DNA of 43,062 nt, from the NCBI GenBank assembly GCA_902777125.1, contig CACYSQ010000018.1, forward strand, positions 1-43,062. The letters are read 5' to 3'. Source of the DNA: Ruminococcus flavefaciens (GTDB taxonomy: Bacteria > Bacillota > Clostridia > Oscillospirales > Ruminococcaceae). The position numbers and the translations under genes were made by a program. Below are positions 1 through 43,062 of this stretch, piece by piece (within the stretch, counting starts at the first letter, position 1; each line of letters opens with the position of its first letter). The notes under the pieces are model-generated. The model was not told where the DNA came from. It searched no databases and saw only the letters and a program-made list of their open reading frames with translations.

Positions 1-240
1 TTGCTCACGCCGTACTCCTTGCCGACGCTCTCGCTTGTGTCTAACTTTGAACCCACTGGATTCAAAGTTGCGGTGTCGGGTTCTGCGGACGGATTTTCAT
101 GGACGGCAAGCTCTCTCAGAATGTCATTTCGCTTGCCCTGAGAGAACATTTCGCTGTGACGGAGAGCAACGGCGGCAGCCTGTTCGCTGATGCGGAGGTT
201 CTCAAAGCCACGCTGCATTACATTACTCTCGATCACATAG
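1..240 (-). pseudogene. ParB/Spo0J-family partition protein fragment
   Basis: The minus strand has an open frame from about 240 down to the window edge. It contains YVIESNVMQRGFENLRISEQ, then AAAVALRHSEMFSQGKRNDI, then a polar stretch ending KEYGVS. This is the ParB N-domain core found in ParB-like proteins of integrative elements and plasmids of gut Firmicutes (known family; assignment by memory). The family resemblance stops abruptly just before YVIES at about 240. The frame stays open upstream but no longer reads like ParB, and no start with a ribosome binding site is visible. I infer an N-terminally truncated remnant of a mobile element; its C-terminal part lies outside the window. Confidence 0.55.
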
Positions 241-265
241 CAAGATTTATACTCCGAATAAAACT

Positions 266-526
266 GTGACGCTTCATAACACCTATACTGGTCCGTATTC
301 TCCTGGAGCTTCAATGGATATATCATACGAGGATGGTATGACGTGGTTGGAGTTTATTGAATCTAACTTAAACGACAAAACTTTTTACAATTCTAACGGC
401 TTTGTAAAAATACACGCAATTCTTTCCCCTGATTTCATTATACAAAACGGGAGCTCGATAGTAAGCGTCTACGATAAGATAGATGAAAGCGCTGATTATA
501 ATTATTATTATATTCAAGAACCCTGA
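266..526 (+). CDS. Fragment of a surface-type domain protein
   Basis: An 86-residue frame with a GTG start and no ribosome binding site. The frame is open further upstream, across the ParB junction. The text includes YEDGMTWLEFIESN and ends in tyrosines. This resembles the short beta-rich terminal modules with an 'EGMTW.E..NS' motif found in large extracellular or phage-like Firmicutes proteins (family impression, not established). No signal peptide is present. It is most likely the 3' end of a larger gene whose front was lost at the junction near 240. Whether it is expressed is unknown. Confidence 0.35.
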   Translation: MTLHNTYTGPYSPGASMDISYEDGMTWLEFIESNLNDKTFYNSNGFVKIHAILSPDFIIQNGSSIVSVYDKIDESADYNYYYIQEP

Positions 527-573
527 TATCGTTTAACATAAAATCCTATAATAGCATAAAGGAGTAAAAATCA

Positions 574-675
574 ATGAAAGAAAAATACACAGCTCCCGAA
601 GTGGAGATAATTGAATTTGAATCCGAGGACGTTATTACAACAAGTAACACTCCTCCGGAAACAGGCCTCGAATAA
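574..675 (+). CDS. 33-residue acidic peptide, unknown function
   Basis: The ATG at 574 follows AAAGGAG (558-564) by 9 bases and the frame ends with TAA at 673-675. The peptide begins MKEKYTAPEVEIIEFE, continues SEDVITTSN and ends TPPETGLE. It is acidic, has no signal peptide or membrane segment, and has no cysteine. A strong terminator starts 6 bases after the stop, so the gene appears monocistronic. A TATAAT at 547-552 could be a -10 box but lacks a good -35. Peptides of the form 'MK.KY.AP..EI..FE.EDVITTS' recur in ruminococcal genomes as far as I recall; their role is not known to me. No maturation enzyme lies next to it. Confidence 0.6.
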   Translation: MKEKYTAPEVEIIEFESEDVITTSNTPPETGLE

Positions 676-680
676 TAGCG

Positions 681-716
681 AAAAAAAGGCAGTCCCGCGG
701 CGGGCTGCCTTTTTTT
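681..716 (+). terminator. Rho-independent terminator after the small peptide
   Basis: Perfect 12-bp arms AAAAAAAGGCAG (681-692) and CTGCCTTTTTTT (705-716) enclose a GC-rich 12-base loop. The run of T in the second arm makes it a classic intrinsic terminator. It also separates the peptide gene from the cellulase promoter. Confidence 0.85.
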
Positions 717-727
717 GCTGCGTCTAC

Positions 728-756
728 TTGACAAATCGGAAAATATAATGTATAGT
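728..756 (+). promoter_or_regulatory. Sigma-A promoter for the first GH9 gene
   Basis: TTGACA (728-733), a 17-base spacer and TATAGT (751-756). A TATAAT at 744-749 is only 10 bases from the -35, so it is the less likely -10. The predicted start is near 763, which gives a leader of about 48 bases before the ATG at 811. Confidence 0.65.
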
Positions 757-810
757 TAAAGTGTATAGGCGTGCAGAGACGCGCCAATAAATTTGAGAGG
801 GGTAATTAAA

Positions 811-3198
811 ATGAAGCTCAGAAAGCTTACCGCGGCTGTTTCCGCACTTGCTATCTCATGCAGTGCTGCCGCCGCTTATCCGGCAGTTTCCGGCACAAAA
901 ACTGCCAACGCGGCTGATTCAAAGTACAACTATGCCGAAGCGCTCCAGAAGTCCATGTTCTTCTACGAGGTCCAGCAGGCAGGCAAGCTCCCGGACTGGA
1001 ACTATGTCCAGTGGAGAGCTGATTCAATGGTCAACGAGGAAGGCGAGGAGACTGACGTCTGCAAGGGAGGCTGGTTCGATGCCGGTGACCATTTCAAGTT
1101 CACGCTCACAAACGCTTATTCCGCTGCTATCCTCGGCTGGGGCTACCTTGAGTACAAGGACACCGTCGAAGATAAGGGGCTCGGTGAGATCTACCGCAAC
1201 AATGTTCAGTGGGCTCTCGACTACATCATGCAGTGCGACCGCGGCGACAAGATAATCGGTACTGTCGGCGACTTCACCGGCGGTTCGACCGACCACAACA
1301 TCTGGTGCAGCGCTGAGGTATACCTCCGCAAGCACCACCTCAACAACGGCGACTGGGAGCGTCCGTATGACGAGATAGCGGATTCCTCGACAATGGCACT
1401 TTCCGCAGCAGCTCTCGCCGAGGGCTACCTCATGTTCAAGGACACTCAGCCCGACAAGGCTGCTGCTTACCTCGATCAGGCTAAGACCTATTTCAAGACT
1501 GCCGATAAGATCAGGACCAATGAGAACGGCGCTATGGGCTCGATGTATAATCCTTCCTCATGGGTGGATGACTGTATGTTCGCGGCTATATGGCTCTACA
1601 GGGCTACCGGCGATCAGAGCTACATGGACAAGGTAAGGAGCGATTATATCCCGAATTTCCCGAAGGAGGACCAGTCCACTGACCGCAAGTTCACATGGGG
1701 TCTCTGCTGGGACGATACATCACAGGGCGCAGCTCTCCTCTATGCTCAGGAGACCGGCGATCAGGAGTGGATCGACCACGTTTCCCACCATCTCGATTAC
1801 TGGATAGACGGCTATCACGACAAGAAGGTGCAGTACACTCCCGACGGCATGGCCTGGCTGTTCAGCTGGGGCTCTGCCCGTCATGTCAGCGCTACCTGCT
1901 GGCTCGCAAAGCTCGCCTCCGACACTATTTTCAAGGACAATTCCACACTTCAGGATAAGTACAACAACTGGGCAAAGGGACAGATGGACTACATCTTCGG
2001 CGACAATGCCCTCAAGATGAGCTATGTTCTCGGCATGGGCGACTATACACCCAGTGCGTTCCACCACAGAACAGCTTCCGGCGTTCACGACGACCACTGG
2101 AACCACCTCGGCCTCGAATCCGGCGGCGACGAGGGCTGGCAGACAGAGTACGCGCATACCCTTTACGGCGCTCTCGTAGGCGGTCCCGATCAGGACGGCA
2201 AGTATGTCAACGATGTCGGCAAGTACACCTACTCCGAGGTAGCTATCGACTACAACGCAGGCTATACAGCTTGTCTCTGCGCTATGGTGGACGATTACGG
2301 CGGAAACACTGACCCGAGCTTCCCGCCCACTGAGACACCTACATGGGCTGAGTGGGAGGTCGCAGCCGTTATCAACGGTACTCCCGGAAAAAGCTACACT
2401 GAGCTCAAGACATGGACTATGAACCACACCGCATGGCCGGCAAGAGTTGCTAAGGACATCGAGTTCAGGTACTATTTCAACGTTTCCGAGGTCATCGAGA
2501 ACGGACTTTCCGTTGACGATATCAAGGTCGAGGGCAAGTCTCAGCAGTATTCTGCAGGCGAACAGGGCTACGCAACAGTAAGCGGTCCTTATAAGTACGA
2601 GGGCGATCCCACAGGCAACACCTACTATGCAAGCATCAAGTTCGAGGACGGCCGTGCTATCCAGCCGACAGGTCAGTCTGAGCACCGTGACGAGGTACAG
2701 TTCAGAGTATCTATCCCGGACGCTGTTGACGGCAAGTCCACAGACGGCGCATGGGATACCTCGAATGACTGGTCTTACACAGAGGGTCTTCAGAAGGCAG
2801 ACAACCTCAAGAAGGCTGATTCCCTCAACGATCACATCACAATGTACGTTGACGGCAAGCACGTCTGGGGCACAGAGCCGGACGGCTCAACACCTTCCAC
2901 CGAGCCTGCTACACGTCCGCAGCCCGAGACCAACAGTGATGATCCTACAGACAATCCCACAAAAGATGAAGACTACCTCCGCGGCGATGCAAACTGCGAC
3001 AAGGAAGTAAACATGGCTGACGCTGTTCTTATCATGCAGGCTATCTCGAACCCTGACAAGTACGGCAAGGGCAAGCCTGACGGCATCTCTGACAAGGGCG
3101 AGAAGAACGGTGATGTTGACGGCGATGGTGACGGCCTTACAAACAAGGACGCACTCCGTATCCAGAAGTATAAGTTAGGTCTTATAACCGAGCTTTAA
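811..3198 (+). CDS. GH9-CBM3c-dockerin cellulase
   Basis: Secreted family 9 glycoside hydrolase of 795 residues, expected to cut cellulose as a processive endoglucanase (theme-B GH9). The ATG at 811 follows GAGAGGGG; a TTG 18 bases upstream lies inside that site and is rejected. A signal peptide ends near TANA (about residue 34). The GH9 catalytic module spans about 35-470, with DAGD at 90-93 (Asp base) and Glu476 in SEVAIDYNAGY as general acid. A CBM3c-like module (about 480-670), a Thr/Pro/Glu-rich linker and a type I dockerin (about 723-795) follow. The dockerin calcium loops begin GDANCDKEVNMADAVLIMQ and NGDVDGDGDGLTNKDALRIQ. The enzyme should dock on a cellulosomal scaffoldin. It has its own promoter and terminator. 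Confidence 0.95.
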   Translation: MKLRKLTAAVSALAISCSAAAAYPAVSGTKTANAADSKYNYAEALQKSMFFYEVQQAGKLPDWNYVQWRADSMVNEEGEETDVCKGGWFDAGDHFKFTLTNAYSAAILGWGYLEYKDTVEDKGLGEIYRNNVQWALDYIMQCDRGDKIIGTVGDFTGGSTDHNIWCSAEVYLRKHHLNNGDWERPYDEIADSSTMALSAAALAEGYLMFKDTQPDKAAAYLDQAKTYFKTADKIRTNENGAMGSMYNPSSWVDDCMFAAIWLYRATGDQSYMDKVRSDYIPNFPKEDQSTDRKFTWGLCWDDTSQGAALLYAQETGDQEWIDHVSHHLDYWIDGYHDKKVQYTPDGMAWLFSWGSARHVSATCWLAKLASDTIFKDNSTLQDKYNNWAKGQMDYIFGDNALKMSYVLGMGDYTPSAFHHRTASGVHDDHWNHLGLESGGDEGWQTEYAHTLYGALVGGPDQDGKYVNDVGKYTYSEVAIDYNAGYTACLCAMVDDYGGNTDPSFPPTETPTWAEWEVAAVINGTPGKSYTELKTWTMNHTAWPARVAKDIEFRYYFNVSEVIENGLSVDDIKVEGKSQQYSAGEQGYATVSGPYKYEGDPTGNTYYASIKFEDGRAIQPTGQSEHRDEVQFRVSIPDAVDGKSTDGAWDTSNDWSYTEGLQKADNLKKADSLNDHITMYVDGKHVWGTEPDGSTPSTEPATRPQPETNSDDPTDNPTKDEDYLRGDANCDKEVNMADAVLIMQAISNPDKYGKGKPDGISDKGEKNGDVDGDGDGLTNKDALRIQKYKLGLITEL

Positions 3199-3228
3199 TA
3201 GCATTTAATCAATTCACAAATATTCTAC

Positions 3229-3255
3229 AAAGGGAGCTTCGGCTCCCTTTGATTT
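3229..3255 (+). terminator. Terminator after GH9-CBM3c gene
   Basis: AAAGGGAGC (3229-3237), a TTCG tetraloop and GCTCCCTTT (3242-3250) form a perfect 9-bp stem, followed by a T-rich stretch. Confidence 0.9.
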
Positions 3256-3328
3256 TTGCCGATTTTTGTTATTTTGCACAAATATTGGAGCGTTGCATTA
3301 GGAAAATGTACGAATTTCAGAAAAGCTA

Positions 3329-3357
3329 TTTACTTTTTTGACGCGATATAATATAAT
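3329..3357 (+). promoter_or_regulatory. Possible promoter for the second GH9 gene
   Basis: TTTACT (3329-3334), 17 bases, TATAAT (3352-3357). A TTGACG at 3338-3343 sits too close to the two overlapping TATAAT boxes to pair with them. The start would be near 3364, giving an unusually long leader of about 130 bases. Confidence 0.45.
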
Positions 3358-3367
3358 AAATGATGAT

Positions 3368-3456
3368 AAGAGGGTCCTGTGCAGGCTCATTCTGAGCTTT
3401 TTCCTCTTACATTCATTCATGGTATAACCGCGGCGCTTGCACTGACGCCGCGTTAT
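3368..3456 (+). promoter_or_regulatory. Structured 5' leader of the second GH9 gene
   Basis: Two hairpins lie between the predicted start and the ribosome binding site. The first has outer arms AAGAGG (3368-3373) and CCTCTT (3403-3408) around an inner GCTCA/TGAGC stem (3385-3389, 3393-3397). The second has arms ATAACCGCGGCG (3424-3435) and CGCCGCGTTAT (3446-3456) with one bulge. Neither is followed by a T run that would make it a terminator. They may stabilise the mRNA or control translation; I do not recognise a riboswitch class. Confidence 0.45.
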
Positions 3457-3492
3457 CAGTAATCTTTTATATTAATCAGGGAGGGTATTACA

Positions 3493-6400
3493 ATGCACAA
3501 GAAAATAGCAAAGGCTATTACAGGCAGTCTTACTGCCGCTGCAATGCTCGCTACCAGCGCTGTTGCTTTCATTCCTATGAGCGCATCCGCAGGTCAGCAG
3601 CTCGGACAGGTTGACTTCAATGAAGGCGTAGGTCTTCCGTGGCATACCTGTGAAACAAACCCCGCTAAGCAGACTTTCAACATCAGCGGCGGTACATACA
3701 ATGTTGAGATCGTTACTCCTACCGGTTCTGAAGGTAGATGGGATCTTCAGCTTCGTCACAGAGGCCTGACTATCGTTTCAGGTCATACTTACAAGATAAG
3801 CGGTGAGATCACTCCTTCTGAGGACGGTTACATCTACTCCAAGATCGGTAACTACTCCGGTGAAACTGAGCTCTGGCACAATCTTTCCGGTACAGAGTGG
3901 AAGCCGGCTCAGCTCAAGGGCGGCGAGACATTCAAGTTCAGCGATGAGTTCACAGCTACGGCTTCAATGGACGTTGCTGAGTGGGCTTTCCACTACGGTA
4001 ACTCTATCGGTACTGTTGCTGAGACAAAGTATCAGCATACTGATACAGGTTTCCCGGCTGGCACAGTTATCAAGTTCGATAACCTTTCACTCATAGATAC
4101 AACTTCTGATGCGAACGACTGGGATAAGACCAACGAGTTCGGCGTTATCAGACCTAAGAGCAATGTTCGTCTCAATCAGGTAGGTTACTATCCGAACCTC
4201 GCTAAGAAGGCTTCTTATGTAACTGATGCTGATACTCCTCTTGACTGGGAAGTTCGCAATTCCTCCGGTACTGCTGTTCTCACAGGCAAGACCAAGGTAT
4301 TCGGTGCTGACCCTGATTCAGGTAACGGCAAGACTGAGACATATGTAGATAAGAACGGCAATACCCTCAAGAAGGTAAAGGATTCCGGTGCTAACGTTCA
4401 TATCATCGACTTCTCCGAGCTCAAGGACGAGGGTGAGTATACTCTCTTCGTTAAGGATACAGTTGGTGTTTCCGGTACAGCTTCCGGTCTTACAGACGCT
4501 GCTTACGATACAACTATCAGCGGCGACAAGGTAATGTGGAAGAACTGGAAGACTGAAAAGTCATATGTTATGAACGAGTCCTGCAAGTTCAAAGTAGGCA
4601 ACGATATCTATGACGGCCTCCTTACTCAGGCAATGAGCTACTACTACCAGAACCGTTCTAACTCCTCTTGTGAAGAAAAGTACGTTTCCGGCTTCGAGAA
4701 CCCCAAATCCAAGGCTCCCCTTACTCATACTGAAAAGGGTCACCCCAAGGATATCGCACAGGTTCAGAAGGCTTGGATCAAGTCCTACTCTTCTGAGGCT
4801 GAGACTCAGACAGGCGTAACTGTTGACGGTACAGGCGGTTGGTACGATGCCGGTGACCACGGTAAGTACGCTGTTAACGGCGGTGTTTCCGTATGGACAC
4901 TCCAGAATATCTACGAAATGACCAAGAAGCTCGGCACAGACGCTAAGTGGACAGACGGCAAGACCGTTCGTATCCCTGAGAATGGCGACTCTGCTCCTGA
5001 TGCTCTCGATGAGGCAAGAATTGAGCTCCAGTGGATGATGGATATGCAGGTTCCCGCTACAGATTCTATCTGGGGATCCAAGTGCGAAGGCATGGTTTAC
5101 CACAAGCTCCACGACCAGAAGTGGACAGGTCTTGCTATCCACGCATGGCTGTACGAAGGCTTCAAGGGCTGCGTTCGTATCGCTAAGCCCCCGACGTATG
5201 CTGCTTCCTTCAACCTCGCTGCTTGCGGCGCTCAGGCTGCTCGTCTCTGGAAGGGTATAGACGATACATTCGCTGCAAAGGCTCTCGCAGCTGCTGAAAA
5301 GGCTTACGCTGCTGTTAAGAATTCCGGCAACGGCTACAAGGAAAAGGAAGGCAACTGGGAGAAGGATCCTCAGTTCGCACCTCTCGATCAGGCTATCGGC
5401 GGTGGTCCTTACGGTGATACATACGTAATGGACGATATGTACTGGGCTGCTTGTGAGCTCTACATCACAACCGGCAAGGACGAGTATCTCCAGGATCTCG
5501 AGGCTTATGAGAATCCTAACGACAAGAGCGGAACTGATAAGGCTTACAGCCTTACACAGTACCTCGGCGGCGGTGAGAACAAGGGTTCGATCAGCTCCTT
5601 CAACTGGGGTTGTACTTCCGGTCTCGGAAACCTCTCACTCTACCTCAACCAGGATAAGCTTACAGCTGCTAACGCTAAGAAGGTTACTGATTCTATTATT
5701 GATGCCGGCGATGCTTACCTGAAGGTTCAGTCTGAGCAGGGTATGGGTATTCCTTACTACGGCACAACATTCACAGATGATATCAACATCGGTAAGACTA
5801 AGGACGGCAAGTCTATCATCGTTGAGGGTTATGAGTGGGGTTCAAACTCCTTCGTAATCAACAATGCTATCGTTCTTGCTTACGCTTACATCGCTTCCGA
5901 CAATACTAAGTACCTCAACGGTGCTTCTGAGGCTCTCGACTACATCTTCGGACGTAACGGACTTGACTTCTCTTACGTTTCCGGTTGGGGCGAGACATCT
6001 CTGACATATCCTCACCACAGATTCTGGGCTGGCGGTATCGATCCCGAATTCCCGCTCGCACCTAAGGGCGTACTCTCCGGTGGTCCTGGTGCTGGTATGC
6101 AGGATCCTTACATCGGCGGTCTCGGCTACACAAGAGGTACTCTTGCAAACCAGAAGTGCTACGTTGACTCTGCTGAGGCATGGTCTGTTAACGAGATCAC
6201 TATCAACTGGAATGCTCCTCTCGTTTGGATGTCTTCATTCATGGACGATATGGCAGCAGGCGCTAAGCCGCAGCCTAGTTCTGAGTCTGAGTCCAACTCT
6301 GATATCGACGACGGTCTCTGGGGCGATGCTAACTGCGACGGTCAGGTTAATATGGCTGACGCTGTACTCATCATGCAGTCTATCGGCAACCCCGATAAGT

Positions 6401-6552
6401 ATGGTAAGGGCAAGCCCGACGGCATCACTGAAAAGGGTGAGAAGAACGGCGACGTTGAGAACAACGGCGACGGTATCACTAACAAGGATGCTCTCAAGAT
6501 CCAGAGATATAAGCTCAATATCATCACTGAGACTGAGTTTATGGCTAAGTAA
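3493..6552 (+). CDS. CBM4-Ig-GH9-dockerin cellulase
   Basis: Secreted 1019-residue theme-D GH9 enzyme, related in architecture to CbhA/CelK-type exo- or endo-cellulases. The ATG follows GGGAGGG closely. A signal peptide ends at MSASA (about residue 33). A CBM4-like beta-sandwich spans about 36-205 and an Ig-like module about 225-320 (starts RLNQVGYYP). The GH9 catalytic module covers about 370-930, with DAGD at 452-455 and Glu901 in NEITINWN as general acid. A short Ser/Glu linker precedes a type I dockerin (about 944-1019), first loop GDANCDGQVNMADAVLIMQ. This dockerin is nearly the same as that of the preceding cellulase, including the NPDKYGKGKPDG spacer. Both enzymes should therefore bind the same cohesins. 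The gene uses more T-ending codons than its neighbour. Confidence 0.95.
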   Translation: MHKKIAKAITGSLTAAAMLATSAVAFIPMSASAGQQLGQVDFNEGVGLPWHTCETNPAKQTFNISGGTYNVEIVTPTGSEGRWDLQLRHRGLTIVSGHTYKISGEITPSEDGYIYSKIGNYSGETELWHNLSGTEWKPAQLKGGETFKFSDEFTATASMDVAEWAFHYGNSIGTVAETKYQHTDTGFPAGTVIKFDNLSLIDTTSDANDWDKTNEFGVIRPKSNVRLNQVGYYPNLAKKASYVTDADTPLDWEVRNSSGTAVLTGKTKVFGADPDSGNGKTETYVDKNGNTLKKVKDSGANVHIIDFSELKDEGEYTLFVKDTVGVSGTASGLTDAAYDTTISGDKVMWKNWKTEKSYVMNESCKFKVGNDIYDGLLTQAMSYYYQNRSNSSCEEKYVSGFENPKSKAPLTHTEKGHPKDIAQVQKAWIKSYSSEAETQTGVTVDGTGGWYDAGDHGKYAVNGGVSVWTLQNIYEMTKKLGTDAKWTDGKTVRIPENGDSAPDALDEARIELQWMMDMQVPATDSIWGSKCEGMVYHKLHDQKWTGLAIHAWLYEGFKGCVRIAKPPTYAASFNLAACGAQAARLWKGIDDTFAAKALAAAEKAYAAVKNSGNGYKEKEGNWEKDPQFAPLDQAIGGGPYGDTYVMDDMYWAACELYITTGKDEYLQDLEAYENPNDKSGTDKAYSLTQYLGGGENKGSISSFNWGCTSGLGNLSLYLNQDKLTAANAKKVTDSIIDAGDAYLKVQSEQGMGIPYYGTTFTDDINIGKTKDGKSIIVEGYEWGSNSFVINNAIVLAYAYIASDNTKYLNGASEALDYIFGRNGLDFSYVSGWGETSLTYPHHRFWAGGIDPEFPLAPKGVLSGGPGAGMQDPYIGGLGYTRGTLANQKCYVDSAEAWSVNEITINWNAPLVWMSSFMDDMAAGAKPQPSSESESNSDIDDGLWGDANCDGQVNMADAVLIMQSIGNPDKYGKGKPDGITEKGEKNGDVENNGDGITNKDALKIQRYKLNIITETEFMAK

Positions 6553-6567
6553 TATGACCTTAATATG

Positions 6568-6595
6568 GGAGGACGCTTCGGCGTCCTCCTTTTTT
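6568..6595 (+). terminator. Terminator after CBM4-GH9 gene
   Basis: GGAGGACGC (6568-6576), TTCG loop, GCGTCCTCC (6581-6589), then six T. Perfect 9-bp stem. Confidence 0.9.
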
Positions 6596-6605
6596 ACGTT
6601 GTTAT

Positions 6606-6640
6606 AAAAATAACCGGAAGCAGAAAAGCTTCCGGTTTTA
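6606..6640 (-). terminator. CCGGAAGC-type terminator hairpin for the LRR gene
   Basis: ACCGGAAGC (6613-6621) and GCTTCCGGT (6628-6636) pair around AGAAAA. Read on the minus strand the hairpin is followed by ATTTTTA, so it can terminate the convergent leucine-rich-repeat gene that ends at 6711. On the plus strand TTTTA also follows. The same CCGGAAGC/GCTTCCGG core recurs at 17860-17884 and 36319-36344. Confidence 0.7.
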
Positions 6641-6710
6641 TAATTATAAAATGGAGATCATACCATTGTGTGTAAAGCACTTCTTCAAAAAAATCGAGTT
6701 AGCGTCATTG

Positions 6711-7961
6711 TTATGACAGGTAGTTCTTTCCGAACGGAGTCCTTTCAAAGGAGCTCATAACGTAATTTGTGACCTTATCAGGTCCGAATGTTTCGAGGTT
6801 AGTTTCGAGCTTGGTCTCTGTTCTCGGTAGGACGACCTCTGTTCCGGGCGAAAGCCGTACATCAGAAAGGTTCTCGCAGTCCATGAACGCGCAGCTCTCA
6901 ATCTTCTTCACGGAGTCCGGGATAACAATGCTACTGAGACTGAGGCAGCACAGGAAAGCTTCGGAGGGGATCAGCGTGATATTCTTTGAGAGAATGATAT
7001 TTTCGAGGCCGTCGCAGAATGCGAACGAACGGGTGCCGATCCTTGTAACGCTGTCCGGGATGACGATGCTTCTGAGGGAGGTGCAGCCGGCAAACGCATC
7101 GGTGTCGATCTCCTTCAGTCCGTTGGGAAGAATGACATCGGAGAGAGCCTCGCAGTCCTTGAAAGCCTCGCGCGGAATGACGGTGACACCCATGGGAATG
7201 CTGATACTTGTCAGCGAAACGCAGCGCTTGAATGCTTCTCTGCCGATAACATTGACGCTGTCGGGGATAATGACTTTTTTCAGTCTTTGGCGGGACATGA
7301 AAGCCCATGCGCCTATCTCGGCAACGCCATGCGGGATAACGACAGTTTCGGCATCACCCTGATATTTTTCGAGAATGCCATCCCTGATGACGAATTCCTC
7401 GCCGTTTGTTACGATGGACGCAGACGGCTCGTCCTTTTTCAATGTGGGAATGCTCATGACGGGGGAGGGAACCGGTGCCGGTCTTACGGGAGCTGCTGCA
7501 CGGACAGGCGAAACGGGTGCGGCAGGCTTGACCGGTGCGATTTCTTCCGGCATGGGGACGCGGCATTTGCAGCCCTCGAAGGCGTCTTCCCCGACCGTTA
7601 TACCAATTCGCGGCATATCGACCTTTTTGAGGTTCATGCAGGACTGGAACGCGCATTTTCCGATAGATCTAAGGCTCGAGGGGAGTGTCAGCTCGGTGAG
7701 CTCCCAGCACTCGGCAAACGCATAGTCGCCGATGCTTGTCAGCCCCTTAGCGAAGAGTACGGTTTTCAGCTCAGCGCAGCCGTAAAAAGCCCGTGCTTCG
7801 ATGGACTGAACGCTGTAGTTTATCATCAGTCGCTTTATCTTAGTGCAGTTCATGAAAGCGCCTTCGCCGATAATGCGGACGCCCTGCGGTATCGAGACCG
7901 AAGTTCCGGTACCGTTGTACTTTATGAGTTTGCCGTTTTCGATTACAAATTCAGCTGACAT
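6711..7961 (-). CDS. BspA-like leucine-rich-repeat protein, no signal peptide
   Basis: A 416-residue protein built from BspA-type (LRR_5) repeats with the pattern 'I...AF..C..L..I.IP.SV..I'. Two repeat blocks (about residues 1-135 and 188-395) are joined by a Pro/Ala/Val-rich linker (about 138-175). Each block opens with a similar cap: FVIENGKLIKYNGTGTSVSI and FVIRDGILEKYQGDAETVVI. The ATG at 7961 follows GAGGTG. Most BspA-like proteins are secreted, but this one has no signal peptide, lipobox or membrane segment and no dockerin, so a cytoplasmic scaffold or binding role is inferred. It is monocistronic, with a promoter at 8087-8059 and a terminator hairpin at 6640-6606. Confidence 0.8.
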   Translation of the reverse strand: MSAEFVIENGKLIKYNGTGTSVSIPQGVRIIGEGAFMNCTKIKRLMINYSVQSIEARAFYGCAELKTVLFAKGLTSIGDYAFAECWELTELTLPSSLRSIGKCAFQSCMNLKKVDMPRIGITVGEDAFEGCKCRVPMPEEIAPVKPAAPVSPVRAAAPVRPAPVPSPVMSIPTLKKDEPSASIVTNGEEFVIRDGILEKYQGDAETVVIPHGVAEIGAWAFMSRQRLKKVIIPDSVNVIGREAFKRCVSLTSISIPMGVTVIPREAFKDCEALSDVILPNGLKEIDTDAFAGCTSLRSIVIPDSVTRIGTRSFAFCDGLENIILSKNITLIPSEAFLCCLSLSSIVIPDSVKKIESCAFMDCENLSDVRLSPGTEVVLPRTETKLETNLETFGPDKVTNYVMSSFERTPFGKNYLS

Positions 7962-8058
7962 ATCAACACCTCATTTTGTTCCGGGATAAACCGATCCGCT
8001 TGAAAAGACCGGTTTTAAGATATAATAACGCTTCCGAATGGAAAAAACTGTCAAGCAT

Positions 8059-8087
8059 ATTATACCACGAAGGACTGTATATTGCAA
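8059..8087 (-). promoter_or_regulatory. Promoter for the LRR protein gene
   Basis: On the minus strand: TTGCAA (8087-8082), 17 bases, TATAAT (8064-8059), with TGG directly before the -10 (extended -10). The start would be near 8052, about 90 bases before the ATG. Confidence 0.7.
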
Positions 8088-8110
8088 CAATTTTCGGAAA
8101 AAAGACCGTC

Positions 8111-8139
8111 TTGCTTTTTTAGTGTCCTTGTGCTATAAT
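8111..8139 (+). promoter_or_regulatory. Promoter for the methyltransferase gene
   Basis: TTGCTT (8111-8116), 17 bases, TATAAT (8134-8139), preceded by TGC (extended -10). The start would be near 8146, giving a leader of about 130 bases. The -35 boxes of this promoter and the divergent LRR promoter lie about 25 bases apart. Confidence 0.7.
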
Positions 8140-8162
8140 GAATAAAAAGGAGGGATACGGTG

Positions 8163-8201
8163 ATGCTGCGAGATAACTGCTCGGTGCAGTTCAGAATCTG
8201 A
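8163..8201 (+). CDS. Putative 12-residue leader peptide
   Basis: ATG at 8163 follows AAGGAGGG (8147-8154) by 8 bases, one of the strongest ribosome binding sites in the window, yet encodes only MLRDNCSVQFRI before TGA. It lies in the leader of the methyltransferase gene and overlaps pairing segments of the hairpins there. Its translation could control which hairpin forms. No run of codons for a single amino acid is present. Confidence 0.4.
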   Translation: MLRDNCSVQFRI

Positions 8202-8242
8202 TAACGACCGTACCGAGTAAAAATGTTGTCAGTTGACTGCAC
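8176..8242 (+). promoter_or_regulatory. Leader with mutually exclusive hairpins
   Basis: Three pairings share bases. ACTGC (8176-8180) pairs with GCAGT (8186-8190). CTCGGT (8180-8185) pairs with ACCGAG (8212-8217). GTGCAGT (8184-8190) pairs with ACTGCAC (8236-8242). They cannot all form together. No T run follows, so control would act at ribosome access (binding site at 8261-8267) rather than by a canonical terminator. It lacks the T-box antiterminator sequence. Confidence 0.4.
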
Positions 8243-8275
8243 CTTTCATGCAATAACAGTAAAGGAGTAGTTAAA

Positions 8276-9040
8276 ATGGATTTGAATGAATTGAGAAATT
8301 ACTGGAAAAGTGAAGAAGAAAAGGCGGTCATGACCGGCTGGGATTTCAGTTATATAGAGGGTAGATTTTCCTCCGAGGAGGAGGCTCTCCCGTGGGATAT
8401 GACCGCTGTCATAGACAGGTACCGCAGGGCGTCCGACCGGCTGCTCGACATTGACACCGGCGGAGGAGAGTACCTCCTGAGCCTCGGACATTCTCATGCC
8501 CTGACCAGCGCAACGGAGGGCTATCCGCCTAACGTTGAGCTATGCCGGAAAAAGCTCGGCGCACTTGGGATAGATTTCAGGGAAATGTCCGACTACGGAC
8601 ATATGCCGTTCCCGGAAGGCAGCTTTGATATCGTTACCGACCGGCACGGCAGCTACGACGCAGGGGAACTGTTCCGCGTTTTGAAGCCCGAAGGTATCTT
8701 TATAACGCAGCAGGTCGGCGAGGACAACGACCGCGAGCTTGTTGAGATGCTGCTCCCGGGAACGCCGAAAAGCTTTGAGGGACACTGTCTGAAAAGGTGT
8801 GCCGCAGAGCTTGAAAACGCAGGCTTTGACGTTCTCGAAAGCGGTGAGGCGTACCGTCCCATAAGCTTTTTCGATACCGGAGCACTGGTGTGGTTCGCAA
8901 AGATAATCGAGTGGGAATTCGTTGGATTTTCGGTGGATAAGTGCTTTGAAAGGCTGCTTGCTGCCGAGGAGGAGATACAGCGGAAAGGCTCGGTCAGCGG
9001 AAGGATCCACCGGTTCTATATCGCCGCAAAAAAGCGGTAG
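8276..9040 (+). CDS. Class I SAM-dependent methyltransferase
   Basis: A 254-residue cytoplasmic protein with a Rossmann-type methyltransferase fold (Methyltransf_11-like). Motif I is LLDIDTGGGEYLLSL (about residues 56-70). The acidic end of strand 2 is about E81 (TEGYPPN), motif IV is FPEGSFDIVTDRH and the post-motif is VLKPEGIFITQQVG. The C-terminal half has a second domain of about 90 residues with no recognisable substrate signature. The ATG follows AAAGGAG by 8 bases. Proteins of this type may act on small molecules or rRNA; the substrate is not readable here. It is monocistronic, with a leader of about 130 bases and a terminator at 9132. Confidence 0.8.
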   Translation: MDLNELRNYWKSEEEKAVMTGWDFSYIEGRFSSEEEALPWDMTAVIDRYRRASDRLLDIDTGGGEYLLSLGHSHALTSATEGYPPNVELCRKKLGALGIDFREMSDYGHMPFPEGSFDIVTDRHGSYDAGELFRVLKPEGIFITQQVGEDNDRELVEMLLPGTPKSFEGHCLKRCAAELENAGFDVLESGEAYRPISFFDTGALVWFAKIIEWEFVGFSVDKCFERLLAAEEEIQRKGSVSGRIHRFYIAAKKR

Positions 9041-9131
9041 AAATCTGCTTTTACCAGCAGTCGTCAGTCCGCTTACAAAAGATTATATTAGGTTTTTCCG
9101 TGACAGTAAAATGTCCAGCAAGAATAAAAAG

Positions 9132-9163
9132 GCGCTGCTTTAAAAAGCAGCGCTGATTTTTTT
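9132..9163 (+). terminator. Terminator after methyltransferase
   Basis: GCGCTGCTTT (9132-9141) and AAAGCAGCGC (9144-9153) form a perfect 10-bp stem followed by seven T (9157-9163). The upstream AAAAA also makes it partly bidirectional. Confidence 0.9.
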
Positions 9164-9167
9164 GCAG

Positions 9168-9240
9168 CCACGAAAAAGGCTTAGAATAGGGCTTTGAGAG
9201 CGCTTCCGTCAGAAGCTCTTCCCTGAATGCTTCTTATAAT
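9168..9240. repeat. Degenerate copy of a dispersed intergenic repeat
   Basis: The stretch AAGGCTTAGAATAGGGCTTT, then GAGAGCGCTTCCGTCAGAAG, aligns by eye with 17917-17980 (AAGGCTCAGAATAGAGTTTG, then GAAGCACTTTCATCAAAAG). Inverted and shorter copies lie near 36262-36300, and another near 6668-6700. Each copy lies beside a terminator hairpin. Alignment was by eye only. Confidence 0.45.
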
Positions 9241-9280
9241 ACTGTTGTACGGACGTCACAGTGAAAAGCTGATTTCGGCG

Positions 9281-10168
9281 TTAATACTTGACTTTCCCCT
9301 CGGCTACTGCTTTGAGGTGGGCGCCGTAGGGGCTTTTTCCGTAGGCTTCGGCTGCTCTGAGAAGTCCCTCTCTGTCTATCCAGCCGTTGACGAAAGCGAT
9401 CTCCTCCGGTGCTGATATCGCCACGCCCTGACGGTTCTGTACCATTTCCACGAAGTTTGCGGCTTCGAGGAGGCTTTGAACGGTACCGGTATCGAGCCAT
9501 GCAAAGCCGCGTCCGAGTATCTGAACATCGAGAAGACCGTCATTGAGGTACATCTCATTCAGCGTAGTTATCTCCAGTTCTCCGCGGGCTGAGGGCTTCA
9601 CAAGGTCTGCCCTGTCACTGACGCCGGCGGGGTAGAAATACAGACCTGTAACAGCGTAATTCGACTTGGGAGAAGCCGGCTTTTCCTCGATGGAAAGAGC
9701 CTTGCCGCTTTCATCGAATTCGACCACGCCGAAGCGTTCCGGAGAGGGGACGTAGTGACCGAAGATAGTAGCTCTTCCGTTGACCTCGGCATTTGTTACA
9801 GCTTCCGCGAGCATACTTCTGAAGCCGTTTCCGTAGAAAATATTGTCGCCGAGAACCATAGCGCCGGCCTTGCCTGCGAGGAAATCCCTGCCGAGTATGA
9901 ACGCCTGAGCAAGACCGTCGGGACTGGGCTGGACCTTGTAGCTGAGACTTATGCCGTACTGGCTGCCGTCGCCGAGAAGGGCCTCAAAGCGCGGAGTATC
10001 GTCCGGCGTGCTAATGATAAGAATGTCCTTGATGCCGGCAAGCATCAGTGTACTCAGGGGATAGTAGATCATCGGCTTGTCGTATATCGGGAGGAGCTGT
10101 TTTGAAGTGACCTTTGTCAGCGGATAGAGACGTGTGCCGCTTCCTCCTGCAAGAACTATTCCTTTCAT
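9281..10168 (-). CDS. rmlA: Glucose-1-phosphate thymidylyltransferase
   Basis: First enzyme of dTDP-L-rhamnose synthesis: glucose-1-phosphate + dTTP gives dTDP-glucose. The 295-residue length is typical. The N-terminus has the nucleotidyltransferase signature [20 protein letters not shown] (residues 8-27), followed by [11 protein letters not shown]. The Mg-binding GDN occurs in [10 protein letters not shown], and EEKP and GLYFYP segments follow. It is the last gene of the minus-strand rmlB-rmlD-rmlC-rmlA operon, 16 bases after rmlC. The product feeds rhamnose to the EPS locus on the other strand. The reaction is known for the family; its use in this EPS is inferred from position. Confidence 0.95.
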
Positions 10169-10184
10169 ATCATTTCACAACCTT

Positions 10185-10793
10185 TCAGAATTTGAATGTA
10201 TCCTTGAAGCCGAGCCATTTTTTGTCCTTATCGGAGAGCCTCAGCGGAGTTCCGTCGCTGAGGGTATAGCCCTCGCTGTCAGCACTGCCCTTGTACACGC
10301 CGGCAACGTCTTCCCACACGATGCCTATTTCCGGGTCGTTCCAAGCCATACCGCCCTCGTCGTTGGGGTGGTAGAAGTCGTCGCACTTGTAGCAGAATTC
10401 GGCGATATCGCTGAGCACAAGGAAGCCGTGCGCGAAGCCCTTTGGTATCAGGAACTGCTTCTTGTTCTCCTCGGTGAGGACTTCGCCGTGCCATTTTCCG
10501 TAGGTTTTTGAGTTCCGGCGCAGGTCAACGACAACGTCAAAAACGCTGCCTCTGATGACGCGGACGAGCTTGGTCTGCGGAAACTGCTTCTGGAAGTGAA
10601 GACCGCGGAGCACTCCCTTTGTTGAGCAGGACTGGTTATCCTGCACGAATACGATATTGATGCCGGCTTCTTCCATATCGCGCCGGCTGTAGGTCTCCAT
10701 GAAATAGCCGCGGTCGTCGCCGTGGACAGCGGGAGTTATGACGCAAAGTCCCTCGATGCCGCCGACATTTTTCTCAACTGTTATCTGTCCCAT
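10185..10793 (-). CDS. rmlC: dTDP-4-dehydrorhamnose 3,5-epimerase
   Basis: A cupin-fold epimerase of 202 residues acting on dTDP-4-keto-6-deoxyglucose. Signatures are HGDDRGYFMETYS, FVQDNQSCSTKGVLRGLHFQ (catalytic His in GLHFQ), VRVIRGSVFDVVVDLRRNS and the GFAHGFLVLSD segment. The frame is open further upstream, but the ATG at 10793 (MGQITVEKN) follows AAGGAGA and overlaps the rmlD stop by one base (TAATG), so this start is chosen. The overlap implies translational coupling. Confidence 0.94.
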   Translation of the reverse strand: MGQITVEKNVGGIEGLCVITPAVHGDDRGYFMETYSRRDMEEAGINIVFVQDNQSCSTKGVLRGLHFQKQFPQTKLVRVIRGSVFDVVVDLRRNSKTYGKWHGEVLTEENKKQFLIPKGFAHGFLVLSDIAEFCYKCDDFYHPNDEGGMAWNDPEIGIVWEDVAGVYKGSADSEGYTLSDGTPLRLSDKDKKWLGFKDTFKF

Positions 10794-11680
10794 TATTGGA
10801 TCTCCTTTAAGTATCTTGAAAGTGCGTCCTGCCATGTCGGCAGCGGCTTGAAGCCGTTTTCAGCCAGCTTGGACTTGTCGAGCCTGCTGTTGAACGGACG
10901 CTTTGCCTTGGAAAGACCGTACTCCGCCGTTGTCACGGGAATGACCCTTGAGGACATTCCAGCCTGCCTGTAAATCTCGACCGTGAAGTCGTACCATGAG
11001 ATAAAGCCGCCCTCGTTGGTAGCGTGATAATAGCCATACTTCTCGGTCTCAGCCATATCGACGAGCAGCCTTGACAGGTCGAGAGTATAAGTCGGAGTGC
11101 CGATCTGATCGCAGACCACGCGAACTTCCGGGTATTTCTTTCCGACGTTCAGCATGGTCCTGATGAAATTAGCACCGTTTTTGCCGAAAGCCCATGCGAT
11201 TCGCACGATGAAGTATTTGTCGAGCGTATTCGCGACCGCAAGCTCACCGTCGAGCTTGGACTGTCCGTAGACGTTCTGCGGAGCGTAGTCCTTGCAGTCG
11301 GGCTGCCACGGAGCTTCACCCTGACCGTCGAAAATGTAATCGGTCGAAACATATATCATTTTGCAGCCGAGCTTCTTGCAGACATTTGCGATATTCTGCG
11401 TACCGTCAACATTTATCGCACGCACCTTAGGACGGTTTTCTTCGTCCTCGGCAGCGTCAACCGCCGTCCACGCAGCACAGTGAACCACAACGTCAGGCTT
11501 TGCCTCCGATATCGCCTTTTCAACTGCCGCCGCATCGGTAATATCGAGCTGTATATAGAGATATTCTGTCGGCACGGACTCCAGTATATCGGAGCCGATG
11601 CCCTCATATCCGCGCTTTGCGAGCTCGTCCATAACGTCATGTCCGAGCTGTCCGCCTACACCTGTTACGAACGCTTTCAT
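10793..11680 (-). CDS. rmlD: dTDP-4-dehydrorhamnose reductase
   Basis: A 295-residue SDR-type NAD(P)H-dependent reductase, the last step to dTDP-L-rhamnose. The N-terminal nucleotide-binding loop is TGVGGQLG (6-13), STDYIFDG is present (112-119) and the catalytic Tyr138/Lys142 lie in YGQSK. The start ATG overlaps the rmlB stop (TGATG) and the stop overlaps the rmlC start, so the three are coupled. The length and motifs are normal for the family. Confidence 0.95.
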   Translation of the reverse strand: MKAFVTGVGGQLGHDVMDELAKRGYEGIGSDILESVPTEYLYIQLDITDAAAVEKAISEAKPDVVVHCAAWTAVDAAEDEENRPKVRAINVDGTQNIANVCKKLGCKMIYVSTDYIFDGQGEAPWQPDCKDYAPQNVYGQSKLDGELAVANTLDKYFIVRIAWAFGKNGANFIRTMLNVGKKYPEVRVVCDQIGTPTYTLDLSRLLVDMAETEKYGYYHATNEGGFISWYDFTVEIYRQAGMSSRVIPVTTAEYGLSKAKRPFNSRLDKSKLAENGFKPLPTWQDALSRYLKEIQ

Positions 11681-12708
11681 CAGACCGTACCTCTGTTTCC
11701 GTACATTTTTTCATAGTAATTCTGATACTCGCCTGAAATGATAGTCTCCCACCACTCACGGTTCTCCAGATACCACTTGATTGTCTTTTTAATGCCGTCC
11801 TCGAACTTGGTCTCGGGCAGCCAGCCGAGCTCGTTGTGGATCTTGGTCGGGTCGATAGCGTAGCGCATATCGTGTCCCTTTCTGTCCTCAACGTGTGTGA
11901 TGAGGCTCTCGGGCTTGCCGAGTTCCTTACAGATGAGCTTTACGATGTCGATGTTCTTCATCTCGTTGTGCCCGCCGACATTGTAAACCTCACCAACCCT
12001 GCCCTTGTGGATTATGAGGTCGATAGCACGGCAGTGATCCTCAACGTAGAGCCAATCACGGACATTCAGTCCCTCGCCGTAAACAGGAAGCGGCTTGTCT
12101 GCGAGAGCGTTTGCTATCATCAGCGGGATAAGCTTCTCGGGGAAGTGATAGGGGCCGTAGTTGTTGGAGCAGCGTGAAATAGTCACAGGCAGACCGTATG
12201 TGCGGTGATACGCCATAACGAGCAGGTCTGCGCCAGCCTTTGACGAGCTGTAGGGACTGCTTGTGTGTATCGGCGTTTCCTCCGTGAAGAAAAGGTCGGG
12301 ACGGTCAAGCGGGAGGTCGCCGTAGACCTCGTCCGTACTAACCTGATGATAACGCTGAATGCCGTACTTGCGGCAAGCGTCCATGAGCACCTGAGTGCCG
12401 AGAATATTGGTCCGGAGGAATATCTCAGGATCCTCGATAGAGCGGTCAACGTGGGACTCAGCCGCAAAGTTGACAACGATGTCAGGCTTCTCCTCCTCAA
12501 ACAGCTTGTACACGCCATCGCGGTCGCAGATATCGAGCTTTACAAAACGGAAATTCTTGTTGTCCATAACGGGAGCAAGAGTTGAGAGATTTCCTGCATA
12601 TGTGAGCTTATCCAGGCAAATCACGCGGTATTCCGGGTAAGCGTTGAGCATATGAAAAATGAAATTCGAGCCGATAAAGCCGGCTCCGCCTGTTACGATA
12701 ATAGTCAT
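11680..12708 (-). CDS. rmlB: dTDP-glucose 4,6-dehydratase
   Basis: A 342-residue extended SDR dehydratase converting dTDP-glucose to the 4-keto-6-deoxy sugar with tightly bound NAD. It shows TGGAGFIGSNF (6-16), FAAESHVDRS, STDEVYGD (124-131) and the catalytic Tyr153/Lys157 in SPYSSSKAGA. It is the first gene of the rml operon. The ATG at 12708 follows AAAGGAG. The operon is transcribed from a promoter at 12809-12781, divergently from the Wzz/BY-kinase operon. Confidence 0.96.
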   Translation of the reverse strand: MTIIVTGGAGFIGSNFIFHMLNAYPEYRVICLDKLTYAGNLSTLAPVMDNKNFRFVKLDICDRDGVYKLFEEEKPDIVVNFAAESHVDRSIEDPEIFLRTNILGTQVLMDACRKYGIQRYHQVSTDEVYGDLPLDRPDLFFTEETPIHTSSPYSSSKAGADLLVMAYHRTYGLPVTISRCSNNYGPYHFPEKLIPLMIANALADKPLPVYGEGLNVRDWLYVEDHCRAIDLIIHKGRVGEVYNVGGHNEMKNIDIVKLICKELGKPESLITHVEDRKGHDMRYAIDPTKIHNELGWLPETKFEDGIKKTIKWYLENREWWETIISGEYQNYYEKMYGNRGTV

Positions 12709-12780
12709 TCTGGTCTCCTTTTATTAAAATGAACCTTAGAAATATCCGGCAATAATAATAATGAATGCACATTACTCTTT

Positions 12781-12809
12781 ATTATAGCACAATTTGCCGG
12801 TTTTGGCAA
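12781..12809 (-). promoter_or_regulatory. Promoter of the rmlBDCA operon
   Basis: Minus strand: TTGCCA (12809-12804), 17 bases, TATAAT (12786-12781), with TGC before the -10. The leader is about 65 bases. Confidence 0.75.
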
Positions 12810-12829
12810 CAGCTTTGCGAATGAAACAG

Positions 12830-13222
12830 GGATTTTTTGAATGCGGGACCGTTATTTTTCCGTATTCACCGTGGCTGAGCAGGAAAGAACAGGCTGTTAC
12901 GCGGACGTTTTGCGGAGAATACAGATTACAGACGGTATAATACTTCGGACGAGCCGGAGTTTGTACAATAGTTTGCTGTTTAAACTATATGCGGTCGGAA
13001 TGGGTGCTGATTTGGTGTGATCTTTTATAATACGGAAGCTGAAATTCGTGCCGAAACCGTTTCATATGCGGAAAAAACGCATTGTGAAAGAGCGCAATAC
13101 CGATAAAACTGACCGCACATCATTAAATATATATAACTATAAGAAATATATATAGTTTCTTTTTCTATTATTTTGACCGTTTGTGTAATTACTACAAAAA
13201 TAAATTGGAAAATTATATATGC
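12830..13222. other. Divergent intergenic region with inverted repeats
   Basis: About 390 bases with no supportable gene between the rml promoter and the EPS promoter. It holds two inverted repeats sharing an AACTAT/ATAGTT core. The first is ATAGTTT (12968-12974) with AAACTAT (12982-12988). The second is AACTATA (13135-13141) with TATAGTT (13151-13157). Isolated TATAAT boxes occur near 12937 and 13027 but without good -35 partners. The last 100 bases are very AT-rich. The repeats may be binding sites for a regulator of the locus. Confidence 0.35.
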
Positions 13223-13251
13223 TTGACAATAGACGGTTTACTATATATAAT
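13223..13251 (+). promoter_or_regulatory. Consensus promoter of the Wzz/BY-kinase operon
   Basis: TTGACA (13223-13228), 17 bases, TATAAT (13246-13251): a full sigma-A consensus. The start would be near 13258, which gives a leader of about 95 bases if translation starts at 13354. Confidence 0.85.
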
Positions 13252-13353
13252 GAATATAGCTGAAATAATCTTAGATACTACGCAATGTATAATTGCGGTA
13301 TAGTATTACTGTCTGACAAATTTGTAACAATAAAAGATTGTGAGGATAAGGCA

Positions 13354-14976
13354 TTGGGAAATAATAACAACAATACCAACGAAAGCGGAGAGATCTCACT
13401 CGGCTACATAATGAGACTTTTTCTCAGTAAACTCTGGATCATAATCCTGCTGACCATTATAGGCGGAGCAGCAGCTTTCTGCTTCTCCAAATTCGTGCTC
13501 CCGCTCAAGTATTCATCGCATATCACGATGTATGTGCAGAGCTATACCGGAATAGTCGAAAATCCGGCTTCGAGCTACAATAACATAAGCAATTCCAAGC
13601 AGCTCGTTAATACATATATGGAGGTCCTCAAGGACGATGCCGTTATGAAGGCGGTCGGAGAAGAGCTCGTCAACCAGTTCGATGCGGATACGCTCGCAGA
13701 GAATTTCGGCGCTAAGAACGGCAAGATCTCTCCCGGCTCGATAAGAGCCTGCCTCGGCATAAGGTCTATCGCTGATACCTCCGCGATAAAGGTCACCGCT
13801 ACCACCAAGAATGCAGAGGTCTCGGCTGCAATATGCAACGACCTCACCAAGGTAGCTCCCGATTACGTTGAACAGGCGGTAGGCGTCGGCTCTATCAACA
13901 CGATTGATACCGCTAAGGTCTACAACAATCCTGTTGCTCCGAACAAGAAGAAGAATACGATACTCGGAGCCCTTGCATCAGCATTCCTCACAATGCTCGT
14001 TATTTTCCTCATCGACTTCTTTGACAACAGCGTCAAGGACGTTGCCGCACTTGGCAGCAGATACAAAAAGGCTATAATCGGTGAGATACAGCTAGTTGAC
14101 CGTGATAAGAAGCCGAAGGGCGACGACGAGGATACGCACGTTAAGCTCACCGACAAGGATGTTCCGTTTGCCGTAGTCGAGAGCTATAAGTCAATAAGAA
14201 CGAACATCTCCTTTGCACTTTCCACAACGGACAAGAAGGTCTTCATCGTATCCTCTCCTAACCCCGGAGACGGCAAATCAACAACAGCCGCAAATATCGC
14301 AATAGCTCTTGCACAGGGCGGAAACAAGATCCTCCTCATAGATGCCGACCTCAGAAAGAGCGTTCAGCATAAGATATTCGGTCTTAAAAACAAGAAGGGA
14401 CTTTCCTCTGCTATCGGTAAAATGGCTGATGTTGACGAATGTATCAACAAGGACGTCATGGAAAACCTCGACGTGCTGACAGCCGGACCTGTACCTCCGA
14501 ACCCCTCAGAGCTGCTTGCCTCCAAAAACATGACGGCTATCCTCGAAAAGCTCAACGAGAGGTATTCGACTATAGTTATTGATACTCCGCCTGTAAATGT
14601 CGTTACGGACTCTATGGAGCTTGCAAAGAACGTATCGGGCATTCTCATGGTAGTACGCTACAAGACCTCGCAGAACGACGATGTTGACGCAGCCATGAGC
14701 AAGGTCGAATTCGCACAGCTCAATATGCTCGGATTTATCATGAACGGCGTGAAGCCTCACGGCGGCAGATACTACTCCAAGTACAGAAAATACGGCAAGT
14801 ACGGCAAGTACGGAAAATACGGCAAGGGCTACGGTTACGGCTATGGCTACGGCTATTACGGCAAAAAATCCGACGATAGCAGCAGCGATTCAGACGATGC
14901 TGCTGAAAACGGTTCATCAAAGAAAGAGACAGGCACTGATAAGAATAAAGGTAATAAGAATAAAGGCGGTAAATAA
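13354..14976 (+). CDS. Fused Wzz chain-length regulator / BY-kinase
   Basis: A polysaccharide co-polymerase joined to a bacterial tyrosine kinase, controlling EPS chain length and export at the membrane. The TTG at 13354 follows GAGG (13341-13344) by about 9 bases. An in-frame ATG at 13285 has no ribosome site but would add 23 residues, so the start is uncertain. The N-terminal Wzz domain has one membrane helix at each end, and the kinase domain is cytoplasmic. Walker A is NPGDGKST (303-310), Walker A' is LLIDADLRKS (D330, D332) and Walker B is TIVIDTPP (D410). The tail from about residue 470 carries 13 tyrosines in KYG and GY repeats, the expected autophosphorylation cluster, then an acidic-basic end. 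Gram-positive systems often split these two parts; here they are fused. The stop overlaps the next start (TAATG). Confidence 0.92.
   Translation: MGNNNNNTNESGEISLGYIMRLFLSKLWIIILLTIIGGAAAFCFSKFVLPLKYSSHITMYVQSYTGIVENPASSYNNISNSKQLVNTYMEVLKDDAVMKAVGEELVNQFDADTLAENFGAKNGKISPGSIRACLGIRSIADTSAIKVTATTKNAEVSAAICNDLTKVAPDYVEQAVGVGSINTIDTAKVYNNPVAPNKKKNTILGALASAFLTMLVIFLIDFFDNSVKDVAALGSRYKKAIIGEIQLVDRDKKPKGDDEDTHVKLTDKDVPFAVVESYKSIRTNISFALSTTDKKVFIVSSPNPGDGKSTTAANIAIALAQGGNKILLIDADLRKSVQHKIFGLKNKKGLSSAIGKMADVDECINKDVMENLDVLTAGPVPPNPSELLASKNMTAILEKLNERYSTIVIDTPPVNVVTDSMELAKNVSGILMVVRYKTSQNDDVDAAMSKVEFAQLNMLGFIMNGVKPHGGRYYSKYRKYGKYGKYGKYGKGYGYGYGYGYYGKKSDDSSSDSDDAAENGSSKKETGTDKNKGNKNKGGK
14782..14862 (+). 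repeat. In-frame tandem repeats coding the tyrosine tail
   Basis: Four to five 9-base units (AARTAYGGC, encoding KYG) run into about five 6-base units (TAYGGC, encoding YG). Both unit sizes are multiples of three, so slippage would change tail length and tyrosine number without breaking the frame. Confidence 0.75.
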
Positions 14977-15653
14977 TGCTGACGGATTATCATTGCCATG
15001 TTCTGCCGGGACTCGATGACGGTTCGGACAGCGTGGAGACCTCTCTTGCCATGCTTGGCATGATGAAGGAACAGGGAGTTGAAAGAGTTGTCTTCACCCC
15101 GCATTTCTACTCACACAGGGAAAGATCAGTCGAACGCTTCATCGAAAAGCGTCAGGCTGCTTTCGATGCCATAAGGGAAATCTCCCCTATAAAGGAAATG
15201 CTGCTCGGCGCCGAGATAGCGATCGAGAATGGTATTTCCGAGGTCAGGGATATCGAAAAGCTCGCGATAGAGGGTACAAAGCTGATCCTCATGGAGTTCC
15301 CTTACCGCAGCTATCAGCCTTGGATGTCGGAGGAGATATACAATATTTCCGCTGAATACGGGCTCAAGATCATGATAGCGCACGTTCACAGGTGTATGCC
15401 TTATTTCAGCAGGGAGGAGCTTGAAAGCCTGCTTGCGACAAAGTATGTCATGCAGCTGAACAATGAGGCTTTTTCAAGCTGGAGCGAAAAAAAACTTGTA
15501 AAGAAAATAATCGAATCGACAAACAGGTTTGCTTTCGGAAGCGATGCTCATAATACCTCCGAAAGAAAGCCGAACTGGGATATTCTCAAAAAGAAGGCAA
15601 AGCCGGAGGCTATCGACATTTCCGACGGCATAATCGAACGCTATTCAAAATAG
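14976..15653 (+). CDS. PHP-type tyrosine-protein phosphatase (CpsB/YwqE-like)
   Basis: A 225-residue metal-dependent phosphatase of the PHP fold, expected to dephosphorylate the tyrosine tail of the preceding kinase and so reset EPS assembly. Metal ligands are seen in DYHCHVLPGLDDG (His6, His8, Asp14-15), FTPHFY, GAEIAI, IAHVHR and GSDAHN. The ATG overlaps the kinase stop by one base, so the pair is translationally coupled. This kinase-phosphatase pairing is standard in Gram-positive capsule and EPS loci. Confidence 0.92.
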   Translation: MLTDYHCHVLPGLDDGSDSVETSLAMLGMMKEQGVERVVFTPHFYSHRERSVERFIEKRQAAFDAIREISPIKEMLLGAEIAIENGISEVRDIEKLAIEGTKLILMEFPYRSYQPWMSEEIYNISAEYGLKIMIAHVHRCMPYFSREELESLLATKYVMQLNNEAFSSWSEKKLVKKIIESTNRFAFGSDAHNTSERKPNWDILKKKAKPEAIDISDGIIERYSK

Positions 15654-15715
15654 CGGTTTTACGGGTGGATAGGTCATATCACGATATGACCGCATTGCGA
15701 ACGAAGGGATATAAT

Positions 15716-17638
15716 ATGAAAAATAGATTACAGCAGTTCAAATTCCGTAAGATTATGCTTGCAGTAGCAGACGCTTTCATCATTGTAGTGTCTGCGCTGA
15801 TCGCGAGCAGTGTTTTCGACCTTCTGAAGGACGGCATAAGGATCTGGATGCTCTGGGCAAGCATTGCTGTCTCAGTCATGACCTGCCTTGCAAGTATGGC
15901 ACTTGTGGGAGCATACAGCAGACTATGGCGTTACTTCAACAAGAAGGACTACCTTTCCTGCGTGATCGGCATGACCGTTGGCGTAGGAGAGGCCTGCGTG
16001 CTCACATTTATACTGCACGGCAGCGTTCCGATGCGCTATGCAGCCCTTCACTGGCTTATTTCCGTCTGCGGCGTATGCATCTTCCGTTTTCTCTTCAAGT
16101 GTACCTTTATCGACCTTATGGCGTCAGGACGCAATGAGGCGAAGTACAAGCGCACCATGATGATCGGCGGCGGACAGGCCTGCAAACTGCTTATCGGAGA
16201 GATCAGAAATGCTCAGAACTCTCCCTATGAGGAAGACAAGAAAACTGCCGTGTTCGATCCTGTCTGCATTATTGACGATGACCGCAGCAAGATAGGAACT
16301 TCTATTGACAATGTGCAGATCGTTGGCACTACTGACGATATCAGCCGCTTTGTTGAGGAATTGGGCATAGAGCAGATAGTATTCTGTATACCCTCCTGCT
16401 TCGAGGACGACCGCAAGCGCATACTCGACAAATGCTCCTCCACAAATCTCCCGGTAAAGGTGATACCGTTCATCGGCAACCTCGTTTTCGACAATAATCA
16501 GACTCTCCTCGGACAAGTCCGCGATATAAAGGTCGAGGATCTTCTCGGCCGTGAACCGATAAAGTTCGATAACGAGGATATTAGAATTTTTATCAGGAAC
16601 AAGGTCATCATGGTAACAGGCGGAGGCGGTTCTATCGGCTCTGAGCTTGTACGTCAGATAGCAAAGTATTTCCCGAAAAAGATAATCATAGTCGATATTT
16701 GTGAAAACTACGCCTATGATATCCAGCAGGAGCTCATCATGGAGTACGGCGAAAGCCTTGACCTTGTGGTTCGTATAGCATCGGTAAGGGATTATTACCG
16801 TATGAACCAGATATTCAAGGAATTCAAGCCCGATATCGTCTTCCACGCAGCCGCTCACAAGCACGTTCCTCTCATGGAGGAGAGCCCTATGGAGGCAATA
16901 AAGAACAACGTCATCGGTACATTCAATACCGCTACGCTTGCTCAGTTCCACAACGTCAAGAAGTTTGTGATGATATCTACGGATAAGGCTGTAAATCCTA
17001 CAAACGTTATGGGCGCTTCAAAGCGCTGCTGCGAGATGATAGTGCAGTACCTTGCACAGCAGCAGAATTGCAGAACTGAATTCGTCACCACAAGATTCGG
17101 CAACGTTCTCGGCTCAAACGGCTCTGTTATACCAAAGTTCAAAAAGCAGATAGAACAGGGCAAGCCCGTTACCGTAACCCACCCCGATATTATCCGCTAC
17201 TTTATGACAATTCCCGAGGCCGTCAGCCTTGTTATGGAGGCGGCTGCCATTGCACACGGCGGCGAGATATTCGTCCTCGATATGGGCGAGCCTGTTCGTA
17301 TAGTAACTCTTGCCGAAAACCTTATCCGTATGTACGGAAAGGTACCGTATGTTGACGTAAAGATCGAGTTTACCGGACTTCGTCCCGGCGAAAAGATCAA
17401 GGAGGAGCTCCTCATGAACGAGGAAGGCCTCCAGAAGACCAAGAACAAGCTCATTTTCATCGGCAGACAGATCGAGATAGATCAGGAGGTATTTATCCAG
17501 GAGCTCAGAAAGCTTCGCGATGCCGCTCTCGAGAATAACGACGAGCTCGCTATAGAAGCTTTGCATAAGATAGTTCCTACATATATCACTCCCGAGGAGT
17601 TCAACCGTAAGCTGATAACAGTCGGCGCAGCTTGCTGA
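15716..17638 (+). CDS. Membrane nucleotide-sugar 4,6-dehydratase (CapD/PglF-like)
   Basis: A 640-residue large SDR, expected to convert UDP-GlcNAc to a UDP-4-keto-6-deoxy sugar. The ATG at 15716 follows GAAGGGA; a GTG at 15665 would add 17 residues but has no clear site. About four membrane helices (first 120 residues) precede a CoA-binding-like Rossmann domain (starts MIGGGQ) and the SDR domain with TGGGGSIGSEL (from residue 301). The catalytic motif is STDKAVNPTNVMGASK: Met432 and Lys436 replace the usual Tyr-x3-Lys, as is normal for this subfamily. No aminotransferase follows in the window, so the final sugar is not known. It is the last gene of the 13223 operon. Confidence 0.92.
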   Translation: MKNRLQQFKFRKIMLAVADAFIIVVSALIASSVFDLLKDGIRIWMLWASIAVSVMTCLASMALVGAYSRLWRYFNKKDYLSCVIGMTVGVGEACVLTFILHGSVPMRYAALHWLISVCGVCIFRFLFKCTFIDLMASGRNEAKYKRTMMIGGGQACKLLIGEIRNAQNSPYEEDKKTAVFDPVCIIDDDRSKIGTSIDNVQIVGTTDDISRFVEELGIEQIVFCIPSCFEDDRKRILDKCSSTNLPVKVIPFIGNLVFDNNQTLLGQVRDIKVEDLLGREPIKFDNEDIRIFIRNKVIMVTGGGGSIGSELVRQIAKYFPKKIIIVDICENYAYDIQQELIMEYGESLDLVVRIASVRDYYRMNQIFKEFKPDIVFHAAAHKHVPLMEESPMEAIKNNVIGTFNTATLAQFHNVKKFVMISTDKAVNPTNVMGASKRCCEMIVQYLAQQQNCRTEFVTTRFGNVLGSNGSVIPKFKKQIEQGKPVTVTHPDIIRYFMTIPEAVSLVMEAAAIAHGGEIFVLDMGEPVRIVTLAENLIRMYGKVPYVDVKIEFTGLRPGEKIKEELLMNEEGLQKTKNKLIFIGRQIEIDQEVFIQELRKLRDAALENNDELAIEALHKIVPTYITPEEFNRKLITVGAAC

Positions 17639-17696
17639 TACCGCAAAATGTCCCTCTGTAACCGTGGTACTCATACGGAAGTATTATTAGAACTTA

Positions 17697-17782
17697 TCGG
17701 GGAAACCCTTTCTGAGGAAAGGTTCCCGCTCACGGCGGCGGTCCCCTCTGTCAGCTTCGCTGACATCTCCCCGCACTGCGGG
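17697..17782 (+). repeat. Three consecutive hairpins (palindromic repeat cluster)
   Basis: Just after the dehydratase gene are three hairpins in a row. One is near 17700-17726 (a GGGAAACCCTTTC arm with GAAAGGTTCCC). One is TGTCAGC/GCTGACA at 17749-17765. One is CCCGC/GCGGG at 17770-17782. The CTGTCAGCTTCGCTGACAT element resembles a dispersed repeat I recall from many gut Firmicutes. No T run follows. It may protect the mRNA 3' end. Confidence 0.5.
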
Positions 17783-17820
17783 AAGTCACCCCGAACCCCT
17801 TTCCAAAGACTTTATTATGG

Positions 17821-17908
17821 TTTTTCCACAATGGTATAAAGTTCACGCACAAAAAATAATCCGGAAGCTTATTAAGCTTCCGGACATTTTTATACCATTG
17901 TGGAAAAA
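17821..17908. repeat. MITE-like palindromic element with internal terminator
   Basis: Outer 20-bp perfect inverted repeats TTTTTCCACAATGGTATAAA (17821-17840) and its complement (17889-17908) enclose a second palindrome, TCCGGAAGCTT/AAGCTTCCGGA (17860-17870, 17874-17884), flanked by A and T runs. The inner hairpin can terminate transcription in both directions. Parts of the outer repeat (ATACCATTGTG, CACAATG) recur beside the CCGGAAGC hairpins at 6659-6669 and 36304-36310. No transposase is nearby. Confidence 0.6.
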
Positions 17909-18322
17909 ACTAAAGTAAGGCTCAGAATAGAGTTTGGAAGCACTTTCATCAAAAGAGCTTGCCTCAATAGTTCTGATAAATACCGCCATATAAGCACAAC
18001 GGTTACAAAGGGATATTTTTCGGAATGTCCGGCAGGGCTTACGGAACGATGTTTGTTTTAGCAAATTATACCACGGAGGGGTGTTAGTTAGAAAAAATTT
18101 GGGAAAATGTTACTGCAAAAATCAATTTTTCGGTGACAAAAAATGATAAAATGCGTTTCAAGTGTTACAAATCCATTACAATTACTATTACTTGGAGTAT
18201 ATATACGCAGAAATGTTTCCGATTTGTAATCGTTCAAAAGACGTTTTAAACGATATAATTGTGAAAAATTTGTGAAAAATGACAAAAAACTCGCTTAATT
18301 GCCGTTTGCCTGATTTTTCCGC
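17909..18322. other. AT-rich intergenic region, no gene supported
   Basis: The first about 80 bases match the degenerate repeat at 9168-9240 by eye. After that the sequence is AT-rich, with a hairpin at 18227-18252 (ATCGTT/AACGAT with inner AAAA/TTTT). A minus-strand TATAAT at 18070-18065 lacks a good -35. I see no coding frame with a ribosome site and no recognised RNA class. Confidence 0.4.
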
Positions 18323-18351
18323 TTGCTTTTTTTGAATACTGAGGTTATAAT
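18323..18351 (+). promoter_or_regulatory. Promoter of the initiating sugar transferase
   Basis: TTGCTT (18323-18328), 17 bases, TATAAT (18346-18351). The start is near 18358, so the leader is about 160 bases long if translation starts at 18517. Confidence 0.7.
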
Positions 18352-18516
18352 AATATCATACACCCCGTTATATAGGGGATAGATCAGAAAAATAAAAAAA
18401 ATAAATTGTTGAGAATAGAAAAAACATTTCAATCAGACGAGGGGGCAATGCTGTTCCCCTGGGGTCGTCATGCAAAGTTATATAATCTTAAATTGGGATT
18501 ATCGGAGGATAAAACG

Positions 18517-19404
18517 ATGCAAGCTACAGATATGAATGTTGTCAACAATTATCCGAAGGGAGAAGTGATAAAGGATATGTTTGAGATCAAACGTGCAAAC
18601 GAAATACTTCTTTCTGAAAACGACGTAACACAGGATATGCTCGAAAAGCTTCAGAAGGGCGAAGACCCTAAGCCTACGCTTCCTGGCAAATCCGGCGTGA
18701 CAGATTACCCTATCCTTAATTTTGATGAACGTGCGTTGAACCTTCTTCATGAGGGAGTTTCAAATACGCTTAAATATACTCAGATCAAACCTGCCGGCGG
18801 TAAGATATACCGCTTCTTCAAGAGGACATTTGACGTAGTCGCCTCTGCCTGTGCGCTCACCGTGCTTGCAGTTCCGATCGGAGTGGTCGCACTTCTTATC
18901 TACGTTGATGATAAGGGAAATCCCTTCTTCTCTCAGGTACGCCTTACTCAGGACGGAAAGCCCTTCAAGATGTATAAGCTGCGTTCCATGTGCATTGATG
19001 CTGAGGCAAGGTTCGCTGAAGTTCAGAAGGAAAACCAGTCCGATGGTCTCGCTTTCAAGAGCGATGACGATCCGCGCGTTACAAGGATCGGAAAGTTTAT
19101 CCGCAAGACCTCTATTGATGAGCTTCCGCAGTTCTGGAATGTTCTCAAGGGAGATATGTCGTTTATCGGTCCGAGACCTCCGCTTCCGAGAGAGGTCGTG
19201 CTCTACACTCCGGATCAGATGAACCGTCTCCTTGTCAAGGGCGGTCTCTCATGTATCTGTCAGACAGAGGGTCGCAGCGATATGGAATTCGATAAGTGGG
19301 TCGAGGGCGATATCCGCTACATAAAGACTCGCAGCGCCAGGCTCGATTTCAAGCTCATGTTCAAGACAGCCGCTGCGGTCATACTTCGCAAGGGAGCAAA
19401 GTGA
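18517..19404 (+). CDS. Undecaprenyl-phosphate sugar-1-phosphate transferase
   Basis: The initiating enzyme of EPS repeat-unit synthesis: it moves a sugar-1-phosphate from a UDP-sugar to undecaprenyl phosphate at the inner membrane (WbaP/EpsL-type C-terminal domain). The ATG at 18517 follows CGGAGGAT by 6 bases. In-frame TTG 18406 and ATG 18448 (after GAGGGGGC) are alternatives. The 295-residue protein has an N-terminal region of about 85 residues, a hydrophobic segment FDVVASACALTVLAVPIGVV and the catalytic domain with SQVRLTQDGKPFKMYKLRSM, TSIDELPQFWNVLKGDMSFI and GPRPPLP. The first sugar is not readable; UDP-galactose is possible given the adjacent galE. Confidence 0.92.
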   Translation: MQATDMNVVNNYPKGEVIKDMFEIKRANEILLSENDVTQDMLEKLQKGEDPKPTLPGKSGVTDYPILNFDERALNLLHEGVSNTLKYTQIKPAGGKIYRFFKRTFDVVASACALTVLAVPIGVVALLIYVDDKGNPFFSQVRLTQDGKPFKMYKLRSMCIDAEARFAEVQKENQSDGLAFKSDDDPRVTRIGKFIRKTSIDELPQFWNVLKGDMSFIGPRPPLPREVVLYTPDQMNRLLVKGGLSCICQTEGRSDMEFDKWVEGDIRYIKTRSARLDFKLMFKTAAAVILRKGAK

Positions 19405-19410
19405 TTATTC

Positions 19411-19437
19411 AGCAGCACTTAAACAGTGCTGCTTTTT
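19411..19437 (+). terminator. Terminator between sugar transferase and galE
   Basis: AGCAGCACT (19411-19419), TAAAC loop, AGTGCTGCT (19425-19433), then TTTT before a G. It begins 6 bases after the stop. The T run is short and no clear galE promoter follows, so it may only attenuate read-through into galE. Confidence 0.7.
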
Positions 19438-19472
19438 GTTGGAAAAATTCAAGAACGTTTTGGAGGATAAAA

Positions 19473-20495
19473 ATGTCAGCAATTCTTTTGGCCGGCGGTG
19501 CCGGATATATCGGTTCGCATACAGCAGTTGAACTTCTGAATGCAGGCTACGACGTTGTTGTAGCGGACAATTACTCAAACAGCAGTCCCGAGTCTATCAG
19601 GAGGGTCGAAAAGATCACGGGTAAAACAGTGAAGACCTACGAGCTCGATATCAAGGATAATGCCGCGCTCGCAGAGGTTTTCAGGGAAAACAGGATAGAT
19701 GCGGTCATTCACTTCGCCGGACTCAAGGCGGTAGGCGAATCGGTCCAGAAGCCCGTCATGTATTACCGCAATAACATCGACACTACACTTTCTCTCCTTG
19801 AGACCATGAAGGAATTCGGCGTCAGGAACATACTCTTTTCTTCGAGCGCCACTGTTTACGGCGAGGATAACAAGGTGCCTTTCATCGAGACCATGCCTCG
19901 CGGAGCCTGCACCAATCCCTACGGCTGGACGAAATCCATGATGGAGCAGATACTTGAGGACGCGGCAAAGGCTGATGCTGAGCTTTCCGTTATACTTCTC
20001 CGTTACTTCAATCCTATCGGAGCACATGAGTCCGGCATGATAGGCGAGGACCCGACTGGTATCCCCAACAATCTCATGCCCTATGTCACACAGGTCGCGG
20101 TCGGAAAGCGGGAGCGTCTCACTATCTTCGGAAATGATTACCCCACGCCGGACGGTACCTGCCGCCGTGACTATATCCACGTTGTTGACCTCGCAAAGGG
20201 CCATGTAAAGGCTATCGACTATATCCTTGCCCATGAAGGCTGCTGCGAGATAATCAACCTCGGTACAGGAGTTCCCTATAGCGTTACCGAGATAGTCGAG
20301 ACCTTTGAGCGTGTAAACGGGATAAAGGTTGAGCATATTTACGGACCGCGAAGAGAAGGCGATCTTGCGGAGCTTTATGCAAATGCTGACAAGGCATTGA
20401 AGGTGCTCGGCTGGAAGACTGAAAAATCGCTCGAGGATATGTGCCGTGACTCGTGGAACTGGCAGAAGAAAAATCCGAACGGCTACAGAGGATAA
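19473..20495 (+). CDS. galE: UDP-glucose 4-epimerase
   Basis: A 340-residue SDR epimerase interconverting UDP-glucose and UDP-galactose, probably to supply galactose units to the EPS. The ATG at 19473 follows TGGAGGAT; the frame is open upstream but only shadows the preceding gene. Motifs are GGAGYIGSH (8-16), HFAGLKAVGES, SSSATVYG and the catalytic Tyr150/Lys154 in NPYGWTK. It lies between two terminators, probably reached by read-through from 18323. Confidence 0.95.
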   Translation: MSAILLAGGAGYIGSHTAVELLNAGYDVVVADNYSNSSPESIRRVEKITGKTVKTYELDIKDNAALAEVFRENRIDAVIHFAGLKAVGESVQKPVMYYRNNIDTTLSLLETMKEFGVRNILFSSSATVYGEDNKVPFIETMPRGACTNPYGWTKSMMEQILEDAAKADAELSVILLRYFNPIGAHESGMIGEDPTGIPNNLMPYVTQVAVGKRERLTIFGNDYPTPDGTCRRDYIHVVDLAKGHVKAIDYILAHEGCCEIINLGTGVPYSVTEIVETFERVNGIKVEHIYGPRREGDLAELYANADKALKVLGWKTEKSLEDMCRDSWNWQKKNPNGYRG

Positions 20496-20511
20496 TACCG
20501 CTTGCAGAACT

Positions 20512-20578
20512 GCCGGAAATTGCGATATATCGCGATCCGTTGCAGGGGGGACACAGTCACGGTTCCTGCAATCGGTAC
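20512..20578 (+). other. Imperfect inverted repeat after galE
   Basis: A palindrome GCGATATATCGC (near 20522-20533) is followed by TTGCAGG and CCTGCAA arms about 18 bases apart, flanked by further complementary bases (ATCCG/CGGTA). No coding frame is supported. The element sits just before the galE terminator. Its purpose is unknown. Confidence 0.3.
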
Positions 20579-20607
20579 AATAAAAACAAGTTTATCGACA
20601 AGCTCAG

Positions 20608-20632
20608 GGCTCCGCTTATGCGGAGCCTTTTT
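20608..20632 (+). terminator. Terminator after galE
   Basis: GGCTCCGC (20608-20615), TTAT loop, GCGGAGCC (20620-20627), then five T. Confidence 0.88.
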
Positions 20633-20682
20633 ATGCCGGAAGCGTCCGGATACTCCTGATTTGAAGCTGTGCTTGCGAAAAC

Positions 20683-20711
20683 TTGACATTTCGGCGGTTA
20701 TATGGTATAAT
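20683..20711 (+). promoter_or_regulatory. Consensus promoter of the 12-kb EPS operon
   Basis: TTGACA (20683-20688), 17 bases, TATAAT (20706-20711), with TGG before the -10: a full consensus with extended -10. The leader to the TTG start at 20821 is about 100 bases. No other strong promoter or terminator was noticed until 33346, so ten genes probably depend on it. Confidence 0.85.
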
Positions 20712-20820
20712 AATACTACGAATGTTTATATGAACTTTTTGCTGAACAGGAAGAAAAATTCGGTCTGAAATATGAGCTGAAAGCAGGAAAGCTGTGCGCT
20801 CTTATGTATGGAGGTATATC

Positions 20821-21996
20821 TTGGATAGGAAAGTCAAGGCAGACGGTGGAAGGCTTAAAATAGCCATGTTCGGGCACAAGAGAGTGCCCTCCCGTGAAGG
20901 CGGCATCGAGGTAGTCGTTGAGGAATTATCGACCAGAATGGCTGAAAAGGGTCATAAGGTCGTATTGTATAACAGAAAGGGCCATAACGTAAGCGGTGCC
21001 GAATATGACACAGAAAAGGTGTCGGAATATAAAGGAGTTGCCATAAAAGAGGTCTTCACGGTCGATAAGGCAGGGCTTGCGGCTGTTTCCTCGTCTTTTT
21101 TTGCGGCACTGAAATGTCTGTTCGGCAGATATGACGTTATCCATGTCCACGCGGAGGGACCTGCCGCAATGTGCTGGCTCCTGAAGCTTTTCAGGAAAAA
21201 GGTCGTGGTAACGATACACGGTCTGGACTGGCAGAGAGCTAAATGGGGCAATAAATTCGCTTCAAAGTATATCCGTTTCGGCGAGAAAATGGCAGTGAAA
21301 TATGCCGACAGGATAATAGTCCTCAGCAATGGCGTCAGGGATTATTTCAGGGAGACCTACAATGCCCGTACCGTTTTTCTGCCGAATGGAGTTAAAAAGC
21401 CGAACGACCGTCCCGCTGACAAGATAACGGCACAGTGGGGACTTAAAAAGGACGATTATATCCTCTATCTCGGAAGGATAGTTCCCGAAAAGGGAATAAG
21501 CTATCTCATTGAAGCCTTCAAGGACGTTAAAACGGATAAAAAGCTCGTTATCGCAGGCGGCCTTTCCGATACGGAGGATTTTGCCGCAAGCATTAAAAAG
21601 CTTGCCGGTGATGACGAGAGGATAATTTTCACAGGATTTGTACATGGCAGGATCAAGCATGAGCTCTACAGCAATGCCTATGTGTATACTCTTCCCTCTG
21701 ACCTTGAGGGAATGCCGCTGAGCCTCCTCGAGGGAATGAGCTACGGAAACTGCTGCCTCACATCTGATATTGATGAGTGCAGGGAAGTGGTTGAGGATAA
21801 AGCCGTTATTTTCCGCAAGTCAGATGTTGCTGACCTAAGAGAAAAGCTCCAGCTCCTGTGCGATGAGCCTCAGACAGTTGAGGGCTACAGAAAAGAAGCT
21901 GCCGGATTTATTCTTGGCAAGTACAACTGGAACGATATTACTGACAGGACTCTGAAGCTTTACAGATCCGTCTGCAAAAGAAAAAATAATAAATGA
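20821..21996 (+). CDS. GT4-type glycosyltransferase
   Basis: A 391-residue GT-B enzyme of the GT4/GT1 group, first gene of the long EPS operon. It adds one sugar to the lipid-linked repeat unit on the cytoplasmic face. The TTG at 20821 follows GGAGGT by 5 bases; no ATG fits. The N-terminal domain holds KRVPSREGGIEVVVEEL. The C-terminal donor-binding domain holds ILYLGRIVPEKGISYLIEAF and the EX7E motif in DLEGMPLSLLEGMSYG. Similar enzymes act in rhamnan and EPS pathways (DUF1972/GT4 style), but the donor sugar cannot be read. Confidence 0.9.
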   Translation: MDRKVKADGGRLKIAMFGHKRVPSREGGIEVVVEELSTRMAEKGHKVVLYNRKGHNVSGAEYDTEKVSEYKGVAIKEVFTVDKAGLAAVSSSFFAALKCLFGRYDVIHVHAEGPAAMCWLLKLFRKKVVVTIHGLDWQRAKWGNKFASKYIRFGEKMAVKYADRIIVLSNGVRDYFRETYNARTVFLPNGVKKPNDRPADKITAQWGLKKDDYILYLGRIVPEKGISYLIEAFKDVKTDKKLVIAGGLSDTEDFAASIKKLAGDDERIIFTGFVHGRIKHELYSNAYVYTLPSDLEGMPLSLLEGMSYGNCCLTSDIDECREVVEDKAVIFRKSDVADLREKLQLLCDEPQTVEGYRKEAAGFILGKYNWNDITDRTLKLYRSVCKRKNNK

Positions 21997-22008
21997 AGGC
22001 GTGATATT

Positions 22009-23115
22009 ATGATACGAATACTTCACTCTGTCAGCAATATGGACAGAGCCGGCATTGAGACCATGCTCATGAATTATTACAGGCATATCGACAGGGAAAA
22101 GATACAGTTCGATTTCCTCTGCAATAAGTCCAAAAAGGGCGCTTACGACGAGGAGATACTCTCAATGGGCGGAAAAATATACAGAACTCCCGGGCTCAAT
22201 CCTGCAAAATATCCGAAATACCTCAAATGTATGAAGAAGATATTTGCAAAGAATGATTACAGGATAGTCGAGGCACATAACGGTGCTCTCGGAGTTTATG
22301 CGCTCAATGCCGCCAAGAGGAACGGCATTCCCGTAAGGATATTCCACGCTCACGGTGCAAGCATAACCAAGGACTGGAAGCTCCCGCTGAAATATTTCTG
22401 CCGGGCAATGCTCCCTTACAATATGAACGTACACTATACCTGCGGCATCGAGGCGGCAAAGTGCTACTTCGGAAAGAAGGTAGTTGCGAAGAACGACTAT
22501 ACGTTCATACCCAATGCCATAGAGGTCGAAAGATTTGTCTTCAATGCAGAGACAAGAAACAGGATACGCTCTGAGTATCACCTTGAGGATAAGCACGTTA
22601 TAGGTCATGTAGGACGTTTTATGAAGCAGAAAAACCATTCGTTCCTGCTCGACGTTTTCGCAGCCTATTCCAAGAGGGATAAAGCAGCATATCTCGTGCT
22701 CCTCGGCGACGGAGAGCTTATGGACGCTATGAAGGCTAAGGCTGAACAGCTCGGTATCTCGGACAAGGTCTACTTTGCTGGCAATGTTGATAACGTTAAC
22801 GAGTGGTATCAGGCGTTCGACTGCTTTATGCTGCCCTCTGTCTGGGAGGGACTCCCGGTGGTCGGAGTTGAAGCACAGACGGCTGATCTGCCTTGCATAT
22901 TCTCGGATACGGTAACAAGAGAGATCGACCTGCTCGAAAACAATGAGTTCCTCAGCACCTCGGGAAGCATGAAGAGCTGGATAAATGCGATATCAAAGGC
23001 TCTGAAGCATACCTCCCGCCGGGACAATACCGGTATTATCACCGAAAACCACTATAACATCAGGACTGAGGCTCTGAAGCTTCAGGAAAGATATCTGAAG
23101 CTTTACGGAGAATGA
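22009..23115 (+). CDS. GT4/GT1 glycosyltransferase (EpsF-like)
   Basis: A 368-residue GT-B glycosyltransferase. The N-terminus RILHSVSNMDRAGIETMLMN and the motif VRIFHAHG match EpsF-type enzymes. The donor site has HVGRFMKQKNHSFLLD and PSVWEGLPVVGVEAQ. It starts 12 bases after the previous stop with a GAAGGCG site. It assembles the EPS repeat unit in the cytoplasm; linkage and donor are unknown. Confidence 0.9.
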   Translation: MIRILHSVSNMDRAGIETMLMNYYRHIDREKIQFDFLCNKSKKGAYDEEILSMGGKIYRTPGLNPAKYPKYLKCMKKIFAKNDYRIVEAHNGALGVYALNAAKRNGIPVRIFHAHGASITKDWKLPLKYFCRAMLPYNMNVHYTCGIEAAKCYFGKKVVAKNDYTFIPNAIEVERFVFNAETRNRIRSEYHLEDKHVIGHVGRFMKQKNHSFLLDVFAAYSKRDKAAYLVLLGDGELMDAMKAKAEQLGISDKVYFAGNVDNVNEWYQAFDCFMLPSVWEGLPVVGVEAQTADLPCIFSDTVTREIDLLENNEFLSTSGSMKSWINAISKALKHTSRRDNTGIITENHYNIRTEALKLQERYLKLYGE

Positions 23116-23116
23116 T

Positions 23117-24178
23117 ATGGGCAGAAAAATAGGTATACTTACACATCATTATATCAATAATTTCGGAGCATTTTTGCAGGCCTACGCGCTTGCTCAGGCT
23201 GTAAAGAAGTGCTTTCCCGATGATGATGTGCAGATCATAAACAACCTGAACGCAAAGCATTTCCTGATAAATACAGCAGGCTGGTTCAGGTTTTACCGCG
23301 GCAGGGAGAATTTCAGAATGTGGCGGGAGAAGACAAGGCTTCCGCATACATTTTCCAGGGCGAGAAAGAAATACCTGAAAATGACCCCTCTCTGCTTCGG
23401 CACCAAAAAGATCAACGATGAGCATTTTGACTGCATCATTGTCGGAAGCGATGAGGTCTGGAACTACATGGACTCAAAAGCCAATGCAAAGCTCAAATTC
23501 GGCATTGGTCTTGAGTGCGGAAAGCTTATTTCCTATGCGCCCAGCTCGGGAAAGACCACTGCCGATGACCCTATCCCGGATTACGTCAGAAAGGGTATAA
23601 TGAGCTTCGACAGCCTCTCCGCAAGAGATTCAAATACTGCGGAGATCGTCAGAAGGATAACCGATAAGGAATGCACGATGGTGCTTGATCCGACCTTCCT
23701 TGCGGAGTTCCCGCGGGCAAAGAGAAGGGTCCCGAAGGATAAGTATATCCTTTTCTATTACTGCGAAAGGCTCCCCGAGGAGATACAGCAGAACATCATA
23801 GCCTATGCGAGAAAGAACAACTACAAGATATACGGTGCAGGCGAATGCGGTGAGATATACGATAAGATCACCGTTGACCTTACTCCCTTTGAGTGGGTCG
23901 AGCTTTTCCGCCATGCGGAGTACGTCTTTACCGGGACCTTCCACGGCGCTGTTTTCTCTATCCTTAACAGGAAGCAGTTCGGCTGCTATCTTACAAATGA
24001 GAGCAGGATCAGAAAGGTCAACGATCTGCTCGATTTCCTGACCATAGGCGACAGAACGCTTACCCCCGGAATGGAGATCCTCAGCGATCCCATTGATTAC
24101 GGCGAGGTATATAAGGTCATTGACGAGAAAAAAAGGATAAGTCTCGATTTCCTTGTAAACAGTATCGGTAAGGAATGA
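23117..24178 (+). CDS. Polysaccharide pyruvyl transferase family protein (1)
   Basis: A 353-residue member of the family PF04230 (CsaB/WcaK-like), which adds pyruvate ketals from PEP to sugars. It shows the N-terminal KIGILTHHYINNFGAFLQAY, the VGSDEVWNY motif, YAPSSGK, SFDSLSARD and the late FTGTFHGAVFS motif. The start is one base after the preceding stop and the stop overlaps the next start (ATGA), so it is coupled to the FrhB-like gene. A second family member lies at 27793. Some members of this family in EPS loci may act on other donors. Confidence 0.88.
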   Translation: MGRKIGILTHHYINNFGAFLQAYALAQAVKKCFPDDDVQIINNLNAKHFLINTAGWFRFYRGRENFRMWREKTRLPHTFSRARKKYLKMTPLCFGTKKINDEHFDCIIVGSDEVWNYMDSKANAKLKFGIGLECGKLISYAPSSGKTTADDPIPDYVRKGIMSFDSLSARDSNTAEIVRRITDKECTMVLDPTFLAEFPRAKRRVPKDKYILFYYCERLPEEIQQNIIAYARKNNYKIYGAGECGEIYDKITVDLTPFEWVELFRHAEYVFTGTFHGAVFSILNRKQFGCYLTNESRIRKVNDLLDFLTIGDRTLTPGMEILSDPIDYGEVYKVIDEKKRISLDFLVNSIGKE

Positions 24179-25422
24179 TCAGAATGAAAGAGAATGCTTT
24201 GAATATTGACAGCTCAAAATGCTGCGGCTGCTTTGCCTGCAAGGACGTCTGTCCCAAGGACGCGGTAACGATAGCAAGGGATAAGGCGGGTTTCCTTTAT
24301 CCTGAGATAGATAAGGAAAAGTGCATATCGTGCGGACTTTGCAGCAGGGTATGTGCTTATAGGAACGGAAATGACGGAATAAAGCCGCAGAAGGTATTTG
24401 CGGCGGCTTCAAAAAGCGATGCTGTACTGATGAATGCTGCTTCCGGCGGTATCTTTTCCGTTATGGCAGCGGAGTTCGTAAGGAACGGCGGAGTTGTCTG
24501 CGGTTCGGCGATGAGCAGGACGGAGAACGGCTTTGAGGTAAGGCACGTTTTCGCTGACAATGAAGCCGATCTGAAAAGGCTTGCCGGTTCGAAATACGTC
24601 AAGAGCGCAACGGACGGCGTTTTCAGAGAGGCTGAGGATATCCTGAGATCGGGAAAAAAGCTCCTCTTTTCGGGAACTCCCTGTCAGATCGCAGCGTTGA
24701 AGTCCTACCTGAGAAAGGAATATGAAGGTCTTATCACGGTCGATCTTATCTGCCACGGAGTCCCCTCACTGAAGCTTTTCAATGACTATATCAGCTTCTA
24801 TGAGAAGAAGAATTCCTGCAAGGTAACGGATTTCAGCTTCCGTGACAAGAGCAGGGGACAGGGAATGAATTACCGCATTACTGAAAAGAGCGGTGAAAAG
24901 CTCCGCGAAAAAGTCAAAAACGGCAAGCTGAGCTCGTATTTCGGAATGTTCCTGAAAGGCTCGACCTACAGGAAAAACTGCTATAGCTGTCCGTATGCTT
25001 CGGAAAAGAGAGTATCGGATATAACGATAGGCGATTACTGGGGCATATATCAGGAGCACTCTGACGAAATAAGCAGGGCAGGTCTCGACAACAGAAAGGG
25101 GATTTCCTGCGTTCTGATAAATACCGGCAAGGGCAGTGACTTCTGGGAAAGCATAAGCGGAGAGCTCAATTATTTCGAGTCTGAGTTCCAAAAGGTCGCC
25201 GCACATAACGACCAGCTTGTGAAGCCTTCTGCAAGGGCTGCAAACAGGAAAAAAGTGCTGAATTCATACATAAAGGATGGTTACAAGGCTGTCGATGAGA
25301 TATACAGCAGGGAAATAAGAATAAAAAAATATCCGTATATCCTCGAATTCTATATGCCTAAGAGTCTGAAAAGGAACCTGAAAAAGGCTGCGGAAGGCCT
25401 GAGAAATAAGGGAAGAAAATAA
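24175..25422 (+). CDS. FrhB-type (F420 hydrogenase beta-like) iron-sulfur protein
   Basis: A 415-residue protein with two N-terminal 4Fe-4S ferredoxin motifs: Cys16, 19, 22, 26 in CCGCFACKDVCP, and CISCGLCSRVC. The FrhB/FdhB N- and C-terminal domains follow (NAASGGIFS, FSGTPCQIAALK, CHGVPS, DYWGIY). The family is named for coenzyme F420 reduction, but Firmicutes members in polysaccharide loci sit beside pyruvyl transferases and have no settled role. A further cysteine pair lies in YRKNCYSCPYA. The ATG at 24175 overlaps the preceding stop; ATG 24184 is an alternative. A flavin/iron-sulfur redox step on a sugar or substituent is inferred. Confidence 0.88.
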   Translation: MIRMKENALNIDSSKCCGCFACKDVCPKDAVTIARDKAGFLYPEIDKEKCISCGLCSRVCAYRNGNDGIKPQKVFAAASKSDAVLMNAASGGIFSVMAAEFVRNGGVVCGSAMSRTENGFEVRHVFADNEADLKRLAGSKYVKSATDGVFREAEDILRSGKKLLFSGTPCQIAALKSYLRKEYEGLITVDLICHGVPSLKLFNDYISFYEKKNSCKVTDFSFRDKSRGQGMNYRITEKSGEKLREKVKNGKLSSYFGMFLKGSTYRKNCYSCPYASEKRVSDITIGDYWGIYQEHSDEISRAGLDNRKGISCVLINTGKGSDFWESISGELNYFESEFQKVAAHNDQLVKPSARAANRKKVLNSYIKDGYKAVDEIYSREIRIKKYPYILEFYMPKSLKRNLKKAAEGLRNKGRK

Positions 25423-25423
25423 A

Positions 25424-26515
25424 ATGAAGATATTACATTTACTGGCTTCGGGCGGTGCAGGGGGTATCGAGACCCTTTGCAAGGATATTTCTGCGACTGA
25501 TATCGTTGAAAACCACTTCATATTCGTCTGGTACGGCGGCTGTACTGCCGATGAAATGATACAGAACGGCACGAATACGGTCGTTCTCGGACACAGCAAG
25601 AAGTCTGTCGTAAAGACGTACAGGGCGATCTCCGATTATATAGAGAAGCACAAGATAGATGCGGTCATAGTTCACCACGAGGCTCCGGTGCTGTGGATAT
25701 ACCTCCAGCTTTTCAGGAGAAAATACAAGAAGCTCAAAACAGTCGTGTATATCCACGCTCACCTGAAAGACGTCCTGAAGCCCGAAAAGAAAAAGACTCA
25801 CGCGATAAGAAAGGCTATCCTCAAGCATACCGCGAAAAAATGCGACTATGTCATCGCTATCTCCGATATCGTAAGGAAGAGCCTTGTTGATGCAGGCTTC
25901 CGGCGTTCAAACATAAGAAAGGTCTATAACGGTACCGATCTTGCAAAATTCGCAAATCAGCAGAAAAAGGAACGCGGTGAAAAGACGGAGTTCATATTCG
26001 TCGGAAGACTTATAAAGGAAAAGGGCGTTCAGAATATTCTCGAAGCTGTTTCGCTGCTCGATAAGGAAACTGTAAGGAGCAGGCTGCATATCAGCATCGT
26101 CGGGGACGGCACATATGCCGATGAACTGAAGAAAAAATGCGGAGAGCTCGGTCTCGGTGACTGCGTTACGTTCTGCGGTAAGCAGCGCGATATCCCGGAA
26201 AGACTTGCCGGCTCGGACTTTTTCATACACCTTCCCGAATGGGAGGAGGGCTTCGGCATAACTCTAATCGAGGCTATGGCGGCAGGACTTCCGAGCATTG
26301 TCTATGACAGGGGAGCAATGTGCGAGCTCGTCGAGAACGGCAAAAACGGTCTCCTTATCGAGCCCGATGTTAAAAAGGCTTCCGAAGCCATAAAGTACGC
26401 CGTATCAGATATGAGCGATGAAGAATATGAGAAAATGAGCGGGAATGCTTCAGCTTACAGCAAAAAATTCTCGATCGAAAGCTGTGTATCACAGCTCAGG
26501 AATATATTGTCATAG
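25424..26515 (+). CDS. GT4 glycosyltransferase
   Basis: A 363-residue GT-B enzyme beginning ILHLLASGGAGGIETLCKDI. The C-terminal domain shows FIFVGRLIKEKGVQNILEAV and the EX7E motif in LPEWEEGFGITLIEAMAAGL. It starts one base after the preceding stop. It is the third glycosyltransferase of the operon, so the repeat unit probably has at least four sugars including the primer. Donor and linkage cannot be read. Confidence 0.9.
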   Translation: MKILHLLASGGAGGIETLCKDISATDIVENHFIFVWYGGCTADEMIQNGTNTVVLGHSKKSVVKTYRAISDYIEKHKIDAVIVHHEAPVLWIYLQLFRRKYKKLKTVVYIHAHLKDVLKPEKKKTHAIRKAILKHTAKKCDYVIAISDIVRKSLVDAGFRRSNIRKVYNGTDLAKFANQQKKERGEKTEFIFVGRLIKEKGVQNILEAVSLLDKETVRSRLHISIVGDGTYADELKKKCGELGLGDCVTFCGKQRDIPERLAGSDFFIHLPEWEEGFGITLIEAMAAGLPSIVYDRGAMCELVENGKNGLLIEPDVKKASEAIKYAVSDMSDEEYEKMSGNASAYSKKFSIESCVSQLRNILS

Positions 26516-26529
26516 AAGGAAGTTGATGT

Positions 26530-27768
26530 ATGCTCAATGGCAGTATTGTAAAAAATAAAAAAGGCGAATTTTCAATCAGCCTTACCAGGGTCGGGACCGA
26601 TCTGAAGACATGGTTCTTCCTGCTGCCGGCTTTCAAGCTGGCTATACTGGAATCGTATCCGGTGCTTGATAAAATGTACAGTCTATGGGGCTTTTTTTCG
26701 TTATCCGTTCTTGCAGCGATAGGGATCATACATGAGAGGATAGAGAAAAAAGCTCTTCTGTATGCCTCGTTCATGGTCGGATTTTGCGCGATATATTCGT
26801 TTATGACACTGGTATATACGACCGAAGCGTTTCTGGGTTCAGTATCGCAGTCAGTGCGAATGCTGCTTTTCCCGTTCTATATGCTCGCGTACAGGAACGC
26901 GAACTTCAAGGAGATCCTGACCAGTCTTTCGAGCTTCCTGAAAGCGATACTGATCTTGGATTCGGCTTCCATATTTGTCAATTACGACGGAAAGATACAG
27001 TATTCGCTTCTCGGTCTCGATAATACGGTCATATTCCTTATTATCCCGATACTCACGATAATAATGTTCAACGATCACTACAGCTGCGGGAAATTTTCCG
27101 CATCATCACTCGGAGTATTCCTGCTGTGCTTTATCGGAAAGCTCTATTCACAGGCGGTAACAGCCTGCTTTGCGATGGCAGTGTTTGTTCTGGCTTATTA
27201 TATCGTGCTCAGTAAAAAGAGGAATTTCATCGTCCGGGCTGCGGAAAAGGTGATAAATCCGACGGTAATGTTCGGTGTATTCGTACTGTTTACAGCGATG
27301 ACGATACTTTTTGACCTGACCCCGCTGTTCTCGGCGGTCTTCTCTGTCTTCGGAAAGGACGGAACGCTCTCGGGCAGAACAAGGATATGGGCATTGTCTG
27401 TCGATTCTATTTTCAGGAACCCGATAGTCGGCTACGGACAGGCTTATCCCGAATATTTTCAGAAAATAGTCGGTCTTTCCGTGTGGGATAAGGCTGCAAC
27501 GCATACCCACAATTATGCGCTCGAGCTTCTCTGGTCGTCAGGCATCATCGGAACGTTCATGTTCATGTATCTGTTCGTTATGGCGATAAGAAAGCTTTAC
27601 GAATACAGGTACATAAAGTCGGTAAGGCTCCTGAGCTGCGGATTTACAGCCTTCTGCGTCCTTATGATAACGGACTCTTACATCATGCAGCCCTCGATCA
27701 TGATACTTTGCTTTTTATGCCTGAATATTGAAAAAATATTGATACAGAAAATCACAAAGGGCAATTGA
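26530..27768 (+). CDS. Wzy-like O-antigen/EPS polymerase
   Basis: A 412-residue integral membrane protein with about 10-12 hydrophobic helices. The large outer loop contains LSGRTRIWALSVDSIFRNPI, VGYGQAYPEY and THTHNYALELLWSSGIIG, the Wzy_C ligase/polymerase signature with the conserved Arg and His. It should join lipid-linked repeat units on the outer face. The ATG at 26530 follows AAGGAAG. With the flippase at 30663 and the Wzz domain at 13354 it completes a Wzx/Wzy system. A ligase role is less likely in a Gram-positive. Confidence 0.85.
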   Translation: MLNGSIVKNKKGEFSISLTRVGTDLKTWFFLLPAFKLAILESYPVLDKMYSLWGFFSLSVLAAIGIIHERIEKKALLYASFMVGFCAIYSFMTLVYTTEAFLGSVSQSVRMLLFPFYMLAYRNANFKEILTSLSSFLKAILILDSASIFVNYDGKIQYSLLGLDNTVIFLIIPILTIIMFNDHYSCGKFSASSLGVFLLCFIGKLYSQAVTACFAMAVFVLAYYIVLSKKRNFIVRAAEKVINPTVMFGVFVLFTAMTILFDLTPLFSAVFSVFGKDGTLSGRTRIWALSVDSIFRNPIVGYGQAYPEYFQKIVGLSVWDKAATHTHNYALELLWSSGIIGTFMFMYLFVMAIRKLYEYRYIKSVRLLSCGFTAFCVLMITDSYIMQPSIMILCFLCLNIEKILIQKITKGN

Positions 27769-27792
27769 TGCTCCTTTGTTTTGGGGTGAAAT

Positions 27793-28863
27793 ATGAGAAA
27801 TATCTATATACTTACCTTTCAGAATGCTCTGAATTACGGAGCAGTTTTCCAGTGTACCGCGCTGTTCAGAACAGTTTCCGGCTTCGGAAAATGCCGTGTG
27901 CTTGATTACAGATGCCGGAAGATAGAGGACAGCTACAAGCTGTTTTCACTGAAATACCCGATAAAAAAGAACATCTACGGTGCTCTTGTAATGCCCGTTG
28001 TAAGGAAAAAGAGGAAGCTTTTTGACGAATACCTGAAAAAGAATATCAGGCGTTCAAAGACATATAACGGTCCCGATGAGCTTGTAAACGAGAGCTGGAA
28101 TGCCGATGACGTTTTCATCTGCGGAAGCGATCAGATATGGAATACTGAGCTTACGGACTTCGATAAGTCCTACTTCCTTGACTTTGCAAGGGGACATAAG
28201 AGGATATCCTATGCAGCAAGCTCCGGAAAGAGCATTGAAAAAAAGGAGCATGACTTTTTCAGAAATATGCTTTCTGATTTCGATGCGATAAGCGTCAGGG
28301 AAAAGACCCTGAAAAACGAGCTCGAGGCTATCGGTATCGAATGCAGACAGGTGATAGATCCTGTTTATCTTATGCCGAAGAACGAATGGCTGAAGCTCGC
28401 GGAGCCTGTTGATATGCAGAAGGACAGCTACGTTATGATATTCCTGCTCCAGAAATCCCAGAAGCTGCTCGAAACTGCGGTAAAATACGCAAAGGATCAC
28501 AATAAGACACCGCTTGTCATAACCAATATGGCAAGGAACAAGCTGCCGGGCGTGAAGTACGTTACAAGGTGCAGTCCCTCGCAGTTCCTTTCGTATATAG
28601 ACAATGCCCATTCGGTATTTACAAATTCGTTCCACGGTATATCCCTTTCGATAATATTCAATAAGAACTTCTATTTTGAGTTCCTCGGAAGCGGACATAA
28701 GACAAACAGCCGTATTCAGGATATCATCGAGCTTTTCGGCTTGCAGGAACGCAATATAGCTGTTACCGACTATTCGGCTGATATTGATTATACAGAGATA
28801 GTTCCCCTGATACAGGCTGAAAGGAAAAAGGCAATAGATTTTCTCAGTGAGAATTTAAAATGA
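27793..28863 (+). CDS. Polysaccharide pyruvyl transferase family protein (2)
   Basis: A 356-residue member of the same family as 23117, with the N-terminal YILTFQNALNYGAVFQCTAL, CGSDQIWN, YAASSGKS, DFDAISVREK and FTNSFHGISLS. The two copies are clearly diverged, so they probably modify different sugars. It starts after GGGGTGA and lies directly upstream of the MenD-like gene with a 28-base gap. Confidence 0.88.
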   Translation: MRNIYILTFQNALNYGAVFQCTALFRTVSGFGKCRVLDYRCRKIEDSYKLFSLKYPIKKNIYGALVMPVVRKKRKLFDEYLKKNIRRSKTYNGPDELVNESWNADDVFICGSDQIWNTELTDFDKSYFLDFARGHKRISYAASSGKSIEKKEHDFFRNMLSDFDAISVREKTLKNELEAIGIECRQVIDPVYLMPKNEWLKLAEPVDMQKDSYVMIFLLQKSQKLLETAVKYAKDHNKTPLVITNMARNKLPGVKYVTRCSPSQFLSYIDNAHSVFTNSFHGISLSIIFNKNFYFEFLGSGHKTNSRIQDIIELFGLQERNIAVTDYSADIDYTEIVPLIQAERKKAIDFLSENLK

Positions 28864-28891
28864 TATTATAATGAAAAAGGAGTAATATTAA

Positions 28892-30640
28892 ATGGCTTAT
28901 TCAGAAAAGGAAAACGTAAAACTTCTTATTGCTATGCTCAAAGCATATAATATCAGACATCTGGTATTATCACCCGGAAGCAGAAATATCCCCTTTGTTC
29001 ATATGGCTGAAAACGACAGCTTCTTCACCTGCTATTCCGTAGTAGACGAGAGAAGTGCAGGCTTTTTCGCGATAGGACTTATCGAGAGACTCAATGAGCC
29101 TGTAGGCATTTGCTGTACATCAGGAACAGCCCTCTGCAATTATACCTCCGCAGTCGCAGAGGCTTATTATCAGAGACTTCCGCTCGTTGTTCTTACTGCC
29201 GACAGACTTAACTATTTCCTTAATCAGAATGAGGATCAGATGGTGCCGCAGCTCGATATGCTGAAGTGCATCACAAAGGTAGCAGTACAGATCTCCACAA
29301 TAAAGGATTCCCAGGATTACTGGTATACGAAAAACCGTATCGAGGCTGCTCTCCTTGAACTTGACCACCACGGAAAGGGACCTGTCCACATCAATTTCAT
29401 CGTTGAGGACAAGTGTGCGAATACTGCCGACGTTACCTATGAAAAGCCTGACGATATCCCGAGGACATACAGATATGAGCTCGAAAAGAAGGGAACTGAC
29501 CTTTCAAAGTGCATAGCTGCCCTGAAAAACTCAAAGGTCATGGTCGTATACGGTCAGAGCTCAGCAGTATCCTCCGAAGAGTTAGCGGCACTCGAAGAAT
29601 TTGTAAGCCATTTCAACTGCGTTGTCGTAAAGGACCATATCTCAAATCTTTCCTACGACAAGGCTATCCTGCCATTCACTGCGATGAAGGCTCTCTCGGA
29701 AGGCGATAAGGCAAAGCTCAGACCTGATATCATCATCACTCTGAACGGCAACTGCACATTTATGCCGATGCTCAAGAAGTTCACCGGTGTCGGCGCAAAG
29801 CAGTGGGACGTTTGCGATGACGGTATTCTGAGAGACTGTCTGCACAACCTCAAGAAGATCTTTGAGGGCTCCACTATAGACTTCCTCAGAATGATGTCCA
29901 GAACCAACAATAAGTCGGACAACAGCTATTACGAGCTCTGGAAGAGCCACATTGATTCGATAGCTTCTCCTGAGCCTGAGTATTCAAGCATATATGCCGT
30001 AAAGAAGTTTATGGAAAATGTTCCCTCCGGCAGCATCGTCCACCTCGCAAACAGCAGTACCGTAAGATATGCGAATATGTTCCCGATGAATGAGAACATC
30101 AAGGTCTACTGCAACAGAGGAACCAACGGTATCGACGGTTCATTCTCAGCGTTCATGGGCAATGCGTCAGTCTCCGAGGAGCTTGCTTTCCTCCTCATCG
30201 GCGATCTCAGCTTCTTCTACGACATGAATGCCTGCTGGAACAGGTATTGCGGAAAGAATATCAGGATCATGCTCAATAACAATTCCGGCGCCGAGCTCTT
30301 CCACTACGACCACGGTGCAAAGATCAAGCGCATCAATGAATATATCGCCGCTGAGCACCACGCTTTCGCAAAGGGCTGGGTACAGTCAAGAGGCTTCAAG
30401 TACCTCTGCGCTCATAACGAGGAGGAGCTTGAAAAGGCTTGTGCCGAATTCTTCAGCAAGGATTCAGACCGTCCTGTTTTCTTAGAGGTATTTACAGACA
30501 AGAAAGCGGATTCCGACATCGTTCACAAGTATTTTGATGAGATCTCCAATCTCAGCTTCAAGGAAAGTGCTAAGAATGCACTCAAAAAAGCCACATATAA
30601 AAACGGTACTCTTTCAAAGCTCATTCATAAGCTTAAATAA
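28892..30640 (+). CDS. MenD-like thiamine-diphosphate enzyme in the EPS operon
   Basis: A 582-residue ThDP-dependent enzyme closest in motifs to MenD (SEPHCHC synthase). It has LVLSPGSRNIPF (Ser/Arg pair), DERSAGFFAIG (the Glu that activates ThDP), CTSGTALCNYTSA, the ThDP-binding GDLSFFYDMNACW with following LNNNSG, and NSSTVRYANMF plus NRGTNGIDGSFSAF, which in MenD holds the Arg residues for the acceptor. It differs where MenD has DRPxEL and GANQ: here DRLNYFLNQNEDQ. The ATG follows AAAAAGGAG. No other menaquinone gene is in the window, and the gene sits between a pyruvyl transferase and the flippase. I infer decarboxylative transfer from a 2-oxo acid to an EPS precursor; the true substrate is unknown. 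Confidence 0.85.
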   Translation: MAYSEKENVKLLIAMLKAYNIRHLVLSPGSRNIPFVHMAENDSFFTCYSVVDERSAGFFAIGLIERLNEPVGICCTSGTALCNYTSAVAEAYYQRLPLVVLTADRLNYFLNQNEDQMVPQLDMLKCITKVAVQISTIKDSQDYWYTKNRIEAALLELDHHGKGPVHINFIVEDKCANTADVTYEKPDDIPRTYRYELEKKGTDLSKCIAALKNSKVMVVYGQSSAVSSEELAALEEFVSHFNCVVVKDHISNLSYDKAILPFTAMKALSEGDKAKLRPDIIITLNGNCTFMPMLKKFTGVGAKQWDVCDDGILRDCLHNLKKIFEGSTIDFLRMMSRTNNKSDNSYYELWKSHIDSIASPEPEYSSIYAVKKFMENVPSGSIVHLANSSTVRYANMFPMNENIKVYCNRGTNGIDGSFSAFMGNASVSEELAFLLIGDLSFFYDMNACWNRYCGKNIRIMLNNNSGAELFHYDHGAKIKRINEYIAAEHHAFAKGWVQSRGFKYLCAHNEEELEKACAEFFSKDSDRPVFLEVFTDKKADSDIVHKYFDEISNLSFKESAKNALKKATYKNGTLSKLIHKLK

Positions 30641-30662
30641 TTCTGTCCGGGAGTAAGTATTA

Positions 30663-32069
30663 ATGAGCAGAGAAAAAGAACTCGTAAAGAATTCGATCAT
30701 TATTTCTATCGGAACCTTCCTTCCAAAGCTTGTCAGTCTCATAACCCTGCCGATAGTTACTGCGGGACTGACAAAGGCTGAATACGGCACATATGACCTC
30801 ATTACAACAATGGTGTCATGTGTACTGCCGTTCATAACTCTCCAGATCTATGCGGCTGCTTTCAGATTTCTTGTTGATGCGAGAAAGAACAAAGAGGAAA
30901 CAGAAACGATCATATCGAGCCTTCTGTTCTACATTATCAGCATTTCTGCCGTATCGCTGATAGCGGTATACTTTATACTGTACAAGCTCTCGATAATACT
31001 GCGGCTGATGATATGCCTGTATTTCTTCCTTGACACCATTGTCCTTACGATGCGTCAGGTCGTCCGCGGAATAGCAAAGAATATGATATATTCGATCAGT
31101 GCTGTGGTACAGGCTGTTTCCGAAATGGTACTGGTCGTAGTATCAATAAAGTATGCAGATATGGGCTTGATAGGTCTGCTGCTGTCGTTCAATATCGCTT
31201 TCCTTGCAAGCAATGCGGTGCTTATTCTGGGCGGAAGAGTTTTTTCATTCGTAAAGTTTAAAAAGATAAGCAAGAGCTCTATCATACAGATGCTCAAATA
31301 CTCATGGCCGCTCGTGCCGACGGTGCTTTCCGACTGGGTGCTCAGTATCTCTGACAGAACCGTTATCACTATATTTATCGGACTTGAAGCCACTGCTGTT
31401 TACGGCGTTGCCAATAAGATACCCTCACTGCTTAACCTGATAAAGACCACCTTCACCTATGCCTGGCAGGAAAATGCCTCCATATCGTCAGAAAGCGATG
31501 ATAAGGACGAATACTATTCAAGAGTTTTCCGCACGATCTATAACATCACAGTGGGTTCAACTGCAATGCTCATTGCAGGAACACCGATACTTTTCCATGT
31601 ATTCATAAAGGGCGATTATTCAGAGGCTTATCCCCATATCCCGATATTGTTCCTAGGCTTCTTTTTCTCACTCCTTTCTGCATTCTACGGCGGAATTTAT
31701 GTTGCAAACAAAAAGACGGTCTCTATGGGAGTGACTACACTTGCTGCCGCGGCGATCAATCTTGTTATAGACCTTATCTTCATTAACCTCATAGGTATTT
31801 ATGCCGCATCTATCTCCACTGTTGCAGGCTATCTGTTCCTCTTTATTTTCAGAACAGTAGATCTGCGGAATAAATACAATATGAAATTCCATTTGGTAAG
31901 AATGATGGCATACATAGGCGTACTGCTTGTTATGTGTGCGATATGCTGGCAGAGGATATTCATACTGAATTGTATCAATATACTGATAAGTATAGTATTC
32001 TGCTTTGCAGTGAACAAAAAGCTGATCTCCAAAGTTTTCAGGTCAGTATTCAGAAAAATTTCAAAGTAA
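30663..32069 (+). CDS. Wzx-type polysaccharide flippase
   Basis: A 468-residue membrane protein of the MOP/Wzx superfamily with about 12-14 helices. The N-terminus SIGTFLPKLVSLITLPIVT and the conserved EYGTYDLITT are typical. The Trp-rich segment YSWPLVPTVLSDWVLSISDR and KTTFTYAWQENAS match RfbX-like flippases. It moves the lipid-linked repeat unit across the membrane for the Wzy polymerase. The ATG follows GGGAG, 22 bases after the MenD-like gene. Confidence 0.9.
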   Translation: MSREKELVKNSIIISIGTFLPKLVSLITLPIVTAGLTKAEYGTYDLITTMVSCVLPFITLQIYAAAFRFLVDARKNKEETETIISSLLFYIISISAVSLIAVYFILYKLSIILRLMICLYFFLDTIVLTMRQVVRGIAKNMIYSISAVVQAVSEMVLVVVSIKYADMGLIGLLLSFNIAFLASNAVLILGGRVFSFVKFKKISKSSIIQMLKYSWPLVPTVLSDWVLSISDRTVITIFIGLEATAVYGVANKIPSLLNLIKTTFTYAWQENASISSESDDKDEYYSRVFRTIYNITVGSTAMLIAGTPILFHVFIKGDYSEAYPHIPILFLGFFFSLLSAFYGGIYVANKKTVSMGVTTLAAAAINLVIDLIFINLIGIYAASISTVAGYLFLFIFRTVDLRNKYNMKFHLVRMMAYIGVLLVMCAICWQRIFILNCINILISIVFCFAVNKKLISKVFRSVFRKISK

Positions 32070-32085
32070 ACAGAGGTAAAAGATC

Positions 32086-33255
32086 ATGAATTTAAAAGAT
32101 ATCGAACCGTTTACATTCAAATACGGCAGAAAGATCAAGCTTATAAAAAAGATTGGACTTAACATTAAGCTTAAGCAGTTGAACAGACACTGGATGAGTA
32201 AGAAGGATGTTGCAGCAGTCGAAAAAGCTCCTTCAAAAATGTCGGAGGTCCTTGAAAAGTACAAGTCATCGGAAAAGGACTATGTTGCTTCATTGAAAAA
32301 GAAGATCGCTTCCTACAGCAAAAAGGCAAACATCAGAATTGATGCCGAGACAGAGAAGGACATTCTTTTCAGTTCGCTCGCCTATGGTTTTATGCCCGAT
32401 GAGTATTACATCTATGAACTGAAGGACAAGACCTTTGAGGAGAGGAAAGCCTATATCTCCGAAAGAGAAAGGATAATCCTCTTCTATAATGTGAACGATA
32501 TAGTAAATATGCAGTATGCTCGTAATAAGCAGCTTACATATAAGCTCTACAAGGAGTTCTACAAGCGTGATGCGCTGGAGGTAAAATCTGCAAATGATCT
32601 TGATGCTTTCCTCGCGTTCGTTGAAAAGCACCCCGTATTCGTCCAGAAAAACGACAGAAAAAACTGCGGTCAGGGCGTAAAGCTCATCAATATAAACGAA
32701 ACCGGCTGCTCAAAAGAGGAATACTTCAAGAAGCTTGTTGCTGATGATGAATACCTCCTTGAAGAGCCTATAAAACAGGCTGTGCTCTCGGAATTCAACG
32801 AGTCATCAGTCAACACGGTAAGATGCAGAACGTATATCAATAACGGAAAGGTAAAGATAATGCACTGCAATATCCGTACTGGAAGAAACGGCGCATTTAT
32901 TGATAACGGTGCAGCAGGCGGAGTTATGGCAGGCATTGACCCTGAAACAGGTATTATTGATACTGACGCTATGACTGAATTCGGCGAGATCTTTACAGAA
33001 CACCCTGATACTCACAAGGTCTATAAGGGATATCAGATGCCTGATTGGGAGGGCTTGCGTAAAACTGCAACTGAGCTCGCATTGAAACTTCCAGATGTAA
33101 GGTGCGTCGGCTGGGACCTTGCTTACACAGAAAAAGGCTGGTGCCTTGTTGAGGCAAACGGAAGATCACAGTTTATCGGTCCGCAGCTTCTTTATAAGAA
33201 AGGCATCAAATCGGAGATCACCGAGGCTCTCGGCGTAAAGGAACTGTTCAAGTAA
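32086..33255 (+). CDS. Sugar-transfer-associated ATP-grasp protein
   Basis: A 389-residue protein with an N-terminal helical region (about 1-130) and an ATP-grasp domain. Visible motifs are FVQKNDRKNCGQGVKLI (ATP-lid lysines and Gly loop), YLLEEPIKQ, SVNTVRCRTYI, GGVMAGIDPETG and GWDLAYTEKGWCLVEANGRS (metal-binding Glu/Asn). It matches the ATP-grasp group found in polysaccharide loci (PF14397-like). ATP-grasp enzymes ligate a carboxylate to an amine or thiol, so it may attach an amino acid or another acid to the EPS. The substrate is unknown. It is the last gene of the operon, 16 bases after wzx. Confidence 0.85.
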   Translation: MNLKDIEPFTFKYGRKIKLIKKIGLNIKLKQLNRHWMSKKDVAAVEKAPSKMSEVLEKYKSSEKDYVASLKKKIASYSKKANIRIDAETEKDILFSSLAYGFMPDEYYIYELKDKTFEERKAYISERERIILFYNVNDIVNMQYARNKQLTYKLYKEFYKRDALEVKSANDLDAFLAFVEKHPVFVQKNDRKNCGQGVKLININETGCSKEEYFKKLVADDEYLLEEPIKQAVLSEFNESSVNTVRCRTYINNGKVKIMHCNIRTGRNGAFIDNGAAGGVMAGIDPETGIIDTDAMTEFGEIFTEHPDTHKVYKGYQMPDWEGLRKTATELALKLPDVRCVGWDLAYTEKGWCLVEANGRSQFIGPQLLYKKGIKSEITEALGVKELFK

Positions 33256-33345
33256 ACCGGTGCTTTCCGGCAGTGCAAGATCGAACGGCATCGGTAATAC
33301 TCATTCCCGGTGCGTTCGTCACAGGAAAAATCACAAACTAAAAGG

Positions 33346-33368
33346 CGGCAGAGCGATCTGCCGTTTTT
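33346..33368 (+). terminator. Terminator of the 12-kb EPS operon
   Basis: CGGCAGA (33346-33352), GCGA loop, TCTGCCG (33357-33363), then five T and a T-rich run. It lies 90 bases after the ATP-grasp stop. From here to the next promoter (about 90 bases) I see nothing else. Confidence 0.85.
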
Positions 33369-33456
33369 GTTTTGAGCAGCGCGGTGCTGAGAACGGTCCG
33401 CTTCAATGCACCGCGGATAATCAACGGCATTTTTACGGAAAAGAGAGGCTTTTCCC

Positions 33457-33486
33457 TTTACATTTCCCATATATTTATGGTATAAT
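33457..33486 (+). promoter_or_regulatory. Promoter of the ABC-F gene
   Basis: TTTACA (33457-33462), 18 bases, TATAAT (33481-33486), with TGG before the -10. The leader is about 80 bases. Confidence 0.7.
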
Positions 33487-33572
33487 GAATGCAGAGGAAA
33501 AATATGTTTATCCGAATGCCCTTGCAGATTTATGGTCTGATAGGAATACAAAACACCCACCCGGAGGTATAT

Positions 33573-35126
33573 ATGAGCATACTTAATGTTGAACACGTTA
33601 CGCACGGTTTCGGTGCGAGGCAGATATTGAACGATGCTTCGTTCCGCCTGCTGAAAGGCGAGCACGTCGGACTTGTTGGAGCTAACGGCGAGGGAAAGTC
33701 AACTTTCCTGAATATAATCATGGGCAAGCTCCAGCCTGACGAGGGCAAGGTCGAGTGGTGCAAGCACATCACAACCGGCTACCTCGACCAGTACAGCACG
33801 CTCGAAAAGGGCAAGACCATACGCGATGTGCTCCGTGAGGCTTTCGACCACCTTGCCGGGCTTGAAGCTGAAATGCTCACGCTTTATGAGAAAATGTCCG
33901 ACTGTTCCGAGGACGAGATGAACTCGCTCATGGAGGAGGTCGGCGAGATACAGGGGATACTCGATTACAGCGGCTACTACACTATCGACGCGAAAATATC
34001 CGAATACGCAAACGGTCTCGGACTGAACGAGATAGGTCTCGAAAGGGACGTCGCAGAGCTTTCGGGCGGTCAGAGAGCTAAGGTGCTTCTCGCAAAGGTA
34101 CTGCTCGAAAATCCGATGATACTTATTCTCGATGAGCCTACGAACTTCCTTGACGAGAACCATATCCGCTGGCTCACGAACTTCCTCCAGAACTACGAAA
34201 ACGCATTCATTCTCGTATCGCACGATGTACCTTTCATGAACAGCGTCATCAACGTTGTGTACCACGTTGAAAATGCCGTTATGACACGATATACCGGAGA
34301 TTACGACAACTTCGTGAGAATGTACGAGCTGAAAAAGAAGCAGATCGAGCAGGCTTACGAAAAGCAGCAGAAGGAGATCGCAGACCTCGAGGACTTCATC
34401 GCCCGCAACAAGGCAAGAGTCGCCACTACGAACATGGCAAAGTCCCGTCAGAAGAAGCTGGACAAAATGGACAAGATAACCCTCATGCGCGAGAAGCCGA
34501 AGCCTTCCTTTTCGTTCAGGAAGGCGCGTACTCCGGGAAGGGTCGTCATCGACTGCAAGAACGTTGTCCTCGGCTATGACGAGCCGCTGACCAAGCCTAT
34601 TTCCGTGAAGGTCGAGAACGGTCAGAAAATAGCTATCCGCGGAGTGAACGGCATAGGAAAATCCACTCTGCTGAAGACCATGCTGAAAATAATACCGCCG
34701 ATATCAGGTTATGTTGAGCACGATCAGTTCGTGGAGTACGGCTACTTCGAGCAGGAAGAGGAGAGTACCTCCAAGACGGCACTTGACGTTATATGGGAGG
34801 AATATCCCTCGATGACCAATGCGGAGGTCCGTGCGGCGCTTGCACAGTGCGGGCTCACCACCGAGCATATAACCTCGCAGATGCGAGTGCTCTCCGGAGG
34901 CGAAAATGCCAAGGTCAGGATATGCAGGATAATGCTGAAGGAGGTCAATCTTCTCGTCCTCGACGAGCCGACCAACCACCTTGACGTTGACGCGAAGGAG
35001 TCTCTGAAAAAGGCGATAAAGGACTACAAGGGGACCGTTCTCATAGTCAGCCACGAACCGGAATTCTACATGGACATCGCTGATAATATTTGGAACATCG
35101 AGGAATGGTCTACAAAGGTTATATAA
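33573..35126 (+). CDS. ABC-F family ATPase
   Basis: A 517-residue soluble protein with two ATP-binding cassettes and no membrane domain, the ABC-F group (EttA/Uup/YdiF-like) that acts on ribosomes in translation or antibiotic protection. Walker A motifs are GANGEGKST and GVNGIGKST. Signatures are LSGGQRAKV and LSGGENAKV, followed by LILDEPTNFLD and LVLDEPTNHLD. A charged linker between cassettes has EQAYEKQQKEIADLEDFIAR. The ATG at 33573 follows CGGAGGT; the upstream open frame has no site. No long C-terminal arm is present. Housekeeping versus resistance role cannot be told from sequence alone. Confidence 0.93.
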   Translation: MSILNVEHVTHGFGARQILNDASFRLLKGEHVGLVGANGEGKSTFLNIIMGKLQPDEGKVEWCKHITTGYLDQYSTLEKGKTIRDVLREAFDHLAGLEAEMLTLYEKMSDCSEDEMNSLMEEVGEIQGILDYSGYYTIDAKISEYANGLGLNEIGLERDVAELSGGQRAKVLLAKVLLENPMILILDEPTNFLDENHIRWLTNFLQNYENAFILVSHDVPFMNSVINVVYHVENAVMTRYTGDYDNFVRMYELKKKQIEQAYEKQQKEIADLEDFIARNKARVATTNMAKSRQKKLDKMDKITLMREKPKPSFSFRKARTPGRVVIDCKNVVLGYDEPLTKPISVKVENGQKIAIRGVNGIGKSTLLKTMLKIIPPISGYVEHDQFVEYGYFEQEEESTSKTALDVIWEEYPSMTNAEVRAALAQCGLTTEHITSQMRVLSGGENAKVRICRIMLKEVNLLVLDEPTNHLDVDAKESLKKAIKDYKGTVLIVSHEPEFYMDIADNIWNIEEWSTKVI

Positions 35127-35160
35127 CGGACACATACATTAACGGAAGGAGGAGAGGGAA

Positions 35161-36255
35161 GTGCTTTATGATTCACTTGCACTCTGCGGAGGCGGCGCAA
35201 AAGGCGCATATCAGATCGGAGTAATGAAGGCTATGAAAGAAGCCGGAACGCTCGGCAGGATAAACACAATCTCAGGCACATCTGTAGGTGCTCTGAATGC
35301 CCTGCTTTTTGCAATAGGTGACGTTCAGCTCGCAGAAGATGTATGGCTGAATAATGTCGATCAGAATATGATGCTGAACAATATTGATGTGCAGAGGGGA
35401 GAAATCTCAAGGGACGGTCTGAAAGCCATGCTGAAATATATCGGTGTCAGCAGGCTAAGCTCGAGCCCAAAGGTCTATGTGTACGTCCACAATGTCCGGC
35501 TTGACCGTCCTGAGGCTTTTCTCCTCAACGGAAAAAGTGAGAGCGATATAATCACGCTGCTGCTTGCATCGTCAGCATTGCCGGTGGCATACTCTCCTGT
35601 TGAGTACCACGGTGAGCTCTACAAGGACGGTGGCTGTACGGCTATGGGCAATTGCCCTTTAAATGTGCTTTACGATAACGGCAGAAGGAATATCATACTT
35701 GTTCCGCTGAACAACAGGTTCAATCCGTATTCTGTCGGGAATGCTGTTTCGGGTGAGAATTTCAGTATTTACGAGAAGTTTCCCGGTGCTGATATAAAGA
35801 TAATCAAGCCGAGCCTTGATATTGGTCAGCTTGTTGACGGAACGCTCGATTTCAGAACGGATTCAATAAAGCAGCGAGTGGCGCTCGGTTACCATGACGC
35901 AAAGGAAATACTTGATGTTAAAAAAGGAGTGAACGAAAATATGGATATCAACTGCAATGACAAGATACGCAGGCTTGCAGGCGAAGTGCTGAAGACTCCG
36001 CAGGACTTTGAGACTTTTGTCTCTATCTCAAAATTCAAGCACGCAAACCTCAAGCTGACCGTAATGCGTATGGAAATATGCTATGACAAGATATTCGAGC
36101 TCGGAGGCTGGACTATAGAGTGGCATAAGGTGCCGTTTATGGGCAAGCATTACCGCATTATTGATCCGGATAACAGACGCAGAGCCTACACATTTGATCC
36201 GGAAGAGATAATCAAGAACCTTATACTGTTCCGCGAAAGGAACAAGCAGTCATGA
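35161..36255 (+). CDS. Patatin-like phospholipase
   Basis: A 364-residue serine hydrolase of the patatin fold. The oxyanion loop is GGGAKGAY (10-17), the nucleophile Ser41 lies in GTSVG (39-43) and the catalytic Asp156 lies in YKDGG. The Ser-Asp dyad is intact. About 110 C-terminal residues after the catalytic domain have no recognised motif. The start is GTG at 35161 after AGGAGG. It lies 34 bases after the ABC-F gene, probably co-transcribed. There is no signal peptide, so it acts in the cytoplasm on membrane lipids or acyl esters; the substrate is unknown. Confidence 0.9.
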   Translation: MLYDSLALCGGGAKGAYQIGVMKAMKEAGTLGRINTISGTSVGALNALLFAIGDVQLAEDVWLNNVDQNMMLNNIDVQRGEISRDGLKAMLKYIGVSRLSSSPKVYVYVHNVRLDRPEAFLLNGKSESDIITLLLASSALPVAYSPVEYHGELYKDGGCTAMGNCPLNVLYDNGRRNIILVPLNNRFNPYSVGNAVSGENFSIYEKFPGADIKIIKPSLDIGQLVDGTLDFRTDSIKQRVALGYHDAKEILDVKKGVNENMDINCNDKIRRLAGEVLKTPQDFETFVSISKFKHANLKLTVMRMEICYDKIFELGGWTIEWHKVPFMGKHYRIIDPDNRRRAYTFDPEEIIKNLILFRERNKQS

Positions 36256-36318
36256 GGCGGAAGTCTGAGCCCTTTGATAAAAGTGCCTTCAAGCTTTGCT
36301 TTTCACAATGATAAAAAG

Positions 36319-36344
36319 GTCCGGAAGCATTAATGCTTCCGGAC
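36319..36344. terminator. Bidirectional terminator, perfect 26-bp palindrome
   Basis: A perfect 26-bp palindrome with half-site GTCCGGAAGCATT (36319-36331) flanked by AAAAA and TTTTT. It lies between the convergent patatin and GH43 genes and can end both transcripts. It shares the CCGGAAGC core with 6613-6636 and 17860-17884. The sequence to its left (36262-36310) looks like an inverted copy of the degenerate repeat at 17917-17980. Confidence 0.85.
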
Positions 36345-36365
36345 TTTTTAATATTTCTGCCTGTT

Positions 36366-39272
36366 TTAATAAATGTAAACAGTTGCCGTGACATCTTTGT
36401 ACTGCGGCAGCAATTCGGTACCGGGACGCTGGTCGATGAGGGGAGTTCCGTCGGCAGCGAACGTCACCTGTTTTATCCTTGTGTGACGGCAGGGATCATA
36501 GAGGGGGTCCTTGTTATAAGTGCCGCATTCACCGGAGGAATGCGATGCGGGACGTGCATGATATACGACGAGGAGGTCGCCGTTCTCGTCAACAACAAAG
36601 CAGTTGTGTCCGGGACCCGTTTCGCCGCTGAGGTCCTTTGTCGAAAGCACCGGAGTGCTTAGCTTGCTCCAGCTCGAAGCATTCATGAGGTCCGCATCAG
36701 CATCGGCTTCGAGCCTGCCGACACAGTATTCGGAACCTGTTCCGGAAGCCGAGAAGAATATGTAGACCTTGCCGTTCGTTTCAAGAACTGACGGTCCCTC
36801 GTTGACGCGGTTGTTTACTGTCTCCCAGTTGTATTCGGGCTTGGTGAGAAGTATCGGTGCTGATATGAGGCGGTAAGGGGCAGAAGGGTCGATCTCAGCC
36901 ATAAACAGCGAGGAATCGCCCTTTATCTCAGCCCATACGACATAATGTCTGCCGTTGTGTTCAAAGTAGGTCATATCGAGAGAGAAGCCGGCAAACGACT
37001 CCGTATCGCCGTCAGAAGCCTGCATCTGTCCGCATTCCTTCCAGCTTCCGGTATAGGGATCGCCGTCGCATTCAAGCACATACGGACGTATCGCCCAGAC
37101 ATTCTCAGTCGTTCCGGCAGCGAAGAAAATGTACCATTTTCCGCCGATGAAGTGCATTTCCGGAGCCCATATGTGCCGGGACATGATACCGCTCGAATGA
37201 GCTTTCCAGATCGTTTTTTCTTCCGCATCAGCCAGTCCGGCAACAGTCGTGCTGCGGCGGAGTACAATGCGGTCGTAGCCCTTGTCAGCGCTGCCGTAAG
37301 CCGGATACGAAGCCGTGAAGTAGAACCAGCCGTTTCCGCCGTCAACGATATACGGATCGGCACGTTCGGTTATGAACGGGTCAGCGTAATCTGCGGAAGA
37401 AGTCCTGACGGTGCCGTGCATCAGGTGCTTGCCGCGTGACAACGTGCTTATATTGGGGAGATCCCAGTCAACATGCATATCGGCAGTGCTTCCGTCGCTG
37501 TAAAGAGCCGTCACCTTTTCGGGAAGATCAGGCTCCTCGCCTTCCTTGACACAGACGTTCACCGGCTTGATACCGGTATTTATCTTTGTCAGCGAATCTG
37601 AGGGATAAGCACTGACAAGCGCATTGTACTGGTCGGCATTTATGGGAATGACGTAGCCGTGACGCGGAGTGAAGTCAAAGCTGTATTCGGAGCGCGGAAG
37701 TGACGTAAAGTTTTCAAGGTCCGATGTTTCCTGCATAACATAGTAGCCGTTGCCGTAAGCGTCCGACATCATCAGCCACTTGTCGGAATCGAGCATTTTG
37801 TAGATATTGGGACCCTCAACGCCGATGTTCCCCTCCGAGACCTGCTTTATCTCTCGGTAGGGACCGTTTGCATGGTCGGCTTCAGCAAGGTAGATACGCT
37901 TGTTGGTCTCATTCTTGTAGTACATATAGTATTTGCCGTCCTGACGGATAATGTCCGAATCAATGGCATCATTGCCGTTTTGCGGGGCAAAGAGTACGGC
38001 AGGCGCATCATTGAACTGCTTGAGGTCATCACTGTAGGCGTAATACATTATAGTCCTTTCGTCAGTGCCGGGAACTCTTGCCGCGAAGTAGACCATGTAC
38101 GACTTCTTTTCGGGATCGTATATCGCCTGCGGAGCCCATGCACGGTCGCAGTTCTGCATATTCGGGAATGCGTTCGCGACCTTTATAATGGTATCATCGA
38201 ACCAGTGAACGAGGTCGGTGGATTTTGCTGAAATGAGATCACGATTGCTGTTCCAGCCGAGTGAGGACTTCATATCGGTAGCAAGCAGGTGGTAAAGACC
38301 GTCCTCACCCTTGAAGATGTAGGGGTCCCTTATACACTTTGTACCGGCATCAGACTGCCATATGGCTCTTCCACCATTGAGGGCATGGAAGTTCTTTCCG
38401 TCAAGGCTGACAGCGTAGGAGAGCCTTTCCTGTTCGGGAGCATTCCCGAGAAAATACGCGAACAGATAAGCGACCGGCGGCTTCTCCGCTGAGACCTCAG
38501 CGTACAGGTCGATGTTCGCCTCTCTGCCGAGGAGGAAATTGCTTATCAGAGCTACATCGTTTTCATCGACGAAGCCGTTGCCGTCGAGGTCGGCTCTCAT
38601 AGTCTGCGGATCGTCAGCAGGCTTTCCGATACACCGGCTGACGAGTATCTTGTCAAAGATATCGACCCTGCCGTTGAGGTTAATATCGCAGCGCATGAGC
38701 TTATGATCGCCGCCAGCAGGCCTTATGTAGAATTTCTGACCTTCGCCTCCCCAGTAGTCCCACTGGTCGATGTTAGCGCCGTTATCGTAGCTTATATCGT
38801 ACACATCGAGAGCTGTGCGGCCGGAGCATTCGGCGGTTATCCAGTAAGCGTCGTCGGTCCTGTGGAGAATGTACTTCTGAGAGGGCAGACTTTTATACTC
38901 CGAGAGGAAGATGTTATTGCCGTTGGCGGAGTCTTCATTTTCAACGGTGAGTGAAAGCGACTTGTCAGCACATGAGAGTATACTGCAAGTACCGTCACCG
39001 TTGGCAGTGATGTGCCATTTCTGCTGGTCACTGCCGTTCTTTTCCCATTGCATAACATTGCCGGAACTGTCAGCGGTGATCATTTTTCCGCTCAGCCGGA
39101 CCATGATGTTGTAGTCCTCGCCGCTGATTATCTCGCAGCAGTCGTCGGCGTACAGCCGCCTGTTTCTATCGGCAGACTGCTCGTACTCTATTGAACCGGC
39201 TGAGAGGGACAGTCCGCCCAAGGCTGTCGCGGCAGAGATGAGAGCCGGGATCGTTCTTTTTAGCAGCTTCAT
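36366..39272 (-). CDS. Ricin-dockerin-GH43-Ig-GH43 hemicellulase
   Basis: A secreted 968-residue enzyme with two family 43 modules, expected to remove arabinose or xylose from hemicellulose. The ATG at 39272 (MKLLKRTIPAL) follows AGGAGGT; the longer frame has no site. A signal peptide (about 1-26) is followed by a ricin-type beta-trefoil/CBM13 (about 45-185), then a dockerin in the interior (about 195-252; CDINLNGRVDIFDKILVSR and ADLDGNGFVDENDVALISNF). GH43-1 follows (about 262-560; base Asp in CIRDPYIF, acid Glu in VEGPNI), then a bacterial Ig-like segment (about 570-640) and GH43-2 (about 645-950; Asp in RADPYIV, Glu in NEGPSV). An interior dockerin is less common than a terminal one. Its sequence differs from that of the two GH9 enzymes, so its cohesin may differ. 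Confidence 0.92.
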   Translation of the reverse strand: MKLLKRTIPALISAATALGGLSLSAGSIEYEQSADRNRRLYADDCCEIISGEDYNIMVRLSGKMITADSSGNVMQWEKNGSDQQKWHITANGDGTCSILSCADKSLSLTVENEDSANGNNIFLSEYKSLPSQKYILHRTDDAYWITAECSGRTALDVYDISYDNGANIDQWDYWGGEGQKFYIRPAGGDHKLMRCDINLNGRVDIFDKILVSRCIGKPADDPQTMRADLDGNGFVDENDVALISNFLLGREANIDLYAEVSAEKPPVAYLFAYFLGNAPEQERLSYAVSLDGKNFHALNGGRAIWQSDAGTKCIRDPYIFKGEDGLYHLLATDMKSSLGWNSNRDLISAKSTDLVHWFDDTIIKVANAFPNMQNCDRAWAPQAIYDPEKKSYMVYFAARVPGTDERTIMYYAYSDDLKQFNDAPAVLFAPQNGNDAIDSDIIRQDGKYYMYYKNETNKRIYLAEADHANGPYREIKQVSEGNIGVEGPNIYKMLDSDKWLMMSDAYGNGYYVMQETSDLENFTSLPRSEYSFDFTPRHGYVIPINADQYNALVSAYPSDSLTKINTGIKPVNVCVKEGEEPDLPEKVTALYSDGSTADMHVDWDLPNISTLSRGKHLMHGTVRTSSADYADPFITERADPYIVDGGNGWFYFTASYPAYGSADKGYDRIVLRRSTTVAGLADAEEKTIWKAHSSGIMSRHIWAPEMHFIGGKWYIFFAAGTTENVWAIRPYVLECDGDPYTGSWKECGQMQASDGDTESFAGFSLDMTYFEHNGRHYVVWAEIKGDSSLFMAEIDPSAPYRLISAPILLTKPEYNWETVNNRVNEGPSVLETNGKVYIFFSASGTGSEYCVGRLEADADADLMNASSWSKLSTPVLSTKDLSGETGPGHNCFVVDENGDLLVVYHARPASHSSGECGTYNKDPLYDPCRHTRIKQVTFAADGTPLIDQRPGTELLPQYKDVTATVYIY

Positions 39273-39323
39273 ACATACCTCCTGTTGTAAATAATTATCA
39301 ATATCCGGGATAATACTGTTATT

Positions 39324-39352
39324 ATTATACAATATGCAGTGATGAATTGCAA
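39324..39352 (-). promoter_or_regulatory. Promoter of the GH43 gene
   Basis: Minus strand: TTGCAA (39352-39347), 17 bases, TATAAT (39329-39324). The leader is about 45 bases. Confidence 0.7.
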
Positions 39353-39359
39353 CGGAAAT

Positions 39360-39511
39360 GCGGAATAAATATATATTTTACTCAAAGTTCAGAGCCAAAC
39401 GGTGCCGACGCCTTCCTCGCAGGAATGACCTCAGGCGTGTTCCGTGACGTATTTGATTTACCGTCCTGCTTTGCGGATAACCTGCAAAAGCGGGCGGTGC
39501 AGGCACGACAA
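39360..39511. other. Intergenic region, no gene supported
   Basis: About 150 bases between the GH43 promoter and the terminator at 39512. It contains a small inverted repeat CCTGCA (39481-39486) / TGCAGG (39498-39503) but no credible coding frame and no recognised RNA. Confidence 0.4.
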
Positions 39512-39547
39512 AAAGGACCTCCATTCCTTTCGGACGGAGATCCTTTC
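39512..39547 (-). terminator. Terminator of the sigma/anti-sigma operon
   Basis: Read on the minus strand: AAAGGA-TCTCC pairs with GGAG-GTCCTTT (one mismatch) around a 14-base loop, followed by TTTTTGT. It lies 35 bases after the anti-sigma stop. Confidence 0.75.
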
Positions 39548-39581
39548 TTGGCTATTTAGCTGCCGCTGAACGTACTGTTCC

Positions 39582-40238
39582 TCAGTCAGTCATCTCTTCC
39601 GCAATTTTCAGAAGTATCTCTGCGTCGGTATCTTCATTCAGGGATACCGAGAAGAAATGTCCGTCTTTTATCCACGAAGCAAGGTGATACTTTCCGTCAT
39701 AGCCTTTGAGCGTGACGTCGGTGTTGTTGAGCTGAACGCTTTCGATGCTGGTGAATTCGTCAAGCTCTCCGGAGATATCCTCCGTGTCCCTGCCGACCCT
39801 GAAACAGCATTCCTCATCGTTTTTGCCGCAGTACACGACCTCGGCAAAGCTTTCGGAAATGATAGAATAGCTGACGGATTCAGCCTCAAAAGGCAGTGCT
39901 GTTATATCGTGTATCTCAAAGCCGAATTTCTCCGATAACTCAGCCGCGTTCCGGTAGGATTCAGCGCCGTGGGTAAGCGCATCGTTAACGGTAGGCTCGG
40001 TTGCCTGCGATGAGGTTATCGTCGTATCCTTGCCCGGCTTTTTACCGAAAGAACCGGTATTCTTCATGACAGCAACCGTTCCGAATGCTATTGCAGCACA
40101 GGCTGCCGCTGCTGTTACAGCACCGGCTATCCTGCTTATGCGCCGGCGTTTATTCTTAGCTTTGACGTTACTGAGGATACGCTCGCGCATTTCGTCAGTA
40201 AGCTCAATATGTTCCATGATCTCATTATACCTGCCCAC
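39582..40238 (-). CDS. Probable membrane anti-sigma factor
   Basis: A 218-residue protein. A short cytoplasmic part begins MGRYNEIMEHIELTDEMRER and ends in a basic KAKNKRRRISR segment. One membrane helix follows (AGAVTAAAACAAIAFGTVAV), then an outer domain of about 150 residues resembling DUF4367-type sensor domains. The gene overlaps the end of the ECF sigma gene and is translated after it, the usual arrangement for sigma/anti-sigma pairs. The start is uncertain: GTG 40238 fits the GAGGAG site best; TTG 40247 and ATG 40217 are alternatives. No zinc-finger anti-sigma motif (HxxxCxxC) is seen, so the assignment rests on position and topology. Confidence 0.7.
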   Translation of the reverse strand: MGRYNEIMEHIELTDEMRERILSNVKAKNKRRRISRIAGAVTAAAACAAIAFGTVAVMKNTGSFGKKPGKDTTITSSQATEPTVNDALTHGAESYRNAAELSEKFGFEIHDITALPFEAESVSYSIISESFAEVVYCGKNDEECCFRVGRDTEDISGELDEFTSIESVQLNNTDVTLKGYDGKYHLASWIKDGHFFSVSLNEDTDAEILLKIAEEMTD

Positions 40239-40824
40239 AGAAATCAAACTCCTCTTTCAGAATTTCCCTGAGTTTATCCCTCGCACGTTTCAGCCTTGTG
40301 CGGATATTTGCACCGGATTCGCCGAGTATATCGGCAATCTCGTCTGTCTGGTAGCCCTCCTCGTAGAAAAGGTGAATGACTTCGCGGTAATTGTCCGGGA
40401 GCTCCTTTACAGCCTCCCACACAAACGAGAGATCCTGACGTTCCTCGGCGACAAGTTCATCTTCAAGCTCGTCTGTATCACGCAGCTTGTTGTATTCTAT
40501 CCGGTTTTTGGAGAGGTTCGCGGTCACTCTCAGGAGCCATGCCTTTTCGTGCTCATCGCTCTCAAAAACCGGTGCTTTATCCATAAGTTTCAGCAGAACG
40601 TCCTGCAATACCTCCTCTGAATCCTGCATATTGTGAAGGTAGGAGTAAGCGAGCCTGAGCAGGCGGTTCCCGTGCTTATCCATAATACCGCGGAGGTACC
40701 TGTCCGCTGTGTCAGCCTTGCTTTCGGAGCGTTTTATGCCGAATATCTGAGCTGCAAAGGCACAGACTGAAAGGAAGAGCCTTCGCAGTGCAATGAGAGG
40801 GGAATTCCGTAACGCAAGTTCCAT
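40225..40824 (-). CDS. ECF-type RNA polymerase sigma factor
   Basis: A 199-residue sigma-70 family factor. Region 2 spans about 45-110, with LLRLAYSYLHNMQDSEEVLQ, DVLLKL and EKAWLLRVTANLSKNRI. Region 4 spans about 135-190, with LPDNYREVIHLFYEEGYQTD and EIADILGESGANIRTRLKRA. It directs transcription of an unknown regulon. It starts at ATG 40824, 12 bases after the cystatin-like lipoprotein stop, with an AGGAGC site. The first about 45 residues (SPLIALRRLFLSVCAFAAQI) are hydrophobic and basic and precede region 2, an unusual extension. An internal Met at residue 48 would remove it, but has no clear site. Confidence 0.9.
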   Translation of the reverse strand: MELALRNSPLIALRRLFLSVCAFAAQIFGIKRSESKADTADRYLRGIMDKHGNRLLRLAYSYLHNMQDSEEVLQDVLLKLMDKAPVFESDEHEKAWLLRVTANLSKNRIEYNKLRDTDELEDELVAEERQDLSFVWEAVKELPDNYREVIHLFYEEGYQTDEIADILGESGANIRTRLKRARDKLREILKEEFDFCGQV

Positions 40825-40836
40825 ATAGTGCTCCTG

Positions 40837-41604
40837 TTAGTCCTCGTTTTCCTCTGTGATGTCGTACTCACCGAATACGATATCTCTGATGTCGATGATG
40901 CTTGCATTTTTCTCGAGGTCAGAGTAGACTGTCACCAGTGCAAATCCGGGCTCTGCATCGGGAACTGTAGCTGTCTGCTTGCAGAGAACAAGGTAATTCG
41001 AGCCTGCAACGACCTGACTTCCGAGATATACGACCGGTTCTAATTCGGCACCTGTCATTGCCTGTGTTGCCTTTTCAAAAGCGGCTTTCACATCGGCGTT
41101 GTTTTCGAGTTTAAGGTCGCCGCTGTTGGCAGCAAATCCGCCGTCGAGCATCTCGCTGTCGATTATTGTTTTTGTGTTGGTGAGCTCAGCCTTGCCCTGC
41201 AAATTCTCATAGATATAGACAAGCTGGATAACCGGCTGAGCGTCCGGAACAGTTGCCCTGCCTCTGCAAAGAATGCAGTAATTTGTACCTGCAACTACCT
41301 GTGTTGCAAGAACGACAATGGGTTCGTATTCCATACCGCAAAACGCTTCTGTTGCCTTTTCAAATGCCGATTTTGCAGCGGCATTTGCGCTGAGTGAAGT
41401 ATCTCCTGTAACGGCTGACCAGCCTCCTGCTAAACGGATCATAGTTCCCTCCTTGTTCTCAGTAATTTCGGTAGTTTTTTCGGGGACAGTCTCGTCAGAG
41501 ACATTAGCTCCCGGTCTGATGTCAGATGAGCTTTCAATGCTTCCGCAAGCTGTCATAGATGCTGCCAGAACGAGTGCCATTGCTGCTGTGATTATTTTTT
41601 TCAT
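40837..41604 (-). CDS. Lipoprotein with two cystatin-like domains
   Basis: A 255-residue predicted lipoprotein: signal peptide with lipobox SMTAC (Cys20), a linker rich in Ser/Thr/Glu, then two homologous domains (about 58-148 and 153-243). Each has a Gly-Gly (60-61, 155-156), a helix (AAKSAFEKATEAF, DVKAAFEKATQAM), and the cystatin hallmark QVVAG (102-106 QVVAGTNY; 197-201 QVVAGSNY). The order GG, helix, QxVxG is that of stefins/cystatins, which block papain-type cysteine proteases. The second cystatin hairpin (PW or LPG) is only weakly matched by ENLQGK. It is first in an operon with an ECF sigma and an anti-sigma. Protease inhibition is inferred, not shown. Confidence 0.75.
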   Translation of the reverse strand: MKKIITAAMALVLAASMTACGSIESSSDIRPGANVSDETVPEKTTEITENKEGTMIRLAGGWSAVTGDTSLSANAAAKSAFEKATEAFCGMEYEPIVVLATQVVAGTNYCILCRGRATVPDAQPVIQLVYIYENLQGKAELTNTKTIIDSEMLDGGFAANSGDLKLENNADVKAAFEKATQAMTGAELEPVVYLGSQVVAGSNYLVLCKQTATVPDAEPGFALVTVYSDLEKNASIIDIRDIVFGEYDITEENED

Positions 41605-41705
41605 AATAAATACCTGCTTTCTTAGTTTTTTAACGGTTTATCTGCCGTTCTGACCTATATACAGCCGGGGCAGCAAAATTGTGACACAAGTTCAAAAAAA
41701 TTTTC

Positions 41706-41719
41706 AGAAAAATTTTTCT
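41706..41719. promoter_or_regulatory. 14-bp palindrome at the transcription start
   Basis: AGAAAAATTTTTCT (41706-41719) is a perfect palindrome starting just downstream of the -10 box of the cystatin-like operon, overlapping the expected start. It could be an operator. AT-rich palindromes also arise by chance. Confidence 0.3.
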
Positions 41720-41726
41720 ACAATTA

Positions 41727-41755
41727 AATATAGCATATATTTTTCTAAATAGCAA
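41727..41755 (-). promoter_or_regulatory. Promoter of the cystatin-like/sigma/anti-sigma operon
   Basis: Minus strand: TTGCTA (41755-41750), 17 bases, TATATT (41732-41727), with TGC before the -10. The leader is about 115 bases. From here to the endonuclease promoter (41760-41889) I see nothing else. Confidence 0.6.
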
Positions 41756-41889
41756 GTCCTGCGAGGGAGATATCTTCATATAAAAATATATGGCATCGCT
41801 TTTCAGGCACAAGCTCTGTGCGCTGCTGTTTAAAATCAGGCAGATACCGGTGCTTTCAGGAACAAGTTTAAAAAGCAGGAACGTCCCTC

Positions 41890-41919
41890 TTTACAATCCA
41901 AGCAAAGATGTGGTATAAT
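41890..41919 (+). promoter_or_regulatory. Promoter of the endonuclease V gene
   Basis: TTTACA (41890-41895), 18 bases, TATAAT (41914-41919), with TGG before the -10. Confidence 0.7.
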
Positions 41920-41958
41920 CAAAACAGAATAAATGCAGTACCTTGGAGCCGAGCGTTT

Positions 41959-42048
41959 ATGGTACGCAAATCCGGGAAACCAATAAAACCAGGATCAATG
42001 AGAGAAATTATCAGCAGCTTTGTAAGGGGAGAGCGTTATGAATACTGA
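41959..42048 (+). CDS. Small upstream ORF, 29 residues
   Basis: The ATG at 41959 follows GGAG by 10 bases and encodes a basic peptide beginning MVRKSGKPIKPGSMREIISS. It ends with TGA at 42046-42048, overlapping the endonuclease V start (42038) in another frame. It could couple translation or be spurious. No family is recognised. Confidence 0.3.
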   Translation: MVRKSGKPIKPGSMREIISSFVRGERYEY

Positions 42049-42736
42049 AGAGATGCAGAAGGATTTTTTAGCAAAGCAGAATGAACTGCGTGACAGGATA
42101 GAAACTGTTGACAGGTTTGACCCCGGCAGTGTTAAGCTCGTTGCCGGTGTTGACCTTGCGTACTGGGGGCAGGGCGATGACGAATATGCAGTGTGCTGTA
42201 TAGTTGTGATCGGGTCCGATACGCATAATGTCGTTGAAAAGAAGCAGTACAGCGGAAAGATCGAGGTACCGTATATGCCGGGATTTCTCGCGTTCAGAGA
42301 GCTGCCGCTGATACTGAAAACAGTGGAGCTGCTCGAAACAGGTCCGGATATTTTCATATTTGACGGCAACGGCTACCTGCACCCGCGCCACATGGGCATC
42401 GCAACTCACGCATCTTTTTACCTCAACAAGCCGACTATCGGTATCGCAAAGACCTACTTCCGCGTCGATAAAAAGACAGACTACACAGAGCCCGGAAACG
42501 ATGCCGGAAGCTATACGGATATCGTCATAGACGGCGAAGTTTACGGCAGAGCGCTGAGAACGCATAAAGATGTTAAGCCGGTATTCGTTTCCGTCGGAAA
42601 CTTTGTCTCCCTTGATACCGCCTGTGCTCTTGCGATGAAGCTTACCGACAGGGAAAGCCATATCCCGATACCTACAAGACTGGCCGATCTTGAGACGCAT
42701 ATTGCAAGGGAAGCATTGAAAAGCGCCGGCGTGTAA
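42038..42736 (+). CDS. nfi: Endonuclease V
   Basis: A 232-residue DNA repair nuclease that nicks near deoxyinosine. Conserved segments are VAGVDLAYWG (catalytic Asp), YMPGFLAFRELP, FDGNGYLHPRHMGIATHASF (second acidic site), PTIGIAKTYF, RTHKDVKPVFVSVGNFVSL and SHIPIPTRLADL. Length and motif order are normal. The ATG follows AAGGGGAG. It is monocistronic, with a terminator at 42815. It is unrelated to the EPS or cellulosome genes. Confidence 0.93.
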   Translation: MNTEEMQKDFLAKQNELRDRIETVDRFDPGSVKLVAGVDLAYWGQGDDEYAVCCIVVIGSDTHNVVEKKQYSGKIEVPYMPGFLAFRELPLILKTVELLETGPDIFIFDGNGYLHPRHMGIATHASFYLNKPTIGIAKTYFRVDKKTDYTEPGNDAGSYTDIVIDGEVYGRALRTHKDVKPVFVSVGNFVSLDTACALAMKLTDRESHIPIPTRLADLETHIAREALKSAGV

Positions 42737-42814
42737 AAGAGGAAAACGAACACGGGGCACTGTAAATAAATGAGTTCTTTCAGGCGCCGCAACGGTAAAC
42801 ACTGATGATATACG

Positions 42815-42849
42815 AAAAAACGCTGACAAGTCGTTTGTCAGCGTTTTTT
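42815..42849. terminator. Bidirectional terminator between nfi and the dockerin gene
   Basis: AAAAAACGCTGACAA (42815-42829), a 5-base loop and TTGTCAGCGTTTTTT (42835-42849): a perfect 15-bp stem with A and T runs, placed between convergent genes. Confidence 0.9.
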
Positions 42850-42852
42850 GTG

Positions 42853-43062
42853 TTAAACGGGAGCATTCAGCAGTGATCTACGCATCAGGCAAAGGTCAAA
42901 CACATCGAGCCTGCCGTCCTCACAAAGATCGCCTGCCTTCCAGTCAGCAAGCACAGCGTCAGGTTTGGAAAGCAGCCATTTCTGGAGCAGTACCACATCT
43001 GCGATACTCAATTCGCCGTCCGCATTCACATCTCCGCGAACGTGAGAAATGTCCTTTTCCGA
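42853..43062 (-). CDS. C-terminal dockerin of a cellulosomal protein, partial
   Basis: On the minus strand an open frame runs from the window edge to TAA at 42855-42853, giving 69 residues. It has two dockerin calcium-binding repeats: VRGDVNADGELSIADVVLLQ with KWLLSKPD, and AGDLCEDGRLDVFDLCLMRR. This is a common ruminococcal dockerin type with a Trp-Leu-Leu segment after the first helix, and differs from the other dockerins in the window. The catalytic or binding part of the protein lies beyond 43062. Confidence 0.88.
   Translation of the reverse strand, partial: SEKDISHVRGDVNADGELSIADVVLLQKWLLSKPDAVLADWKAGDLCEDGRLDVFDLCLMRRSLLNAPV

Follow-up and report, generated by a model that had tools for sequence, protein, structure and literature searches.

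The window analysed here, the whole 43,062-nucleotide stretch of Ruminococcus flavefaciens contig CACYSQ010000018.1, carries on its reverse strand, at 40837..41604, a gene for a predicted lipoprotein of 255 aa with two tandem cystatin-like domains, recognised from the open reading frame, Pfam, a PDB search and a structural model. The N-terminus, MKKIITAAMALVLAASMTACGS, contains, as judged by eye, a signal sequence with the lipobox-like motif MTAC, and on this ground the lipoprotein assignment made in the first-pass annotation is retained as a prediction. A Ser/Thr/Glu-rich linker lies between the signal sequence and the two repeats, which are 48% identical to each other. Domain 1 comprises residues about 58-150 (41155..41433, reverse strand), delimited by repeat comparison, model and Foldseek, and domain 2 residues about 151-249 (40858..41154, reverse strand), delimited by repeat comparison and sequence. 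On the same strand, domain 1 contains a Gly-Gly at residues 60-61 (41422..41427) and a QVVAGTNY at residues 102-109 (41278..41301), the latter placed in the first hairpin loop by motif position and model; motif position likewise locates in domain 2 a Gly-Gly at residues 155-156 (41137..41142) and a QVVAGSNY at residues 197-204 (40993..41016). Stefins, i.e., cystatin A and B of MEROPS family I25, have 42 residues between Gly and QVVAG, and the same distance separates Gly-Gly from QVVAG in both repeats, which bears out the stefin-like order and spacing that had been claimed for them. The double cystatin-like reading frame, as first noted, is confirmed as real.

The lipoprotein gene is the first of an operon. 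The gene of an ECF sigma factor of 199 aa (40225..40824, reverse strand) begins 12 nt downstream, and its product matches Sigma70 regions 2 and 4 (Sigma70_r2 and r4_2) with 43.4 and 46 bits, above the Pfam cut-offs. The end of the sigma gene overlaps by 23 nt the reading frame of a likely anti-sigma factor (39582..40247, reverse strand; Pfam and profile), with a length of 221 aa when read from the first possible start, a hydrophobic segment seen by eye and a DUF4367-like C-terminus, this outer part scoring 21.6 bits where the cut-off is 22.1. A simple scan of the region found no terminators on the strand of the operon. Divergent from it, at 42038-42736 on the forward strand, lies a gene for Endonuclease V (PF04493, 216.5 bits). 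The gene at 36366-39332 (reverse strand) encodes a GH43 enzyme whose further domains are ricin-type lectin, Big_4 and dockerin, an architecture that points to a cellulosome-type plant degrader.

The search with the cystatin family profile sustained the proposed relationship in part. In a direct scan, the Pfam Cystatin model matched the lipoprotein with E 7.1e-4, but its 20.2 bits narrowly missed the curated cut-off of 22.2, which was reached by none of the tested proteins or domains of the group. A six-frame search of the whole genome of the window with the same profile gave no match, presumably because this kind of search has a lower sensitivity than the direct scan. Searches of the PDB led to cystatins. 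A phmmer search with the single lipoprotein sequence returned one match at E<=10, the cystatin 6i1m (E 0.0047). A profile built from 10 domains gave 25 matches at E<=10, which include 18 cystatins and four chorismate mutases (the best of these with E 0.012), and a profile of 19 domains, which includes the window's own two, gave 23 matches at E<=1, of which 22 were cystatin-type (best E 1.3e-4), and aligned residues 4 to 58 of stefin A. When profiles were compared with each other, the match to the cystatins of rice and chicken was weak (probability 17.7, P 0.0014, 21 columns); as controls, 60 column shuffles reached a maximum of 5.1, and the sigma and anti-sigma alignments gave 0.1 each.

The fold of domain 1 was predicted by AlphaFold from residues 54-150 and nine alignment rows, with a pLDDT of 91.1 and a pTM of 0.82. 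The model begins with a strand and a helix, followed by four strands, so that an antiparallel sheet wraps the helix, and QVVAG is placed at the turn between beta2 and beta3. When it was compared with the PDB by Foldseek, the top 10 matches were all cystatins (probability 0.97-1.00, best E 1.7e-3), with TM-scores of 0.42-0.58 and rmsd values of 3.6-6.6, none of them reaching E 0.001; from rank 11 onwards, unrelated folds (PARC6, ketosteroid-isomerase-like proteins and a CDI immunity complex) appear, interspersed with more cystatins. The predicted topology of domain 1 is therefore that of a cystatin, as had been supposed, and not an unlike fold. A model of the two domains together was discarded as poor (pLDDT 54.5). 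The second hairpin loop of cystatins makes its contact through Pro-Trp, or through Leu-Pro in stefins; in domain 1 this loop, as located by the secondary structure of the model, reads L-Q-G-K, and is neither of the two.

Taking into account that stefins (I25A) have a single domain and no signal peptide, the window protein, with its tandem domains and signal sequence, is not a stefin. Type 2 cystatins (I25B) possess two disulfides in their C-terminal half; their cysteine pattern, looked for by eye, is absent from the translation of the lipoprotein, and because of this mismatch the protein is not a type 2 cystatin either. The domains are cystatin-like and are most likely members of the superfamily, in which they would constitute a separate bacterial group.

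The fetched loci gave 235 domain hits, but as loci overlap, many of these hits stem from one and the same gene; 115 different sequences that extend over the loop were counted. The QxVxG motif is retained in 100 of these and missing in 15, and a Gly near the N-terminus is found in every one of the 102 distinct sequences that cover that part. These best-conserved residues form what we take to be the protease-binding edge of cystatins. A Cys 11 residues after the Q, present in 90/115 sequences, is to our knowledge no part of known cystatin motifs. In an alignment of 19 domains (A7), in which the two of the window are joined by 17 taken from 10 other loci, the other 18 are 29-52% identical to domain 1, save one at 86%, and columns G5, Q47, V49, G51 and N53 are invariant; these five columns overstate conservation, since two repeats lacking QxVxG (the second of L046 and the first of L052/L004) were omitted.

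Matches to the cystatin domain are found in four of 60 genomes near that of the window, its own included (G000, G010, G050 and G042). Ten of the 14 genomes that matched the whole protein were dropped, as the match was confined to residues 1-76, corresponding to signal sequence and linker. The domain was detected in 13/391 genomes across the class (a figure that includes short single-domain proteins and one sequence with internal stops), in 21/394 genomes of the order, and in 43/59 genomes of the genus of G255. The sole match in genome_contigs was a Ruminococcus MAG with a 74% identical protein and the same operon. This patchy spread agrees with passages of the survey published in 2009 (Kordis and Turk, PMC2784779).

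Other arrangements of the domain were also observed. In G010, from the same genus, L053 encodes at 5234-6136 a triple cystatin-like protein without signal sequence, and this gene adjoins an apparent sporulation sigma gene, recognised by eye. Two IMG/VR contigs carry related genes: L025 (2656-3270) encodes a double cystatin-like protein of 204 aa without signal sequence, and L024 (58-3261) a protein of 1067 aa with a cystatin-like domain at its C-terminus. Bacterial relatives of the query that have one domain and a length of about 90-100 aa are encoded in L023, L026, L054, L055, L056, L057 and L173, and all of these proteins are missed by Pfam Cystatin at E<=0.1.

An ECF sigma gene adjoins the cystatin gene in 8 of the 30 cystatin loci examined, a lower bound because some of the other 22 lie near contig ends. 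Two sigma types can be distinguished. The first is found at six loci (the window, G801/L022, G050, G612, G449 and G255), with mutual identities of 50-85%; since the window and L022, as well as G050 and G612, are close pairs, it represents at least four separate lineages. The second type, in G214 and G756, is at most 32% identical to the first, and its two members are 40% identical to each other. In G050, G612 and G449, the double-cystatin lipoprotein has an additional C-terminal domain, which scores 74.5, 65.0 and 73.6 bits, respectively, against the anti-sigma profile, and these fused lipoproteins stand beside sigma and anti-sigma genes. A wider anti-sigma profile (E<=1e-6) matched 29 of 391 class genomes, in three of which (G000, G214 and G255) the match lies beside a cystatin gene. 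The cystatin lipoproteins of L045 (G214) and L169 (G756) are located beside the second ECF sigma type, and the promoter element described below is lacking there; no anti-sigma match was seen at L169. These two loci suggest that a cystatin was recruited into a sigma operon a second time.

Upstream of the lipoprotein gene, a predicted ECF promoter, GTCACA-N15-CTGTAT, was located at 41659..41685 (reverse strand) by upstream comparison and genome scan. The element was derived from 11 cystatin upstream regions, five of them aligned and the rest compared by eye, and its shared form is GCAACA-N15-CTGTAT; the window and L022 have GTCACA instead, and G255 has TTGTAT. This fixed-spacer element accompanies the first sigma type: GYMACA-N15-YTGTAT is present upstream of the cystatin gene at each of the six loci of that type, at neither of the two loci with the second type (G214 and G756), and in 3 of the 22 loci that lack a neighbouring sigma gene (for L178, one of the 22, upstream sequence is missing). 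Counted by genome, 6/6 against 3/21 gives a Fisher p of 2.8e-4, a value that ignores descent and includes the defining loci; G612 and G449 were outside the element-defining set, the copy of G449 being independent and that of G612 repeating that of G050. The sigma-dependent expression expected from gene order hence gains promoter evidence, the element being present in all six operons of the first sigma type.

The strict form, GYMACA-N15-CTGTAT, has one site in the 2.62 Mb window assembly and one in G050, each before the cystatin operon. As the reversed control pattern matches once in the window genome and twice in G050, these numbers are not above chance and it is the placement alone that speaks. 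Over 8 genomes, 45 strict sites were counted against 8 for the reversed pattern. G801 has five strict matches and one of the control, and the only strict match that precedes a gene under the criteria of the script lies before the cystatin gene. Near the predicted 5' end of the window mRNA, RNA folding revealed a small hairpin, AACGG...CCGTT (41632..41649, reverse strand). In all six operons of the first sigma type such a hairpin starts 8-11 bases past the predicted -10, with stems of differing sequence, and folds at -4.2 to -10.1 kcal/mol, compared with -0.3 to -3.9 in three unlinked genes, all values being those of the native sequences alone. Possibly, it acts as a stabiliser of the mRNA 5' end.

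The same element was followed in the genus of G255, where one cystatin locus was taken from each of 30 of the 43 genomes (G143, G255 and G348 being already known), together with the best serpin match from each of 30 genomes, out of 86 places in 51 genomes. Serpin genes had played no part in defining the element. Its strict form precedes 14 of the 30 cystatin loci and 15 of the 30 serpin loci, and is absent from the remaining 16 and 15; the reversed pattern gave 0 in both sets. These counts are not independent events, because the genomes share ancestry. Over 59 loci, a spacer of 15 nt was found 28 times, spacers of 10 and 14 nt once each, and the other 13 lengths within 8 to 23 nt never; among 93 other genes in these loci, the element stands before just one, which proved to be the serpin of L210. 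G348 has a sigma/anti-sigma pair whose neighbour is a serpin lipoprotein (PF00079, E 2.9e-78), and a separate copy of the element precedes this serpin gene.

In the genus of G255, strict sites also precede the first-type sigma genes of G348, G143 and G255, DUF4349 proteins in G214, G143 and G348, and several lipoproteins without Pfam family; some further matches in this genus are before no gene of the sigma, DUF4349, lipoprotein or inhibitor kind. Taking into account that lipoproteins of unknown function share the element, the signal could be general envelope stress. The serpins suggest that extracellular proteolysis, and not other envelope stress, is the common theme.

It is proposed that the lipoprotein is probably a tandem inhibitor of papain-like cysteine proteases, anchored at the cell surface and produced under the control of the ECF sigma factor of its own operon. 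This reading is based on the cystatin resemblance of the domains and the model of domain 1, on gene order, and on the promoter element, with its single strict site in the genome of the window and its occurrence before serpin lipoprotein genes of another genus. The lipid anchor would display the two cystatin-like domains outside the membrane, where the N-terminal Gly-Gly and the QVVAG hairpin of each would plug the active-site cleft of papain-fold enzymes competitively. Proteolytic or envelope damage outside the cell would cause the anti-sigma factor in the membrane to let go of the sigma factor, and the freed sigma factor would read GTCACA-N15-CTGTAT, leading to more inhibitor, sigma and anti-sigma factor. 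Once the protease had been removed by the inhibitor, the signal would end, closing a negative feedback. We infer that an extracellular protease would be at the same time the target and the signal; plant, ciliate, host and competitor proteases remain the candidate targets.

A broader proposal is put forward more tentatively. Clostridia may possess a dedicated extracytoplasmic anti-protease response, in which an ECF/anti-sigma system would sense extracellular proteolysis by means of the anti-sigma ectodomain and yield lipid-anchored cystatins and serpins, inhibitors whose folds are unrelated. In the genome of the window, all that is left of this response might be a single sigma factor, a single promoter and a single inhibitor operon acting as a closed loop, and certain relatives might combine inhibitor and anti-sigma-type sensor in one protein.

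The fused lipoproteins of G050, G612 and G449 can also be understood in another way, namely that the lipoprotein is mainly a signalling accessory, whose domains would recognise some protein or peptide and then either relay this to the anti-sigma factor or protect that factor, with no inhibition of proteases. The distribution of the anti-sigma factor fits such a role too, since 2 of 60 genomes contain a homologue of the window anti-sigma factor at E<=1e-5, namely G050 and the genome of the window itself, both of which have the cystatin operon. This role nevertheless appears unlikely: 22 of the 30 cystatin loci have no sigma neighbour (although some are near contig ends), the best-conserved residues are those of the presumed protease-binding edge, and the same promoter element precedes serpins, which have another inhibitor fold. 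The inhibitor might instead protect the cell from its own extracellular papain-like peptidases, of which the window genome has two candidates, Peptidase_C1 proteins with lectin-like domains (L058 and L059). Both genes are, however, on other contigs; within the genus, 31 of 36 genomes (that of the window among them) have Peptidase_C1, whereas cystatin-domain matches are found in 2 of 36; and in G050, a genome 98% complete, the operon is present but no C1 match was obtained at E<=1e-5. Such self-protection is therefore disfavoured, and we regard it as quite improbable.

About equally improbable is that the cystatin-like fold serves a non-inhibitory function, the QVVAG match being a convergence or a relic. 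The Pfam cut-off missed by all members tested, the weak profile-profile score, the second hairpin loop without Pro-Trp, the 15 domains of 115 in which QxVxG has been lost, and the Cys shared by 90 of them outside the cystatin motifs known to us would be in agreement with that function. Against it stand the retention of QxVxG in the other 100 and of the N-terminal Gly in all 102 sequences, the 42-residue spacing of both window repeats, and the fact that the top fold and profile matches are cystatins. Inhibition of papain-like proteases by a surface-anchored tandem protein is thus the reading we prefer.

Cystatin-type inhibitors had been described in the first-pass annotation as best known from eukaryotes, and in this respect it has to be corrected, since bacterial stefins and cystatins, Clostridia included, have been described since 2009 (Kordis and Turk, PMC2784779). 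Passages of that paper report multidomain bacterial cases, such as a triplication in Polaribacter and a stefin-chagasin fusion in Bacteroides fragilis, and propose that these proteins act as 'emergency inhibitors' (PMC2784779). The window protein resembles these cases in having cystatin superfamily domains in a bacterium. It differs in being a predicted lipoprotein, a word absent from the main text of the paper, and in having a sigma operon and a promoter, neither of which appears in the passages considered here (PMC2784779). In the literature searched, mostly outside subscription journals, no cystatin or serpin tied to an ECF sigma factor was apparent from titles and the beginnings of abstracts, and no paper on DUF4367 was found. 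The new part is the regulation, i.e., the cystatin gene's own sigma operon and promoter element.

The sigma operon and the element shared with serpins make the 'emergency inhibitor' suggestion testable, as it can now be tied to a given regulator, a given promoter and a probable kind of signal. If the proposal is true, bacteria of the gut and rumen produce protease inhibitors at their surface when these are needed, which would matter for how they survive in the presence of ciliates, plant material, host proteases and bacterial competitors. Moreover, a group of bacterial cystatin-like domains escapes the current Pfam model, as far as the members tested are concerned.

Compared with stefins (cystatin A and B), the window protein shares the N-terminal Gly, the QVVAGTNY 42 residues on and the order strand, helix, four strands, and differs in its tandem domains, its predicted signal sequence and lipid anchor, and its score below the Pfam cut-off. 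Cyspin of Clostridium cellulovorans, a secreted cysteine-protease inhibitor of a plant-degrading Clostridium, has a chagasin-type fold, whereas the window domains are cystatin-like. In systems of the SigV/RsiV and SigW type, envelope proteins are controlled by an ECF sigma factor whose anti-sigma partner is located in the membrane. The locus described here is like them in having sigma and anti-sigma factor in one operon with a two-part promoter upstream, and unlike them in that a cystatin-like lipoprotein comes first and that GCAACA-N15-CTGTAT also precedes serpins in another genus.
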